Shown: piece by piece, positions 1-64,000 of the stretch
How positions within the stretch are numbered: position 1 is the first letter of the stretch
How the letters are laid out: every line of letters starts with the position of its first letter
Source: Streptomyces sp. NBC_00683
GTDB taxonomy: Bacteria > Actinomycetota > Actinomycetes > Streptomycetales > Streptomycetaceae
Length of the DNA: 64,000 nucleotides
Direction: 5' to 3'
Assembly (NCBI RefSeq): GCF_036226745.1
Contig: NZ_CP109013.1
Location: 2,852,001-2,916,000, forward strand
Translations under genes and position numbers: made by a program
The notes under the pieces: model-generated
The model's input: only the letters and a program-made list of their open reading frames with translations
Told to the model about the DNA's origin: nothing
Database searches by the model: none

Positions 1-64
1 TTACGGGGGCGTGCGGCCGGGTGGCCTGGGCCCCGACCGACAGATAAGTCGATGGGGCTGGAGA

Positions 65-1255
65 ATGATCGAGGCAGTCGGCCTGACGAAGCGCTATGGC
101 GCCAAGACAGCCGTGTACAACCTTTCCTTTCAGGTGCGGCCGGGGGCTGTCACGGGGTTCCTCGGTCCCAACGGGTCGGGCAAGTCCACGACCATGCGCA
201 TGATGCTCGGCCTGGACCGGCCGACCGCGGGACACGTGACGATCGGCGGCCACGCCTTCCGCAGCCTGCCGAACGCACCGCGCCAGGTGGGCGCGCTGCT
301 CGACGCCAAGGCCGTGCACGGCGGGCGCAGCGCCCGTAACCACCTCCTGTCGCTGGCCCAGCTGGCCGGGATCCCGAGCGCCCGGGTGGACGAGGTCCTC
401 GGTGTCGTCGGTCTGCAGGACGTCGCGAAGAAGCGGTCCAAGGGCTTCTCCCTCGGCATGGGGCAGCGGCTCGGCATCGCGGCGGCGCTGCTCGGCGACC
501 CCCAGGTGCTCCTCTTCGACGAGCCGGTCAACGGTCTCGACCCCGAGGGCATCCTCTGGGTCCGCAACCTCATGAAGCAGCTGGCCTCCGAGGGCCGCAC
601 GGTCTTCGTGTCCAGCCACCTGATGAGCGAGATGGCGGTCACCGCCGACCATCTGATCGTGATCGGGCGGGGCCAGCTGCTCTCCGACATGAGCGTCACG
701 GACTTCATCTCGGCCAACTCCGCGGACTTCGCCCGGGTCCGGGTTCCCGCGGACGCGCCGGAGCAGCGGGAGAAGCTGACCGCCTCGCTGACGGAGGCGG
801 GCGGCCAGGTCATGTCGGAGCCGGACGGGGCCCTGCGGGTCACCGGGCTCCAGCTGCCCCGCATCAGCGATCTGGCGCATTCCTCGGACGTCCGGCTGTG
901 GGAGCTCTCGCCGCACCAGGCATCCCTGGAGGAGGCGTACATGCGGATGACGCAGGGCGCCGTGGACTACCGCTCGACGGCCGACGCGAAGGTGGGACTC
1001 CAGCAGCCGCCGCCCGGGTACGGGCCTCAGCCGGGCTACGGGCAGCAGCCGGGGTACGGGGGCTACGGGCAGCAGCCCGGCCATCCGCAGCAGCCTCCGG
1101 TGGATGTGCCGCAGCAGGGCTGGTACGCACCGCCGCCGCCGGGACAGAACCCGTACGCCGCCGCTCCCGCGCCGGCGCCCGCTCCGGCTCCGGCGCCCGC
1201 TCCGGCCGCCCCCGCAGACCTGACCAAGAGCGAGACCAGCGAGGACTCCCGATGA
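65..1255 (+). CDS. ABC transporter ATP-binding protein with Pro/Gln/Gly-Tyr-rich tail
   Basis: Nucleotide-binding subunit of an ABC-2 type transporter, 396 aa, acting at the inner face of the membrane with the permease that follows. Walker A GPNGSGKS is at residues 34-41, a degenerate signature (SLGMGQ) is near 133, and Walker B LLFDEP is near 150. From about residue 315 the protein has a low-complexity tail with PGYGQQ repeats followed by a Pro-Ala run. I chose ATG 65 because the ABC domain starts at once and a GGGG lies 7 nt upstream; an upstream in-frame GTG at 11 would add 18 atypical residues. The stop overlaps the next start (ATGA), so the pair is translationally coupled. The substrate cannot be told from the sequence. 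Confidence 0.93.
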   Translation: MIEAVGLTKRYGAKTAVYNLSFQVRPGAVTGFLGPNGSGKSTTMRMMLGLDRPTAGHVTIGGHAFRSLPNAPRQVGALLDAKAVHGGRSARNHLLSLAQLAGIPSARVDEVLGVVGLQDVAKKRSKGFSLGMGQRLGIAAALLGDPQVLLFDEPVNGLDPEGILWVRNLMKQLASEGRTVFVSSHLMSEMAVTADHLIVIGRGQLLSDMSVTDFISANSADFARVRVPADAPEQREKLTASLTEAGGQVMSEPDGALRVTGLQLPRISDLAHSSDVRLWELSPHQASLEEAYMRMTQGAVDYRSTADAKVGLQQPPPGYGPQPGYGQQPGYGGYGQQPGHPQQPPVDVPQQGWYAPPPPGQNPYAAAPAPAPAPAPAPAPAAPADLTKSETSEDSR

Positions 1256-2148
1256 CTACGCCGGCAACCCCGCCGTCCCCGCAGGCACCCCAGGCGCCCT
1301 ACCAGCAGCCGCACCAGCCGCCGGCCCAGCAGAACTGGCAGGGCGGCGGCCCGGTCGGCCAGTACGCCTCGCCGATTCCCGTGCGGCGTCCCGGCCTGGG
1401 CGACGCGATCGCCTCCGAGTGGACGAAGATCCGCTCCGTCCGCTCCACGATGTGGACGCTCGGCGTGATGATCGTGCTGCTGCTCGGCATCGGGCTGCTG
1501 TCCGCGTTCGCCGTCAGTGCCTCGGACGCCGATCTCGGCGAAACCCCCGTGCTCAGCCTCGGCTTCTTCGGGGTGCTGCTCGGTTCGATCTGCGTGATCA
1601 CCCTCGGGGTGCTGACCATCGCATCCGAGTACGGCACGGGAATGATCCGAACGACGCTGACCGCCTGCCCCAGCCGGGCGCGGGTGCTGATCGCGAAGTC
1701 GATCGTCTTCTTCCTGCTCTCCTTCACCATCACCACCGTCACGACCGGAATCGTCGGGCTGCTGCAGACGGCCATGCTGGACGGCGGAACGCCCAGCGGC
1801 AGCGACTGGCTGCGCGCCACGGTGGGTGTCGGCCTCTACATCGCGACGCTCGGGCTGCTCTCGCTCGCGCTCGGTGCGCTCATCCGGCACTCCGCGGGCG
1901 CGATCACGATCATGATCGCGGTGGTGCTGCTGCCGCTCGTGCTGGCGATGTTCATGTTCTCCGAGACGCTGGCCGACCTCCAGCAGGCGCTCTTCGAGTA
2001 CTCGATCCCCAGCCAGCTCAGCGCGTTCTACGGTGAGTCGATGACCTCGTCGGGGCCGACCGGCTGGGACCCGCTGTGGATCATCCTCGGCGTGACCGCG
2101 GTGGCCATGGCCGGCGCCTTCGCCTCCCTGGACCGCCGCGACGTGTGA
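1252..2148 (+). CDS. ABC-2 type transporter permease
   Basis: Membrane subunit, 298 aa, partner of the preceding ATPase. The first ~45 residues are Pro/Gln-rich (many PQ and QQP), followed by a cytoplasmic helix with the WTKIRSVRSTMWTL type of motif seen in ABC-2 permeases. About six hydrophobic segments then follow, at roughly residues 60-82, 100-125, 145-170, 185-205, 215-235 and 275-292. The start overlaps the upstream stop by 4 bp. The disordered N-terminus mirrors the disordered C-terminus of the ATPase. No substrate can be assigned. Confidence 0.92.
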   Translation: MTTPATPPSPQAPQAPYQQPHQPPAQQNWQGGGPVGQYASPIPVRRPGLGDAIASEWTKIRSVRSTMWTLGVMIVLLLGIGLLSAFAVSASDADLGETPVLSLGFFGVLLGSICVITLGVLTIASEYGTGMIRTTLTACPSRARVLIAKSIVFFLLSFTITTVTTGIVGLLQTAMLDGGTPSGSDWLRATVGVGLYIATLGLLSLALGALIRHSAGAITIMIAVVLLPLVLAMFMFSETLADLQQALFEYSIPSQLSAFYGESMTSSGPTGWDPLWIILGVTAVAMAGAFASLDRRDV

Positions 2149-2164
2149 CGCGCGCTCCGCGCGG

Positions 2165-2347
2165 TCAGTAGCGTGGTGCGTTCCTGGACCGCTGCACCCT
2201 CGTGGTGCGGCGGTCCTTCGCGTTCCAGCAGGCCTTGTGCCAGTGCCTGCGGTCGTCGATCCCGCCGAACTCCGGCCAGGCGACGAGGTGCGGCACACCG
2301 GACGGGATCTCCTGGTCGCAGCCGGGGCAGCGGTAGCGCTTGCCCAT
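2165..2347 (-). CDS. Small Cys/His-containing conserved protein
   Basis: A 60-aa protein that converges on the ABC operon. It begins MGKRYRCPGC and contains CPGC at residues 7-10 and H37...H39-K-x-C40 further on, so a small zinc ribbon-like fold is plausible. The C-terminal 15 residues are basic. The start at 2347 was chosen because the CPGC motif follows directly; the open frame extends further upstream but with low-quality composition. Similar short proteins in Streptomyces are often labelled ATP/GTP-binding protein, a label I see no motif to support. Function unknown. Confidence 0.6.
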   Translation of the reverse strand: MGKRYRCPGCDQEIPSGVPHLVAWPEFGGIDDRRHWHKACWNAKDRRTTRVQRSRNAPRY

Positions 2348-2610
2348 CGCGCTCGCCCCGCTCACCGGACGCACCGACCACTCCTCGCCCTGCCAGCTCT
2401 CGGTGTCTCCGCCCCCGCCGTACCGCTCCGCCGCCTCGCGTGCGTTACCGGTGGGACTCTCGCCGCCTCGGGGGCGGTTGCGGCGCGGGGACACGTGACA
2501 CCTCACGGGGCGGTACGGGCAGATCCCATCCAGCGTAGGCCCATCGGAAGAGCCTTCGCGTCCGGTTGTGGCGTGAGTGCACCCGCGAGACGGGTGGGTT
2601 ACCGGAAAAT

Positions 2611-2663
2611 CGCAACAACTTCTCTCCGGACCGTGCCTTTGGCACGTGTCAGACGTTGTTGCG
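2611..2663. promoter_or_regulatory. Inverted repeat upstream of the flavin-dependent oxidoreductase gene
   Basis: Perfect 9-bp arms CGCAACAAC (2611-2619) and GTTGTTGCG (2655-2663) flank a second small palindrome GTGCC-TTT-GGCAC (2633-2645). The element lies 40 bp before the ATG at 2704, within the 356-bp gap 2348-2703. It could be an operator or an mRNA leader structure. Apart from it and the AAGGAGG ribosome site at about 2688, I recognise nothing else in this gap. Confidence 0.45.
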
Positions 2664-2703
2664 GGTAGGGGGAGCCGCGTCGGCCGCAAGGAGGCAATAG
2701 GCG

Positions 2704-3735
2704 ATGCGCGTGGGAACATTCGTACTGGCAGCCCAGTTTCCGGGCCAGGGACAGGGAGAAGCCCTGCACCGGGCCGTCCGGTCCGCCGAGGTCGCGGAGG
2801 ATTCCGGACTCGATTCGGTCTGGCTGGCCGAACATCATTTCGTGCCGTACGGGGTCTGCCCGTCGGCCGTGACACTGGCCGCGCTGCTGCTCGGCCGCAC
2901 CCGCAGAATCCGCGTGGGTACGGCGGTGAGCGTGCTGCCGTCCCAGCATCCAGTCGCGCTCGGCGAGCAGGCGGCGCTGCTGCACCTGACCAGCAGCGGC
3001 CGCTTCACGCTGGGCGTGGGGCGCGGCGGGCCCTGGGTGGATCTGGAGGTGTTCGGAGGCGGCCTCGACGCGTACGAGAAGGGCTTCCCCGAATCGCTGG
3101 AGCTGCTGCTCGACTGGCTGGGCAAACCGCGGGTGGCAGGTCGGGGGGAGCGCTACGACTTCCGGGAGGTGGCGGTCGTGCCCCGGGCGGACGAGCTCCT
3201 CGGGGACGGTCCGGCGGGCCCCGAGGTGATCGTGGCCTGCACCTCCCCGAAAAGCGTGAAACTCGCCGCTGAGAAGGGTTTGCCCATGCTTCTCGGAATG
3301 CATTGCGGCGATGAGGAGAAGGCCGACATGGTCGCCCTGTGGCGGTCGGCAGCCCGGGAGGCCGGCCAGCCGGCGGACGTGGTGGAGACGGTCGGACATG
3401 TGTCCGCAGGGGTGGCCCAGATCGCGGACCGTCCCGCCGACGCGGTGGAGACCCTCGTGAAGGCGATGCCGGGATGGCTGCGGCAGGGCCTCGACGCCCA
3501 TGTGACGGTCGACGGCAGGCACCGGGTGATGCGCGACCCCGTCGCGTACACGGAGTTCCTGTGCGGTCTGCATCCGGTGGGTCCGCCCCGGCTCGCGGCC
3601 GACCGGCTCGCGGCCACGGCGGAGCGCACGGGCATCACCCGCTTCGCGCTCCTGGTGGAGGGCTCGGGCGATCTCGCGGCGACGGAGGAGAACGTGCAAC
3701 GGCTGGGCACCGAAGTGCTGCCGTTGCTGAAGTGA
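2704..3735 (+). CDS. LLM class flavin-dependent oxidoreductase (bacterial luciferase-like)
   Basis: 343-aa protein of the bacterial luciferase/F420-dependent TIM-barrel family, cytoplasmic. Typical features are the N-terminal strand MRVGTFVLAAQFPGQGQGE, the ...SVWLAEHHF motif at about residues 38-46, and the GVGRGGPW loop near 104-111. The family uses FMN or F420 for monooxygenase or dehydrogenase reactions; the substrate is unknown. A strong AAGGAGG ribosome site precedes the ATG by 9 nt. The gene is monocistronic, flanked by divergent and convergent genes, and an inverted repeat lies in its leader. Confidence 0.9.
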   Translation: MRVGTFVLAAQFPGQGQGEALHRAVRSAEVAEDSGLDSVWLAEHHFVPYGVCPSAVTLAALLLGRTRRIRVGTAVSVLPSQHPVALGEQAALLHLTSSGRFTLGVGRGGPWVDLEVFGGGLDAYEKGFPESLELLLDWLGKPRVAGRGERYDFREVAVVPRADELLGDGPAGPEVIVACTSPKSVKLAAEKGLPMLLGMHCGDEEKADMVALWRSAAREAGQPADVVETVGHVSAGVAQIADRPADAVETLVKAMPGWLRQGLDAHVTVDGRHRVMRDPVAYTEFLCGLHPVGPPRLAADRLAATAERTGITRFALLVEGSGDLAATEENVQRLGTEVLPLLK

Positions 3736-3840
3736 TCCGTTCATACAGGTTGTCCTGGTGGTGCGGTGGTGCGGTGGTACGGGAGCTGCCGCCCCGGAGC
3801 CAGTTGCACCTCCCGCGGCCCGAAGCGGCAGCAGGAGCGT

Positions 3841-4233
3841 TCAGCAGTCCCGAAGTTCGGGCGACTGGTTGAGCAACTGGCCCCTCACCGAGGTGAATCG
3901 GGCCAAGCGCTCGTCGACCGAGGCGTCCAGCGGGAACACTGCGACGCGGTGGCAGTTCTGGAATGCCAGGCGCACCCCGAAGTGCCGCTGCAGCGCGCCG
4001 CGTATCGCATCACTCGCGAGCGCACGCAGCAGCTGACCACGTGCCTGCTCGTCCGGCGGCGGCGTCTGGTTGTCGGCGAACTGACCGCCGTCGACCTTCA
4101 GCTGGGCCACCAGAGAGCTGATCATCTCCCATGCGTAGGGCAGGGAAGTCCGGACGCAGTCGACGAAGTCGGCTTCGTCGACCTCGCCTCGCTCGGCCTG
4201 TTCCAACAGCGCCGGTGAGACGTCGAGCGACAT
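3841..4233 (-). CDS. Conserved actinomycete protein (SCO5389-like)
   Basis: 130-aa soluble protein beginning MSLDVSPALLEQAERGEVDE. It is acidic and mostly helical by composition, with no recognisable catalytic motif and no membrane segment. It lies next to and divergent from nucS, as I remember for the S. coelicolor gene SCO5389, and public annotations use the label SCO5389 family protein. The start at 4233 is preceded on the minus strand by GAGAGGAGAACCC, a good ribosome site. Function unknown. Confidence 0.82.
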   Translation of the reverse strand: MSLDVSPALLEQAERGEVDEADFVDCVRTSLPYAWEMISSLVAQLKVDGGQFADNQTPPPDEQARGQLLRALASDAIRGALQRHFGVRLAFQNCHRVAVFPLDASVDERLARFTSVRGQLLNQSPELRDC

Positions 4234-4496
4234 GGGTTCTCCTCTCGCGACCCCGGCAGGTGGCCGGGGCCTTACGGGCAGGGAAGGAGGACGGCGACGC
4301 TGCGTACACAGACGGCGACCTCCTGCTTCCACGTTAAGGGCGCAGTCCGGGCCGCACCAGGAGATTGGGAACACAACCGGCCAATTACGAACGGTTGCAA
4401 AGAGGGGCAAGCCAGAAGCGGGTCCGTCAAGGGGCGTGCCTGCTGCCGGGTAGGGGAATCGCGTGGACCGCCCGCAGTCGAGTAGCGTTGCCGACC

Positions 4497-5168
4497 ATGC
4501 GTCTCGTCATCGCCCGTTGCTCCGTCGACTACGCGGGCCGGCTCACCGCCCACCTGCCCTCCGCCCCCCGTCTGATCCTGGTGAAGGCGGACGGCAGCGT
4601 CTCGATCCACGCCGACGACCGGGCCTACAAACCCCTCAACTGGATGTCTCCGCCGTGCACCCTGAAGGAGGGCGCCGACGACAACGAAGGCGTCTGGACC
4701 GTGGTGAACAAAGCGGGCGAGAAACTGATCATCACGATGGAGGAAATCCTCCACGACTCGTCCCATGAGCTGGGTGTCGATCCAGGGCTCATCAAGGACG
4801 GTGTGGAAGCGCACCTCCAGGAACTTCTCGCCGACCGGATGGAAATCCTCGGCGAGGGCTTCACCCTGATCCGCCGCGAGTACCCGACCGCCATCGGTCC
4901 GGTCGACATCCTGTGCCGGGACGCGGACGGTGGGACCGTGGCCGTCGAGCTGAAGCGGCGGGGCGACATCGACGGTGTGGAGCAGCTGACCCGCTACCTG
5001 GAGCTGCTCAACCGGGACCCTCATCTGGCCCCCGTCAAGGGCGTGTTCGCGGCCCAGGAGATCAAGCCGCAGGCCCGCGTGCTGGCGACGGACCGCGGGA
5101 TCGGGTGTCTGGTCCTCGACTACAACGCGATGCGGGGCATCGAGGACGACAAGCTGCGTCTGTTCTGA
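4497..5168 (+). CDS. nucS: Mismatch-specific endonuclease NucS/EndoMS
   Basis: 223-aa nuclease that makes double-strand cuts at mismatches and provides the non-canonical mismatch repair of actinobacteria that lack MutS/MutL; the family interacts with the sliding clamp. The N-terminal DNA-binding/dimerisation domain begins [16 protein letters not shown]. The C-terminal RecB-like domain shows the catalytic series around residues 139-161, with DILCRD and the E-x-K of VAVELKR. Length is normal for the family. The start ATG 4497 is the first codon matching family N-termini. Divergent from the SCO5389-like gene. Confidence 0.95.
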
Positions 5169-5291
5169 GCCGTGGTGGGGTCCTCGGACGCCGGGCGGGC
5201 TTGAAATCCTGACCGTCCGGCGATAGGGGTCCTGGCCGCCCCGGCCACGGGGCCTGTACGGGCGCCCAACGCCGGGCGGGTGCCCTCGATG

Positions 5292-5320
5292 GCCGGACGG
5301 GCCCGAGTGTCCCGTCCGGC
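5292..5320. terminator. Stem-loop between convergent genes
   Basis: Perfect 10-bp stem GCCGGACGGG/CCCGTCCGGC with a 9-nt loop, placed between the ends of nucS and the convergent ATPase gene. It has no U-tract, as is usual for Streptomyces terminators, and could serve both strands. Confidence 0.6.
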
Positions 5321-5335
5321 GATGGTGTTCCGGGT

Positions 5336-7816
5336 TCAGGCCACCGTGGGCGTGCTGCCGGGCGTCTCCGTCTGACCGGTCTCCGCACTCGTCGCCGAGG
5401 CTGTCGCCGGGCCGCTGGCCGAGTTGGAGGTTGCCGGCTCGGTAGGGGGCTCCGTGGTCGGCGTTTCCGTCGGGTCAGGAGTCTCTGTCGGGGGCGTCGT
5501 CGATGTGGTGGGCGTCGGAGTGGTCGGCGGCTTCGTCGGCTTCTTCGTCGGCGACGGGTTCCCGGACGTGGGCCGGCCGGTGGGACTGCCGCTCGACGTG
5601 GTGCCCGTCGTCGGTCCCGAGTCCGAACCCGATGTGCCCGGCGACGGGGTGTCGCCGCCGGACGGGGTGGCCCGGCCCGATGCGCCCTTGGTCGAGTCCT
5701 TGCCGGGCGTGGCGTCGCCGGAGGCCGTGCCGTCGGTCGGCTCGTCCGCGGAGAGGCCGCTCTCGCTGTCGTCCTCGTTCGCCGACTGCTCGGTCGTGAC
5801 GTTCTGGCCCTCGGGGTCCTCGCTGCCGGACGTCGCGCCCAGGGTCACCACCGTGCCGAGGACGGCGGCCAGCAGAGCGCCGGCACCCACGGCGACCAGA
5901 TTGCGCCGGGCGCCCTGGAGCACCGCGACACGGCCGCTGAATCCGCCGAATCCGCCCTTGCCCGCGGGGGCACCCTGCCGGGAAACCAGCGTGGCCGGCT
6001 CCTCCTCCTGGCGGGGGAACAGGGGCATGGCCGCGGGTATGCCGCCGGGCGGCGAGGCCGACTCATCGTGCCGCGCGGCCGGTATCTCCTCGCCCGCGGG
6101 CGTACGACCGCTCTGTCCCGGACCGGCGGAGCGGTCCGCGACCAGGGCGAGCGCCCTGCGCCCGGCGACCGCACCGGACTTGTCGGCGAGCGCGCCGCGC
6201 ATCCCGATGGAGGCCTCCAGCTCGGCCCTGGCCCGGTCCAGATTGCCGGTGCACAGTGCGAGAACGCCCAACTCGTGGTGGAAGTAGGCCTCTTCGGCCA
6301 CCTCTCCGGCGATCCTGGCGGCCTCCTGACCGATCCTGAGGGCCTTCTCCCAGGCGCCCCAGTACATCCCCGCCGCGAAGGCCGGAGAGGCGCTGCGGGC
6401 CAGCAGGACCGCCGCACTGGCCTGCCCTGCCCGGTCGCCCAGGACGAGGTGGGCCATGGCCGCGAGGACCGCGTCGGCCTCGGCGACCGCACGCTCGGGG
6501 GTGACGGAGGGGTGACCCGCCCACCAGGCGTAGTGCTGGGCGGCGGTACGGGCGCGTACGTCCGCGTCCTCGCCGTATCCGCTCGCTTCCAGCTGGGCCA
6601 GGATCCCGGCGGCGAGCCGGTAGCGGGAGCCCGCCGGGGAGAGCAGTCCGCACGCGGCCAGTTCACCCATCGCGGCATCGGCGTGGGTGTCCCCCACCAG
6701 CGCCGGCAGATGCGCCTGGTGCGGTACCTCGCCGCCGAGTGCGACGGCGAAGTGCAGGGTGTCCCGCGCGGCCTCGCTCAGCCGGGAGGCGAGCAGGGCG
6801 GCGGGCGCCGCGCCTTCCCCGAGGCTGGGCAGCGGTATGTCCTGGACCTCGGCCCGGCCGAAGGGCGCGTCGCCGGGCTCGTCGTCGAATCCGTCGCCGA
6901 AGGTCTCCGGGTCGGTGCGCAGCTCGTCGCGCTGGCGCAGCAGCGCGCCCGCCTGGACGAAGCGCAGCGGCAGTCCTTCGGACTCGAACCAGAGGTCGCC
7001 CGCCCAGTTCGCCTCGTCATCGGTGAGCGGGCGCTCCACGACGCGCTCGAGCAGCTCGATCGAGGAGCTGCGGCCGAGTCCGGCGAGGAAGACCTCTTCG
7101 AGGTTCGAGTCGGCGGTGGGTGCGGCGATGTCGGGTGTCGTGCCGAGCAGGAACGCGCACTCGGGCGTCGCGTCGAGGAGTTCCTGCAGCGCGGCGCCGC
7201 CGAACTCCAGGTCGTCGAGGACGACGACGGCGCCGATGCCGTGGACGAGCGCCAGGAGCCCTTCGCGGTCGGGCCGGTGCAGCGGGGCCTGGTGGACGGC
7301 TTCGAAGAGGTTGTACAGCAGGTCGGTGGTGGTGCGCTTGTAGCCGGAAAGGCGTACGACCCCGTCGGGTGCCAGGTCCGCGCAGTCGGCGGCCACGGCA
7401 CCGAGCAGGGCCGTGCGGCCGGAACCGGCGGGGCCGGTCAGCCGCACCGAGCGGCCCCTTGCCAGCAGCCGCACCAGTCGCTCCCGCTCCTCCTGGCGCT
7501 CCAGCAGAGGAAGCTGCGGTCCGGGAGGCCCCGGCGGTACGGGCGGTGCGGTGGCACGCTCGCGGTCGGCACGCTCCGCCGCCGTGTGCCGTACGGGGGT
7601 GGCGGGCTGCTCGCCGGGCCTGCAGGGCTCGATCTCGCTGCCGTCGACGGGATTGACCGTGAGCAGGAAGTCGCCCGATATGAGCTGGACGGTGCGTGAC
7701 TGCTGTGGTGTCTGATGCCCGAAGTCGGGCGTCAGAGGATCGCGGGACTGCCGACGCCGCGCGGCGTCCTCCCCGGAACGGTCGTACTCTTCCGGTCCCC
7801 GGTTGGTCGGGTCCAT
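5336..7816 (-). CDS. Large AAA-type ATP-binding protein with single TM and Ser/Thr/Pro-rich outer tail
   Basis: 826 aa. An N-terminal region of ~110 residues is rich in Pro and Arg. It is followed by an NTPase domain with P-loop GPAGSGRTALL and Walker B VVVLDDLEF, as in the STAND/AfsR-like group, then a helical region resembling tetratricopeptide repeats (residues ~330-540). One hydrophobic segment (LVAVGAGALLAAVLGTVVTL) occurs near residue 640. The rest is a Ser/Thr/Pro/Gly tail of about 160 residues that should lie outside the membrane. Start ATG 7816 was preferred over TTG 7822 because GGGGGG sits 9 nt upstream. No DNA-binding domain is evident, so this is not a classic AfsR. Role unknown; signalling at the membrane is an inference. 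Confidence 0.85.
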   Translation of the reverse strand: MDPTNRGPEEYDRSGEDAARRRQSRDPLTPDFGHQTPQQSRTVQLISGDFLLTVNPVDGSEIEPCRPGEQPATPVRHTAAERADRERATAPPVPPGPPGPQLPLLERQEERERLVRLLARGRSVRLTGPAGSGRTALLGAVAADCADLAPDGVVRLSGYKRTTTDLLYNLFEAVHQAPLHRPDREGLLALVHGIGAVVVLDDLEFGGAALQELLDATPECAFLLGTTPDIAAPTADSNLEEVFLAGLGRSSSIELLERVVERPLTDDEANWAGDLWFESEGLPLRFVQAGALLRQRDELRTDPETFGDGFDDEPGDAPFGRAEVQDIPLPSLGEGAAPAALLASRLSEAARDTLHFAVALGGEVPHQAHLPALVGDTHADAAMGELAACGLLSPAGSRYRLAAGILAQLEASGYGEDADVRARTAAQHYAWWAGHPSVTPERAVAEADAVLAAMAHLVLGDRAGQASAAVLLARSASPAFAAGMYWGAWEKALRIGQEAARIAGEVAEEAYFHHELGVLALCTGNLDRARAELEASIGMRGALADKSGAVAGRRALALVADRSAGPGQSGRTPAGEEIPAARHDESASPPGGIPAAMPLFPRQEEEPATLVSRQGAPAGKGGFGGFSGRVAVLQGARRNLVAVGAGALLAAVLGTVVTLGATSGSEDPEGQNVTTEQSANEDDSESGLSADEPTDGTASGDATPGKDSTKGASGRATPSGGDTPSPGTSGSDSGPTTGTTSSGSPTGRPTSGNPSPTKKPTKPPTTPTPTTSTTPPTETPDPTETPTTEPPTEPATSNSASGPATASATSAETGQTETPGSTPTVA

Positions 7817-8030
7817 CGTCAAAGCCCCCCAGACGCGTAGCGCGCGGTTGCCCCTCCCGGCCTCGCACGCCCGCTGTCGCTTCCGGTCCGGTGTCTGCCC
7901 TTTGGGTCTGTCAATCGGCAGACGGCCGAACCCTAAACCCTCGCACAGTATCTACGAACGAGTGGGGGGCCGCGCCGCCCTGGACATCACAGTCTCGTGA
8001 GGATTGTGCGTGATACGCCGCTCGGTCGCT

Positions 8031-8354
8031 TCAGACGCGCGGCAGGGAGTCTGCGGCGATTCCGCCTTCGATGGCCAGAATGCGGTGCAGTCTGGTCGCC
8101 ACCAGCAGGCGCTGCATCTGCGGCGGCACGCCGCGCAGCACCAGCCGCCTGCCTGCCCGGCCGGCTCTGCGGTGCGCGCCCATGATGACGCCGAGTCCTG
8201 TGGCGTCCCACGAGTCCAGCTCGGTCAGGTCCAGCACGAGGTCGCCGGCTCCGTCGTCGACGGCCGAGTGCAGAACCGTACGGGCGTCCGCCGCGCTTCG
8301 GACGTCGAGGCGGCCCCCGACGACCAGCTCGGCGTGGTCGCCCCTGATGTACAT
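8031..8354 (-). CDS. STAS-domain anti-sigma factor antagonist-like protein
   Basis: 107-aa single STAS domain of the SpoIIAA/BldG family, which normally binds an anti-sigma kinase and is switched by phosphorylation. The conserved loop reads DSWDATGLGVIMG; where SpoIIAA has D-S-S-G and BldG D-S-T-G, this protein has D-A-T-G. The usual phosphoserine position is therefore Ala, next to a Thr. It stands alone with no anti-sigma factor gene beside it. Start ATG 8354 gives a full-length domain (MYIRGDHAELVVGGRLD). Confidence 0.88.
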   Translation of the reverse strand: MYIRGDHAELVVGGRLDVRSAADARTVLHSAVDDGAGDLVLDLTELDSWDATGLGVIMGAHRRAGRAGRRLVLRGVPPQMQRLLVATRLHRILAIEGGIAADSLPRV

Positions 8355-8600
8355 ATGCGCTCCCCGGAAGTACTCCGTAGCAAGGTCGGTCTGTCTGGTT
8401 TTCTCTTCTGCCCTCTGCCACCACTGACTGCCTCAGCGACGGAGAAGTTGCCGTCTGTAAGCGAACCGATACCGAATTCACCCTGAGGGGTGAAAGCGGC
8501 CCGCCGGAACCACTGGATCCGGCTCCCGGCCGGCGCGCCGGGCCCCGGTGCTCCCGGGCCTGATCGACGGCAGATCAGGCGGCCGGGGGCCCGGAAACGA

Positions 8601-9449
8601 TCAGTAGGTGTAGAAGCCCTGCCCACTCTTGCGGCCGATGTCACCTGCATCGACCATCCGGCGCATCAGCTCCGGGGCGGCGAACTTCTCGTCCTGCGAC
8701 TCGGTGTAGATGTTGCCGGTGGCGTGCAGGAGGATGTCGACGCCGGTCAGGTCTGCCGTGGCGAGCGGGCCCATGGCGTGGCCGAAGCCCAGCTTGCAGG
8801 CGATGTCGATGTCCTCGGCCGAGGCGACGCCCGACTCGTACAGCTTGGCGGCCTCGACGACGAGCGCCGAGATCAGCCGGGTGGTGACGAAGCCCGCGAC
8901 GTCACGGTTGACGACGATGCACGTCTTGCCGACGGACTCGGCGAACTCCCGCGCGGTGGCGAGGGTTTCGTCGCTCGTCTTGTAGCCGCGCACCAGCTCG
9001 CAGAGCTGCATCATCGGCACCGGCGAGAAGAAGTGCACACCGACGACGCGCTCCGGCCGCTCCGTCACGGCCGCGATCTTGGTGATCGGGATGGCGGAGG
9101 TGTTGGAGGCGAGGACGGCGTCCTCCCGTACGACCTTGTCGAGCGTCCGGAAGATCTCGTGCTTGACCTCGAGCTTCTCGAAGACGGCCTCGACGACGAC
9201 ATCGGCGTCCGCCACCGCGTCGAGGTCGGTGGTCGTGGTGATCCTGGCGAGTGCGGCCTCGGCGTCGGCCGCGTCCAGCTTGCCCTTGGAGACGAACCTG
9301 TCGTAGCTGGCCTCGATGCCGCCGCGACCGCGGGCCAGGGCCTCGTCGGTGACATCGCGCAGCACGACGTCCCAGCCCGCCTGGGCGGAGACCTGCGCGA
9401 TACCGGACCCCATGAGTCCGGCGCCGATGACGGCGAGCTTCCTGGCCAC
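8601..9449 (-). CDS. 3-hydroxybutyryl-CoA dehydrogenase
   Basis: 282-aa NAD(P)-dependent dehydrogenase interconverting acetoacetyl-CoA and 3-hydroxybutyryl-CoA, cytoplasmic. The Rossmann motif GAGLMGSG is at residues 9-16, the GVHFFSPVPMM motif with catalytic His is near 137, and the C-terminal helical domain ends ...GRKSGQGFYTY. GTG 9449 was chosen because GGGG lies 7 nt upstream and the protein then begins VARKLAVIGAG, the usual family start. An ATG at 9467 would add six residues without a good ribosome site. It lies downstream of the TetR gene on the same strand, 132 bp apart. Confidence 0.93.
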   Translation of the reverse strand: MARKLAVIGAGLMGSGIAQVSAQAGWDVVLRDVTDEALARGRGGIEASYDRFVSKGKLDAADAEAALARITTTTDLDAVADADVVVEAVFEKLEVKHEIFRTLDKVVREDAVLASNTSAIPITKIAAVTERPERVVGVHFFSPVPMMQLCELVRGYKTSDETLATAREFAESVGKTCIVVNRDVAGFVTTRLISALVVEAAKLYESGVASAEDIDIACKLGFGHAMGPLATADLTGVDILLHATGNIYTESQDEKFAAPELMRRMVDAGDIGRKSGQGFYTY

Positions 9450-9581
9450 GTTCGCACCCCTATGCATTCAACAACGGTTCTTCCACATGCTCTCCGGCGG
9501 AGATTAGTACCCGTGAGGGGCGCTGGGGCTGCGAAGAGATGCGCGTCACGTCTCACATGACGGACATCACACCGCCGGAGG

Positions 9582-10223
9582 TCATGCGGCGGCGCGCCGC
9601 GCGTAGTTGAGTACGCCCGCGCCGAGCAGCCCTTCGATGTCGTCGAGCACGGCGAGCGCGTCCCGGGAAACGTCCACGGCCTTGCGGCCGGCCAGCATCT
9701 CCTTGCTGATGTAGCCGACGACAGCGCCCTCGATCCAGGCGATCTGGCCGCCGACGAGCAGCGGCATCGTGTCCTCGGGCCCGGCGCCCGTCTCTTCGCG
9801 GAGGGTCTCGACCACGGCATCGAGGACCTCCTGCTGGAGATACCAGAGGCGGGCCTTGAGCGTGGGAGCACCCTCGATGACCTTCATGAAATCGGCGAAG
9901 CCGTCCATCAGCCCGAGCTCCGGCGATACGGCGACGACGGCGGCCCGCAGTTCCCGCAGGACCGCTTCGGCCGCCGACTCACCCTTGTCGCGGGCTCGGA
10001 CGAAACGGGCGACGCGCTGCGTGACGCCCTTCATCCGGTCGAGGAAGAGGTCCTCCTTGGCCGGGAAGTAGTTGTAGACGGTGTTCACGGAGACGTCGGC
10101 CAGATCGGCGATCTCGGCGACCGTCACCGTCACGAAGCCGTGCTTGAGGAACAGCCCGGTCGCGAGGTCCGAGATGTGCTGCTTGGCCTGGCGCTTCTTG
10201 CGTTCCCTGAGTCCCTCAGCCAT
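9582..10223 (-). CDS. TetR family transcriptional regulator
   Basis: 213 aa. The N-terminal helix-turn-helix at residues ~28-58 reads VTVAEIADLADVSVNTVYNY. The C-terminal helical ligand domain has no recognisable specificity. The gene is divergent from an ABC exporter, with only 84 bp between the starts, and an imperfect palindrome lies in that gap. It probably represses itself and the exporter in the absence of ligand, as DrrAB-like exporters are often controlled. This is inference from layout. Confidence 0.92.
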   Translation of the reverse strand: MAEGLRERKKRQAKQHISDLATGLFLKHGFVTVTVAEIADLADVSVNTVYNYFPAKEDLFLDRMKGVTQRVARFVRARDKGESAAEAVLRELRAAVVAVSPELGLMDGFADFMKVIEGAPTLKARLWYLQQEVLDAVVETLREETGAGPEDTMPLLVGGQIAWIEGAVVGYISKEMLAGRKAVDVSRDALAVLDDIEGLLGAGVLNYARRAAA

Positions 10224-10250
10224 GCGCCCATCGTAGGCCTCCTCCCCGGG

Positions 10251-10289
10251 GTGACTGAAAAGTTGGTGTCATTGCAATTTTTCACTGAC
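10251..10289. promoter_or_regulatory. Candidate TetR operator between tetR and ABC genes
   Basis: Imperfect inverted repeat GTGACTGAAAAGTTG (10251-10265) and CAATTTTTCACTGAC (10275-10289) around a 9-nt spacer; 12 of 15 positions pair. It lies in the 84-bp divergent gap and is strikingly AT-rich for this genome. The placement fits an operator read by the adjacent TetR protein. Confidence 0.55.
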
Positions 10290-10307
10290 TCTGTTTTTGT
10301 GGTCACT

Positions 10308-11090
10308 ATGCCAATCATCAGCACGGCCGGGCTCGCCCGGACCTTCGACACCAAGGCCGGCCCGGTGGAGGCCGTACGTTCCGTCGACCTGACGGTCCGA
10401 ACCGGCGAGATCGTCGGGCTCCTCGGCCCCAACGGCGCGGGCAAGACCACCACGCTGCGCATGCTCACCACGCTGCTCGCCCCTACCGGCGGAGCGGCCA
10501 CCGTCGTCGGCTGCGACCTCATCGGGGATCCGGCGGGCGTGCGCGAGAGGTGCGGGTACGTCGCCCAGTCGGGCGGCGTGGACCCGCACATCACCGTGCG
10601 GGAGGAGCTGGTCACCCAAGGGCGGCTGTACCGGCTGAGCAAGGCCGACGCCGTCGCACGGGCCGCCGAACTGGCCGAGGACGTCGGCCTCGGCGAGCTG
10701 CTCGACCGCAGAACGGCCGCGCTCTCCGGCGGCCAGCGCCGGCGACTCGACATCGCGATGGGCCTCACCCACCGCCCTGCCGTTCTCTTCCTCGACGAGC
10801 CGACGACCGGCCTGGACCCCGCCGGCCGCGCCGACCTGTGGGATCTGGTGCGCCGGCTGCGGGACGACTTCGGCACAACCGTCGTGCTCACCACCCACTA
10901 CCTCGACGAGGCGGACGCGCTCGCGGACCGCCTGGTCGTCATCGACGGCGGCCTGGTGGTCGCCGAGGGCACACCGGCCGCCCTGAGGGAGAGGTTCGCG
11001 GGCTCGTCCGGCGCGTCACTCCAGGACGCCTTCCTCGCGATCACCGGACGGGCCCCCGTCTCCGCCGATGCCGCTCCCGTCTCCGTCTAG
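10308..11090 (+). CDS. ABC exporter ATP-binding protein, DrrA-like
   Basis: 260-aa ATPase of a drug or natural-product exporter. Walker A GPNGAGKT, signature LSGGQRRRLD, Walker B LFLDEPTTGLDP and the H-loop TTHYLDEAD are all intact. The DrrA/daunorubicin-resistance subfamily is suggested by the signature and by the single ABC-2 permease that follows 8 bp downstream. Start ATG 10308 begins MPIISTAGLARTFD; there is no clear ribosome site, so the transcript may start close to the ATG. Expression is probably controlled by the divergent TetR protein. Confidence 0.93.
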   Translation: MPIISTAGLARTFDTKAGPVEAVRSVDLTVRTGEIVGLLGPNGAGKTTTLRMLTTLLAPTGGAATVVGCDLIGDPAGVRERCGYVAQSGGVDPHITVREELVTQGRLYRLSKADAVARAAELAEDVGLGELLDRRTAALSGGQRRRLDIAMGLTHRPAVLFLDEPTTGLDPAGRADLWDLVRRLRDDFGTTVVLTTHYLDEADALADRLVVIDGGLVVAEGTPAALRERFAGSSGASLQDAFLAITGRAPVSADAAPVSV

Positions 11091-11098
11091 GACCTCTG

Positions 11099-11848
11099 AT
11101 GCTTCTCCACGACACCGCACTGATCTTCGGTCGGTACGCCCGGCAGACTCTGCGCTCCCGCTTCCAGATCCTCTTCGGCATCCTGATGCCGCTGTTGTAC
11201 CTGCTCTTCTTCGGCCCCCTCCTCACGGGCCTTCCACTCGGCCGGGCCGGTGATTCCTGGCAGATCCTCGTGCCCGGCCTGCTCCTTCAACTGGGCCTCT
11301 TCGGAGCCTCGTTCGCCGGCTTCTCGATCATCATCGAGAAGTCGACGGGGGTGGTGGAGCGGATGCGGGTGACACCGGTCAGCCGCCTGGCGCTGCTCCT
11401 GGGACGGGTCCTGCGGGATGCCCTGCTGTTCATGTTCCAGGCGGTGCTGCTCGTCCTCGCCGCTCTGGCCATGGGCCTGCGCGCACCGCTGCCGGGGGTG
11501 CTGATCGGATTCGCGTTCGTCGGCCTGCTGACCGTCTCGCTGGCCTCACTGTCGTACGCCCTGGCCATGAAGGTGCGCACGCCCCAGGAGTTCGGGCCCG
11601 TGATCAACTCGCTCACGATGCCGGCCATGCTGCTCTCCGGCCTGATGCTGCCGATGACACTGGGCCCGGTGTGGCTGGACGTGCTGTCGCACTTCACACC
11701 GTTCCGGTATCTGGTGGACGCGGTGCGGGACGCGTACGTGGGCTCGTACGCCACGGCCCACATGCTGTACGGGGTACTGGTGTCGCTCGGCTTCGCCCTC
11801 CTGGCCGTGACGGTCGGCACACGGGTCTTCCGCGGGGCCGGAGCGTAA
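11099..11848 (+). CDS. ABC-2 type exporter permease, DrrB-like
   Basis: 249-aa membrane protein with about six transmembrane segments and the ABC-2 conserved region (IIIEKSTGVVERMRVTPVSR) after the second segment. It forms the membrane channel for the DrrA-like ATPase 8 bp upstream. The protein starts MLLHDTALIFGRYARQTLRS, typical of this family. The substrate is unknown; export of a hydrophobic compound is inferred from the family. Confidence 0.92.
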   Translation: MLLHDTALIFGRYARQTLRSRFQILFGILMPLLYLLFFGPLLTGLPLGRAGDSWQILVPGLLLQLGLFGASFAGFSIIIEKSTGVVERMRVTPVSRLALLLGRVLRDALLFMFQAVLLVLAALAMGLRAPLPGVLIGFAFVGLLTVSLASLSYALAMKVRTPQEFGPVINSLTMPAMLLSGLMLPMTLGPVWLDVLSHFTPFRYLVDAVRDAYVGSYATAHMLYGVLVSLGFALLAVTVGTRVFRGAGA

Positions 11849-11861
11849 CTAGGCTGGCCGC

Positions 11862-12434
11862 ATGGTCAATCTGACACGCATCTACACCCGTACCGGCGAC
11901 CAGGGCACCACCGCCCTCGGCGACATGAGCCGGACCGCCAAGACCGATCTGCGGATCTCGGCGTACGCCGACGCCAACGAGGCCAATGCCGCCATCGGCG
12001 CCGCGATCGCGCTCGGGAAGCTCTCCGAGGACGTCGTGAAGGTCCTCGTCCGCGTCCAGAACGACCTGTTCGACGTGGGCGCGGATCTGTGCACACCCGT
12101 CGTGGAGAACCCCGAGTACCCGCCGCTGCGGGTCGAGCAGTCCTACATCGACAAGCTGGAGGGGGACTGCGACACCTTCCTGGAGGACCTGGAGAAGCTG
12201 CGCAGCTTCATCCTCCCGGGCGGCACCCCCGGAGCGGCCCTGCTGCACCAGGCCTGCACGGTGGTGCGGCGGGCGGAACGGTCCACCTGGTCGGCGCTCG
12301 AGGTGCACGGGGACTCGATGAACGCGCTGACGGCGACGTATCTGAACCGCCTCTCCGACCTCCTGTTCATCCTGGCGAGGACGGCGAACAAGGAGGTCGG
12401 TGACGTGCTCTGGGTGCCGGGCGGCGAGCGCTGA
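11862..12434 (+). CDS. Cob(I)yrinic acid a,c-diamide adenosyltransferase, PduO type
   Basis: 190-aa enzyme that transfers the adenosyl group of ATP to cob(I)alamin to make coenzyme B12. The N-terminal ATP-binding motif TRTGDQGTTALGD is present, with the conserved RRAERSTW helix near residue 135 and LNRLSDLLF near 158. Length and motifs fit the trimeric PduO family rather than CobA/BtuR. It follows the exporter permease by 13 bp, so it may be cotranscribed, though the functions seem unrelated. ATG 11862 begins MVNLTRIYTRTGD. Confidence 0.95.
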   Translation: MVNLTRIYTRTGDQGTTALGDMSRTAKTDLRISAYADANEANAAIGAAIALGKLSEDVVKVLVRVQNDLFDVGADLCTPVVENPEYPPLRVEQSYIDKLEGDCDTFLEDLEKLRSFILPGGTPGAALLHQACTVVRRAERSTWSALEVHGDSMNALTATYLNRLSDLLFILARTANKEVGDVLWVPGGER

Positions 12435-12462
12435 GCCCGCTCGCCGGACGGCACCCGGGCGA

Positions 12463-13029
12463 TCAGCGGTCCGCCTTCACCCGCTTCGCCGGGTTGTCCG
12501 GTTCCGCCTTGGGGAACAGCGTGTAGCTCCCGGCGATGACCACGTTGATCCCGATCACCCAGAGCATCTTCTGCTGCCACATCCGCAGCGACCCGATGTC
12601 CCCGTCGCCGCCCACGTACCAGATCGCCAGCTGGAGCAGGGCCGTCGCCGTCACCGCGGCCACGGTCCAGCGTGCCGCGGTGCGCCACTCGTGGGCGGCC
12701 CGCGCCATCCCGTACTTCGGGGGCCTCACCGGCGGCGGGCCGCCCGCGAAGCGGTGGGCGACCCTGGCGTCGACCCACTTGATGGTGGAGTGGCCGAGCC
12801 CCACGGTGAAGCCGATGTAGACGGCGGCAAGGCCGTGCTTCCAGTCCGGCTCCGCGCCGTTCTTCAGGTCGATGGCCGTCACCACCAGCAGGACGACCTC
12901 CAGCAGGGGCTCGCACAGCAGCACGGCCGCACCCAGCCGGGGCTTCCTCGCGACGTACCTCAGCGCCAGTCCGGCCGCGAGCAGCACCCAGAAGCCGACC
13001 TCGCAGAGCACGATCAGTGTGACGATCAC
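12463..13029 (-). CDS. Integral membrane protein of unknown function
   Basis: 188 aa with hydrophobic segments at about residues 2-22, 32-52, 67-85, 128-147 and 160-178. It has a Pro-rich cytoplasmic stretch (GGPPPVRPPKYG) and a charged C-terminus (EPDNPAKRVKADR). GTG 13029 was chosen because GGAG lies 7-8 nt upstream. It converges on the adenosyltransferase gene, 28 bp apart. I recognise the family only as a conserved actinomycete membrane protein. Confidence 0.78.
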   Translation of the reverse strand: MIVTLIVLCEVGFWVLLAAGLALRYVARKPRLGAAVLLCEPLLEVVLLVVTAIDLKNGAEPDWKHGLAAVYIGFTVGLGHSTIKWVDARVAHRFAGGPPPVRPPKYGMARAAHEWRTAARWTVAAVTATALLQLAIWYVGGDGDIGSLRMWQQKMLWVIGINVVIAGSYTLFPKAEPDNPAKRVKADR

Positions 13030-13180
13030 GGCACTTCTCCTTCCGGTCCCCTCCAGCCTCCCGTCCGCGGGGCCCCGGGTCGTCGTCGGCAGTGACGAAT
13101 CGTGACTGCATCCTTCGATGTAGCCGCGCCTCACCCCTCGTACGGACGTCCGGCGCCGCCCCGACGTGTTGGATGGACGG

Positions 13181-14377
13181 GTGTCCCCCTTCGCGCGCCC
13201 GCACCGCCACGACGTACTGATCGCGGTCATCGGGCTGTCCGGCGGCCTGGTGCTCTGGCTCGCGGGCCTGCACACGCAGAACGGCAGGCTCCTCGACGCG
13301 CACTGGGTGGCCCTCGTGCCGCTCGCGGTGATGGCCGGGATGGAACTGCTGCGGCGCAGCGCACCGCAGACGGCGCTGGTCGTCGGCACGCTCACCCTGG
13401 TCGCGGATCAGTTCACGACGGGCAGTCTGGCCACCGTGCTGATGTTCACCGACATCATGTACGCCGCCGTGCTGTACGGAACGCCGGCCGCGGCCCGCCG
13501 GATCCCGGTGACCACGTTCCTGGTCACGGTCGCGGTCACGATCGGCTTCCTCGCCTGGTTCCGCACCGCCGAGGCGCTGCTGATCGGCGTCGTCACCGGG
13601 CTCGTCTCGTTCTGCCCCGCCATCACCGGGGTCAGCGTCCGCAACCACCGCGACGCCGCCGAGACCGCCCGGCTGCGCGCCGACCAGACGGCGCTGCTGG
13701 CGGAGATGGATCGGGCCCAGGCGGTGACCGCCGAGCGCTCCCGGATGGCCCGCGAACTGCACGACATGGTCGCCAACCACCTCTCCGCGATCGCCATCCA
13801 CTCCACCGCCGCGCTCTCCATCGACGACCCGGACACCTCGCGCGACGCCCTCGGGGTGATCCGGCAGAACAGCGTCGACGGCCTGGCGGAGATGCGGCGG
13901 CTGATCGGGCTGCTGCGCGCAGGCGGCGGTGACACCCGGCCGAGCGCGGCACCGACCCTGGCGTCCCTGGACGCCCTCGTCGGTCAGGCGGGGGCGAACT
14001 CCGCGTCCAGCGGACTGGCGGTCGGACTCACCGACACCCGCGAGGATCCGGGGCCGCTGCCCGCACCGGTGGAGCTGGCCGCTTACCGCATCGTCCAGGA
14101 GTCCCTGACGAACGCGTTGAAGCATGCCGCGCCGGGCCCGGTGGCGGTCCGCCTCGGCGGTTCGGGCAACCTGCTGACGGTGGAGGTCACCAGTGTGTTC
14201 GGCAGCCGCCCGGGACCGCGTGCGCCCGGCTCGGGCGCCGGCCTCGTGGGGATGCGGGAGCGGGTGGCCCTGCTCGGCGGAACGATCGAGGCGGGGCCCG
14301 TCTCCGCGGGGGACGGTACGAAGATCTGGCAGGTACGGGCGGAACTGCCCGTCGAGGAAAGGGCGTCGGGGAAGTGA
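13181..14377 (+). CDS. Sensor histidine kinase (NarL-type two-component system)
   Basis: 398 aa. It has an N-terminal sensor region of four to five transmembrane segments (residues ~10-150), then the HisKA_3 dimerisation helix with the phosphorylated His in ARELHDMVANHLSAI, and a HATPase_c domain (YRIVQESLTNALKHA; GxGLxGM as GAGLVGMRERV). Start GTG 13181 is my preference; GTG 13166 would add five residues and lacks a ribosome site. The stop overlaps the start of the response regulator (GTGA), so the pair is coupled. The signal is unknown. Confidence 0.9.
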   Translation: MSPFARPHRHDVLIAVIGLSGGLVLWLAGLHTQNGRLLDAHWVALVPLAVMAGMELLRRSAPQTALVVGTLTLVADQFTTGSLATVLMFTDIMYAAVLYGTPAAARRIPVTTFLVTVAVTIGFLAWFRTAEALLIGVVTGLVSFCPAITGVSVRNHRDAAETARLRADQTALLAEMDRAQAVTAERSRMARELHDMVANHLSAIAIHSTAALSIDDPDTSRDALGVIRQNSVDGLAEMRRLIGLLRAGGGDTRPSAAPTLASLDALVGQAGANSASSGLAVGLTDTREDPGPLPAPVELAAYRIVQESLTNALKHAAPGPVAVRLGGSGNLLTVEVTSVFGSRPGPRAPGSGAGLVGMRERVALLGGTIEAGPVSAGDGTKIWQVRAELPVEERASGK

Positions 14378-15024
14378 CGATCCGGGTACTGGTCGCCGAG
14401 GACCAGGCGGCGGTGCGCGCGGGGCTGGTACTGATCCTGGGCAGCGCACCGGACATCGAGGTCGTGGGCGAGGCGGGCGACGGCGAGAGCGCCGTGCGCC
14501 TGGCCCGCGAACTGCGCCCGGATCTGGTGCTGATGGACGTCCAGATGCCCCGGCTCGACGGTGTGTCGGCCACGCGGCAGGTCGTCGCGGAGCAGCTCGC
14601 CGACGTACTGGTACTGACGACGTTCGATCTGGACGAGTACGTCTTCGGGGCCCTGCGGGCAGGCGCGGCGGGGTTCCTGCTGAAGGACACCGACGCGCAC
14701 GACCTGCTGGACGCGGTGCGTACGGTGGCGCGCGGCGAGGGCCTGATCGCGCCGGCGGTGACGCGGCGTCTGATCGCGGAGTTCGCCGTGACCGCGCCCG
14801 CGCGCCGGCCGGGCGCAGCGGATCCGGCGGTGCTCGATGCGCTGACCCGGCGGGAACGCGAGGTGCTGTGCGCTCTCGGTGAGGGGCTGTCGAACGCGGA
14901 GATCGCAGTGCGGCTCTCGATGGCGGAGGCGACGGCGAAGACGCACGTCAGCAGGCTGCTGGGGAAGCTGGAACTGCGGAGCCGGGTCCAAGCGGCAGTA
15001 CTCGCACAGGAGTTGGATCTCTGA
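14374..15024 (+). CDS. LuxR/NarL family response regulator
   Basis: 216 aa. The receiver domain (residues 3-120) has the phospho-acceptor Asp in LVLMDVQMPRLDG and a conserved Lys in FLLKDTD. The C-terminal LuxR-type helix-turn-helix begins LTRREREVLCALGEGLSN. Start GTG overlaps the kinase stop by 4 bp. It is the partner of the preceding kinase. It sits just upstream of the chitinase gene and reads the same way; from memory, such kinase-regulator pairs next to Streptomyces chitinase genes (ChiS/ChiR) influence chitinase expression, so a role in chitin response is likely. Confidence 0.93.
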   Translation: MTIRVLVAEDQAAVRAGLVLILGSAPDIEVVGEAGDGESAVRLARELRPDLVLMDVQMPRLDGVSATRQVVAEQLADVLVLTTFDLDEYVFGALRAGAAGFLLKDTDAHDLLDAVRTVARGEGLIAPAVTRRLIAEFAVTAPARRPGAADPAVLDALTRREREVLCALGEGLSNAEIAVRLSMAEATAKTHVSRLLGKLELRSRVQAAVLAQELDL

Positions 15025-15041
15025 GGTTTAGCTCTGATCTT

Positions 15042-15083
15042 TGGTCTGGACCTCTTGACGATTGGTCCAGACCTTCCTAATCT
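15042..15083 (+). promoter_or_regulatory. Chitinase promoter with two DasR-type repeats
   Basis: A -35 box TTGACG (15055-15060) and a -10 box TAATCT (15078-15083) have an ideal 17-bp spacer. Two near-palindromic 12-mers, TGGTCTGGACCT (15042-15053) and TGGTCCAGACCT (15063-15074), flank and overlap the -35 region with a 21-bp period. They match the known direct repeats of Streptomyces chitinase promoters and the core of the DasR box (TGGTCTAGACCA), which senses glucosamine-6-phosphate. Confidence 0.88.
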
Positions 15084-15196
15084 CACCGAACACGCACACT
15101 GCGGTGAGTACGCCATGACAAGGCGCTCTCAGGGCGACGCAGGGTTTGCAGTCCACGGACCACCCCCGTTTGTCGGACCTCACCCGAGGAGCACCG

Positions 15197-17077
<1,881 letters not shown>

Positions 17078-17115
17078 ATCCCCACGCCGTAGGCACGCAC
17101 GTCCCCGAAAAAGCG

Positions 17116-17148
17116 CCGGGGAGACAGGTCCGCCCCCTGTCTCCCCGG
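17116..17148 (+). terminator. Rho-independent terminator of the chitinase gene
   Basis: Perfect 13-bp stem CCGGGGAGACAGG/CCTGTCTCCCCGG, 7-nt loop, followed by TTTTC. It lies 39 bp after the chitinase stop and can also end the convergent DUF2550 gene's antisense reading. Confidence 0.9.
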
Positions 17149-17169
17149 TTTTCGTATGTCTGCGGGCCC

Positions 17170-17616
17170 TCAGGCCACGTTCACCCGCTGGCCGGGCGGT
17201 GCCGCCTCCAGCCAGGCGAGGAAACCGGTCAGCGCGTCCTCGCTCATCGCCAGCTCCAGGCGGGTCCCCCGGTGGAGACAGCCGAGCACGACGGAGTCGG
17301 ACAGGAGCGCCAGCTCCTCCTCGCCCTCGGGCAGCCGACGCGCGACCACCTCGATCGCGGAGCGCTCCAGGCCGCGGCGCGGGCGGGGCGCGTAGGAGAA
17401 CACCCGGAACCAGTCGACACGGTCACCGCTGTAGCGCGCGACTCCGTACACCCAGCCCTTGCCGGACGGGTCGGGTTCCTGCGAGATGTCCCAGCGCAGA
17501 CTGCAGTCGAAGGTCCCGCCGGAACGCTGGATCAGCCGCCTGCGCAGACCGAAGACGAACAGACCCACCGCGACCAGTACGACTACCAGACCGCCCACCC
17601 ACAAAGCGAGGACCAT
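17170..17616 (-). CDS. DUF2550 domain-containing membrane protein
   Basis: 148 aa. A single N-terminal transmembrane segment (MVLALWVGGLVVVLVAVGLF) is followed by a soluble domain of the DUF2550 family (SGGTFDCSLRW..., SYAPRPRRGLERS). In actinobacteria this gene lies directly downstream of atpC, as here, 142 bp away. The function is not known. Start ATG 17616 has AGGAGG 9 nt upstream; GTG 17622 would add two residues. Confidence 0.88.
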   Translation of the reverse strand: MVLALWVGGLVVVLVAVGLFVFGLRRRLIQRSGGTFDCSLRWDISQEPDPSGKGWVYGVARYSGDRVDWFRVFSYAPRPRRGLERSAIEVVARRLPEGEEELALLSDSVVLGCLHRGTRLELAMSEDALTGFLAWLEAAPPGQRVNVA

Positions 17617-17687
17617 CTCCACCGACCTCCTCGCATCGTCGAGTAACGGATACCGAACCGAGCCGAACCGAACTGCACCTGCATCGC

Positions 17688-17735
17688 CTCAGCCGCGACA
17701 CGGTCTGGATAATTCCAGCTCGGGCCGCGGCTGAG
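17688..17735. repeat. Nested inverted repeat between atpC and the DUF2550 gene
   Basis: Perfect 10-bp arms CTCAGCCGCG (17688-17697) and CGCGGCTGAG (17726-17735) enclose a smaller palindrome CTGGA-ATAAT-like TCCAG near 17704-17718. A run of six A follows on the plus strand. It may stop atp operon transcription or form a regulatory cruciform; the U-tract is on the wrong side for a simple minus-strand terminator. Confidence 0.5.
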
Positions 17736-17758
17736 TTAAAAAACACATCGTGGGGGTG

Positions 17759-18133
17759 CTAGTGCACCGCCACCGCACGCAGTCGCACATCGGCACGCCG
17801 CTCGGCGGCGGCGTCCGTGTCCGACTTCGCACGGTCCAGCGCACGCTCGGCGCGCTGGACGTCGATCTCGTCCGCAAGCTCGGCAATCTCCGCCAGCAGC
17901 GAGAGTTTGTCGTCAGCGAACGAGATGAAACCGCCGTGCACAGCGGCGACAACAGTCCCGCCGTCGCTCGTACGGATCGTCACCGGGCCCGATTCCAGCA
18001 CACCCAGGAGCGGCTGGTGACCGGGCATGACGCCGATGTCGCCGGACGTGGTACGTGCGACAACGAGGGTGGCCTCGCCGGACCAGACACTGCGGTCCGC
18101 GGCGACCAGCTCGACATGCAGCTCAGCAGCCAA
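17759..18133 (-). CDS. atpC: F0F1 ATP synthase subunit epsilon
   Basis: 124-aa central-stalk subunit with the beta-sandwich fold typical of the family ([19 protein letters not shown]..., [16 protein letters not shown]) and a C-terminal helical hairpin ([22 protein letters not shown]). It regulates ATPase activity and is the last gene of the atp operon. A stem-loop lies in the 109-bp gap to atpD. Confidence 0.97.
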
Positions 18134-18152
18134 GGGTGGCTCCTCGGGTCAC

Positions 18153-18174
18153 CACCCGGCGGTCATGCCGGGTG
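18153..18174. other. Intercistronic stem-loop between atpD and atpC
   Basis: CACCCGGC/GCCGGGTG, 8 bp, with a 6-nt loop, within the only sizeable gap of the downstream half of the atp operon. It may reduce read-through or stabilise upstream mRNA so that epsilon is made in lower amount. Confidence 0.5.
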
Positions 18175-18242
18175 TTGGGTCAATTCTACGGGGCGTGGTG
18201 AGGGGGGCGGGACACACCCACCCCCCTCGGTGAGCCGGAGGC

Positions 18243-20602
<2,360 letters not shown>

Positions 20603-20605
20603 CGA

Positions 20606-22177
20606 TCAGCCCTCGCCCAGAAGCTTGCCGTCCGAGGTCTCGAACTGCTGCTTGAAGGCGGCGATCGCGTCAGCGATCGACTGCAGCGTGTCGTCGGACA
20701 TCTTGCCGCCCTCGGCGATGCTGGTCAGGAGGTCCTTGCGCTCACGGCGCAGGTACTCCAGCAGCTCGCCCTCGAAGCGGCGGATGTCCTCGACCGGGAC
20801 GTCGTCCATCTTGCCCGTGGTGCCGGCCCAGACGGAGACGACCTGCTCCTCCATCGGGAACGGGGCGTACTGGGGCTGCTTCAGCAGCTCGACCATGCGC
20901 TTACCGCGCTCCAGCGAAGCCTTGGAGGCCGCGTCCAGGTCGGAACCGAAGGCGGCGAACGCCTCCAGCTCGCGGTACTGGGCGAGGTCCACGCGCAGAC
21001 GGCCGGAAACCTGCTTCATGGCCTTGTGCTGGGCGGAGCCACCGACTCGGGAGACCGAGATACCGACGTTGAGCGCCGGACGCTGACCTGCGTTGAACAG
21101 GTCGGACTCCAGGAAGCACTGGCCGTCGGTGATGGAGATGACGTTGGTCGGAATGAACGCCGACACGTCGTTCGCCTTGGTCTCGACGATCGGGAGGCCC
21201 GTCATCGAACCGGCGCCCATGTCGTCGGAGAGCTTGGCGCAGCGCTCCAGCAGACGCGAGTGCAGGTAGAAGACGTCGCCCGGGTAGGCCTCACGGCCCG
21301 GCGGACGGCGCAGCAGAAGCGACACGGCGCGGTAGGCGTCGGCCTGCTTCGAAAGGTCGTCGAAGATGATCAGAACGTGCTTGCCGTCGTACATCCAGTG
21401 CTGGCCGATGGCCGAACCGGTGTACGGCGCCAGGTACTTGAAGCCGGCCGGGTCGGACGCCGGGGCGGCGACGATGGTCGTGTACTCGAGCGCGCCGGCC
21501 TCTTCCAGGGCACCTCGCACGGAGGCGATGGTGGAGCCCTTCTGACCGATGGCGACGTAGATGCAGCGCACCTGCTTGTTCACGTCGCCCGAGCGCCAGT
21601 TGTCGCGCTGGTTGATGATCGTGTCGACAGCCAGAGCGGTCTTACCCGTCTGACGGTCACCAATGATCAGCTGACGCTGGCCGCGGCCGATCGGCACCAT
21701 GGCGTCGACGGCCTTGTAGCCGGTCTGCATCGGCTCGTGCACCGACTTGCGGACCATGACGCCAGGGGCCTGCAGCTCGAGGGCGCGGCGGCCTTCGGTC
21801 GCGATCTCGCCGAGACCGTCGATCGGGTTGCCGAGCGGGTCGACGACGCGGCCGAGGTAACCCTCGCCGACGCCGACGGAGAGCACCTCACCGGTGCGCT
21901 GCACCGGCTGGCCCTCCTCGATTCCGCTGAACTCGCCGAGGACGATCGCACCGATCTCGCGCTCCTCGAGGTTGAGGGCGAGACCGAGGGTGCCGTCCTC
22001 GAACTTCAGCAGCTCGTTCGCCATGGCGGAGGGCAGGCCCTCCACCTTCGCGATGCCGTCGCCGGCAACGCTGACCGTACCGACCTCCTCGCGCGAGGCC
22101 GCGTCCGGCTGGTACGACTGGACAAAGTTCTCCAGTGCGTCCCGGATCTCCTCCGGCCGGATCGTGAGCTCCGCCAT
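20606..22177 (-). CDS. atpA: F0F1 ATP synthase subunit alpha
   Basis: 523-aa regulatory nucleotide-binding subunit of F1. It begins [16 protein letters not shown], the family start. The P-loop GDRQTGKT is near residue 170, and the arginine finger region SRVGGSAQ is near 372. The open frame continues upstream to 22270, but ATG 22177 is preceded by GGGAAC and matches orthologues. A 143-bp gap separates it from atpH. Confidence 0.98.
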
Positions 22178-22320
22178 CTGGGTTCCCTGCTCTCCTTGTT
22201 GGGCCCGAAGTTTCTTAAGGGGGTCTGGGGGCGACCCCCAGGAATCTTCTGCAATTTCTGCACGGCCCAACCGGGCCGCTGTTCTTGCTCGTTCAGTTGG
22301 TGCGGTTGCGCTGCTCGCTG

Positions 22321-23136
22321 TCAGCCGGCCATCCGGCGGGTCGCCTCTTCGAGGCGCTCCGCGATCGTGCCGTTGATGACCTCGTCACCGACGCGCACCG
22401 AGATCCCGCCGAGGACCGCGGGGTCCACGTCCAGGTTCAGGTGCATCTGCCGGCCGTAGATCTTCGCCAGGGCGGCACCGAGGCGCTGCTTCTGGCGATC
22501 GGACAGCGGCACCGCCGAGGTGACGACGGCGACCATGCGGTCCCGGCGCTCCGCGGCGAGCTTGGACAGGGAGTCGAGTCCCGCTTCCAGGCTACGTCCA
22601 CGGGGCTGGGTCACCAGCCGCGTGACGATCCGCTCGGTGACGGGCTGCGCCTTGCCGCCGAGCAGGCTGCGGAGCAGCTCGCCCTTGGCGGCGGTGGACG
22701 CCGTCCGGCTGGTCAGCGCGGAGCGCAGTTCCTTGTCGGAACCGACGATCCGGCCGAACCGGAACAGCTCGTCCTCGACGTCGTCGAGCGCGCCGCTGCG
22801 CTGGGCCGCGGTGAGGTCTGCGGTGTTCGCCAGTTCCTCGACCGAGTCGACCAGGTCACGCGACTGCGACCAGCGGGAGCGGACCATGCCGGAGATCAGG
22901 TCGACGGCTTCGCCGCCCACCTGACCGCGCAGCAGCCGTCCGGCCAGCTCGGCCTTCGCCTCGCCGCCCTGCGACGGGTCGGTGAGGACCCGGCGCAGCG
23001 ATACCTCGCGGTGGAGCAGCGCGGTGACGGCTGCCAGCTCCTCGGCGAGCTTCGCCGCGTCGACCGACGTGTTGTCGGTCAGTGCGTCGAGACGCTCACG
23101 TGCGGCAGCCAGTGCCTCGCGGCTCGCTCCGTTCAT
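22321..23136 (-). CDS. atpH: F0F1 ATP synthase subunit delta
   Basis: 271-aa peripheral stalk subunit. Only the C-terminal ~170 residues correspond to the usual OSCP/delta domain; the longer N-terminus is typical of actinobacteria. The conserved end, [20 protein letters not shown], is present. Its ATG overlaps the atpF stop by 4 bp. Confidence 0.97.
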
Positions 23137-23678
23137 CGGACAGCCTCGGCCTTCGCCTCGAGCTCGTCGAGGAAACGGTCGACGGTGCCGCTCTGCCGGG
23201 CGTGGTCCTCGAGGGACTCGCCGACGAGCTTGCCGGCCAGGGCGGTGGCGAGCGTGCCCACGTCCTGGCGCAGCGCGGAAGCCGCGGCCTTGCGGTCGGC
23301 CTCGATCTGGGCGTGGCCGGCGGCGATGATCTCTTCGCGCTGCCGCTGACCTTCCGTCCTCATCTCCTGGATGATGACGGCACCCTGCTCCTGCGCCTCC
23401 TGGCGCAGACGGGCGGCTTCGTGGCGGGCCTCGGCGAGCTGAGCCTTGTACTGCTCAAGAACGCTCTGGGCCTCGGTCTGGGCCGCATCGGCCTTCTCGA
23501 TACCGCCTTCGATGGCCTCGCGGCGCTCTTCCAGAACCTTGTTGATGTTCGGGAGGAGCTTCTTGGCGAGGAAGCCGAAGACGATGACGAAGGCGATGAG
23601 GCCGATGACGAGCTCTGGAATCGGCGGGATGAGGGGATTTTCCATCTCCTCAGCCGCGACCGTAAGCAGCTGGCTCAT
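23133..23678 (-). CDS. atpF: F0F1 ATP synthase subunit b
   Basis: 181-aa peripheral stalk subunit. One transmembrane helix (ELVIGLIAFVIVFGFLAKKL) near residues 22-41 is followed by a long charged coiled coil rich in Ala, Glu, Arg and Gln. It links the membrane sector to delta. The start MSQLLTVAAEEMENPLIPP is typical for Streptomyces. Confidence 0.97.
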   Translation of the reverse strand: MSQLLTVAAEEMENPLIPPIPELVIGLIAFVIVFGFLAKKLLPNINKVLEERREAIEGGIEKADAAQTEAQSVLEQYKAQLAEARHEAARLRQEAQEQGAVIIQEMRTEGQRQREEIIAAGHAQIEADRKAAASALRQDVGTLATALAGKLVGESLEDHARQSGTVDRFLDELEAKAEAVR

Positions 23679-23720
23679 ATCAGTGCCTTTCGTCTAGTGG
23701 GCGGTCTGCTGATCCGAGGA

Positions 23721-24846
<1,126 letters not shown>

Positions 24847-25071
24847 CGCGGGCTCCTTCAGCGTGGCGCATAGGTACGGCAACCTCGATGTGTCGGCGCG
24901 GCGCACGGCCGCGGTTCGGCACTGGACTGGTGTTACGAATGTGTGAGCGGCAGTCAGGCATTGAGCCTCGCGATCGAGCAGGCGTCAGCTCACATGCCCG
25001 CGCCCGCAGTGCCGCAGTTGAAACCGGACGATAGCAGGGTCCGGGGAGCGCCCTTATTCCGCCCCTACCCT

Positions 25072-25509
25072 TCACGTCGACGGGCCCGTCTTCTTGGGCT
25101 TGTCACCCTCGCTGGACTCGGGTTCGACGTAGAGGATCTTGGCCTTCATGTGCGCACGCGCCTGTGCGCCGATCCACACGAGAGTCGTCGCAACCAGCGT
25201 GATCGCGAAGGCCTTCGGGTTGAACAGCGAGGTGTCCTTGAACACGGCGACGAAAATGAACAGCAGCAGGAGCTGAGCCGTATACAGCATCAGCCCCATC
25301 GCCTGGAACAAGTGCGGCAGGGACTTCGCGGTCCGTTGCAGGACCACGAGTCCGATCCCCATGAAGAGGATCACCACCAGCGTCGCAACGACCGCGCCCA
25401 GGGCTCCCTTGCCACCGGCGATGCCTGCGCTGATCGCGGCGGCAACGGCGCCGGCGACAGCGGTGGGCACGGCGGCCTGGAGGAGAGTCCGGACGTCGTT
25501 GGACGGCAT
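25072..25509 (-). CDS. ATP synthase-associated AtpI-like membrane protein
   Basis: 145 aa with four transmembrane segments (about 10-32, 36-58, 70-92, 98-120) and a charged C-terminus (ESSEGDKPKKTGPST). Its position directly upstream of atpB on the same strand is that of atpI in actinobacteria; AtpI-like proteins assist c-ring assembly. Sequence similarity to enteric AtpI is not visible to me, so the name rests on position and topology. Start ATG 25509 has GGAG 8 nt upstream. Confidence 0.85.
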   Translation of the reverse strand: MPSNDVRTLLQAAVPTAVAGAVAAAISAGIAGGKGALGAVVATLVVILFMGIGLVVLQRTAKSLPHLFQAMGLMLYTAQLLLLFIFVAVFKDTSLFNPKAFAITLVATTLVWIGAQARAHMKAKILYVEPESSEGDKPKKTGPST

Positions 25510-25774
25510 GGCGGCAACTCCGCTTGTGCAGGGGGTGGGCAGTGGTGTCGTCATGGACGAGCGTAGGCCCGGTCCGAGTCGATGCCTCGGGCCAATGGAC
25601 CGTCTCACTAGGGTCCTTCGGCTCCGTCACCGGGCTTAGTGAACGGTATCACAAACTATTTGATGAGGTCTTTACCTGGAAAGTGTGCCAACTGTCACAC
25701 ATGAGAGTTACTCCGCGCGTGTGTGCAGGACAACACGGCACTTTGCCTGGTAATGAGCCTCGGCGTCCGAATCG

Positions 25775-27148
25775 TCAACGCGGTGAATCGGCGCGGTCAC
25801 GATTGCCGAACCGAGAACGGGGGCCGATCGCGGTCGCCCCGTTGACGCCGGAGACGCCCACGGCAACAGGGACCTGTTCCGGGGTACCGGAGGCCATCTG
25901 CGAGCCTGCGGGCCCCTGTTGATCCTTCGGGGCCTCCCCCGAAGCGGTGTGCGAGCCCTGCTCCTCCGCCTCGCCGGCGCCGCGGCGCCGGTAGCGCGGC
26001 GGCACGAAGGCCTCCGCCCAGCGGGGAGCGCGCGGGGTGAAGCGCGGCATGAGCAGCAGCACGAGACCCACGGCGCTGAGCCCCACGATCACCAGGACGA
26101 TCCACAGGGACGCCGAGTGCACGGAGTAGCCGACCGCGCCGAACGCGATCAGCGCGGACCAGAAGTACATGATCAGCACGGACCTGCTGTGCGAGTGCCC
26201 GATCTCCAGCAGCCGGTGGTGCAGGTGCCCGCGGTCGGCCGCGAACGGCGACTGTCCGTTCCAGGTGCGCCGCACGATCGCGAGCACCAGGTCGGCAGCC
26301 GGGATCGCGATGATCGTCAGCGGCAGCAGCAGCGGGATGAAGACGGGCAGCATCGCGTGGGTCGCCTGCCGCTCACTGCCCTCGAAGAGCTTCATGGCGT
26401 CCGGGTCGACCTGCCCGGTGACGGAGATCGCACCCGCGGCCAGCACCAGGCCGATCAGCATCGACCCCGAGTCGCCCATGAAGATCCGGGCAGGGTGCAT
26501 GTTGTGCGGCAGGAAGCCCAGGCACATGCCCATCAGGATCGCGGCGAAGAGGGTCGCGGGGGCCGCCGCCTCGATTCCGTACCCGTACCAGAGGCGGTAG
26601 GTGTACAGGAAGAACGCCGCGGACGCGATGCAGACCATGCCGGCCGCGAGGCCGTCCAGGCCGTCGACGAAGTTGACGGCGTTGATGGTGATCACGACCA
26701 GCGCGACCGTGAGCAGCGTGCCCTGCCACTGGGTGAGGGCGACCGTGCCGACGCCGGGGATGGGCAGCCACAGGATCGTCAGACCCTGCATGACCATGAC
26801 CGCCGCGGCGATCATCTGTCCGCCGAGCTTGATCAGCGCGTCGATCTCGAACTTGTCGTCCAGGACGCCGATCAGCCAGATCAGGGCGGCGCCGGACAGC
26901 AGCGCACGCGGTTCGTTGGAGAGCTCGAAGACACCGTTCAGGTTGAACAGGTGGTCCGCGACGATCAGTCCCGCACACAGTCCGCCGAACATGGCGATGC
27001 CACCGAGCCGCGGTGTCGGTTCTCGGTGTACGTCGCGCGCACGGATCGCGGGCATAGCCCCGACCGCGATGGCGAACTTCCGCACCGGCCCGGTCAGCAG
27101 ATAGGTAACTGCGGCCGTGACACAGAGCGTCAGCAGGTAATCACGCAC
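25775..27148 (-). CDS. WecA/TagO-type undecaprenyl-phosphate GlcNAc-1-phosphate transferase
   Basis: 457-aa polytopic membrane enzyme of the MraY/WecA family that starts lipid-linked glycan synthesis (in actinobacteria probably wall polysaccharide) by moving GlcNAc-1-P to a polyprenyl phosphate. Diagnostic motifs are HREPTPRLGG near residue 41, the Asp-rich NAVNFVDGLDGLAAG, FMGDSGSMLIG, and the cytoplasmic HLHHRLLEIGHSH loop. About eleven hydrophobic segments. A hydrophilic C-terminal extension of ~70 residues follows. GTG 27148 (GGGG 6 nt upstream) is preferred over the upstream ATG at 27187. It lies just upstream of the atp genes, as in other Streptomyces. Confidence 0.94.
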   Translation of the reverse strand: MRDYLLTLCVTAAVTYLLTGPVRKFAIAVGAMPAIRARDVHREPTPRLGGIAMFGGLCAGLIVADHLFNLNGVFELSNEPRALLSGAALIWLIGVLDDKFEIDALIKLGGQMIAAAVMVMQGLTILWLPIPGVGTVALTQWQGTLLTVALVVITINAVNFVDGLDGLAAGMVCIASAAFFLYTYRLWYGYGIEAAAPATLFAAILMGMCLGFLPHNMHPARIFMGDSGSMLIGLVLAAGAISVTGQVDPDAMKLFEGSERQATHAMLPVFIPLLLPLTIIAIPAADLVLAIVRRTWNGQSPFAADRGHLHHRLLEIGHSHSRSVLIMYFWSALIAFGAVGYSVHSASLWIVLVIVGLSAVGLVLLLMPRFTPRAPRWAEAFVPPRYRRRGAGEAEEQGSHTASGEAPKDQQGPAGSQMASGTPEQVPVAVGVSGVNGATAIGPRSRFGNRDRADSPR

Positions 27149-27244
27149 GGGCTGCCCCACAGATTTCGCCGGCCATCTCAGCCCCACACCCTAGTCTCAT
27201 GAGCAAGGACTCCAAGGTACGGGTGATGGTTGCACAGACATCGC

Positions 27245-28525
27245 CTACCCCGGGTACGGCGGATTCCGCTCTGTGAGCCGGCGCACCTCGGCCCGCAGGC
27301 GTTCGGCGTCGGCCCCGTCCCGTACGGCCGCGCCGAACAGGGCGGCGATCCGCGCCATGTCGGATTCGTCCATGCCCTGGGTGGTGACGGCCGCGGTGCC
27401 GAGCCGGATCCCGCGGGCGTCCCCGTACGGCAGGGCGCAGGTGTCGAGCACCATGCCCGCCGCGACGAGCCGCTCCCGGGCCGTGCGGCCGTCGACGCCC
27501 AGCGGGCCGGGGTCGGCTACGACGATATGGGTGTCCGTACCGCCCGTGGTGATCTCGAAGCCCTCGGCCTCCAGCCCGGCGGCGAGCATCCGCGCATGGG
27601 CGACCACCTGGTGGGCGTAGAGCGCGAAGGCCGGGGTCGCCGCCTCCCCGAACGCGACGGCCTTGGCCGCGACGGTGTGCATCTGGGCGCCGCCCTGGGT
27701 GAAGGGGAACACCGCGCGGTCGATCCGCTCGGCCAGTTCCGCGCCGCACAGGATCATGCCGCCGCGGGGCCCGCGCAGCACCTTGTGCGTCGTGGCGCAC
27801 ACCACGTCCGCGTACGGGACGGGGCTGGGCGCCGCTCCCCCGGCGATCAGGCCCATCGGGTGGGCGGCGTCGGCGATCAGATACGCGCCGACCTCGTCGG
27901 CGATCTCCCGGAACGTCTCGTAGTCGGGGTGGCGGGGGTACGAGATGGAGCCGCAGACGATCGCCTTGGGGCGGCGGGCGCGGGCCAGGGCGCGGACCTG
28001 CGCGTAGTCGATGAGTCCGCTGTCGGGGTCGACGCCGTAGCCGGTGAAGTCGAACCAGCGGCCGGAGAAGTTGCCGGGGGCGCCGTGGGTGAGGTGCCCG
28101 CCGTACGGGAGTCCCATGGCCAGCACCGCGTCACCGGGGCGCAGCAGCGCCGCGTAGGCGGCCAGGACCGCCGAGGAGCCGGAGTGGGGCTGCACGTTGG
28201 CGTGCTCGGCGCCGAAGAGCGACATGGCCCGCCTGACCGCGACACGTTCGGCCTCGTCGGCCTGTTCGCAGCCGCCGTGGTGGCGGGCGCCCGGGTAGCC
28301 CTCGGCGTACTTGTTGGCGAGCGGGGAGCCGAGGGCGGCGAGGACCGCGGGCGAGGTGAAGTTCTCGGCGGCGATGAGCTGCAGCGTGCTCGACTGGCGC
28401 CGGACCTCCTCCAGCAGGATGCCGGCGATCTCCGGATCCTGTCGGGCCAGCGCGCCGAAGTCCTGCGGCAGTGCGGTGTCGGACGGGGGCACGGCTGCGG
28501 GTGCGGCTGGAGTGGTGACCGGCAT
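27245..28525 (-). CDS. glyA: Serine hydroxymethyltransferase
   Basis: 426-aa PLP enzyme interconverting serine and glycine with transfer of a one-carbon unit to tetrahydrofolate. The PLP-binding Lys is in ATTHKVLRGPRGG, near residue 241. The N-terminal ~25 residues are Ala/Pro-rich and nonconserved. It is one of probably two SHMT genes in a Streptomyces genome, so the symbol is tentative. It is cotranscribed with, or follows, the phosphatase-like gene 195 bp upstream. Confidence 0.94.
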   Translation of the reverse strand: MPVTTPAAPAAVPPSDTALPQDFGALARQDPEIAGILLEEVRRQSSTLQLIAAENFTSPAVLAALGSPLANKYAEGYPGARHHGGCEQADEAERVAVRRAMSLFGAEHANVQPHSGSSAVLAAYAALLRPGDAVLAMGLPYGGHLTHGAPGNFSGRWFDFTGYGVDPDSGLIDYAQVRALARARRPKAIVCGSISYPRHPDYETFREIADEVGAYLIADAAHPMGLIAGGAAPSPVPYADVVCATTHKVLRGPRGGMILCGAELAERIDRAVFPFTQGGAQMHTVAAKAVAFGEAATPAFALYAHQVVAHARMLAAGLEAEGFEITTGGTDTHIVVADPGPLGVDGRTARERLVAAGMVLDTCALPYGDARGIRLGTAAVTTQGMDESDMARIAALFGAAVRDGADAERLRAEVRRLTERNPPYPG

Positions 28526-28720
28526 CTGACGGCTCCGGGCCTGGGAAGGGGGGCGCTGGCTTCAGATCCAATGTAGGCCCGCTCCGGGCCCCTTGCCTGC
28601 CGCCGTGCGGCCCCGTACGCCGGTCGGGCGCACTCGGCGCCCGGGGTGCCCTCCGGCGGGGGTCCGGGTTTCCGTGGGCGCGGGGGCCGGCTCCCGCGGA
28701 TCGCGCGGCGCCCGGCGGTG

Positions 28721-29362
28721 TCAGCGGGGGTCGCGCACGCCCGTCAGCGCGGTCACCACGGGATCGAGCGCCTGGTTGATCTCGTCGCCGATGGAGCGGA
28801 AGAACGTGATCGGGGCGCCGTACGGGTCGTAGACCTCGTCCGCCTCGGCGGTGGGCGCCAGCAGCCAGCCGCGGAGCGCCGCCGCGGCGCGCACCAGCGC
28901 GCGGGCGCGCTCGACGACGCCCTCCTCGCGGGCGTCGGGCAGCGTCGCGGGGTCGATCGCCCGCACGAGCCGGGTGAACTCCTTGAGCGTGAAGGTCCGC
29001 AGGCCCGCCGAGTGGCCCATGGAGATCACCTGGGCGCGGTGGTCGCGGGTGGCGGTGAGGACCAGGTCGGCGCGGATCACGTGCTCGTCGAGCAGTTCGC
29101 GGCCGACGAAGCCGGTGGCGTCGGCGCCGAAGTCGGCGAGAACGACCTCGGCGTTGGCCTCCATGGGCGCGCCTTCGTGCCCCCAGGTGCCCGCACTCTC
29201 CACGATCAGGCCGCCGCTGAGCGGATCGCCGAGGCGGTCCACCAGGGCATGGCGGGTCAGCCGCTCGGTGATGGGCGAGCGGCAGACGTTGCCGGTGCTG
29301 ACGTGGAGGATGCGGAAAGTGTCGTGTCGTCCCGCTATGCCACGCCCCTCAGGGGCGGTCAA
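28721..29362 (-). CDS. Low-molecular-weight protein tyrosine phosphatase-like protein, nucleophile Cys replaced by Ser
   Basis: 213 aa with the LMW-PTP/arsenate reductase fold. The active-site P-loop reads H-V-S-T-G-N-V-C-R-S-P, whereas catalytic members have V-C-x-G-N-x-C-R-S: the first Cys, the nucleophile, is Ser (AGC, bases 29297-29299). The second Cys, the Arg and the C-terminal DPY (DPYGAP) are kept. It may therefore bind phosphotyrosine or phosphate without hydrolysis, or use another chemistry. It overlaps the Sua5 gene by 4 bp, so the two are coupled. From memory the same substitution occurs in other Streptomyces orthologues. Confidence 0.87.
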   Translation of the reverse strand: MTAPEGRGIAGRHDTFRILHVSTGNVCRSPITERLTRHALVDRLGDPLSGGLIVESAGTWGHEGAPMEANAEVVLADFGADATGFVGRELLDEHVIRADLVLTATRDHRAQVISMGHSAGLRTFTLKEFTRLVRAIDPATLPDAREEGVVERARALVRAAAALRGWLLAPTAEADEVYDPYGAPITFFRSIGDEINQALDPVVTALTGVRDPR

Positions 29363-30006
29363 TTGGCCACCTCGAGGTCAGGTACTACCTTCCGCAGGTC
29401 CTCGACGGACAGCGCACCGGCCCGCAGCAGCACCGGGACCTTGCCGGTGACGTCGACGATGGAGGACGGGACGATGCCGGGGGTCGGACCGCCGTCGAGG
29501 TAGACGGACACGGAGTCGCCGAGCATCTCCTGGGCCGCGTCGCAGTCCTCGGGCGAGGGGTGTCCGGTGAGGTTGGCGCTGGAGACGGCCATCGGGCCGA
29601 CCTCCGTGAGGAGCTCGATCGCGACCGGGTGCAGCGGCATCCGGATGGCGACGGTGCCCCGGGTGTCGCCGAGGTCCCACTGCAGCGAGGGCTGGTGCTT
29701 GGCGACGAGGGTGAGGGCGCCGGGCCAGAAGGCGTCGACGAGCTCCCACGCCTGCTCGGAGAAGTCGGTGACCAGGCCGTGCAGGGTGTTCGGGGAGCCG
29801 ATCAGCACGGGCGTCGGCATGTTGCGGCCACGGCCCTTGGCGTCGAGCAGGTCGGCGACGCCCTCGGAGCTGAAGGCGTCCGCACCGATCCCGTACACGG
29901 TGTCCGTGGGCAGCACGACCAGTTCGCCGCGGCGGACGGCGGACGCGGCTTCACGCAGGCCGGTCGTACGGTCGGTCGCGTCGTTGCAGTCGTATCGCCG
30001 TGCCAT
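29359..30006 (-). CDS. L-threonylcarbamoyladenylate synthase (Sua5/YrdC)
   Basis: 215-aa enzyme that makes threonylcarbamoyl-AMP from threonine, bicarbonate and ATP, the first step of the t6A37 tRNA modification. The YrdC core is clear: GELVVLPTDTVYGIGADAF near residue 28, the K-x-R-loop region KGRGRNMPTPVLIG, and SSANLTGHPSP near 145. Length is that of the YrdC domain alone; the Sua5 C-terminal domain is missing, as usual in actinobacteria. Coupled with the downstream phosphatase-like gene. Confidence 0.95.
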   Translation of the reverse strand: MARRYDCNDATDRTTGLREAASAVRRGELVVLPTDTVYGIGADAFSSEGVADLLDAKGRGRNMPTPVLIGSPNTLHGLVTDFSEQAWELVDAFWPGALTLVAKHQPSLQWDLGDTRGTVAIRMPLHPVAIELLTEVGPMAVSSANLTGHPSPEDCDAAQEMLGDSVSVYLDGGPTPGIVPSSIVDVTGKVPVLLRAGALSVEDLRKVVPDLEVAN

Positions 30007-30073
30007 CAGCCGGCCTCCTCGGACATGTACGGGTCTGGCGGGTAGGGGTCGTGCGCTTCCGGTGTCCCGGTGG

Positions 30074-30919
30074 TCACGGCATGGCCTTGCGTGCCGTGGC
30101 GAACCGGGGCCGGTTGTTCAGGTCGGGGTGGTCGGCCGCGTCGGCCCAGCCCCGCTCCTCGGTGAAGATCCACGGCACCTGGCCGCCCTGGGTGTCGGCG
30201 TGCTCGATGACGACGAGACCGCCGGGCCGCAGCAGGCGGTGCGCGGTGCGCTCGATGCCCCGGATGGTGTCGAGGCCGTCCTCGCCGGAGAAGAGCGCCA
30301 TCTGGGGGTCGTGGTCGCGGGCCTCGGGCGCCACGTACTCCCACTCGGTGAGCGGGATGTACGGCGGGTTGGAGATCACGAGGTCGACCTGGCCGTCGAG
30401 CTCGGGAAGGGCGCTCAGAGCGTCTCCCCGGTGGATGGTGACCCTGGACCCCTCGGCGTTCTTCCGCGTCCAGCGCAGGGCGTCCTCGGACAGCTCCACG
30501 CCGTGCACGCGCGAGCGCGGCACCTCCTGCGCCATGGCGAGGGCGATGGCGCCCGATCCCGTGCAGAGGTCGACGATCAGCGGTTCGACGACGTCCATCG
30601 CACGGACTGCGTCTATCGCCCAGCCGACGACCGACTCGGTCTCCGGGCGGGGCACGAAGACGCCGGGGCCGACCTGGAGCTCCAGGTAGCGGAAGAAGGC
30701 GCGGCCGGTGATGTGCTGGAGCGGTTCGCGGGCCTCGCGGCGGGCGATCGTCTCCCAGTAGCGGGCGTCGAAGTCGGCGTCCGGCACATGGTGCAGCTCG
30801 CCCCGCTTGACGTCGTGCACGAATGCGGCGAGTTCCTCGGCATCGAAACGCGGCGAGGGGACACCGGCGTCGGCCAGCCGCTGGGTGGCCTGGGCCACCT
30901 CGGCGAGCAGCAGGTTCAT
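30074..30919 (-). CDS. prmC: Peptide chain release factor N5-glutamine methyltransferase
   Basis: 281-aa SAM-dependent enzyme that methylates the GGQ glutamine of release factors. The substrate-binding NPPY motif (ISNPPYIPL) is near residue 190, and the SAM motif is VDLCTGSGAIA near 117. It lies 42 bp downstream of prfA, the gene of its substrate, in the standard prfA-prmC-sua5 order. Confidence 0.97.
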   Translation of the reverse strand: MNLLLAEVAQATQRLADAGVPSPRFDAEELAAFVHDVKRGELHHVPDADFDARYWETIARREAREPLQHITGRAFFRYLELQVGPGVFVPRPETESVVGWAIDAVRAMDVVEPLIVDLCTGSGAIALAMAQEVPRSRVHGVELSEDALRWTRKNAEGSRVTIHRGDALSALPELDGQVDLVISNPPYIPLTEWEYVAPEARDHDPQMALFSGEDGLDTIRGIERTAHRLLRPGGLVVIEHADTQGGQVPWIFTEERGWADAADHPDLNNRPRFATARKAMP

Positions 30920-30961
30920 CGCGGTTCTCCGTACAGGTTCACGTGCGGGGCGGGGCGCAGC

Positions 30962-32038
30962 TTATGCGGCGGCGAGCTTGGCGGCGGAGTCGGCGTCCAC
31001 GCATGCCTGGATGACGGCGTCGAGGTCGCCGTCGAGCACCTGGTCCAAGTTGTACGCCTTGAAGCCGACGCGGTGGTCCGAGATCCGGTTTTCCGGGAAG
31101 TTGTACGTGCGGATCTTCTCGGACCGGTCGACGGTACGGACCTGGCTGCGGCGGACGTCGGAGGCTTCCTGCTCGGCCGCTTCCTGGGCGGCGGCCAGCA
31201 GCCGGGACCTCAGGATGCGCATGGCCTGCTCCTTGTTCTGGAGCTGGCTCTTCTCGTTCTGGCAGGAGGCGACGACGCCGGTCGGCAAGTGGGTGATGCG
31301 GACCGCGGAGTCGGTGGTGTTGACGGACTGGCCGCCGGGTCCCGAGGAGCGGTAGACGTCGATGCGCAGGTCGTTGGCGTGGATCTCCACGTCGACCTCC
31401 TCCGCCTCGGGCGTGACGAGCACACCGGCGGCGGAGGTGTGGATACGGCCCTGGGACTCGGTGGAGGGCACGCGCTGCACGCGGTGCACGCCGCCCTCGT
31501 ACTTCATCCGGGCCCAGACGCCCTGGCCGGGCTCGGTGGCACCGTTGCCGCCCTTGGTCTTCACGGCGACCTGGACGTCCTTGTAGCCGCCGAGCTCGGA
31601 CTCGGTGGAGTCGATGATCTCGGTCTTCCAGCCGACGCGCTCCGCGTACCGCAGGTACATGCGCAGCAGGTCGCCGGCGAACAGGGCGGACTCGTCGCCG
31701 CCCGCGCCCGCCTTGATCTCCAGGAGCACGTCCTTGTCGTCACTGGGGTCGCGCGGGACCAGGAGGAGCCGGAGCTTCTCGGTGATCTCTTCGCGCTGCT
31801 TCTCCAGGACCTTGACCTCGGCGGCGAAGTCGGGGTCGTCGGCGGCGAACTCGCGTGCGGTGCCGATGTCGTCACCGGTCCGCTTCCAGGACCTGTACGT
31901 GGAGACGATCGGGGTCAGCTCCGCGTAGCGCTTGTTGAGCTTGCGCGCGTTGGCCTGGTCGGCGTGGACCGACGGGTCGGCGAGCTTCTTCTCGAGATCG
32001 GCGTGTTCGCCGATCAGTTCCTCGACCGCCTCGAACAT
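30962..32038 (-). CDS. prfA: Peptide chain release factor 1
   Basis: 358-aa factor that ends translation at UAA and UAG. The GGQ motif is in [15 protein letters not shown], and the codon-reading tripeptide P-x-T appears as P-S-T in [13 protein letters not shown] 32038 has AGGAG 7 nt upstream; the frame is open for a further ~1.5 kb upstream in antisense to other genes' composition but is not coding. Followed by prmC. Confidence 0.97.
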
Positions 32039-32143
32039 CTTCGGGCTCCTGGTTCCGTGCGTCATACGTCTGCGGGCCTGCTGGACGGCGTGCTGCCGAC
32101 CGTGCGCCCGGAGGACGCCCCGGAACCGCACAGCCGGAAAAAA

Positions 32144-32186
32144 CGCCGGCCCCGGCGCCCCCGTGAGAGGGCGCCGGGAACCGGCG
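32144..32186 (-). terminator. Terminator of rpmE
   Basis: GC-rich stem of about 17 bp with a two-base interruption (32144-32160 with 32169-32186), followed on the minus strand by TTTTTT. It separates rpmE from prfA. Confidence 0.85.
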
Positions 32187-32196
32187 CATTGGCTCG

Positions 32197-32421
32197 CTAC
32201 TTGGCGGCGGAGCCGGCAGCCTTGCCGAAGCGGGCCTCGAAGCGGGCCACACGGCCACCGGTGTCGAGGATCTTCTGCTTGCCCGTGTAGAACGGGTGGC
32301 ACTCGGAGCAGACATCGGCGCGGATCGCACCGTTGTCGATGGTGCTCCGGGTGGTGAACGACGCACCGCAGGTGCAGCTGACCTGGGTCTCGACGTACTG
32401 GGGGTGAATGTCGCGCTTCAA
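32197..32421 (-). CDS. rpmE: 50S ribosomal protein L31, zinc-binding form
   Basis: 74-aa ribosomal protein. Zinc ligands are Cys16, Cys18, Cys38 and Cys41 (SCTCGA and VCSECH), so this is the C+ paralogue used when zinc is available. The start codon is probably TTG 32421 (L-K-R-D-I-H-P), with GGAGACACC upstream. The promoter upstream fits the SigR consensus, consistent with thiol-stress control of a Zn-Cys protein. Confidence 0.95.
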
Positions 32422-32524
32422 GGTGTCTCCTAGTTTCGGGAGGGCGCCGGGTCGTACGCGCGGATTGCGCGTCCGTGAACCGGGGCCGACGTACCAGTCT
32501 GCCAGGACCGGCCGTATCTCCCAA

Positions 32525-32551
32525 AACGGGGGACCGGCCGCGCATATTCCC
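32525..32551 (-). promoter_or_regulatory. SigR-type promoter of rpmE
   Basis: On the minus strand GGGAAT (32551-32546) is followed after exactly 18 bp by GTT (32527-32525), the Streptomyces SigR consensus GGGAAT-N18-GTT. It lies about 105 bp before the rpmE start. From memory rpmE is a known member of the disulfide-stress regulon. Confidence 0.8.
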
Positions 32552-32598
32552 GCACGTTCCGGGAACACTCCGCGACCGGCCGGTGACGGAAAACGCCG

Positions 32599-33702
32599 TT
32601 ACCGTACGACGTCTCCCGCTTCGCCCTTGTCGCCGGCCGACTTCGCGGTGGCGGACGCGGGGATCGGCAGGTCCTTCTTGAGCGCAGCCCACACCTGCCG
32701 GTCCGCCTTCTCCTGCGGCAGCACACGGTTCGGGTCGGCCGGGTCGTACTCGACGGGCAGCGTGACCATCCGGACGTTCTCGGAGCCGAGGCCCTTCAGG
32801 CCGTTCGCGAAGCCGGTGAGCTTCTTGACCGACGCCAGCTCCGAGTCGGTGGTGACGGCCTTCGTCGCGGTGTCGGCGAGGCCGAAGAGCGTCTTGGGGT
32901 TCGAGAACACCCCGACGCTCTTCGCCTGGTCCATCAGCGCCTTCACGAAGGCCTGCTGGAGCTGGATGCGGCCCAGGTCGCTGCCGTCGCCGACGTCGTG
33001 GCGCGTACGGACGAGGCCGAGCGACTGCTCCCCGCTCAGGGTGTGCGGGCCGGGCTTCAGCGCGAGATGGCTGTCGGGGTCGTCGATCGCCTGCGAGGTG
33101 GTGATCCTGACGCCGCCGAGCTCGTCGACGAGCTTCTTGAACCCGGTGAAGTCGACCTCGACGTAGTGGTCCATGCGGATGCCCGACATCGACTCGACGG
33201 TCTTCACCGCGCAGGCGGGTCCGCCGACCTGGTAGGCGGAGTTGAACATCGTCTCGTGCTCCGCACCGACCTGCTTGCCGGTCGTGTCGCTCGTGCAGGC
33301 GGGACGGTCGACGAGGGTGTCCCGCGGGACCGAGACCACGCTCGCGGAGGTGTGTCCCTCGTTGACGTGGACGATCATCGCGGTGTCCGCCCGCGCGGAG
33401 CCCTGGTCGGCGCCGTACTCGGAGTTCGCGCCGGAGCGGGAGTCCGATCCCAGCACCAGGATGTCCTGCGAACCGTTGTCCACGTCGTCGGGGCGCTGCG
33501 TGCCCAGGGCGGCGTTGATGTTGACGCCCTTGAGGTTGCCGTTGAGCTTGAAGTACGCGTAACCGAGCCCGGATCCTCCGGCCACGACCACCGCGGCGGC
33601 GGTCCACAGCGCCACGGCCTTCACCCGGCGGCCCCGCGAGGGTTTCCTGCGGCGGCTGCCGGTGCCACGTATTCGGCCGGTGCTCCTGCTCTGCTCGCTC
33701 AT
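32599..33702 (-). CDS. LCP family (LytR-CpsA-Psr) cell-wall glycopolymer ligase
   Basis: 367-aa membrane-anchored enzyme that attaches polyprenyl-linked glycopolymers to peptidoglycan outside the membrane. A basic N-terminus ([12 protein letters not shown]) precedes one transmembrane helix ([21 protein letters not shown], residues ~30-50). The LCP domain shows the [11 protein letters not shown] motif, [20 protein letters not shown] and [14 protein letters not shown], the expected Asp/Arg ligand set for lipid pyrophosphate. ATG 33702 follows GGGAG. Two Cys pairs may form disulfides. Confidence 0.93.
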
Positions 33703-34136
33703 GCGACTCCCTCGGTCGTCGGCTGCTCCCTGCTGCCCTGCCGCCTCGCGAAGAGGCTCAGCTGTGGCCGTGTCGACACCGTGTCGGACCCCGAAGCAGG
33801 GAAAAGACTTGCACAGGCGGACGTGCGGCCCGGGTGAGCGGTCCCGGCGGCACGGGGACCTCCCCCGCTCCGGGCGCGCCCTCGAATCGAGGGCCTCACC
33901 TGCGTGTTCTCCGCGCGGCGCCGGGACGCGTGCCGGCGGGTCACCGGGTCCGCCGCTGTGGGAAAGGTCTCCCGGCAAGGGAGAACCAGGCAAAAGTCAA
34001 GACATATACGGACAGTTCATGACCGACCGGGCCGTCGGCCGTCCCGGGGAAACGGTCCGGGAGGCGGTGTCCGGGGAAAGAGGAACCGGCCCCGGACCAC
34101 GAAGGTCCGGGGCCGGTTCCGGCCTGCGATGAACCA
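33703..34136. other. 434-bp intergenic region between the LCP and protease genes
   Basis: No convincing gene. The left end must hold the promoter of the LCP gene, but I see no clear consensus. The right end holds a strong stem-loop (listed separately). Open frames here have the composition of non-coding shadows. Confidence 0.6.
34082..34120 (-). terminator. Terminator downstream of the secreted protease gene
   Basis: Perfect 17-bp stem GGAACCGGCCCCGGACC paired with its complement at 34104-34120, 5-nt loop ACGAA. It starts 17 bp after the protease stop codon on the minus strand. Confidence 0.85.
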
Positions 34137-35918
34137 TCAGCCGAGCAGGCTGTAGGACTTCCAGCCCGTGCCGAGCTTGATCCTCGCCGCAGTGGCGAAC
34201 GGAACCGTGGCCGAGCCCGTGCTCTTGTACGCCCAGAGCTCGCCCGCGGTGTCACGGACGATGAAGTCGGCGCGGCCGTCACCCGTCACGTCACCGGTCG
34301 TGGCGTACGCGGTGAAGTTCCAGCCGCTGCCCACCTTGACGCGTCCGGAGAACGGGGCGGAGGCGGAACCGGTGCCCTTGTACATCCAGAGCACCGCCTG
34401 GCCGTCGCGGGCGATCAGGTCCGGCTTGCCGTCCCCGCTGTAGTCGCCCTTGCCGTACACCTGGTACGAGCTCCAGCCGACACCGATCTGCACCTTGGGT
34501 GCGAACGTGCCGTTGCCCCGGCCCGTCCACAGGAACAGCTTGCCGGCCGAGTCGTTGGCCGTCAGGTCCACCAGACCGTCGCCCGTCACATCACCGGTGA
34601 AGGTGATGTTGCGCAGGTTGGTCCAGCCGGTACCGATCTTGTGCTCGGTGTAGGCGTCGGCGGCACTGTCGTAACCCCACCACCAGAGCTCGCCCGCCGT
34701 GGTGCGGTAGACGTAGTCCTGGTAGAAGTCACGGTTGACATCGGCCTGGCGGACCAGGTTGATGCCTTCCCAGTTGCCCACCGACTCGCGGCTGCCGACC
34801 GAGGTGCCCCGCGAGTAGTAGTTGAAGCCCTCGCCCGTCGACGCGCGGGCGAACAGGTCCGCCTTGTCGTCGAAGTTGAGGTTGGCGTCGTCGATGCGGG
34901 GGTTGACCAGCCCGGCGAACGTGGCGGTCTTGGCGTACACGCCGTACGCACCCGCTGCCACGCAGTCGGTCGTTCCCCACGAGACGACACCGGCGATCCG
35001 GCCGTTGACCACGAGCGGCCCGCCCGAGTCGCCGTTGCACGGCGAGACCGTACCGGCGTCCTGGCCGCTGGCCGGCGTTCCGGCGCAGACCATCTGCCCC
35101 GCAACGAAGTCGCCGCCGAAGTAACCGGAGCACGCCGAGTCCGCCTGCACGGGCACGGAGGCCTTGAGCAGGGTCGGCGAGATGTCGTCGCTGGTGGAGC
35201 TGGTGCGCCCCCAGCCGTAGACGGTCGCCGGCGTGCCGGTCTTGTAGCGCGCCGTGTCACCGGACGCCGCCGGCTGCAGCGTCTTGTACGGGAGCGCGGA
35301 GCCGAGCGTCAGAACGGCGACGTCGCCCTTGATGGCGGCGTCGTCGTAGTTCGGGTTGACCCACTGACGCCAGACGCTGACCGCCGTACCGCCGTGGAGG
35401 TCGTCGCCGACCGGAAGCTGCGCGGTGCCGCCGAGGACGGCTCCGTTCGCCTGCCAGTCCAGACCGTCCACGCAGTGCGCGGCGGTGAGGACCTTCGCGG
35501 GGGCGACGAGCGTGCCCCCGCAGAAGTAGCCCTCGTCATCGGTCTCGTCGGCGGTGCCCTTGTCGTCGTAGTAGTGCAGCTGCACCATCCACGGGGCCTC
35601 GCTGAGCGTGGCGGGGGTACCACCGATGATCTTCGGGTCGATGGTCCGCCCGGAAGCCTCCGGCGTGGGCTCCGAGCCGTTGTCCGCTTCTGCGGGTGCA
35701 CCGGACTCGCCCTGCTGCAGCTCCGCGACCGAACCCTTGACGGTTTCGCGCAGTTCGGCCTGCGAGGCCGTCGAGCGCTGCTGAACGCTCTGCTTTCCGG
35801 CCGGCTGGGGCGAGTCGGTGGCCTGCGCGGGAACTGCGGACAGGGCCGCGGTCCCCAGCGCGAGCGCGGCGACCGCCGCGGGGAAGGTGATGAAGCCCTT
35901 CCGTCTGCCAGATGTCAC
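34137..35918 (-). CDS. Secreted trypsin-like serine protease with C-terminal FG-GAP/VCBS repeats
   Basis: 593 aa. The signal peptide ends near residue 33 (AVPAQA). A ~65-residue propeptide-like region precedes IIGGTPA, the typical mature N-terminus of S1 proteases. The catalytic triad is visible: His in LTAAHC, Asp in GDVAVLTL, Ser in CNGDSGGP. After about residue 350 come four to five FG-GAP/VCBS-type repeats (DLFARAS..., DLTANDSAGKLFLW, DLIARDG, DFIVRDTAGELW), probably a beta-propeller for surface or substrate binding. Start GTG 35918 with AGGGA upstream. The chymotrypsin family usually needs autoproteolytic activation. Confidence 0.94.
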   Translation of the reverse strand: MTSGRRKGFITFPAAVAALALGTAALSAVPAQATDSPQPAGKQSVQQRSTASQAELRETVKGSVAELQQGESGAPAEADNGSEPTPEASGRTIDPKIIGGTPATLSEAPWMVQLHYYDDKGTADETDDEGYFCGGTLVAPAKVLTAAHCVDGLDWQANGAVLGGTAQLPVGDDLHGGTAVSVWRQWVNPNYDDAAIKGDVAVLTLGSALPYKTLQPAASGDTARYKTGTPATVYGWGRTSSTSDDISPTLLKASVPVQADSACSGYFGGDFVAGQMVCAGTPASGQDAGTVSPCNGDSGGPLVVNGRIAGVVSWGTTDCVAAGAYGVYAKTATFAGLVNPRIDDANLNFDDKADLFARASTGEGFNYYSRGTSVGSRESVGNWEGINLVRQADVNRDFYQDYVYRTTAGELWWWGYDSAADAYTEHKIGTGWTNLRNITFTGDVTGDGLVDLTANDSAGKLFLWTGRGNGTFAPKVQIGVGWSSYQVYGKGDYSGDGKPDLIARDGQAVLWMYKGTGSASAPFSGRVKVGSGWNFTAYATTGDVTGDGRADFIVRDTAGELWAYKSTGSATVPFATAARIKLGTGWKSYSLLG

Positions 35919-35993
35919 TCAAGAATCCCTTCGATCGACGCGGCGCAACGCGAGTACGGCGCCGGGTAGTTGCACTCGAAGGAGAGAGAAAGA

Positions 35994-36021
35994 CGCCCAC
36001 TGGAACACCACACAGTGGGCG
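35994..36021. promoter_or_regulatory. Inverted repeat upstream of the protease gene
   Basis: Perfect 9-bp arms CGCCCACTG and CAGTGGGCG with a 10-nt spacer, 76 bp before the protease start. It is either an operator or a stem in the mRNA leader. Confidence 0.5.
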
Positions 36022-36070
36022 TATCGAAAATACGTTCCCCCCCACATACAGCCTGCTGATCCTACAACGC

Positions 36071-36108
36071 AGAACTGCCCTCGTCACCGGTGTGACGAGG
36101 GCAGTTCT
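36071..36108 (-). terminator. Terminator of rho
   Basis: Perfect 17-bp stem AGAACTGCCCTCGTCAC with its complement, 4-nt loop CGGT, starting 20 bp after the rho stop codon on the minus strand. No U-run follows. Confidence 0.85.
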
Positions 36109-36128
36109 GGGTGACTCCTGATGCGACG

Positions 36129-38210
36129 TCAGTCGTTGCCGTTACCCGGCGTCGTCTTCTGGATCTGGAGCAGGAACTCCGCGTTGGACTGCGTCTTCTT
36201 CATGCGGTCCAGGAGCAGCTCGATCGCCTGCTGCTGGTCGAGTGCGTGCAGCACCCGGCGCAGCTTCCAGACAACCGCGAGCTCGTCGCTGCCGAGCAGG
36301 ATCTCTTCCTTACGGGTGCTGGACGCGTCCACGTCCACCGCCGGGAAGATGCGCTTGTCCGAGAGCTTCCGGTCGAGCTTGAGCTCCATGTTGCCGGTGC
36401 CCTTGAACTCCTCGAAGATCACCTCGTCCATGCGCGAGCCGGTCTCGACGAGCGCGGTGGCCAGGATCGTCAGCGAGCCGCCGTCCTCGATGTTCCGCGC
36501 GGCACCGAAGAAGCGCTTCGGCGGGTACAGCGCGGTCGAGTCGACACCACCGGACAGGATGCGGCCCGAGGCCGGTGCGGCCAGGTTGTACGCACGGCCC
36601 AGACGGGTGATCGAGTCCAGCAGGACGACCACGTCGTGACCCAGCTCCACGAGGCGCTTCGCGCGCTCGATGGCCAGCTCGGCGACCGTGGTGTGGTCCT
36701 CGGCGGGACGGTCGAAGGTCGAGGAGATGACCTCGCCCTTCACCGACCGCTGCATGTCGGTGACCTCTTCCGGACGCTCGTCGACCAGGACGACCATCAG
36801 GTGGCACTCGGGGCTGTTGACCGTGATCGCGTTGGCGATCGCCTGCAGGATCATGGTCTTACCGGTCTTCGGCGGGGCCACGATCAGGCCTCGCTGGCCC
36901 TTGCCGATCGGGGCGACCAGGTCGATGATCCGGGTGGTCAGGATGTTGGAGTCGGTCTCCAGACGGAGCCTGTCCTGCGGGTACAGCGGGGTCAGCTTCT
37001 GGAACTCGGGACGGCCGCGGCCGGTCTCCGGCGCCATGCCGTTCACCGAGTCGAGGCGGACCAGCGCGTTGAACTTCTCGCGGCGCTCGCCGTCCTTGGG
37101 CTGGCGCACCGCACCGGTGACGTGGTCACCCTTGCGCAGGCCGTTCTTACGGACCTGGGCGAGCGAGACGTACACGTCGTTCGGGCCCGGCAGGTAGCCG
37201 GAGGTCCGGATGAACGCGTAGTTGTCGAGGATGTCCAGGATGCCCGCGACGGGGATCAGGACGTCGTCGTCGGCCACCTGGACGTCGGTCGCGAAGTCGT
37301 CGCGGCCACGACGGCCACGGCGGTCGCGGTAACGGCCCCGACGGCCACGCCGGCCGCCCTCGTCGTCGTAGGCGTCGTCCTGCTGACCGCCGCCGCCCTG
37401 CTGGCCCTGGCTCTGGCCCTGGCTCTGGCCCTGACCACCCTGACCCTGGCTCTGGCCCTGACCCTGACGGCGCTGGCCGCCGCCCTGCTGGCCCTGGTCG
37501 TCGCCCTTGCCGCGCCGGTCGCGCTGACGGTCACGGCGGTCACCGCGCTCGCCACGCTCACCGCGCTGGCCGCGGTCCTGGCGGTCTCCGCGGCGGCCCT
37601 CGGCGGTGTCGGCGGCGGACTCGGCCTTCGCGTCACCCTTAGCCTCGCCGCGCTCGTCGCCGCGGTCCTGACGGCCCTCGGTCTTCGACTCGGCCTGCGG
37701 CTCCGTCCTGGCCTCGGCCTTGACGTCGCCCTTGGTGTCGGGGCTGCCCGCCTGCGCGGTCGCCCGGCGACGACGACGCTCGCCCGTGGGCTGGTCGTCG
37801 CTGGCCGGCTGACCGGGGATGTCGATCTGCTGCTGGGCCGCGGGCTTCTCGGCCGCGGCGGCGGACTCGTCACCCGTACGCGACTTGGACGTGGCACGCC
37901 GCTTGGGCTTGCTCTCGGCGTCCGTACCGGCGGGGGCGGCAGCAGCCTTGGAGGCAGTCTTGGGTGCGGAGGAGCTCCCGGCCTGCGCCTCCTTGATGAC
38001 CTCGATCAGCTGGCTCTTGCGCATCCGCGCAGTTCCCCTGATGCCGAGGCCGGACGCGACCTGCTGCAGCTCGGCCAGGACCATGCCCTCGAGGCCGGTG
38101 CCGGAGCGGCGGCGCCGTGCGGTGGTGCCAGTGGCAGCACCTTCGGCGGGCGCAGAGCTGTCGACGCTCTTGTCGGCAGTCACGCCCATCAGATCGGTGG
38201 TGTCGCTCAC
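36129..38210 (-). CDS. rho: Transcription termination factor Rho with actinobacterial insertion
   Basis: 693-aa hexameric RNA helicase/ATPase. The N-terminal Rho_N helix-extension-helix (LEGMVLAELQQVASGLGI...) is separated from the RNA-binding OB fold by a ~260-residue disordered insertion rich in Arg, Asp, Gly and Gln, with GQSQGQGG-type repeats near 37380-37470. The core shows Walker A APPKTGKTM, Walker B LMVVLVDERPEEVT and the Q/R loops (SITRLGRAYN). Start GTG 38210, with AAGGA 6 nt upstream. Such insertions widen RNA binding in high-GC bacteria. A 390-bp leader precedes it. Confidence 0.97.
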   Translation of the reverse strand: MSDTTDLMGVTADKSVDSSAPAEGAATGTTARRRRSGTGLEGMVLAELQQVASGLGIRGTARMRKSQLIEVIKEAQAGSSSAPKTASKAAAAPAGTDAESKPKRRATSKSRTGDESAAAAEKPAAQQQIDIPGQPASDDQPTGERRRRRATAQAGSPDTKGDVKAEARTEPQAESKTEGRQDRGDERGEAKGDAKAESAADTAEGRRGDRQDRGQRGERGERGDRRDRQRDRRGKGDDQGQQGGGQRRQGQGQSQGQGGQGQSQGQSQGQQGGGGQQDDAYDDEGGRRGRRGRYRDRRGRRGRDDFATDVQVADDDVLIPVAGILDILDNYAFIRTSGYLPGPNDVYVSLAQVRKNGLRKGDHVTGAVRQPKDGERREKFNALVRLDSVNGMAPETGRGRPEFQKLTPLYPQDRLRLETDSNILTTRIIDLVAPIGKGQRGLIVAPPKTGKTMILQAIANAITVNSPECHLMVVLVDERPEEVTDMQRSVKGEVISSTFDRPAEDHTTVAELAIERAKRLVELGHDVVVLLDSITRLGRAYNLAAPASGRILSGGVDSTALYPPKRFFGAARNIEDGGSLTILATALVETGSRMDEVIFEEFKGTGNMELKLDRKLSDKRIFPAVDVDASSTRKEEILLGSDELAVVWKLRRVLHALDQQQAIELLLDRMKKTQSNAEFLLQIQKTTPGNGND

Positions 38211-38600
38211 GAAGGGTCCTTCCCTGGAGCGGACGTCGGCCTTCTGGCTCGGCGACCGGTTGTGCTGTCCGACTACGGTCTGTTGATCTTTTCGATCGCG
38301 GACCTTGCCGGGGCGGTGGTCCGCCGGGTACGGCGGAGAGATGAATGTGCGGGGTTCCGGCTCGAGATCCCCCTGCTCGGCCCACTCCTGGATGAGCAAG
38401 AGGGTGTCGTGCCGGTTCCGGAGCGTGCTCGAAACTGCTCAGGCAGGCTGCTCAGGCAGTCGGGGAGGCTCCCGGAAGAGTGGTGGTCCCGAAGGGGGAC
38501 ACGAAGCAACGCGCCACAAAGACGTCGATTGCTGACTTGAGGTTAACACTACCGGCTCCAACAAACATTCCCCCTCTCATGCACCGGCAATCACGTGCGA
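38211..38600 (-). promoter_or_regulatory. 390-bp intergenic region carrying the rho promoter and leader
   Basis: Non-coding gap between thrB and rho. A candidate promoter lies at 38545-38572: on the minus strand GGGAAT is followed after 19 bp by GTT, close to the SigR consensus (N18), and TAGTGT overlaps it as a possible -10 for a housekeeping sigma factor. A leader of about 330 nt would follow, containing the near-duplicate GCTCAGGCAG tracts at about 38437-38461. rho leaders are often the site of autoregulation in other bacteria; that is inference here. Confidence 0.4.
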
Positions 38601-39518
38601 TTACCCGGCGAGCGGCAGCACGCTCGCGCCCGTGGTGTCGAGCGCGAGCCGGTTCGCGGCCCATCCCTCACCCGCCAGCCGGGTGACCTTGTCGGCCGAG
38701 CCTTCCTCCGTCAGAGCGAGCACGGTCGGCCCCGCTCCGGAGATGACAGCAGGGACGCCGTCGGCGCGCAGCCGGTTCACAAGTTCCACGCTCTGCGGCA
38801 TCGCGGGGGCCCGGTACTCCTGGTGGATCCGGTCCTCGGTGGCCGCGAGCAGCAGCTCGGGTCGCCTGGTCAGGGCCTCTACGAGGAGGGCCGCACGACC
38901 GGCGTTGGCAGCGGCGTCCACGTGCGGAACCGTGCGCGGCAGCAGACCGCGTGCCGTCTCGGTGAGCACGGGCGTGGCCGGGACGAAAACCACCGGAACG
39001 ACGGAATCCGCAGGATCCATCCTGATGGCCCGGGCCGCTCCGCCGTCCATCCACGCGAGCGTGAAACCGCCGAGGAGGCAGGCCGCGACGTTGTCGGGGT
39101 GCCCTTCGATCTCGGTGGCCAGCTCCAGCAGGGCCGCGTCGTCGAGGCGGGCGTCGCCGCCCGTCGTCACGGCACGCGCGGCGACGATGCCGGCGCAGAT
39201 CGCGGCGGACGAGGAGCCCATGCCCCTGCCGTGCGGGATGCGGTTGGCGCAGACGATCTCGAGGCCGCGGGGCTGTCCGCCGAGCAGGTCGAAGGCCGTG
39301 CGCAGGGAGCGTACGAGCAGGTGGCTCTCGTCGCGGGGCAGCGTCTCGGCGCCCTCACCCGCGATGTCGATGTGCAGCCCGGAGTCGGCGACCCGGACGA
39401 CGACGTCGTCGTAGAGCCCCAGCGAGAGGCCCAGGGCGTCGAAACCGGGGCCGAGGTTGGCGCTGGTTGCGGGGACGCGCACCCGGACGGCGGCAGCTCG
39501 GAACGCGGGACCGGCCAT
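38601..39518 (-). CDS. thrB: Homoserine kinase
   Basis: 305-aa GHMP kinase that phosphorylates homoserine before threonine synthase acts. The N-terminal motif VRVPATSANLGPGFDALG is intact, and the ATP loop IPHGRGMGSSSAAICAG is near residue 95. It is last in the lysA-hom-thrC-thrB run, with a 277-bp gap after thrC that may hold its own promoter. ATG 39518 chosen; a weak GGAAGAG lies 11 nt upstream. Confidence 0.96.
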   Translation of the reverse strand: MAGPAFRAAAVRVRVPATSANLGPGFDALGLSLGLYDDVVVRVADSGLHIDIAGEGAETLPRDESHLLVRSLRTAFDLLGGQPRGLEIVCANRIPHGRGMGSSSAAICAGIVAARAVTTGGDARLDDAALLELATEIEGHPDNVAACLLGGFTLAWMDGGAARAIRMDPADSVVPVVFVPATPVLTETARGLLPRTVPHVDAAANAGRAALLVEALTRRPELLLAATEDRIHQEYRAPAMPQSVELVNRLRADGVPAVISGAGPTVLALTEEGSADKVTRLAGEGWAANRLALDTTGASVLPLAG

Positions 39519-39795
39519 CGGTTGGACGACTCTTCCTGTACGGCGGCGGGGATGTCGTGCGGGGTGATGCGGGCGGGGACCTCGGCGTGCGTGGGGCGCC
39601 GGAGTGCCGGAATGGGGGTACCCGGCAGCCACTACGGCGACTGCACCGCGGCGCATGCGCGGGGCGGGTTGACTACAGCTTATCGAAGGAAGGTTCTGTG
39701 GCGACATAGGGCGCACAGGAGGCGCACGATGCGTGTCGCACGCCTCCTATGCGCTCTCCGCCCGAAAAGGGCGGCTGAGCTGCGAAAAGTACTGG

Positions 39796-40866
39796 TTACA
39801 CCAGGCCCAGCTTCTGGGCGGCGGTGACCGCGTCCACGGGGACCGTGACCGGCTGCGGAGCGCCCGCGACGGCCCAGTCGGGGTCCTTGAGGCCGTTGCC
39901 CGTGACGGTGCAGACGATCTTCTGGCCCGGGTCGACCTTGCCCTCTTCGGCGGCCTTGAGCAGACCGGCCACGGAGGCGGCCGACGCGGGCTCGACGAAA
40001 ACACCCTCCTGGGAGGCCAACAGACGGTACGCGGAGAGAATCTGCCGGTCCGTCACCTCATCGATGAAACCGCCCGATTCGTCCCGCGCGTCCAGGGCGA
40101 ACTGCCAGGAGGCCGGGTTTCCGATCCGGATCGCGGTGGCGATGGTCGCCGGGTCCTTGACGATCTCGCCGCGCACGATGGGCGCGGAGCCGGATGCCTG
40201 GAAGCCCCACATACGGGGGGTGTGCGTGGACAGCCCGTCCCCCGCGTACTCCTTGTAGCCCTTCCAGTAGGCCGTGATGTTGCCCGCGTTGCCGACCGGC
40301 AGGACATGGATGTCGGGGGCGTCGCCGAGCGCGTCGACGATCTCGAACGCGGCGGTCTTCTGGCCCTCGATCCGGACCGGGTTGACCGAATTGACCAGCG
40401 CCACCGGGTAGTTGTCCGAGAGGCTGCGGGCCAGGGTCAGGCAGTCGTCGAAGTTGCCGTCGACCTGGAGGATCTTCGCGCCGTGGACGAGGGCCTGCCC
40501 CATCTTGCCGAGCGCGATCTTGCCCTGCGGTACGAGTACGGCGCAGACCATGCCGGCCCGCACCGCGTACGCGGCGGCGGACGCGGAGGTGTTTCCGGTG
40601 GAGGCGCAGATGACGGCCTGCGCGCCCTCCTCCTTGGCCCGGGTGATCGCCATCGTCATGCCGCGGTCCTTGAACGACCCCGTGGGGTTGGCGCCCTCGA
40701 CCTTGAGGTGCACCTCGCAGCCCGTGCGCTCGGAGAGGACCTGCGCCGGAACGAGCGGCGTGCCACCCTCACGGAGCGTGACGACCGGCGTCGTGCTCGT
40801 GACCGGAAGACGGTCCCGGTACTCCTCGATGATGCCGCGCCACTGGTGGGTGCCCTTGCTGGTCAT
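39796..40866 (-). CDS. thrC: Threonine synthase
   Basis: 356-aa PLP enzyme converting O-phosphohomoserine to threonine. The PLP Lys lies in [11 protein letters not shown] near residue 62, and the phosphate-binding glycine-rich loop is in [14 protein letters not shown]. Starts 6 bp after the hom stop, so cotranscribed. Confidence 0.97.
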
Positions 40867-40872
40867 GGGTCC

Positions 40873-42171
40873 TTACTCCCCTTCAACACGCATGATGCTG
40901 GCGACACCGCGCACGGTGTCCAGCTTGCGCAGCGCTTCGACGGTCCCGGAGAGGGCTGCGTCGGGCGCGCGGTGGGTGACGACGACGAGGGATGCCTCGC
41001 CGTCTCCGTCCTGTCGGCTCTGCTGGCGGACCGTATCGATGGATACGCCCTGTTCGGCGAAGACCGTTGCCACCTGGGCGAGTACGCCCGGCTTGTCGGC
41101 CACGTCGAGACTGATGTGGTACCGCGTGACGACCTCGCCCATGGGGCTGACCGGCAGACGCGTGTACGCGGACTCACCGGGGCCGGTGGTCTCGCCGATC
41201 TTGTTGCGGCAGACGGCGACCAGGTCGCCGAGGACCGCGGACGCGGTCGGGGCGCCACCGGCGCCGGGACCGTAGAACATCAGCTGCCCGGCCGCCTCGG
41301 CCTCGACGAAGACCGCGTTGTACGCCTCGCGGACGGAGGCCAGCGGGTGGCTGAGCGGGATCATCGCGGGGTGCACGCGGGCGGTGACGGACCTGCCGTC
41401 GGCGGCGCGCTCGCAGATGGCGAGGAGCTTGACGGTGCAGCCCATGCGGCGGGCGGAGGCGATGTCGGCGGCGGTGACCTCGGTGATGCCCTCGCGGTGC
41501 ACCTCGCCGATCCTCACCCGGGTGTGGAAGGCGATGCCCGCGAGGATCGCGGCCTTCGCCGCGGCGTCGAAGCCCTCGACGTCCGCGGTCGGGTCGGCCT
41601 CGGCGTAGCCGAGCGCGGTGGCCTCGTCGAGCGCCTCGGAGTAGCCCGCTCCGCTCGTGTCCATCTTGTCGAGGATGAAGTTGGTCGTGCCGTTGACGAT
41701 GCCGAGCACCCGGTTGACCTTGTCCCCGGCGAGCGACTCGCGCAGCGGACGTACGAGCGGAATGGCACCGGCCACGGCGGCCTCGTAGTAGAGGTCCCGG
41801 CCGTACTTCCCGGCGGTGGCGTGCAGGGCGGCGCCGTCCTCGGCGAGCAGTGCCTTGTTGGCGGAGACCACGCTCGCACCGTGCTCGAAGGCGGTCGTGA
41901 TGAGCGACCTGGCGGGCTCGATGCCCCCGATGACCTCGACGACGACGTCGATGTCACCCCGTTTGACCAGGGCGGTCGCATCGGTGGTGATCAGCGCGGG
42001 GTCGATGCCCTCCCGCACCTTGGAGGGACGGCGCACGGCGACACCCGCGAGCTCGACGGGCACACCGATGCGCGCGGCGAGGTCGTCGGCGTGCGTCGTC
42101 ATGATGCGAGCCACCTCTGAGCCGACCACTCCACAGCCCAGCAGCGCCACCTTCAGCGGACGCGTACGCAT
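40873..42171 (-). CDS. hom: Homoserine dehydrogenase
   Basis: 432-aa NAD(P)H enzyme reducing aspartate semialdehyde to homoserine. Rossmann motif LLGCGVVGSEVA is near residues 9-20, the catalytic region GAIPLVRPLRESLAGDKV near 145, and a C-terminal ACT domain (YHISLDVADKPGVLAQV) points to threonine feedback control. Two adjacent ATGs exist; 42171 is better spaced from GAGG than 42174. Confidence 0.97.
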   Translation of the reverse strand: MRTRPLKVALLGCGVVGSEVARIMTTHADDLAARIGVPVELAGVAVRRPSKVREGIDPALITTDATALVKRGDIDVVVEVIGGIEPARSLITTAFEHGASVVSANKALLAEDGAALHATAGKYGRDLYYEAAVAGAIPLVRPLRESLAGDKVNRVLGIVNGTTNFILDKMDTSGAGYSEALDEATALGYAEADPTADVEGFDAAAKAAILAGIAFHTRVRIGEVHREGITEVTAADIASARRMGCTVKLLAICERAADGRSVTARVHPAMIPLSHPLASVREAYNAVFVEAEAAGQLMFYGPGAGGAPTASAVLGDLVAVCRNKIGETTGPGESAYTRLPVSPMGEVVTRYHISLDVADKPGVLAQVATVFAEQGVSIDTVRQQSRQDGDGEASLVVVTHRAPDAALSGTVEALRKLDTVRGVASIMRVEGE

Positions 42172-42269
42172 CATCCGACCTCGTTTCTCATACTTCAGAT
42201 GTGTGGAACAGTCTCACTCACCGGACGGGAGTTTCTGTCACCCGTCCGGATCCTGAGACCCTTATTTCA

Positions 42270-43661
42270 TCAGCCGACATCGAGACGCAGAAGATCTTCC
42301 TCCGTCTCGCGCCGGACGATCACCCGCGCCCGGCCGTCGCGCACGGCGACGACCGGAGGCCGCAGGGCGTGGTTGTAGTTGCTCGCCATGGAGCGGCAGT
42401 ACGCCCCGGTGGCCGGCACGGCGATCAGGTCGCCGGGGGCCAGGTCCGAGGGCAGGAAGGCGTCCTTGACCACGATGTCGCCGCTCTCGCAGTGCTTGCC
42501 GACGACGCGCACGAGCATGGGCTCGGCGTCGGAGCTGCGCGAGACGAGGGAGACGCTGTACTCGGCGTCGTACAGCGCGGTGCGGATGTTGTCCGACATG
42601 CCGCCGTCGACACTGACGTACGTACGCAGGCCCTCGAGGGGCTTGATGGTGCCGACCTCGTACAGCGTGAACGCGGTGGGTCCGACGATGGCGCGCCCCG
42701 GCTCGACGGAGATGCGCGGGGTCCGCAGCTTCGCCGACTCGCACTCGCGGGTCACGATGTCCCTGAGCGCCTTGGCGATCTCGTGCGGCTCGCGGGGGTC
42801 GTCCTCGGAGGTGTACGCGATACCGAGGCCGCCGCCGAGGTCGATCTCGGGGAGCTCGACGCCGTGCTCGTCGCGGATCTCGGCGAGCAGCTGCACCACG
42901 CGCCGCGCGGAGACCTCGAAGCCGGCCATGTCGAAGATCTGCGAGCCGATGTGCGAGTGGATGCCGATGAGTTCGAGCCCGTCGAGGGTGAGCGCCCTGC
43001 GCACCGCCTCGGCGGCCTGTCCGTCGGCCAGCGCGATACCGAACTTCTGGTCCTCGTGCGCCGTCGCGATGAACTCGTGGGTGTGGGCCTCGACGCCGAC
43101 CGTCACACGGATCTGTACGCGCTGACGCTTTCCGAGCTGCTGGGCGATGTGCGAGACGCGGACGATCTCCTGGAAGGAGTCGAGCACGATCCGCCCGACA
43201 CCGGCCTCGATGGCCCGCTCGATCTCGGCGACGGTCTTGTTGTTGCCGTGGAAGGCGATGCGCTCGGCGGGCATGCCGGCGTCCAGCGCGGTGACGAGCT
43301 CGCCGCCGGAGCACACGTCGAGGTTCAGTCCCTCTTCCTGGAGCCAGCGCACGACGGCGCGCGACAGGAAGGCCTTCCCGGCGTAGAACACATCGGCGTC
43401 CGGCCCGAAGGCATCGGCCCAGGCGCGGCAGCGCGCCCGGAAGTCGCTCTCGTCGAGGAAGTAGGCCGGGGTGCCGAACTCCTCGGCCAGCCGGGCGACT
43501 TCGATCCCGCCGACGGTGAGCGCGCCGTCCGTGTCGCGGGTGACGGTGCGGGCCCAGACCTTCTCGTCCAGCACGTTCAGGTCGGTCGCGGGGGCGCTGT
43601 AGTGGCCCTCGGTGTAGACGTCTGCGTGACGGGGCCCGGCGGGGTGTGCGGATCGGCTCAT
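42270..43661 (-). CDS. lysA: Diaminopimelate decarboxylase
   Basis: 463-aa PLP enzyme making lysine from meso-diaminopimelate. PLP Lys is in DVFYAGKAF near residue 78, and the phosphate-binding HSHIGSQI and GGGLGIAY loops follow. The Cys-containing VVGKHCESGD near residue 380 belongs to the dimer active site. It is 19 bp downstream of the ArgRS-like gene and 95 bp upstream of hom. Confidence 0.97.
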   Translation of the reverse strand: MSRSAHPAGPRHADVYTEGHYSAPATDLNVLDEKVWARTVTRDTDGALTVGGIEVARLAEEFGTPAYFLDESDFRARCRAWADAFGPDADVFYAGKAFLSRAVVRWLQEEGLNLDVCSGGELVTALDAGMPAERIAFHGNNKTVAEIERAIEAGVGRIVLDSFQEIVRVSHIAQQLGKRQRVQIRVTVGVEAHTHEFIATAHEDQKFGIALADGQAAEAVRRALTLDGLELIGIHSHIGSQIFDMAGFEVSARRVVQLLAEIRDEHGVELPEIDLGGGLGIAYTSEDDPREPHEIAKALRDIVTRECESAKLRTPRISVEPGRAIVGPTAFTLYEVGTIKPLEGLRTYVSVDGGMSDNIRTALYDAEYSVSLVSRSSDAEPMLVRVVGKHCESGDIVVKDAFLPSDLAPGDLIAVPATGAYCRSMASNYNHALRPPVVAVRDGRARVIVRRETEEDLLRLDVG

Positions 43662-43680
43662 CGTTCTGTTCTCTCAGGTC

Positions 43681-44742
43681 TCAGAGGTGTTCGGGCGCGC
43701 TGATGCCGAGCAGGAACAGGCCGCCTGCCAGCACCGTCCCGGCGGCTTCGGCAAGAGCCAGCCGGGAGCGGTGGGCGGCCGAGGGTTTCTCGTCGCCGAC
43801 GGGGAGCGGCGGGTTCGTGTCGTGGAGGTCGAAGAAGGCGCGCGCCACCGTCTCCAGGTGCCGGGCGAGCCGGTCGGGAGCGTGGTGGCGGGCGGCGGAG
43901 GCGAGTACGCCGACATGGTCGGCGAGCGCGGCGTGCAGCGCGGGTGCGTCCACGTCCTCGTCGTACGCGCCGGCGAACCCGAGCTGCTCCGCGCTCCTTG
44001 TGAATGCGCGGGCGCGCGCGTGGGCGTAGCGGACCAGGAAGAGCGCGTTGGCCTCGCCCTGGACGAGGAGCTCGTCGCCCAGCGGGGCGTGGTCATGGGC
44101 CGCGGGCCGCAGCAGGCCCCACAGCGCGGCGTCCCGCCCCAGGCGCGCCAGGAGCTCGGTGGCGGTGGCGCGGGCGGGCACGGGACGGATCTCGATGCTC
44201 TCCTCCGGCCCCTGACGGGGGCCGGCCACGACGCCCAGCCGCTCCCACCCGGGGTCGGCCGCTCCGGTGCAGCCGATGAGCACCTGGCCGCCCTGCGTCC
44301 GCAGGAGGCGCCCGACCACCTGGGCGTGGACCGCGGCCCGGACCTCGGGCGCGTGGTGGAGCCGGTGGAGCCGCCCGGCGTCCGTGGTGCACCGTCCGTA
44401 CCGGAGGCCCTGCTCCCGTACGTCGCGTACGAGCGCGGCGCGGGCGGCCGTGTCGGCGGACGCGTCGAGCGTGAAGTTCAGGAAACCGGGCCCGGTGATC
44501 TCGACCCGCCCGATGCCGGGCGCCGCCGCCACCCGGTCGCGCAGGATGCTCGCGACCTCCCGGGCCGGGAGCGCGGCGGGACCGGCCAGCTGGAGGGCGA
44601 CGGCGCAGGCGTAGTCGCCGCTGCCGCCGGGTCGTGTCCGCTCCACCCGCACGCGCGCGGGCACGGGCGCGTGCAGGACGTCCTCGTCGACCGCGCGGCG
44701 CACAGCGCGCAGCACGGTTCGGGAGAGATCTGTGGGGGTCAC
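43681..44742 (-). CDS. ArgRS-related anticodon-binding protein lacking catalytic motifs (NrtL type)
   Basis: 353 aa. The N-terminal region resembles the additional domain of arginyl-tRNA synthetase (PAALPAREVASILRD, GPGFLNFTL). The C-terminal ~120 residues form a DALR anticodon-binding domain (LVRYAHARARAFTRSAEQ, LARHLETVARAFFDLHD). Between them the HIGH-type sequence is degenerate (HHAPEVRAAVHAQVVGRLL) and no KMSKS is visible, so it cannot aminoacylate by the standard mechanism. Public annotation calls such proteins NrtL. In Streptomyces it lies immediately upstream of lysA, as here. Start GTG 44742 is inferred; no strong ribosome site is visible. Confidence 0.88.
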   Translation of the reverse strand: MTPTDLSRTVLRAVRRAVDEDVLHAPVPARVRVERTRPGGSGDYACAVALQLAGPAALPAREVASILRDRVAAAPGIGRVEITGPGFLNFTLDASADTAARAALVRDVREQGLRYGRCTTDAGRLHRLHHAPEVRAAVHAQVVGRLLRTQGGQVLIGCTGAADPGWERLGVVAGPRQGPEESIEIRPVPARATATELLARLGRDAALWGLLRPAAHDHAPLGDELLVQGEANALFLVRYAHARARAFTRSAEQLGFAGAYDEDVDAPALHAALADHVGVLASAARHHAPDRLARHLETVARAFFDLHDTNPPLPVGDEKPSAAHRSRLALAEAAGTVLAGGLFLLGISAPEHL

Positions 44743-44844
44743 GGGACAAGCGTATGGGAGGGAGGGGGGCACTTCGCGACCCCGTTTCGCCATCCGGTCA
44801 CCCGTGCGGCCCGGTATGCGGGCGGACGGCGGTCGGTCATGCCG

Positions 44845-45279
44845 TCATCCGGCCGTGCTCCCGGCCCTCCCGGCACCGTGTCTGCCGTCGACCGACGGCG
44901 AGTCCTTCCTGCGCATCAGGCGGTGGACGATCCGCACCAGCTCGCTCGGCTCGAACGGCTTCGCCAGGAAGGCGTCGATCCCGGCGGCCACCCCCGAGTC
45001 CACCTCGTACGGCGTGCAGGCACTGACAACGGCGACGGGCAGGTCGCGTGTCCGCGGATCGGCGCGCAGCCGGACAGCGGTCTGGATTCCGTCGAGTCGG
45101 GGCATCACCACATCGAGCGTGATCACATCCGGGCAGACCCGGTGGACCAGATCCAGACACTCGACACCATCGGCCGCGGTCACGACCTCGAAGCCCTCCA
45201 GCTCGAGATTGACCCTGATCAGCTGCCGGATGACCTTGTTGTCGTCCACAACAAGCACGCGGCCGTACGCCCCTGACAC
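44845..45279 (-). CDS. Single-domain response regulator, orphan
   Basis: 144 aa, a receiver domain only. Acidic pair VVDDNKV, phospho-acceptor Asp in VITLDVVMPRLDG, Lys in AFLAKPFEPSEL. No output domain; the last ~20 residues are Arg/Gly-rich. No kinase gene is adjacent. The GTG at 45279 has no spaced ribosome site, but TACTCT lies 6 nt before it, which fits a -10 box of a leaderless transcript. An upstream in-frame GTG would add ~17 residues. Confidence 0.85.
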   Translation of the reverse strand: MSGAYGRVLVVDDNKVIRQLIRVNLELEGFEVVTAADGVECLDLVHRVCPDVITLDVVMPRLDGIQTAVRLRADPRTRDLPVAVVSACTPYEVDSGVAAGIDAFLAKPFEPSELVRIVHRLMRRKDSPSVDGRHGAGRAGSTAG

Positions 45280-45533
45280 CCTTCGAGAGTAGGTCCGCCG
45301 GAGGGGCTGCGTCCGGGTTTTGGCCACTTCCGGCCCCGGAGGGGTGGCCAGGCGCCCCACGGCCCGGATTCGGCGCACGGCCCCCGGGAGGCCGCGCACG
45401 GTCTCGGTGTCCCGTCCGCCGAGCCCTCGGCCGACCGGCGACGAACCGGTGCGCCGACGCGGAAATACCTGTTCCCGGACACCCCGCCGAAGCTGGTAGG
45501 GTTTCACTCGTCGCCGCCAAGTGCAGCGATATC

Positions 45534-45605
45534 GCCCCCGTAGCTCAGGGGATAGAGCATCGGCCTCCGGAGCCGGGTGCGCAGGTTCGAATCCTGCCGG
45601 GGGCA
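45534..45605 (+). tRNA. tRNA-Arg(CCG)
   Basis: Full cloverleaf: acceptor GCCCCCG/CGGGGGC, D-arm GCTC...GAGC, anticodon arm with loop CTCCGGA (anticodon CCG at 45567-45569), T-arm GCAGG-TTCGAAT-CCTGC, discriminator A. CCA is not encoded. It reads CGG codons. It marks the change from conserved to strain-specific genes; the orthologous locus is an integration site in other Streptomyces (from memory). Confidence 0.97.
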
Positions 45606-45658
45606 CTTCCGTAGGAGCACAGCGATCAACTCGCTGAGCAGGCGAAGTGCCAGACTTC

Positions 45659-45693
45659 AAGAGCCGGACCCAGTCTCACTGGGTCCGGCTCTT
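45659..45693 (+). terminator. Terminator of tRNA-Arg
   Basis: Perfect 15-bp stem AAGAGCCGGACCCAG with its complement, loop TCTCA, then TTTGT. It is 54 bp after the tRNA. Confidence 0.92.
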
Positions 45694-45817
45694 TGTCGTT
45701 GTCCTCCATTGATCGCGAGTGAGCGGTGAGTGGCGCACTAGGCTGCTCGGTGATCACGGCAGCTCGCCGGATCGCCGCCCCGGCACGGGGCGTTGCCGCC
45801 TCCCTCGAAGGACTCAC

Positions 45818-46207
45818 ATGCGTCTGCGCAAGACCAAGGCCGTAGCTGTCATGCTCGCCTCACTGGGTCTCACCTTCGCGATGTCCAGCCCCGCGAGCGC
45901 CTGGACCTACGGCGCCTACGAGGGCGGCGGGTACGGCGAGTGGCAGCAGGATCCGTCCGGCGACCTCCTGGGCGACTCGTTCCAGGCTTGCGACATCAAG
46001 TCCGACGGCTACGCCATCTACGTCCGTATCGACATAGGCCGGGACGGCGACTTCGACTCCTCGGCCACCACCAAGGGGAACTACGCGCCCTACTGCACCC
46101 CGTGGAAGTACCTCGACCTGCCCGAGGGGACCCCCATCCGGATGTACATCTACAAGTCCGACTCCTCGGGCCACCACAACCCCGTGTGGCGGGACGGCGT
46201 CGCGTAA
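45818..46207 (+). CDS. Small secreted protein
   Basis: 129 aa. The signal peptide (MRLRKTKAVAVMLASLGL...) is cleaved near residue 28 at SPASA-WTY. The mature ~100 residues are rich in Tyr, Gly, Asp and Ser with two Cys (QACDIK, YCTPWK) that could form one disulfide; it is probably a small beta-sheet protein. AAGGA lies 5 nt before the ATG. I do not recognise a family. Nothing in the neighbours suggests its role. Confidence 0.8.
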   Translation: MRLRKTKAVAVMLASLGLTFAMSSPASAWTYGAYEGGGYGEWQQDPSGDLLGDSFQACDIKSDGYAIYVRIDIGRDGDFDSSATTKGNYAPYCTPWKYLDLPEGTPIRMYIYKSDSSGHHNPVWRDGVA

Positions 46208-46225
46208 TCGGCACGGTGCGTGCCG

Positions 46226-46612
46226 ATGACCTGCCTCCCCTCCCCCGTACCCGACGTCTGCGTCCGCGTGCTCATGAGCATCGGCGCCTGCGGGCCGTAC
46301 GCGCACGTCGTGGCGCACTTCGAACCGCCCGGCCCGGGTGGTGAGTTCGAGCTCGTCAGCGTGGCCCCGGAGAGGCAGCTGCCCGCGGAGTACCTGCCTG
46401 CCCTGCGGGCGGGGCTGCTGGAAGGGCTGGACGGGGTGACGGCGGCGGTCCTGATCACGGAAGGCTCGTTCAGCGAGGTCGACTCGTCCGAGTACGGCTA
46501 CCGGATCGCGGGTCGGCAGGCAGGCCGGGCGGCGCTGGTCGCCACGGGCCTCCTGCCCCCCGAGGAGGCCGGGTCCCTGCGCTGGGCACGCTGGCCGGGC
46601 CGACCGGTCTGA
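46226..46612 (+). CDS. Free-standing EF-G domain IV-like protein
   Basis: 128 aa. The sequence GPYAHVVAHFEPP...FELVSVAPERQLPAEYLPALRAGLLEG...ITEGSFSEVDSSEYGYRIAGRQAG follows the pattern of domain IV of elongation factor G and TetM/OtrA-type ribosomal protection proteins (GQYGHV, IPKEYI, VDSSE). No GTPase domain is present before or after it. No ribosome site is clear and GTG 46220 or ATG 46274 are alternative starts. It could be a conserved small ribosome-binding protein or the remnant of a TetM-like gene. Confidence 0.65.
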   Translation: MTCLPSPVPDVCVRVLMSIGACGPYAHVVAHFEPPGPGGEFELVSVAPERQLPAEYLPALRAGLLEGLDGVTAAVLITEGSFSEVDSSEYGYRIAGRQAGRAALVATGLLPPEEAGSLRWARWPGRPV

Positions 46613-46828
46613 CCCTGCCCGGGCCGGAGCCGAACATGGCGGACGTCACGTGCGGACGGTCACTCCCCCGCCCCGGGCCACGCGGCGATCGCGCGAGGGT
46701 ACGCTGCCCGGAGGCACCCGGCGGGGTGCGGCGACGGTTCACGAACTCCAGTCGCACACAAGCTTGTTGACCCGCCGGACGTGCCCGCGGTCGGCATCGG
46801 CGCACCTTCATCTCTCGCTGGAGGGACC

Positions 46829-47830
46829 ATGTTGCGGGTGTACTTCACATCCGAGGACCTGGCGCGGGTTCGGGTGGCCCCAGGACCTGACTTCCTCTGG
46901 GAGATCAGCAACAGCGTGCAGACCCTGCAGCGCCGCGACGGCGAGAGCGTGTTCGGCGCGTGGCGCCACTGGGCGCGGCCGAGGCTCTCCGGCAGCCGCA
47001 CACTGCTGGCCGGCCTGCTGCCGCCCCGCGGCTACTCCCCCGACTTCCTCACCCCCACGTCGGGCGACCGCACCACCTTGCAGGCGTCCCTCGACACCCT
47101 GATGAGCACTCCGCACCCACGGCTGCGCACCGATCTGGCGCATCTGGCGTCCTCGCCGCACGTGCCCGGCTGGGTCAGCTCCCTGGCCTCGGGCGACAGC
47201 GATGCCCTCCGCCGTCTGGGCGATGCCCTGCACACCTATCAGCTGGAGGCGCTCGCACCGTACTGGCCGCGTGTCCGCGCACACATCGAGGCCGACCGTG
47301 CGGTCCGGCTGGACAGCCTCCTCGACCGGGGCACCGAGGGGCTGCTGGCCGGCCTGGGTCCGCACATCCGCTGGCGGGCGCCCGTGCTGGAGGTCACGTA
47401 CCCGGTGGATCAGCAGCTTCATCTGGGCGGGCGGGGCCTCGTGCTGCAGCCGTCGTTCTTCTGCTGGCCCACGCCGACCACCCTGGCGGACGGTGAACTG
47501 CCACCCGTTCTCGTGTACCCCATCCACCACGCCGCCGACTGGGCCGAGCCCGCTCCCGATGCCCGCCCCTCTCAAGGCTCCGGCCCCCTGGGGCCGCTGC
47601 TGGGGCACACCCGTGCCGGCATTCTGCGCGCGGCCCGCACCGGCTGTTCCACCGGCGAGGCCGCCCGCCTCCTGCAGGTGACCCACCCCGCCGTCAGCCA
47701 GCACGTGAACGTGCTGCGTGCGGCCGGTCTGATCACCACGGTCCGCAGGGCCGGCCGGTCCTTCCACGTCGCGACCGCGGAAGGCCGCGCCCTGCTCGCC
47801 ACCGAGGAGCGGGGCGGGCCGAGGCCCTGA
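46829..47830 (+). CDS. Winged-helix (ArsR-like) transcriptional regulator with long N-terminal domain
   Basis: 333 aa. The C-terminal ~70 residues form a winged helix-turn-helix (TGCSTGEAARLLQVTHPAVS...VNVLRAAGLI). The N-terminal ~240 residues begin MLRVYFTSEDLARVRVAPGP, typical of Streptomyces regulators with a DUF5937-like domain. GGAGG lies close before the ATG. It is probably a repressor; the target is unknown. The next gene starts 161 bp downstream on the same strand. Confidence 0.88.
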   Translation: MLRVYFTSEDLARVRVAPGPDFLWEISNSVQTLQRRDGESVFGAWRHWARPRLSGSRTLLAGLLPPRGYSPDFLTPTSGDRTTLQASLDTLMSTPHPRLRTDLAHLASSPHVPGWVSSLASGDSDALRRLGDALHTYQLEALAPYWPRVRAHIEADRAVRLDSLLDRGTEGLLAGLGPHIRWRAPVLEVTYPVDQQLHLGGRGLVLQPSFFCWPTPTTLADGELPPVLVYPIHHAADWAEPAPDARPSQGSGPLGPLLGHTRAGILRAARTGCSTGEAARLLQVTHPAVSQHVNVLRAAGLITTVRRAGRSFHVATAEGRALLATEERGGPRP

Positions 47831-47990
47831 GGCTGTCCGCCGGGGCGCCCAAGTCCCCCGGTAAGCCTGAACTTTCGACGCTTGCGCCCGCAGCGGGTCA
47901 GGAATCACGCTGGTCCCCGCTCTCGCACACGAACCGGGAATTCCCCCACATCGCCACTTCCCGCAAGGGCCCGTCCCCCCAGGAGCCTTC

Positions 47991-48704
47991 ATGCGTAAGA
48001 GACTTGTGTCCGCAGCGATCGCAGCCGTCGCCGTCGGAGCTCTCCTGCAGCCCGGCATGGCACACGCGTCGCCCGCACCGTCCGTCCCTCAGGTGTCCGT
48101 ACTCGCCCACGGTTCGAAGGCCGGTACGGCCGTCGTCAGCGGGTTCAACGAGCCGGGCAGCCGGCTCAAGGTCGACTCCGGGCGCACCCGGAGCGCGCAC
48201 TGGCTCCAGATCGACTACCAGGTCCAGGAGACCGGCTACTGGTGCGGTCCGGCCGCCACCCGCATCGCGCTCTCCGCCCGGACCGCCCCGCCGAGCCAGG
48301 GCGATCTCGCCTGGCAGCTCGGCACCACCCAGGCGGGCACCGACCACATCGGCCAGGTGACGCGCGTCCTCAACGCGAACCTGGGCGGGGGCTGGTACGA
48401 GACCAAGGAGATGCCGAACGATCCGCCCACCCAGGGACAGCGGGACCTGCTCTGGTACGACATCGTGTTCGACATCGACCGCAACTATCCGCTGGTGGCC
48501 AACATCGTCGCCCCGCCGGGCAACCAGCCGCCCGGGTACCCGTCGGACCAGACGATCTACCACTACTTCACGGTCTTCGGCTACGACGAGGTGGACCGCA
48601 CCGTCCTCATCGCCGACCCCGCTTCCTTCAGCGGCAACCAGATCTACTGGATCTCCTTCGACCAGCTCGCCACGCTGATCCCGCCGAAGGGGTACTCCGC
48701 GTGA
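47991..48704 (+). CDS. Secreted C39-family-like cysteine peptidase
   Basis: 237 aa. The signal peptide ends near residue 27 (GMAHA-SPA). The papain-like C39_2 domain has Cys in ETGYWCGPAA, His in IYHYFTVFGYD and the following Asp in LIADPAS. There is no ABC transporter domain, so it acts as an extracellular enzyme or processing peptidase rather than a bacteriocin exporter. Strong AGGAG before the ATG. Likely cotranscribed with the esterase gene 31 bp downstream. Confidence 0.87.
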   Translation: MRKRLVSAAIAAVAVGALLQPGMAHASPAPSVPQVSVLAHGSKAGTAVVSGFNEPGSRLKVDSGRTRSAHWLQIDYQVQETGYWCGPAATRIALSARTAPPSQGDLAWQLGTTQAGTDHIGQVTRVLNANLGGGWYETKEMPNDPPTQGQRDLLWYDIVFDIDRNYPLVANIVAPPGNQPPGYPSDQTIYHYFTVFGYDEVDRTVLIADPASFSGNQIYWISFDQLATLIPPKGYSA

Positions 48705-48735
48705 CTCGGCCCGTTCCGCTTCCCCCCAGGAGATC

Positions 48736-49728
48736 ATGTTGAGTACGCACCGCCCCACCCGCAGAAGCGTCATCAAGGCCGTCGCCGGACTCACCACGGC
48801 GACAGCCCTCGGCGCAGGGAGCGTCCTGGCGTCGGCATCGGCGGCCACTGCTGCGGGCGACGGCTTCGGGTTACGCATCGTGGACCGCAACGAGAGCGAT
48901 GCCCGTATGTGGTACTACCGCTTCGCGACAGACGCGATCGGCTGGGATCCGGGCGTCAACGTCCTGCTCCCCGACGGCTACCACACCGGCGGACGCTCCT
49001 ATCCGGTCCTCTACCTCTTCCACGGCGGGGGCACCGACCAGGACTTCATCACGTTCGACCGCATGGGCATCCGCGCCTGGACCGCCGGAAAGCCGGTCAT
49101 CGTCGTGATGCCCGACGGTGGCCACGCGGGCTGGTACTCCAACCCGGTCAGCTCCAACACCGGCCCCCGCAACTGGGAGACCTTCCACATCGCCCAGCTG
49201 CTCCCGTGGATCGACGCCAACTTCCGGACGTACGCCGAGTACAACGGCCGAGCCGTCTCAGGCTTCTCGATGGGCGGCTTCGGAGCGCTGAAGTACGCCG
49301 CCAAGTACTACGGCCACTTCGCCTCGGTGAGCGCCCACTCCGGACCGGCCAGCCTGCGCCGCGACTTCGGCCTGGTCACCCACTGGGCCAACGCCTCCTC
49401 CGCAGCCGTGGAACTGGGTGGGGGCACCGTCTACGGGGCTCCGCTCTGGGACGAGGCGAGGGTCACCGCCGACAATCCCGTGCAGCGCATCGAGAGCTAC
49501 CGGAACAAGCGGGTCTTCCTGGTCGCCGGCACCAGTCCCGACCCGGTCAACTGGTTCGACACGGTCAACGAGACGCAAGTGCTCGCGGGCCAGCGTGAGT
49601 TCCGGGCCGGCCTCGGCGCAGCCGGCATCCCGCACGAGTGGCACGAGGTACCCGGCGGGCACTTCGTGCGCCCCGACCTGTTCCAACGAGACCTGGACGG
49701 GATCATCGCCCGGCTGCGCAGAGCGTAG
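48736..49728 (+). CDS. Tat-exported esterase of the esterase D/antigen 85 type
   Basis: 330-aa alpha/beta hydrolase. The N-terminus TRRSVIKAVAG carries a twin-arginine signal, with cleavage near residue 40. The nucleophile elbow is GFSMGG, preceded by LYLFHGGG for the oxyanion hole; catalytic His lies in PGGHFVRPDLF near the C-terminus. It could act on acyl esters outside the cell. AGGAG sits 5 nt before the ATG. Followed at once by a 65-bp repeat unit. Confidence 0.92.
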   Translation: MLSTHRPTRRSVIKAVAGLTTATALGAGSVLASASAATAAGDGFGLRIVDRNESDARMWYYRFATDAIGWDPGVNVLLPDGYHTGGRSYPVLYLFHGGGTDQDFITFDRMGIRAWTAGKPVIVVMPDGGHAGWYSNPVSSNTGPRNWETFHIAQLLPWIDANFRTYAEYNGRAVSGFSMGGFGALKYAAKYYGHFASVSAHSGPASLRRDFGLVTHWANASSAAVELGGGTVYGAPLWDEARVTADNPVQRIESYRNKRVFLVAGTSPDPVNWFDTVNETQVLAGQREFRAGLGAAGIPHEWHEVPGGHFVRPDLFQRDLDGIIARLRRA

Positions 49729-49737
49729 AGCCACACC

Positions 49738-49802
49738 CCACACCCCGCCGGACGTGGCGGAGCCCGGGAGTCGTATCCAGCTCCCGGGCCCCTGGGGATG
49801 CC
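49738..49802. repeat. 65-bp direct repeat, copy 1
   Basis: Identical over 65 bp to 50820-50884, 1082 bp apart. It includes an inverted repeat (AGCCCGGGAG...CTCCCGGGC) that resembles a terminator, placed right after the esterase gene. Confidence 0.9.
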
Positions 49803-49817
49803 GTCCCGGACCGCCTG

Positions 49818-49997
49818 ATGGCCCGCCTGCACACCACGGGTATCGCCCAGGAATTCGACATGGCGGGAAGCAGCTCGGTCAAGCACTTCGATCTGGGCGG
49901 ATCCGCTCCGAACCAGGACCCCCTGCCCGCACCGGATGAGCCCGGGCGCGAGGGCGACCGCACCGACCCGGGCCGTGAGCAGCAGGAAGCGCGGTAG
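49818..49997 (+). pseudogene. Short ORF, possible 3' remnant of a truncated gene
   Basis: 59 codons beginning MARLHTTGIAQEFDMAGSSS and ending with a hydrophilic Pro/Asp/Arg tail. It lies just right of repeat copy 1, stops 7 bp before the next start, and its frame stays open upstream through the repeat. It has no ribosome site. I read it as the C-terminal end of a gene whose front was lost at the repeat junction; it could also be a real small protein. Confidence 0.35.
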
Positions 49998-50004
49998 AGG
50001 ACCG

Positions 50005-50634
50005 ATGAACAGCTCCATCAAGATCACTTCGGGCGAGCCGCCCGTACGCCGCCGTCGCATGCCGGTCGCAGTCGTCGTCGTGTCGGTACTCCTGGCCTGC
50101 GTGGCCGCCGCGATCGGCCTGGTTTCCTGCGCCGCCGACGAAGTCTCATCGGACCTGTCGGACCAGGAGATGACCTGCTGCTGGGAGGACGGGGCCACGC
50201 CTACCTGGATGAGCGGCCAGCTCGGCATCCGGATTCCCGACGCGGCATCGGACCGTCGTGCGGGGTACAAGACCGGGCAGCGCTACGACACCGGTCTGCT
50301 GTCCTTCGTCCTCCCGAGCGAGGAAGCGGAGACGTACACCGGGCGACTCATCCAGACCGGCACGAAGATGATCGGGAACTCCCACCCCAAGGAAAAGGGG
50401 TACCGCCCTGCGGCCGCCTTCAGGCATCTCGGACTGCCCGAACCGGAGACGTTGGTCCAGGGCCTGCGGAAGTCCAGCCTGTGCCCGGACGACCTCGCGA
50501 CCCCGGAGGGCAAGTACCTCCAACGCTGCGTCGATCTCTTCGCCCACGAGTTCGCACCAGGCACCACGCGGATCTACGTCCGGTCGACCATCGAACCGTC
50601 CGTGACGCCCCCTCCTTCGAGCAAGACTCCGTAG
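50005..50634 (+). CDS. Membrane-anchored extracytoplasmic protein of unknown function
   Basis: 209 aa. A basic stretch (RRRRMP) and one hydrophobic segment (VAVVVVSVLLACVAAAIGLVSC, residues ~21-42) are followed by an exported domain with several Cys (TCCWEDG; LCPDD; QRCVD). The Cys at the end of the helix recalls a lipobox, but LVSC lacks the usual small residue pattern. GAGG precedes the ATG. It is the only full gene between the two 65-bp repeats. No family recognised. Confidence 0.7.
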   Translation: MNSSIKITSGEPPVRRRRMPVAVVVVSVLLACVAAAIGLVSCAADEVSSDLSDQEMTCCWEDGATPTWMSGQLGIRIPDAASDRRAGYKTGQRYDTGLLSFVLPSEEAETYTGRLIQTGTKMIGNSHPKEKGYRPAAAFRHLGLPEPETLVQGLRKSSLCPDDLATPEGKYLQRCVDLFAHEFAPGTTRIYVRSTIEPSVTPPPSSKTP

Positions 50635-50819
50635 CCGGCGGCGGCGGATGACGGAGGTCAGGCACGGTCCTCCTGATCTCGTCGCCCCTACCGCCCACCG
50701 CGTCGCATGGCCCTGCAGGCGGATACGGTCGGAGGACCGTGCCTGTACGCCGGGCAACTCGGAATACATCGAGTACATGCACGGGCCCGCACCTGTTGTG
50801 GCCGGAACTGGCCGGAACA

Positions 50820-50884
50820 CCACACCCCGCCGGACGTGGCGGAGCCCGGGAGTCGTATCCAGCTCCCGGGCCCCTGGGGATGCC
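50820..50884. repeat. 65-bp direct repeat, copy 2
   Basis: Identical to 49738-49802. On the minus strand it follows directly after the second tRNA-like RNA, and its inverted repeat could end that transcript; on the plus strand it follows the membrane protein gene by 185 bp. Confidence 0.9.
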
Positions 50885-50897
50885 ACCCAATTGCGCT

Positions 50898-51033
50898 TGC
50901 CAGCGCCGTTTAAGAGTGCGGATCAGTCGTCAGACCGTCGCGTTCTTCCATTGAACTACCGCGCCAAGAAGAGGTGCAGGCCGGATTCGAACCAGCATTC
51001 AACGGTGTTCGTCCGTACCCGGTCGATCTGGCA
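50898..51033 (-). ncRNA. tRNA-like noncoding RNA 2 (closed acceptor, permuted order)
   Basis: Read on the minus strand: 3' half first, with T-arm GCTGG-TTCGAAT-CCGGC (50996-50980) and acceptor-like CTGCACC. Then come a 7-nt loop TCTTCTT and the complementary GGCGCGG (50965-50959; five Watson-Crick pairs, one G-U, one mismatch), then TA and a D-arm GTTC-AATGGAA-GAAC. The arms join in the helix ACCGTTG/CGACGGT (51006-51000 with 50940-50934, 7 bp). Outside this, GTACGGA pairs with TCCGCAC (6 of 7) and TGCCAG with CTGGCA (6 of 6). No ordinary tRNA reading fits. It resembles YrlA-type Y RNAs. Confidence 0.65.
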
Positions 51034-51055
51034 GTCGGTGGCAATACTGAAGCTT

Positions 51056-51187
51056 GAGCGAGAGTCTGAGTGTGATCGCGGTTGCCTCTGCCATGTTGGG
51101 CCACCCCGGCCAGTGGTGCCGGGGGAAGGACTCGAACCTTCACCTTTGCCGCGTCTTCAGGCTGAACGTCAGTTTCAGTCTGCGCTC
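51056..51187 (-). ncRNA. tRNA-like noncoding RNA 1 (closed acceptor, permuted order)
   Basis: Read on the minus strand: T-arm GAAGG-TTCGAGT-CCTTC (51141-51125), acceptor-like CCCCGGC (51124-51118), loop ACCACTG of 7 nt that includes an ACCA, perfect complement GCCGGGG (51110-51104), TG, then a D-arm GCC...TGG...GGC (51101-51084). The anticodon-stem position is CGCGG/CCGCG (51153-51149 with 51081-51077). Nested outside are AGCCTGA/TCAGACT (6 of 7) and GAGCG/CGCTC (51187-51183 with 51060-51056). It lies 93 bp after the stop of the 243-aa protein gene on the same strand. Confidence 0.7.
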
Positions 51188-51279
51188 GTCACACGGACCG
51201 GACCTCAACCGGCCGCGTGATGGTGCGCACCCCCACGACAGTGCGCGGGGGCGATTGTGGATGCTACCTGCGTCCGGTG

Positions 51280-52011
51280 CTAGCCGAACAGGTAGCCGAA
51301 CACCGCGTCGCCGACCCGCTGGTCGGTGACCTCGGCGCTGTTGGCCTCCTCGCGGGCGAACTTGACCGCGTGCTGCAGCTTCTCGACCCGCTCCAGCAGC
51401 TCGTTCACCCGCTTCGCCGGAAGCGAACCGGAGAACTTCACGGTCGTCCAGTACCCGATCGGCACGTCCTCGTAGTACACGTCGACCTGCGCCGGGTGCT
51501 TCTCGGTCGCCTCGGCCTTGACGTGGTTGCGCGGGACCTTCTTCGTCCGGATCGTGCGGACCGGGTCGGTCTTCCACCAGTCCGTCGACGGGTCGAGCGA
51601 CCAGGACTCGGAGGCGTCGAGCACGGGGAGCTTCTTCACGAAGGTGTGCAGGTCGGTGAGCTGCTTCTCCAGGAAGAGCAGGTAGCTGACCGGTACTTCG
51701 CGGACGATCGTCCGTCCGTCGACGGTGACGTCGGCGCGGGCTGCGCAGTTGGCCCAGTCCTTGGTGGCGGTCACGTCGAACAGCCGGGTCAGGGACGCGG
51801 AGATCTCACGCAGCACGTCCTCGGTCTTGACCTGTACGCGCGTGGACTCGGGCGGCAGCTGCTCGCCCTCCTCGTCCTTCGGCTGGTACGTACGCGAGAT
51901 ACCGGCCAGCTGTACGGGCTTCTGCACCTTGTGGTGTGCCGCGGTGATGTCCTGGAGCGACTTGCTCTTGACACCCTTTTCCACGGCGATGATCTGGTTG
52001 AGCTTCGCCAC
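51280..52011 (-). CDS. Conserved protein of unknown function next to tRNA-like RNAs
   Basis: 243 aa, soluble, charged, starting MAKLNQIIAVEKGVKSKSLQ from GTG 52011 with GGGGGG 4 nt upstream. It has no signal peptide or membrane segment. It has a helix-rich N-terminus, a Trp-rich middle (SWSLDPSTDWWKTDP) followed by a basic stretch (RTIRTKKVPRNHVK), and a helical C-terminus. The closest label I can recall is DUF7873, also found in actinophages; I am not certain. It is not a TROVE/Ro60 protein by appearance. Its 3' end lies 93 bp upstream of the first tRNA-like RNA, so a joint transcript is plausible and an RNA-binding role is an inference from that. Confidence 0.75.
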   Translation of the reverse strand: MAKLNQIIAVEKGVKSKSLQDITAAHHKVQKPVQLAGISRTYQPKDEEGEQLPPESTRVQVKTEDVLREISASLTRLFDVTATKDWANCAARADVTVDGRTIVREVPVSYLLFLEKQLTDLHTFVKKLPVLDASESWSLDPSTDWWKTDPVRTIRTKKVPRNHVKAEATEKHPAQVDVYYEDVPIGYWTTVKFSGSLPAKRVNELLERVEKLQHAVKFAREEANSAEVTDQRVGDAVFGYLFG

Positions 52012-52161
52012 TTCGCCCCCCTTCGGACCAGAGGAACGTACCTCACCGGGTGTCGATCGTCCGTACGGTTTTTCGCGCCGCCCGGTGCGCCGCCCTCTGT
52101 CATCGGGTGGGGATCGGGGTCATGATGACGCGGTGGGCCGGGTGAATCCAGGGGGGATGTC

Positions 52162-52785
52162 ATGGCGGGAGCAGGCGCGCGCATAGTGGTGCGGCCGGAC
52201 AACGCGCTCTACCGCAGGCGGTTGGCGCTCTACGGCGTGATCGGTGTTCCTGCTCTGTGCTCGCTCGGAGCCCTGACGATCGGTGAGTTCGGCATCGGCT
52301 GGCTCGTTCCGATGCTCGTGCTGATCGTCCTGCCCCTGGTGGCGACCCTCGTGATGATGGCGCTGCGCTCCTCGCTGGCGCAGATCTCGGTCATCGGGGA
52401 CGAACTCCGGGTCGACAACGCCTTCGGTGCGGCTCTCTACTCCGTCCCCGTGGAGTTCCTGACCGGTCTGCATCCCATCACCTTCGGCGCCGGGCCCCTC
52501 ACCCCGACGCCGGGGCGTGTGGTCATCACCTCGGCGGTGACGCGCCCGTACGTGCTCGACCTGCGGCCCTGGCAGCAGGCCGACGTGGAACGGCTCACGC
52601 GACGTCTGCGGAACGTACCGGTGTCGGCATCCGCCGCCTCGTCGCTCAAGGAGCTGAGGAGCGCCTTTCCCCGTGTCCGCCTCGCCTGGTGGCACGCTCA
52701 CCCCTGGGGCGTGCTCGTCCTGCAGAGCGCCCTCGTCGTCGGCTACTTCCTCGCGGCTTCCGCGCTGATGGACCCCACCGCGTAA
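52162..52785 (+). CDS. Membrane protein with PH-like domain
   Basis: 207 aa. A pair of hydrophobic segments at residues ~22-42 and 46-68 is followed by a soluble stretch (AQISVIGDELRVDNAFGAALYSVPVE) reminiscent of bacterial PH/DUF3093-like domains, and a final transmembrane segment near 185-205. GGGGGG lies 5 nt upstream of the ATG. Divergent from the 243-aa protein gene. Function unknown. Confidence 0.78.
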   Translation: MAGAGARIVVRPDNALYRRRLALYGVIGVPALCSLGALTIGEFGIGWLVPMLVLIVLPLVATLVMMALRSSLAQISVIGDELRVDNAFGAALYSVPVEFLTGLHPITFGAGPLTPTPGRVVITSAVTRPYVLDLRPWQQADVERLTRRLRNVPVSASAASSLKELRSAFPRVRLAWWHAHPWGVLVLQSALVVGYFLAASALMDPTA

Positions 52786-52809
52786 CGCGGCACTCCGGCC
52801 CACCGGACC

Positions 52810-53493
52810 TCAGGCCGCGCCGCGGGCCAGTCGGAAGCCGAGGTCGTCGATGGTGAACGTGGGGTGGCTGCGGCGGCGCACCGTGGCGCCGCAGCCGCGC
52901 TCCGACTCGGCCCAGCCGCCGCCGCGGAAGATGCGGTACGCGCCGTAGACCTCCTCGTCGTAGAGATCCCAGCACCACTCCCAGACGTTGCCCAGCATGT
53001 CGTGCAGCCCCCACGCGTTGGGCGTCCTGCCGCCGACGTCGTGGGCGCGGCCCTCGGAGTTGGCGTCGTACCAGGCGATCTCGTCGATCTCGCCGTAGCG
53101 GTAACCGGTGGTCCCCGCCTTGCAGGCGTACTGCCACTCGGCCTCGGTCGGCAGGCGGTAGCCGTCGGCCGTCCGGTCCCAGGTCACTTCCCCGCTCCGT
53201 ACGTCATGGGAGTAGGCCTGGGCCAGCCCGGCCCGCACCGACATCAGGTTGCACACCTCGACGGCGTCGAGCCAGCTGATGTTCGTGACGGGCGCGGCAC
53301 TGCTCACGGCGGGGGCGGGGTCCGTTCCGGTGACGGCTCCGTGCTGTCGGGTGGTGACCGGGTACCGGCCGAGCAGGAAGGGCGCGATCTCCGCCTGCCA
53401 GCGGGTGCCCCGGCGGTCGTCACGCAGGTCGACGGTGCCGCCGGGGATCTCGGCCATCGCGGCGGTCATCGGGTCGTCGGTGAGCGGGTGCAC
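52810..53493 (-). CDS. SUMF1/formylglycine-generating-enzyme-fold protein
   Basis: 227 aa. The family signature is present: FLLGRYPVTTRQ near residue 40, YRLPTEAEWQYACKAG near 115, NAWGLHDMLGNVWEWCWD near 160 and FRGGGWAESERGCGATVRRR near 190. Members include sulfatase-maturing FGE and EgtB/SenA-like or nonheme iron enzymes. The catalytic Cys pair of true FGE is not clearly present, so the activity is open. It converges on the membrane protein gene and is 64 bp from the oxidoreductase genes. Confidence 0.85.
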   Translation of the reverse strand: MHPLTDDPMTAAMAEIPGGTVDLRDDRRGTRWQAEIAPFLLGRYPVTTRQHGAVTGTDPAPAVSSAAPVTNISWLDAVEVCNLMSVRAGLAQAYSHDVRSGEVTWDRTADGYRLPTEAEWQYACKAGTTGYRYGEIDEIAWYDANSEGRAHDVGGRTPNAWGLHDMLGNVWEWCWDLYDEEVYGAYRIFRGGGWAESERGCGATVRRRSHPTFTIDDLGFRLARGAA

Positions 53494-53557
53494 GCCGTGG
53501 GCCTCTCAGTTCGAGGAGGCCGACAGGCCGCCGAGGCCCACGATACGGAGAAGCGGG

Positions 53558-54610
53558 TCAGCCCACGACGGTCCAGGTGTCCTTGCCGGCGAGGAGCGTG
53601 TCCAGTTCACCCTTGCCGTGTTGTTCGACGGCGGTGTCGAGCTGGTCGGACATGAGGGTGTCGTAGACGGGTCGCTCGACGCTGCGCAGGACACCGATGG
53701 GGGTGTGGTGGAGGGTGTCGGCGTCGGCGAGGCGGGACAGGGCGAAGGCCGTGGTGGAGCTGGGGTTGTGGGCGTCGTGGACGAGGATGCGGGACTGGTT
53801 GTCCTCGGTGACCGCGACCACTTCGAGGTCGCCGGTGACCGGGTCGCGGACGACGCCCTTGTGGCCTTCGGCGCCGAAGCGGATGGGCCGGCCGTGTTCG
53901 AGGCGGATGACGGCTTCCTCGGCCCGGTCCTTGTCCTTGAGGGCGTCGAAGGCGCCGTCGTTGAAGATGTTGCAGTTCTGGTAGATCTCCACGAGCGCGG
54001 TGCCCGGGTGGTCGGCCGCCGCGCGCAGCACGCTGGTGAGGTGCTTGCGGTCGGAGTCGACGGTGCGGGCGACGAAGGACGCCTCGGCGCCCAGTGCGAG
54101 GGAGACGGGGTTGAAGGGGGCGTCGAGGGATCCCATCGGCGTGGACTTGGTGATCTTGCCGATTTCGGAGGTGGGGCTGTACTGGCCCTTGGTCAGTCCG
54201 TAGATCCTGTTGTTGAACAGGAGGATCTTGAGGTTGACGTTGCGGCGCAGGGCGTGGATGAGGTGGTTCCCGCCGATGGACAGGGCATCCCCGTCGCCGG
54301 TGACGACCCAGACCGACAGGTCACGGCGTGAGGTGGCCAGCCCGGTCGCGATGGAGGGGGCGCGGCCGTGGATGGAGTGCATCCCGTAGGTGTTCATGTA
54401 GTACGGGAAGCGCGAGGAGCAGCCGATGCCGGAAATGAAGGTGATGTTCTCCTTCGCCAGCCCGAGTTCGGGCATGAACCCCTGCACCGCCGCGAGAACC
54501 GCGTAGTCACCGCAGCCCGGGCACCAGCGCACCTCCTGGTCGGACTTGAAATCACGGGCGCTCAGGGAAGCTTCGCTCTTCGGGACGAGCGACAGGAGCT
54601 CACTGGACAT
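53558..54610 (-). CDS. 2-oxoacid:ferredoxin oxidoreductase subunit beta
   Basis: 350-aa thiamine-diphosphate subunit. The cluster-binding RWCPGCGDY is near residue 30, and the TPP-binding GDGDALSIGGNHLI is near 112 with NNRIYGLTKGQYSPT following. It decarboxylates a 2-oxoacid to an acyl-CoA with electrons passed to ferredoxin; the sequence resembles 2-oxoglutarate (KorB) enzymes. ATG 54610 overlaps the alpha gene's stop by 11 bp. It is the last gene of the chain that begins with the PKS genes. Confidence 0.93.
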   Translation of the reverse strand: MSSELLSLVPKSEASLSARDFKSDQEVRWCPGCGDYAVLAAVQGFMPELGLAKENITFISGIGCSSRFPYYMNTYGMHSIHGRAPSIATGLATSRRDLSVWVVTGDGDALSIGGNHLIHALRRNVNLKILLFNNRIYGLTKGQYSPTSEIGKITKSTPMGSLDAPFNPVSLALGAEASFVARTVDSDRKHLTSVLRAAADHPGTALVEIYQNCNIFNDGAFDALKDKDRAEEAVIRLEHGRPIRFGAEGHKGVVRDPVTGDLEVVAVTEDNQSRILVHDAHNPSSTTAFALSRLADADTLHHTPIGVLRSVERPVYDTLMSDQLDTAVEQHGKGELDTLLAGKDTWTVVG

Positions 54611-56456
54611 CGATGGCCTCCTTGAGGGCTGTGGCGAGCTGCTCGGCCTTGAAGGGCATTCCGTTGACCTGGGTGAAACTGCGGGCATCGACCAGGTACT
54701 TGGCCCGGATCAGGGTGGCGAGCTGGCCGAGGTTCATCTCCGGGACGACGACCTTGTCGTACCGCTTCAGCACCTCGCCGAGGTTCTTCGGGAACGGGTT
54801 GAGGTGACGCAGGTGGGCCTGCGCGATCGGCTCGCCGGCCGCCCGCAGCCGCCGTACCGCCGCGGTGATCGGCCCGTACGTCGAACCCCACCCCAGCACC
54901 AGGGTGGCGGCCCCCGCCGGATCGTCGACCTCCAGGTCCGGCACCGTGATCCCGTCGATCTTCGCCTGGCGGGTACGGACCATGAAGTCGTGGTTGGCCG
55001 GGTCGTAGGAGATGTTCCCCGTGCCGTCCTGCTTCTCGATCCCGCCGATCCGGTGCTCCAGACCCGGCGTCCCCGGCACCGCCCACGGACGGGCCAGCGT
55101 CCCAGGATCCCGCTTGTAGGGCCAGAACACCTCCGTACCGTCGGCCAGTTCATGGTTCGGGCCCGTCGCGAACTGCGTCCGCAGATCCGGAAGACTGTCG
55201 ATCTCCGGGATCCGCCACGGCTCCGAACCGTTCGCCAGATACCCGTCCGACAGCAGGAACACCGGAGTCCGGTACGTCAGCGCGATCCTCACCGCGTCCA
55301 GCGTCGCGTCGAAGCAGTCCGCCGGCGTCCTGGGAGCCACGATCGGCACCGGAGCCTCACCGTTGCGCCCGTACATCGCCTGCAGCAGATCCGCCTGCTC
55401 CGTCTTCGTCGGCAGCCCCGTCGACGGACCACCCCGCTGGATGTCGATGATCAGCAACGGCAACTCCAAAGACACCGCCAGCCCGATCGTCTCCGACTTC
55501 AGCGCCACACCCGGACCCGACGTCGTCGTCACCCCGAGAGAACCACCGAACGCCGCACCCAGCGCCGCCCCGATCCCCGCGATCTCGTCCTCCGCCTGGA
55601 ACGTCCGCACACCGAAGTTCTTGTGACGCGACAGCTCATGCAGGATGTCCGACGCAGGAGTGATCGGATACGAACCCAGGTACACCGGCAGATCCGCCAG
55701 CCGCCCCGCCGCGATCAAACCGTACGACAATGCGAGATTCCCAGAAATATTGCGGTACGTACCTGTCGGGAACGCCTGCGTCGCAGGAGCCACCTCATAA
55801 GAGACAGCGAAGTCCTCCGTCGTCTCACCGAAATTCCAGCCCGCCCGGAACGCCGCCACATTCGCCTCGGCAATGACCGGCTTCTTCGCGAACTTCGACC
55901 GGAGAAACTTCTCCGTACCCTCCGTCGGACGGTTGTACATCCACGACAACAACCCGAGCGCAAACATATTCTTCGACCGCTCGGCCTCTTTACGGGAAAG
56001 CCCGAACTCCTTCAAAGCCTCGATCGTCAACGTCGTCAACGGCACCGGATGGACCTGGTAACCGTCGAGGGAGCCGTCCTCCAACGGGGAGGTGTCGTAA
56101 CCGACCTTCGCCATGGGGCGCTTGGTGAATTCATCGGTGTTCACGATGATCTCGGCACCCCGCGGCACGTCCTCCATATTCGCCTTGAGTGCGGCGGGGT
56201 TCATCGCGACCAGGACGTTCGGTGCGTCGCCGGGGGTCAGGATGTCGTGGTCCGCGAAGTGCAGCTGGAACGACGACACACCCGGCAATGTGCCGGCAGG
56301 TGCTCGGATCTCGGCGGGGAAGTTCGGCAGCGTCGACAGGTCGTTCCCGAACGACGCCGTCTCCGACGTGAACCGGTCACCCGTCAATTGCATGCCATCA
56401 CCCGAGTCACCCGCGAAGCGAATGATCACCCGGTCCAGACGGCGAATCTCGTTCAC
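54600..56456 (-). CDS. 2-oxoacid:ferredoxin oxidoreductase subunit alpha (gamma-alpha fusion)
   Basis: 618 aa. The N-terminal gamma domain (IIRFAGDSGDGMQLTGDR) is fused to the alpha domain with YPITPASDILHELS and the TTTSGPGVALKSE motif, the arrangement of actinobacterial KorA. GTG 56456 has GGGGAG 5 nt upstream and overlaps the stop of the DUF6059-like gene. Most Streptomyces carry a housekeeping copy elsewhere; this one belongs, by coupling, to the polyketide operon and may supply an acyl-CoA or drive ferredoxin reduction. Confidence 0.93.
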   Translation of the reverse strand: MNEIRRLDRVIIRFAGDSGDGMQLTGDRFTSETASFGNDLSTLPNFPAEIRAPAGTLPGVSSFQLHFADHDILTPGDAPNVLVAMNPAALKANMEDVPRGAEIIVNTDEFTKRPMAKVGYDTSPLEDGSLDGYQVHPVPLTTLTIEALKEFGLSRKEAERSKNMFALGLLSWMYNRPTEGTEKFLRSKFAKKPVIAEANVAAFRAGWNFGETTEDFAVSYEVAPATQAFPTGTYRNISGNLALSYGLIAAGRLADLPVYLGSYPITPASDILHELSRHKNFGVRTFQAEDEIAGIGAALGAAFGGSLGVTTTSGPGVALKSETIGLAVSLELPLLIIDIQRGGPSTGLPTKTEQADLLQAMYGRNGEAPVPIVAPRTPADCFDATLDAVRIALTYRTPVFLLSDGYLANGSEPWRIPEIDSLPDLRTQFATGPNHELADGTEVFWPYKRDPGTLARPWAVPGTPGLEHRIGGIEKQDGTGNISYDPANHDFMVRTRQAKIDGITVPDLEVDDPAGAATLVLGWGSTYGPITAAVRRLRAAGEPIAQAHLRHLNPFPKNLGEVLKRYDKVVVPEMNLGQLATLIRAKYLVDARSFTQVNGMPFKAEQLATALKEAIDVQ

Positions 56457-56680
56457 TCCCGCTCCCCGATCGGTGCCATGAGTTGTTTTTGCAGCGCGAT
56501 TTCCGTACGGGTCAGCGGTACGTCCGGGCAAAGCCTTTCCGGATGGCCCTCCGGGGGTTCCTTCAATCGCGTCGCGACCATCGGTACCGGCGGTCCCATG
56601 GTGGGGAGGCCCAGCCAGATCCAGCCCGCCGCGGTCAGCGAGCTGTAGATCTCGCGCAGAGCTCTTCTCACGTACTTCAT
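56453..56680 (-). CDS. DUF6059-like small protein
   Basis: 75 aa starting MKYVRRALREIYSSLTAAGW, with a hydrophobic Gly/Pro-rich centre (WIWLGLPTMGPPVPM) and a charged C-terminus. Small proteins of this type (DUF6059) occur in Streptomyces polyketide clusters; no activity is known to me. It overlaps the acyltransferase upstream by 4 bp and korA downstream by 4 bp, so it is tightly coupled between them. Confidence 0.75.
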   Translation of the reverse strand: MKYVRRALREIYSSLTAAGWIWLGLPTMGPPVPMVATRLKEPPEGHPERLCPDVPLTRTEIALQKQLMAPIGERE

Positions 56681-58464
56681 GCGAGCTGTACCTCCGCCTC
56701 TGCGTGGATACGGGGCGCCGCGGTGCCCGCGGACTGCTCCTCCTCGCTCCAGGTCCACAGCCTGGCCACCGCGTTCAGGTCCAGGTCGTGGCCCTCGGTC
56801 CAGATGCGGGCCGCTGCCGTGAGCACCGACTGGCGGTCGGCCTCGGGCGTACCGGCGCGGGCCGGGAGGAGCGGGGTCACGGCGCCGGCGCCCAGTCGCA
56901 GCGAGCGGTGCCTGCGGGCGAAGGCGGTGAGTGTCTGGCGCGGTCCCGCCTCGACGAGCAGGACGTCGTCGGCGGCCAGGAGCTCGTCCAGGGCGTTGCG
57001 GAAGTAGACCGTGTCGGTGATCTGGCGGGCCCAGAAGCGCGGGCTGCGCGCCTCGTCGGGGCTCATCAAGGCCCCGGTGTAGCCGGAGTAGAAGGGAAGC
57101 TTCGGCTCACGCAGCGGGATGTCTCGGTAGGCGATCTCCACCGCGTCGGAGGCGGGAGCCATCGCCGGGGAGTGGAAGGGGCTGGTCGCGGGCACCGTGA
57201 CCACGGTGTGGCCGTCCGCCTTGAGGCGGGCGGCGACCTCGATGAGCGGTTCCTTCGAACCCGCCAGCATCACCTGCTGGTTGGCGTTGACGGCCGCGAT
57301 GCCGACGTCCTCGGTCAGGTACGGGAGCAGCTGCTCCTCGCTCGCGGCGACCGCGAGCATGCCGCCCGCCGGTATCTTCACCGCCTCCCGGACCCGGGCC
57401 TGCACCATCTGGGCCGCGTCGCTCAGGGATACGACTCCGGCGAAGGTCGCGGCGACGAGCTCCCCCGCGCTGTGGCCGAGGAAGGCCGTCGGGCGGACGC
57501 CCCAGCTGAGTACGAGGCGGCCGAGCGCGTAGTCGATCGCGAACAGGAGGGGCTGGGCCCTGCGTACGTCGTCGATGTCGATGGAGGCACGCGCGGGGTC
57601 GAGCCAGTCGGCGCGGATACGGGGCCCCTCCTCGCCCATGTGGGAGAGGGCCGCGTCGACCGCCGCCGTGAAGACGGGTTCGCGGCGGTAGAGGCCTGCT
57701 GCCATCCCGGCGTGCTGGGAGCCCTGGCCCGGGAAGAGCAGGGCGATGGGCCGGGGGCGTGAGGCGTCGGTGGTGCGGGCCTTGTGCACGGCACGGGAGG
57801 CGAGGGCGGAGACGGTGACGGCCGCACCGCGTACCGGGCCGGGGGCGGTGCCGCAGGGCACGGTGGTCGGGAGGGCGGGGAAGACCTCGCGGTGCACCCC
57901 GCTGAGCATCGGCAGGAGTTCGCCGCGCACCCGTTCCTCGTCCACGGCGTTCCGGCCCGACCAGAGGATGAGGCGGTGCCGGTCGGGGTCGGTGCCCCGC
58001 GGGTTCTGGTGCATGGGGCGCAGCGCCGGGGCGGTGTCCTCGTCGGCGGGGGCGGTGACGTCGAGTACGCCGAGGACCGCGTCGCCCTCCGCCACCGCTT
58101 CGGCGGCGCGTTTGACCGCGTACACGGTGATGGTCTGGGGGTCGGGTTCGCCGAAGCCGGCGACGAGGGCGAGATCGGCGGTTCCCTCGTGGAGTTCCCG
58201 GTGGGCCTGGCGCAGCGCGCGGCCGGGGGTGGACGCGGTGCGGACGGTGAAGCCCTCGTGTTCGGGCCTGATGCCCGGTTCGAAGGCGGCCGCGCCGAGG
58301 AGGACGACGGTACGGGCGGGCAGGTCCTCGGGAGGACGGCCGAAGGCGCGCAGCACCGCCGATACGCCGGCGGCCGAGGCCACGGCCCGTGCGTGCTGCT
58401 GGGGCGCGGAGCCTGGGCTGACGATCAGCCGGCGGACCACCGCACTCCGGTTCGTGAGCGACAT
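56677..58464 (-). CDS. Acyltransferase with degenerate ketosynthase-like N-terminus
   Basis: 595 aa. The C-terminal half is a complete AT domain: PIALLFPGQGSQHAGM, nucleophile in FLGHSAGELVAA, and SPFHSPAM, which is closer to malonyl-type (PFHSP) than to methylmalonyl-type (YASH) signatures. The N-terminal ~200 residues keep fragments like ADLALVAGFGEPDPQTITVYAVKRAAEAVAEGDAVLGVLDV, reminiscent of a KS fragment, without the active-site Cys. ATs are uncommon in type II systems and usually serve non-acetate priming (DpsD, ZhuC types). GAGGGAAC upstream of ATG 58464. Confidence 0.9.
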   Translation of the reverse strand: MSLTNRSAVVRRLIVSPGSAPQQHARAVASAAGVSAVLRAFGRPPEDLPARTVVLLGAAAFEPGIRPEHEGFTVRTASTPGRALRQAHRELHEGTADLALVAGFGEPDPQTITVYAVKRAAEAVAEGDAVLGVLDVTAPADEDTAPALRPMHQNPRGTDPDRHRLILWSGRNAVDEERVRGELLPMLSGVHREVFPALPTTVPCGTAPGPVRGAAVTVSALASRAVHKARTTDASRPRPIALLFPGQGSQHAGMAAGLYRREPVFTAAVDAALSHMGEEGPRIRADWLDPARASIDIDDVRRAQPLLFAIDYALGRLVLSWGVRPTAFLGHSAGELVAATFAGVVSLSDAAQMVQARVREAVKIPAGGMLAVAASEEQLLPYLTEDVGIAAVNANQQVMLAGSKEPLIEVAARLKADGHTVVTVPATSPFHSPAMAPASDAVEIAYRDIPLREPKLPFYSGYTGALMSPDEARSPRFWARQITDTVYFRNALDELLAADDVLLVEAGPRQTLTAFARRHRSLRLGAGAVTPLLPARAGTPEADRQSVLTAAARIWTEGHDLDLNAVARLWTWSEEEQSAGTAAPRIHAEAEVQLA

Positions 58465-58624
58465 GGTTCCCTCCTCGTGGGCCGCGGCTCCGGCCCCATT
58501 CGGTGCGTAAGGGGGCAGTACGGGGGCAATGAAGGGGTGATTCCGGTGGTTCGGGTGGTTCCGGCGCAGTGACGGCCGCCCCGCCCCGGGGGGACGGAAG
58601 GCGGGGCGGCCGTATGGGGCCGGC

Positions 58625-58894
58625 TCAGGCGGCGGGCGCCTGGCCGGAGTTGATGAGGGCGAGGAGGGCACCGGGGGTCTCGGCGTCGACGACGGCGTCG
58701 TCGGGGATCTCGATGCCGTACTCGCGCTGGATCTGCCCGATGACCTGGAGCAGTGCGAGGGAGTCGTAGCCGAGCTCCATGAACGGGGTGTCGATGACGT
58801 CACCGTCGAGGTCGATGCCCTCCTCCTCGCCTGCGCTCTCGCGCAGCATGCGGGTCAGGTCGGCCAGGGTCACTGTGGCGGTCGTGGTGCTCAT
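58625..58894 (-). CDS. Type II PKS acyl carrier protein
   Basis: 89 aa. The phosphopantetheine Ser is in ELGYDSLALLQ, near residue 45. Acidic helix II/III region is typical (EYGIEIPDDAVV). It carries the growing poly-beta-ketone between KS/CLF and tailoring enzymes. Third gene of the minimal PKS, 105 bp after CLF. Confidence 0.96.
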   Translation of the reverse strand: MSTTTATVTLADLTRMLRESAGEEEGIDLDGDVIDTPFMELGYDSLALLQVIGQIQREYGIEIPDDAVVDAETPGALLALINSGQAPAA

Positions 58895-58999
58895 GGTCGG
58901 TGCCGTCCTCTCGGTTGGGCGTATGGGCTGTTCGGGTGTGCCGGTGGTGCTGGTGCCGCTGGTGGGGGTGCCTGTGGTGCGTGGGGGTCGTGGGGCTTT

Positions 59000-60214
59000 T
59001 CAGCCCGGGCGGCGTACGACGAGTGCCGCGTTGAAGCCGCCGTGGCCGCGTGCGAGGACGAGCGCGTTGCGCAGTCCGGCCTCGCGTGCCTCGGTCACCA
59101 GGTCGATGGTGTGGCCCGCGGCGGCGGCGCCGACGTTGGCGGTGGGCGGGATGACACCGTCGCGCAGGGCGAGCAGTGCGGTCGCCGCGTCGAGGGCGGC
59201 GCCCCCGGCGAGCAGGCGCCCCGTCATGGTCTTGGGTGCGGTGACGGGGACCCCGTTCGCACCGAAGATCTCGGTGAGGGCCTGGGCCTCGGCCCGGTCG
59301 AGCTCGGGTACGCCGGCGGCGTCGGCGAAGACGACGTCGATGTCGGCGGCGGTGATCCCGGCGTCGGCCAGGGCGTTCTCGGCGGCCCTGCGCAAACCGG
59401 GCGGTCTGCCCGTTCCGGGGGCAGGGTCGAGGGTCGCCGCGTATCCGGCGATCTCCCCGTAGACCGTGGCGGCACCGCGGGCGCGGGCCGACTCGGCGTC
59501 CTCGACGAGGAGGATCGCTCCGCCCTCGCCGGGTACGTATCCGCCGGCCTCCTCGGAGAAGGGCAGATAGGCGCGGGCCGGGTCGTTGACGGTGCTCATC
59601 AGGCCGGAGGCGATCTGCGGTACCCAGCCCCAGGGGCAGATGGCCGCGTCGATGCCGCCGGAGATGACGGCCGGGAAGCCCTTGCGGATGTGGCGGCGGG
59701 CGTGGCCGAGGGCGTCGATGCCGCCGGCCTGCTCGGTGAGCAGCACGCCGCTGGGTCCGCGCAGCTTGTGCCGGATGGATATCTGGCCGGTGTTGACGGC
59801 GTAGAACCAGGCGAACGACTGGTAGGCGCTGACGTACTCCTTGCCCTTGCTCCAGAGGTTCTGCAGTTCCCGCTGGCCGAACTCCACGGCTCCGCCGGAC
59901 GCGGCGGTGACCACGCCGATGCCGTACTCCGGCAGTTCGGTGGTGTCGATGCCCGCGTCGGCCAGTGCCCAGTCGGCCGCGGTCAGCGCGAGGCGCGTCA
60001 TGTGGTCGGTCTGCGGCATCAGCCTGCTGGGGATGTGGTCCTCGGCGACGTAGTCGCTGACCTCCCCGGCGATCCGGGAGGGGTACTGGGTGGCGTCGAA
60101 GCGGGTGACGGGTCCGAGACCGGACTCGCCGGCCAGCGTGGCCTTCCAGTAGTCCTCGGTTCCCAGGCCGTTGGGGGCGGTGATGCCCAGGCCGGTCACC
60201 ACTGCGGTGGTCAT
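59000..60214 (-). CDS. Chain length factor (KS beta)
   Basis: 404 aa, KS fold but with the active-site Cys replaced by Gln (LLTEQAGGIDAL), the hallmark of CLF, whose Gln decarboxylates malonyl-ACP and whose cavity sets chain length. ATG overlaps the KS alpha stop by 4 bp. The remaining KS signature (ARGHGGFNAALVVRR) is intact. Confidence 0.96.
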   Translation of the reverse strand: MTTAVVTGLGITAPNGLGTEDYWKATLAGESGLGPVTRFDATQYPSRIAGEVSDYVAEDHIPSRLMPQTDHMTRLALTAADWALADAGIDTTELPEYGIGVVTAASGGAVEFGQRELQNLWSKGKEYVSAYQSFAWFYAVNTGQISIRHKLRGPSGVLLTEQAGGIDALGHARRHIRKGFPAVISGGIDAAICPWGWVPQIASGLMSTVNDPARAYLPFSEEAGGYVPGEGGAILLVEDAESARARGAATVYGEIAGYAATLDPAPGTGRPPGLRRAAENALADAGITAADIDVVFADAAGVPELDRAEAQALTEIFGANGVPVTAPKTMTGRLLAGGAALDAATALLALRDGVIPPTANVGAAAAGHTIDLVTEAREAGLRNALVLARGHGGFNAALVVRRPG

Positions 60215-61476
60215 GAGGTGCTCCTCTCCGGGCGGGCCAGCACCATGGCGCTCTGGAATCCGCCGAAGCCGCTGCCCACGCTGAGGACCACGTCGGTCTT
60301 CTTCTCGCGGGCGGTCAGCGGTATGTAGTCGAGGTCGAGCTCGGGGTCGGGCTCGTGGAGGTTCGCGGTGGGCGGCAGGATGCTGTGCTCCATCGCGAGG
60401 GCGCAGGCGGCGATCTCCAGAGAGCCGATGGCGCCGAGCGAGTGCCCGATCATCGACTTGATGGAGCTGATCGGGGTGCGGTACGCGTGCTCCCCGAGGC
60501 TGCGCTTGAACGCGCCCGTCTCGTGGCGGTCGTTCATCTTGGTGCCCGAGCCGTGTGCGTTGATGTAGTCGACGGTGTCCGGTGCGAGGCGGGCCTCGGC
60601 CAGGGCGACGTCGATGGCCTCAGCCATTTCGAGGCCCTCCGGCTTGAGACCGGTCATGTGGTACGCGTTGCAGCGGGAGGCGAAGCCCGCGATCTCGGCG
60701 TAGATGTGCGCGCCGCGCCGCCGCGCGCTCTCCAGCTCCTCCAGGACCAGGATCGCCGCGCCCTCGCCGAGGACGAGTCCGCTGCGGGTCCGGTCGAAGG
60801 GCCGGCAGGAGCTCTCCGGGGTGTCGTTGCGAGGGGTGGTGGCGTGGATGGCGTCGAAGCAGGCCGAGGTGATCGGCGAGATCGGCGCCTCGGTGGCACC
60901 GGCGATCATGATGTCGGTGGTGCCTTCGCGGATGAGTTCCACCGCGTGGCCCAGCGAGTCGAGACCGGAGGTGCATCCGGTGGAGACGACCGCTGCCGGG
61001 CCCTCCGCACCTGCTGCCAGGCCGACTTCGGCGGCGATGGAGCTGGGTACGAAGTGCCGGTACAGCTCGGGTACGGCGTACTCGTGGTCCACGTTCCACT
61101 TGCGGCCGCCGTCGCTGACGACGGCGTACTCGCGTTCCAGGCTGGTGGTGCAGCCGACCGCGCTGCCCACCGCGGTGCCTATGCGGCCCGGGTCGAGGGC
61201 GGAGAGGTCGAGGCCGCTGTCGGCCAGGGCCTCCCGGGTGGAGACGACCGCGAACTGGGAGGCCCGGTCGAGTCTGCGGATCTCCTGGTGGGAGAGTCCG
61301 GCGGCCAGGGGGTCGAAGTCGCACTCGGCGGCGACCTGCGAACGGAACGGCGAGGGGTCGTAGAAGGAGATCCTGCGGGTGGCGGTGCGGCCCGCCGTGA
61401 GCAGGTTCCAGTACTCCTTGACACCGACCCCACCGGGGGCCACGACGCCCAGGCCGGTGATGGCGACTCTGCGCAT
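60211..61476 (-). CDS. Type II PKS ketosynthase alpha
   Basis: 421-aa condensing enzyme. Active-site Cys in VVSTGCTSGLDSLGHA near residue 173, His residues in INAHGSGTKMNDRHE and SIKSMIGHSLGAIGSLE. It forms a heterodimer with CLF and builds the polyketide chain from malonyl-ACP. First gene of the operon; the 265-bp gap upstream carries repeats that may be regulator sites. Confidence 0.97.
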   Translation of the reverse strand: MRRVAITGLGVVAPGGVGVKEYWNLLTAGRTATRRISFYDPSPFRSQVAAECDFDPLAAGLSHQEIRRLDRASQFAVVSTREALADSGLDLSALDPGRIGTAVGSAVGCTTSLEREYAVVSDGGRKWNVDHEYAVPELYRHFVPSSIAAEVGLAAGAEGPAAVVSTGCTSGLDSLGHAVELIREGTTDIMIAGATEAPISPITSACFDAIHATTPRNDTPESSCRPFDRTRSGLVLGEGAAILVLEELESARRRGAHIYAEIAGFASRCNAYHMTGLKPEGLEMAEAIDVALAEARLAPDTVDYINAHGSGTKMNDRHETGAFKRSLGEHAYRTPISSIKSMIGHSLGAIGSLEIAACALAMEHSILPPTANLHEPDPELDLDYIPLTAREKKTDVVLSVGSGFGGFQSAMVLARPERSTS

Positions 61477-61540
61477 GGTCTACCTGGCCTTCGACGGGGC
61501 CGGGTGCGGCTCTGCGCACCTGCCGGTTGGCACTGTGGGG

Positions 61541-61577
61541 GTCACTGTCGATCCCTTCGTCCGTGTCACTGCTGATC
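61541..61577. promoter_or_regulatory. Direct repeats upstream of the PKS operon
   Basis: GTCACTGTCGATC (61541-61553) and GTCACTGCTGATC (61565-61577), identical at 11 of 13 positions with a 24-bp period, 65-101 bp upstream of the KS alpha start. Candidate activator sites. The rest of the gap 61477-61741 shows nothing else I can name apart from a short palindrome at its right end. Confidence 0.45.
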
Positions 61578-61736
61578 GTTGAGTCGATATCGGCGGCCGG
61601 GGCGGTTCGGGTTGGGAACCCCCCGGCCGGCCGGACCGGTCGGCCGCTCGCTCGTAGCGGGCCGCCGTTTCCGGTGCAGCCATGGAACGTCTGTGCCCTA
61701 GACCGGGACTCGCGTGTGCGTGGATCTGTCGAATCA

Positions 61737-61751
61737 CCCCACTATGTGGGG
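61737..61751 (-). terminator. Small palindrome overlapping the acyl-CoA carboxylase stop codon
   Basis: CCCCAC-TAT-GTGGGG, 6-bp stem with a 3-nt loop that includes the TAG stop. Weak; it may end transcription between the carboxylase gene and the PKS operon. Confidence 0.35.
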
Positions 61752-63331
61752 ATATTCCCGTGCTTACGGGACGGCACTTCGGCGTGCTTGGAGCGCAGCA
61801 TGGCCAGCGAACGGATGAGGATCCGACGGGTGTCCCCGGGGTCGATCACGTCGTCCACGAGGCCTCGCTCGGCCGCGTAGTAGGGGTGCATCAGCTCGGT
61901 CCTGTACTCCTCGATGCGCTGCGCCCGCAGCGCCTCCGGGTCGTCGGACGCGGAAATCTCCCGGCGGAAGATGACGTTGGCGGCGCCCTCCGCCCCCATC
62001 ACGGCGATCTCGTTCGTCGGCCAGGCGAAGGCCAGGTCGGCGCCGATGGACCGGGAGTCCATGACGATGTACGCGCCGCCGTAGGCCTTGCGCAGGACGA
62101 GGGAGATGCGTGGCACGGTCGCGTTGCAGTACGCGTACAGGAGCTTGGCGCCGTGCCGGATGATGCCGTTGTGCTCCTGGTCGACCCCGGGCAGGAAGCC
62201 GGGCACGTCGACGAGGGTGACCAGCGGGATGTTGAAGGAGTCGCACGTCGAGACGAAGCGGGCGGCCTTCTCGCTGGCATGGATGTCCAGCACGCCGGCC
62301 AGGGCCGCGGGCTGGTTGGCGACGATGCCCACCGGGTGGCCGTCCAGGCGTGCGAGGGTGCACACGATGTTGGGCGCCCACGCCTCGTGGACCTCGAAGC
62401 TCTCCCCGTCGTCGACGATCTCCTCGATCACCGTACGGATGTCGTAGCTGCGGCCCGGGTCGGCCGGCACCAGGTCCGTGAGGGCGTCGGTGCGCCGGTC
62501 GGCGGGGTCCTCGCAGGCCACCACCGGGGGCATCTCTCGGTTGTTGGACGGCAGCAGCGCGATGAGGAACCGTACGTCCTCCAGGCAGGTCACCTCGTCG
62601 TCGTACGCGAAGTGGCTGACGCCCGAGACGCTCGCGTGCACATCGGCGCCGCCCAGGCCGTTGTGGGTGATCTTCTCGCCCGTCACCGCCTGTACGACGT
62701 CGGGTCCCGTGATGAACATCTGCGCGGAGTCGCGGACCATGAAGACGTAGTCGGTGAGCGCCGGCGAGTAGGCGGCTCCCCCGGCGCACGGGCCGAGCAT
62801 CACACTGATCTGCGGGATGACCCCGGAGGCCGCGACATTGCGGCGGAAGATCCCGCCGTAGCCCGCGAGCGCCGTCACACCCTCCTGGATCCGGGCGCCC
62901 GCCCCGTCGTTGAGGCTCACCAGCGGTGCGCCGGCAGCCTCCGCGAGGTCCATCACCTTGTGCACCTTCGCGGCGTGCGCCTCGCCCAGGGCGCCGGCGA
63001 AGACGCGGAAGTCGTGCGCGTAGGCGAACACCGTCCGGCCGTGGACCAGTCCCCAGCCGATCACGACGCCGTCGCCGTGCGGTTTGCGTGCTTCGAGACC
63101 GAAGCCGGAGGCCCGGTGCCGGCGCAGCGGCTCGATCTCGGTGAACGTGTCCTCGTCGAAGAGGAGTTCCAGCCGTTCGTGTGCGGTGAGTTTGTTCTTC
63201 TCGTGCTGCCGCCGAGTGGCTGCGGGGTCGGGCCCGCGGCTCACTTCCTCCTTGAGCCGGCGCAGTTCAGCGGCGGCACGTCGCAGGTCGGGGGCGGCCG
63301 GTGCGACCGTCAGGTCGTCAAGGATCGTCAT
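61742..63331 (-). CDS. Acyl-CoA carboxylase, carboxyltransferase (beta) subunit
   Basis: 529 aa of the AccD/PccB family, transferring CO2 from biotin to acyl-CoA to make malonyl-CoA or methylmalonyl-CoA. The N-terminal half has the acyl-CoA site (GGAAYSPALTDYVFMV) and the C-terminal half the biotin site (LVDVPGFLPG, KAYGGAYIVM). It needs an alpha (biotin) subunit from elsewhere. Similar genes in type II clusters supply malonyl-CoA. ATG 63331 has no ribosome site, but TACGTT lies 6 nt upstream, fitting a leaderless transcript. Confidence 0.94.
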   Translation of the reverse strand: MTILDDLTVAPAAPDLRRAAAELRRLKEEVSRGPDPAATRRQHEKNKLTAHERLELLFDEDTFTEIEPLRRHRASGFGLEARKPHGDGVVIGWGLVHGRTVFAYAHDFRVFAGALGEAHAAKVHKVMDLAEAAGAPLVSLNDGAGARIQEGVTALAGYGGIFRRNVAASGVIPQISVMLGPCAGGAAYSPALTDYVFMVRDSAQMFITGPDVVQAVTGEKITHNGLGGADVHASVSGVSHFAYDDEVTCLEDVRFLIALLPSNNREMPPVVACEDPADRRTDALTDLVPADPGRSYDIRTVIEEIVDDGESFEVHEAWAPNIVCTLARLDGHPVGIVANQPAALAGVLDIHASEKAARFVSTCDSFNIPLVTLVDVPGFLPGVDQEHNGIIRHGAKLLYAYCNATVPRISLVLRKAYGGAYIVMDSRSIGADLAFAWPTNEIAVMGAEGAANVIFRREISASDDPEALRAQRIEEYRTELMHPYYAAERGLVDDVIDPGDTRRILIRSLAMLRSKHAEVPSRKHGNIPT

Positions 63332-63366
63332 CGGCCGAACGTAGGAACGCCGGCTAGAGACGTGCT

Positions 63367-63401
63367 GGAGAGCTCCCACCGGAAGTTATGGGAGAGCTCC
63401 C
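63367..63401. promoter_or_regulatory. Repeated palindromic sites upstream of the carboxylase gene
   Basis: GGAGAGCTCCC occurs at 63367-63377 and again at 63391-63401, period 24 bp. Each is nearly palindromic around GAGCTC. They lie 20-55 bp upstream of the putative -10 box of the carboxylase gene and next to the SARP regulator gene. Confidence 0.5.
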
Positions 63402-63409
63402 GCCGGGGG

Positions 63410-64000
63410 TCAGCCGGAGGCCGGGACCGGGAGGTCGAGCGCGGGGTCCGCGGAGAGAACGGCCTGGTGGAGGCGTTGCAGCCGGGCCGAGGGCTCCAGT
63501 CCGAGCTCGTCGACCAGGGTGACGCGCAGCCGCTGGTAGGCCTCGAGTGCCCGCCAGGCGCCGCCCGAGCGGTGCAGTGCGGTCATCAGCTGGGCGCAGA
63601 AGTTCTCGTGCATCGGGTGCCTGGCGACCAGGACCCGCAGTTCGGGCACGATCTCCGTGTGCCGGCCGATTATGAGGTCGGCGTCGATGCGCCGCTCCAG
63701 GGCGGCCATCCGGTCCTCCTCCATGCGGAGCACCTCGAGCTCGAGCACGGTGCCGATGCGTACGTCGACGAGTGCGGAGCCCTGCCACATCTTGAGGGCC
63801 CGGCCCAGCAGGTCGGAGGCGGCGTAGTGGTCGCCGGCCTCGTGCGCCGCCCGCCCGGAGGCGGTGAGCTGGCTGAACTCGTGGGCGTCCACCTGGCCCG
63901 GCTGCACCTGGAGCAGGTAGCCGCCGTGCTGGGTGATCAGGACGTCCTTGGCCTGGCGGGCCGGGTCCCCGTCGAGCGCTGCCGCGATCTTGCGGCGGAG
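63410..64000 (-). CDS. SARP family transcriptional activator (5' end outside the window)
   Basis: C-terminal part of a Streptomyces antibiotic regulatory protein, 196 codons in the window. The frame is open to the right edge. The visible piece begins in the end of the OmpR-like winged helix (LRRKIAAALDGD..., VLITQHGGYLLQV) and continues through the bacterial transcriptional activation (BTAD) helical domain (RALEAYQRLRVTLVDELGLEPS). No ATPase domain follows, so it is a short RedD/ActII-ORF4-type SARP. It is the likely activator of the PKS genes, binding direct repeats near their -35 regions. Confidence 0.93.
   Translation of the reverse strand, partial: LRRKIAAALDGDPARQAKDVLITQHGGYLLQVQPGQVDAHEFSQLTASGRAAHEAGDHYAASDLLGRALKMWQGSALVDVRIGTVLELEVLRMEEDRMAALERRIDADLIIGRHTEIVPELRVLVARHPMHENFCAQLMTALHRSGGAWRALEAYQRLRVTLVDELGLEPSARLQRLHQAVLSADPALDLPVPASG

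Follow-up and report, generated by a model that had tools for sequence, protein, structure and literature searches.

A DUF7873 gene and two adjacent structured RNAs, each predicted to carry a tRNA-like module with a closed acceptor stem, recur in many Streptomyces genomes and in diverse phages, and this recurrence points to an undescribed protein–RNA machine that resembles the Ro/Y RNA system yet is separate from it. The cassette was analysed in a 64,000-nt stretch of Streptomyces sp. NBC_00683 (NZ_CP109013.1, positions 2,852,001–2,916,000; GCF_036226745.1), which is referred to as the window. By analogy with bacterial Y RNAs, DUF7873 and its RNAs probably (with a probability of roughly 0.55) form a Ro-independent, Y-RNA-like ribonucleoprotein (RNP), in which the tRNA-like modules would dock tRNA-binding factors. 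To our knowledge, the closed-acceptor tRNA mimic is known from bacterial Y RNAs, which are read as partners of Ro60/Rsr. We rate the tRNA mimic as YrlA-like, and the protein partner, the basal part of the RNAs, and the cassette carried by phages as undescribed in the literature searched; no description of DUF7873 or of the cassette was found in the open-licence literature, subscription papers lying mostly outside this scope.

Organization of the locus

RNA1 and RNA2 both lie directly 3′ of the DUF7873 gene on the same (minus) strand. The features are listed below, where R1 and R2 denote covariance models built from the RNA2 rows and the RNA1 rows, respectively, of a Streptomyces alignment, the window being among the rows of both.

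51280–52011, minus strand: DUF7873 gene (PF25283; 243 aa; Pfam E = 3.6e-121), the protein-coding partner, upstream of RNA1 and RNA2
51226–51253, minus strand: hairpin A (CCCCCGCG...CGTGGGGG), just 3′ of the DUF7873 stop; seen in the sequence, with conserved columns in the 81-locus alignment
51191–51218, minus strand: hairpin B, between the DUF7873 gene and RNA1; seen in the sequence, which is variable and less conserved in the 81-locus alignment
51056–51187, minus strand: RNA1, basal helices plus a YrlA-type tRNA-like module (Rfam YrlA, 26.3 bits; covariation; R2, 154.9 bits)
51125–51141, minus strand: T-arm of RNA1, GAAGG-TTCGAGT-CCTTC, with loop TTCGAGT; stem pairs changed on both sides
51104–51124, minus strand: acceptor-like stem of RNA1, CCCCGGC-ACCACTG-GCCGGGG, 7/7 pairs, with a 7-nt closing loop (ACCACTG)
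51084–51101, minus strand: D-arm of RNA1, GG in the loop; 3 pairs, 95.2% of cells paired in 43 relatives
51153–51149 with 51081–51077, minus strand: anticodon-position helix of RNA1, CGCGG/CCGCG, from the sequence
Within RNA1, minus strand: outer helices GAGCG/CGCTC (5/5 pairs) and AGACTGA/TCAGACT (6/7 pairs), from the sequence
50881–51043, minus strand: RNA2, four helices plus a tRNA-like module (covariation; Rfam YrlA, 23.1 bits; R1, 176.9 bits over 51044–50880)
51043–51037/50887–50881, 51033–51028/50903–50898, 51018–51012/50922–50916, and 51006–51000/50940–50934, minus strand: the four helices of RNA2
50980–50996, minus strand: T-arm of RNA2, loop TTCGAAT (sequence and covariation)
50959–50979, minus strand: acceptor-like stem of RNA2, 6/7 pairs, closing loop TCTTCTT (sequence and covariation)
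50942–50956, minus strand: D-arm of RNA2, GG in the loop (sequence and covariation)
50841–50874, minus strand: hairpin C, a GC-rich stem with a GGATACG loop, which closes the conserved stretch

Hairpin A is a possible terminator or processing site. In the 900 nt that follow the gene on its 3′ side, a GGATAYG hairpin was found in 62 of 80 Streptomyces, 22 of 78 viral, and 4 of 16 collection loci, compared with 5, 0, and 0, respectively, in the upstream control; a hairpin with this loop also follows RNA2 in several phages (L116, L117, L118, and L120). Elsewhere in the window, an ordinary L31-Actinobacteria ribosomal protein leader is present at 32443–32489 (Rfam RF03158, 58.1 bits).

The tRNA-like motif and its chance level

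The sequence-only reading of RNA1 had described a T-arm, a closed acceptor stem, a D-arm, and nested helices, all of which were recovered on re-reading of the sequence at the minus-strand positions given there. Its outer helix of six pairs in seven is present in the window, but the consensus of the relatives pairs slightly differently, with a bulge. It had also held that the halves, read as ordinary neighbouring tRNAs, give neither an acceptor nor an anticodon stem. ARAGORN found no tRNA at RNA1, and there is no complete cloverleaf at the locus. All Rfam families stay below their cut-offs at RNA1, and the Rfam tRNA model matches just a 21-nt T-arm piece at the locus (14.4 bits). In tmRNA (RF00023), a tRNA-like domain is likewise carried on a larger RNA, but the Rfam tmRNA model gave no match at RNA1 or RNA2.

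The motif by itself is only mildly surprising. A T-arm, a closed acceptor stem of 7/7 pairs (loop of at most 11 nt), and a D-arm occurred in this combination 6 times in 100 first-order Markov sequences of 64 kb, and 54 times when acceptor stems of 6/7 or better were accepted. The single-sequence fold energy of 51189–50881 is ordinary (z −0.30; 39 of 100 shuffles equally good), and minimum free energy was set aside as uninformative. RNA1 and RNA2 stand beyond chance because they are conserved with covariation. An origin by chance, or from two adjacent ordinary tRNAs or remnants of tRNAs pieced together, is hardly credible: tandem tRNA genes do mimic the pattern, with R1 E-values of about 1e-6 in two genomes, but there is no complete tRNA at the locus, and covariation contradicts a tandem-tRNA origin of RNA1 and RNA2.

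In the two genomes concerned, tandem tRNA genes imitate the permuted RNA across their junction (L257:2534–2685 and L258:2741–2892) and score with both YrlA and R1; these matches are false positives, and such gene pairs are a trap for automated YrlA searches. A protein-coding reading of 51056–51187 was also rejected: overlapping open frames exist, but compensatory changes and indels in the relatives favour RNA.

Conservation and covariation of RNA1 and RNA2

The Streptomyces alignment comprises 81 rows, i.e. the window and the best 80 of 565 DUF7873 loci. A conserved region extends 3′ of the gene from approximately 51189 to approximately 50840, much of it at ≥90% across the 81 loci. As judged by reading the alignment, RNA2 is present in 81 of 81 rows. 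The T-arm pattern of RNA1 occurs in 51 of the 81 loci, and in the remaining 30 a shorter hairpin replaces it, the RNA1 base being nearly invariant.

Covariation within Streptomyces was evaluated, after a 95.5% identity cut, in 42 of the 81 loci for RNA2 and in 33 of the 51 loci with the RNA1 module for RNA1. In RNA2, 96.9% of the cells are paired and 22 of 42 pairs have changed on both sides; none of 500 shuffles scored as high by any measure, and sliding the partners by 1–3 columns left 37–51% of the cells paired. Covariation of RNA1 is modest within the genus, with 97.1% of the cells paired and both-side changes in 6 of 31 pairs, a number reached in 1 of 500 shuffles; on pair types, 14 of 500 shuffles matched the observed value. 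The lowest helices of RNA1 say little because they hardly vary.

The two models were searched against 95 DUF7873 loci (79 viral, 15 phage, and 1 from Nonomuraea). At E ≤ 1e-6, and with some near-duplicates among the loci, R1 matched 70, R2 matched 57, either matched 76, and both matched 51, leaving 19 with neither. Sources with such a match were hand-picked to avoid duplicates (58 of 70 for R1 and 43 of 57 for R2); the R1 set has one extra partial row (L180), and both sets include the bacterial Nonomuraea locus (L130). Since these sets consist of positives aligned to the model, they lean towards its structure, and the following values are to be read in that light: RNA2 in the 58 chosen non-Streptomyces loci is 93.5% paired, with both-side changes in 41 of 42 pairs and a covariation score of 0.856 (versus 0.212 when shuffled and at most 0.142 when slid), and RNA1 in the 43 chosen relatives is 92.5% paired, with both-side changes in 24 of 31 pairs, including all seven pairs of the acceptor stem in the fitted alignment.

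An independent check with MAFFT and RNAalifold was carried out on 33 of these sources, which were picked for short acceptor loops, have a mean identity of 51%, and include no Streptomyces. The T-arm, the closed acceptor stem, the D-arm, and two basal helix regions were recovered, and 31 of the 33 predicted pairs are compensated; the outermost and anticodon-position helices were not predicted in this set. The anticodon-position helix of RNA2 (helix 4) is compensated but less regular, with 83.3% of the cells paired in Streptomyces and 81.6% in the R1-aligned relatives. At the level of sequence comparison, the compensatory changes in relatives show that the structures of RNA1 and RNA2 are real. 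Covariation was one of two refutation tests named beforehand for a closed-acceptor tRNA mimic that has its 3′ half first, and it came out in favour of this fold.

Linkage of the RNAs to DUF7873 in Streptomyces

The RNAs are linked to DUF7873. This gene was identified in 58 of 121 Streptomyces genomes, and full-length RNA2 (R1, E ≤ 1.2e-10) was detected in 58 of the 58 DUF7873-positive and 0 of the 63 DUF7873-negative genomes, in a scan with strict filters by which weak matches may be lost. RNA2 lies 135–340 nt from DUF7873 in all 58 genomes. Twenty-two weaker R1 rows were also obtained from the 121 genomes, of which 20 are located 0.9–1.2 kb from a TROVE match and two are the tandem tRNA genes mentioned above.

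The genes flanking the cassette in the window were found in just 0 to 5 of 80 loci (tblastn, ≥40% identity), a comparison in which full 6-kb flanks were available for 63 of the 80 loci and DUF7873 is present in 80 of 80 by construction. Flanking genes are thus rarely common to the loci, and the gene and its RNAs stay together independently of their surroundings.

At least 7,783 DUF7873 relatives are present among the 7,999 scored candidates listed, and their names include Kitasatospora, Streptantibioticus, and Actinocrinis; one relative lies in Nonomuraea. In an even sample of the phylum, DUF7873 was found in 6 of 246 genomes, all of them Streptomyces. Of 14 control genomes, one, Deinobacterium chartae, matches both TROVE and DUF7873. 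The AlphaFold2 model of the protein (72 sequences; mean pLDDT, 92.4; pTM, 0.68) consists of long helices and a long beta hairpin. Neither an RNA-binding family nor a confident fold match was found for DUF7873, which does not in itself make the fold new; the protein is calculated to carry almost no net charge (pI 7.2).

Relationship to YrlA and TROVE/Rsr

The YrlA-type fold proposed in the sequence-only reading is the right resemblance. Rfam YrlA (RF02553) matches both RNAs end to end, i.e. RNA1 at 51164–51059 (26.3 bits, E 0.0015) and RNA2 at 51019–50912 (23.1 bits, E 0.013), though far below its gathering cut-off of 69 bits, and both RNAs have the YrlA order of T-arm, closed acceptor stem, and D-arm. 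As in the YrlA/Rsr system (TROVE, PF05731), these elements stand on a basal stem, and two RNAs accompany one protein gene, as they do at 6 of the 11 Streptomyces TROVE loci that were chosen for comparison. Unlike in that system, the gene linked to the RNAs is DUF7873 and not TROVE, and the base of RNA2 is longer, with four helices.

Moreover, NBC_00683 has a TROVE–YrlA pair of its own at a separate locus. The single TROVE match in this genome is located at 6.526 Mb, 3.6 Mb from the cassette, and a YrlA-like RNA of 51.9 bits (L001:528–629), which R1 also matches (29.7 bits), lies directly upstream of this divergent TROVE gene. The 11 TROVE loci, picked for an R1 match beside TROVE, all contain YrlA matches (best matches, 32.6–46.9 bits), two of them in each of six loci. 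No YrlA match was obtained in three other TROVE stretches, each covering approximately 1.5 kb on both sides of the TROVE match, so that the parallel of two RNAs does not extend to Rsr loci in general. Because the TROVE-side YrlAs (51.9 and 32.6–46.9 bits) also fall below 69 bits, the Rfam cut-off is strict for Streptomyces.

Among the 121 Streptomyces genomes, TROVE was found in 68 and DUF7873 in 58: both in 36, DUF7873 alone in 22, TROVE alone in 32, and neither in 31. No association between the two was detected (TROVE in 36 of the 58 DUF7873-positive and 32 of the 63 DUF7873-negative genomes; Fisher p = 0.27). Of 55 phage and viral records with DUF7873, several of which may be fragments, TROVE is present in 5 and RtcB in 4. 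The separate TROVE–YrlA locus, the lack of association, and the rarity of TROVE in the phage records indicate that two systems exist in parallel, one pairing TROVE with YrlA-like RNAs and the other pairing DUF7873 with RNA1 and RNA2. It is accordingly improbable that RNA1 and RNA2 are ordinary YrlA RNAs working with a distant TROVE/Rsr protein. The weak full-length YrlA matches, the occurrence of TROVE in NBC_00683, and the R1 match to the TROVE-side YrlA are compatible with such a partnership, but no TROVE match was found in 22 of the 58 DUF7873 genomes or in 50 of the 55 phage and viral records (several being fragments), the TROVE gene of NBC_00683 has its own, better-scoring YrlA, and the RNAs are linked to DUF7873.

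Comparison with circularly permuted tRNA genes

Circularly permuted tRNA genes, the other comparison drawn in the sequence-only reading, share with RNA1 and RNA2 a 3′ half that precedes the 5′ half and a loop that joins the acceptor halves. In addition, the acceptor loop starts with NCCA in 22 of 49 RNA1-side and 28 of 64 RNA2-side motif matches (viral loci L132–L210 and L100), a start that suggests either descent from tRNA or mimicry of the tRNA 3′ end. Unlike permuted tRNA genes, the RNAs have helices in place of an anticodon loop: the helices at this position (helix 4) are compensated and run on into the basal stem, such that joining the RNA ends does not regain an anticodon stem-loop. Nor is CCA conserved, as it is missing from the RNA2 loop in the window (TCT) and in the Streptomyces rows inspected, and the acceptor loops of the viral motif matches can be 4–7 nt long. 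Maturation of RNA1 and RNA2 into tRNAs is very improbable on these grounds, and the interpretation was abandoned.

DUF7873 and tRNA-like RNAs in phages

DUF7873 was identified in 73 of 50,697 phage records, namely those of Vibrio (29), Gordonia (12), Rhizobium (12), Klebsiella (7), Serratia (6), Arthrobacter (3), Pseudanabaena (2), Rhodococcus (1), and Microcoleus (1) phages. In IMG/VR, one search gave 28 DUF7873 loci and another gave 193 relatives, of which the best 80 were used. DUF7873 is accompanied by at least one of the RNAs in tailed phages of Arthrobacter, Gordonia, Rhodococcus, Pseudanabaena, Klebsiella, Rhizobium, and Vibrio, and none of the 15 phage records inspected annotates the RNAs as such. 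The permuted tRNA-like motif was found within 1 kb 3′ of the gene at least once in 68 and at least twice in 46 of the 80 viral loci, and was absent from 12; 3 of the 80 loci are truncated. In the controls, matches were obtained in 0 of 80 viral loci on the opposite strand and in 18 of 80 upstream; the latter may represent tRNA arrays.

Eight of the 19 loci negative with both models belong to Rhizobium, Klebsiella, Vibrio, and Microcoleus phages and one Pseudanabaena phage (L121–L127 and L129). The motif scan still gives one or two tRNA-like elements in these loci except that of the Microcoleus phage (L126), which has a weaker RNA1 match (E 6.6e-6). In this phage, DUF7873 is separated from the RNA1 match by a HEARO RNA together with an open frame (L126:3950–4159), which looks like the insertion of a mobile element into the cassette.

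Rfam searches of 14 DUF7873 loci (L128 and L131 left out) gave no family at cut-off on the RNAs; the other matches near these loci are ordinary tRNAs, a tmRNA, and HEARO. The tmRNA match (89 bits) lies inside a tRNA array near the cassette of Gordonia phage Phendrix (L117:3072–3600). In a Klebsiella phage, an annotated suppressor tRNA overlaps an RNA2-like element (L123:4018–4097), and this annotation is probably a mis-call of the tRNA mimic.

The arrangement in phages also bears on the idea that the RNAs are a structured 3′ untranslated region regulating DUF7873 itself and not trans-acting RNAs. In favour of this idea, they usually follow the gene immediately and share its strand, but they precede it in L181 and are encoded on the opposite strand in L178, and the HEARO RNA separates the gene from the RNA1 match in L126; we therefore regard such a role as quite improbable.

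The cassette is often found among or near phage tRNA genes. In the phages Mimi, Phendrix, NiceHouse, and RHph_TM21B, DUF7873 is located among tRNA genes, and ARAGORN detected at least one tRNA in the stretch around 48 of the 80 viral loci and none around 32. Phage tRNA arrays carry RNA-repair genes, RtcB, TROVE, and others, according to PMC7824862; the DUF7873 cassette shares their setting but differs from the arrays described there in that few DUF7873 records contain RtcB (4 of 55) or TROVE (5 of 55) and its RNAs are not tRNAs.

This setting is the basis for considering the RNAs as sponges for host enzymes that attack or process tRNA, stabilized by DUF7873, carried by phages as a decoy or counter-defence, and later taken over by Streptomyces; on this view, phages would keep the RNAs beside their tRNA genes because both serve the same purpose. 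We consider this rather unlikely. It accords with the proximity to phage tRNA genes, with the role of phage tRNAs and RNA repair in countering tRNA-cleaving defence (PMC7824862), and with the suggestion, in PMC7790460, that the tRNA-like domain of YrlA is a competitive inhibitor of an anticodon nuclease. The RNAs, however, have no anticodon loop to serve as bait for anticodon nucleases, 32 of the 80 viral loci have no tRNA in the stretch examined, 58 of the 121 Streptomyces genomes retain the cassette, and a missing RNA1 module is tolerated in 30 of 81 loci.

A proposed Y-RNA-like RNP

The preferred reading remains a Y-RNA-like RNP built on DUF7873. The cassette would be self-contained, consisting of the DUF7873 gene and two adjacent noncoding RNA structures, in each of which a conserved basal stem would carry the tRNA-like module (T-arm, closed acceptor stem, and D-arm). 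We infer that RNA1 and RNA2 are transcribed as RNA and that DUF7873 binding, docking, and function follow the scheme given here. According to PMC8394870, YrlA binds Rsr via its basal stem and its T-loop and D-loop are modified by TruB and DusA, and a Y RNA tethers Rsr to PNPase (likewise PMC7790460). By analogy with Rsr–YrlA–PNPase, DUF7873 most likely binds the basal parts of the RNAs, and the modules would dock onto proteins that normally grip tRNA; the particle would thereby tether DUF7873 to a nuclease, a modification or repair enzyme, or a translation factor. The loss of the RNA1 module with its base kept (30 of 81 loci) and the presence of one gene with usually two RNAs fit this mechanism. 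Phages probably spread the cassette, often together with their tRNA genes, and its neighbourhoods in Streptomyces are variable. A role in conflict centred on tRNA would suit the phage setting (PMC7824862).

A more specific scenario, which we put forward tentatively and which falls somewhat short of being probable, is that the cassette encodes a second tRNA-mimic RNP, based on DUF7873 instead of Ro60 and usually having two tRNA-like RNAs, which tailed phages infecting hosts of several phyla may carry, often beside tRNA genes, as a means of steering or blocking the enzymes by which the host handles tRNA, and which is kept in about half of Streptomyces species.

In practical terms, annotation overlooks these RNAs, and the Rfam cut-off also misses YrlA at the chosen Streptomyces TROVE loci. 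The cassette offers a concrete protein–RNA pair for the question of tRNA-like RNAs in phage–host conflict and in RNA quality control. If the proposed RNP is real, the use of the same RNA trick with another protein, spread over phages and Streptomyces, would imply that mimicking tRNA serves RNPs as a general plug-in.
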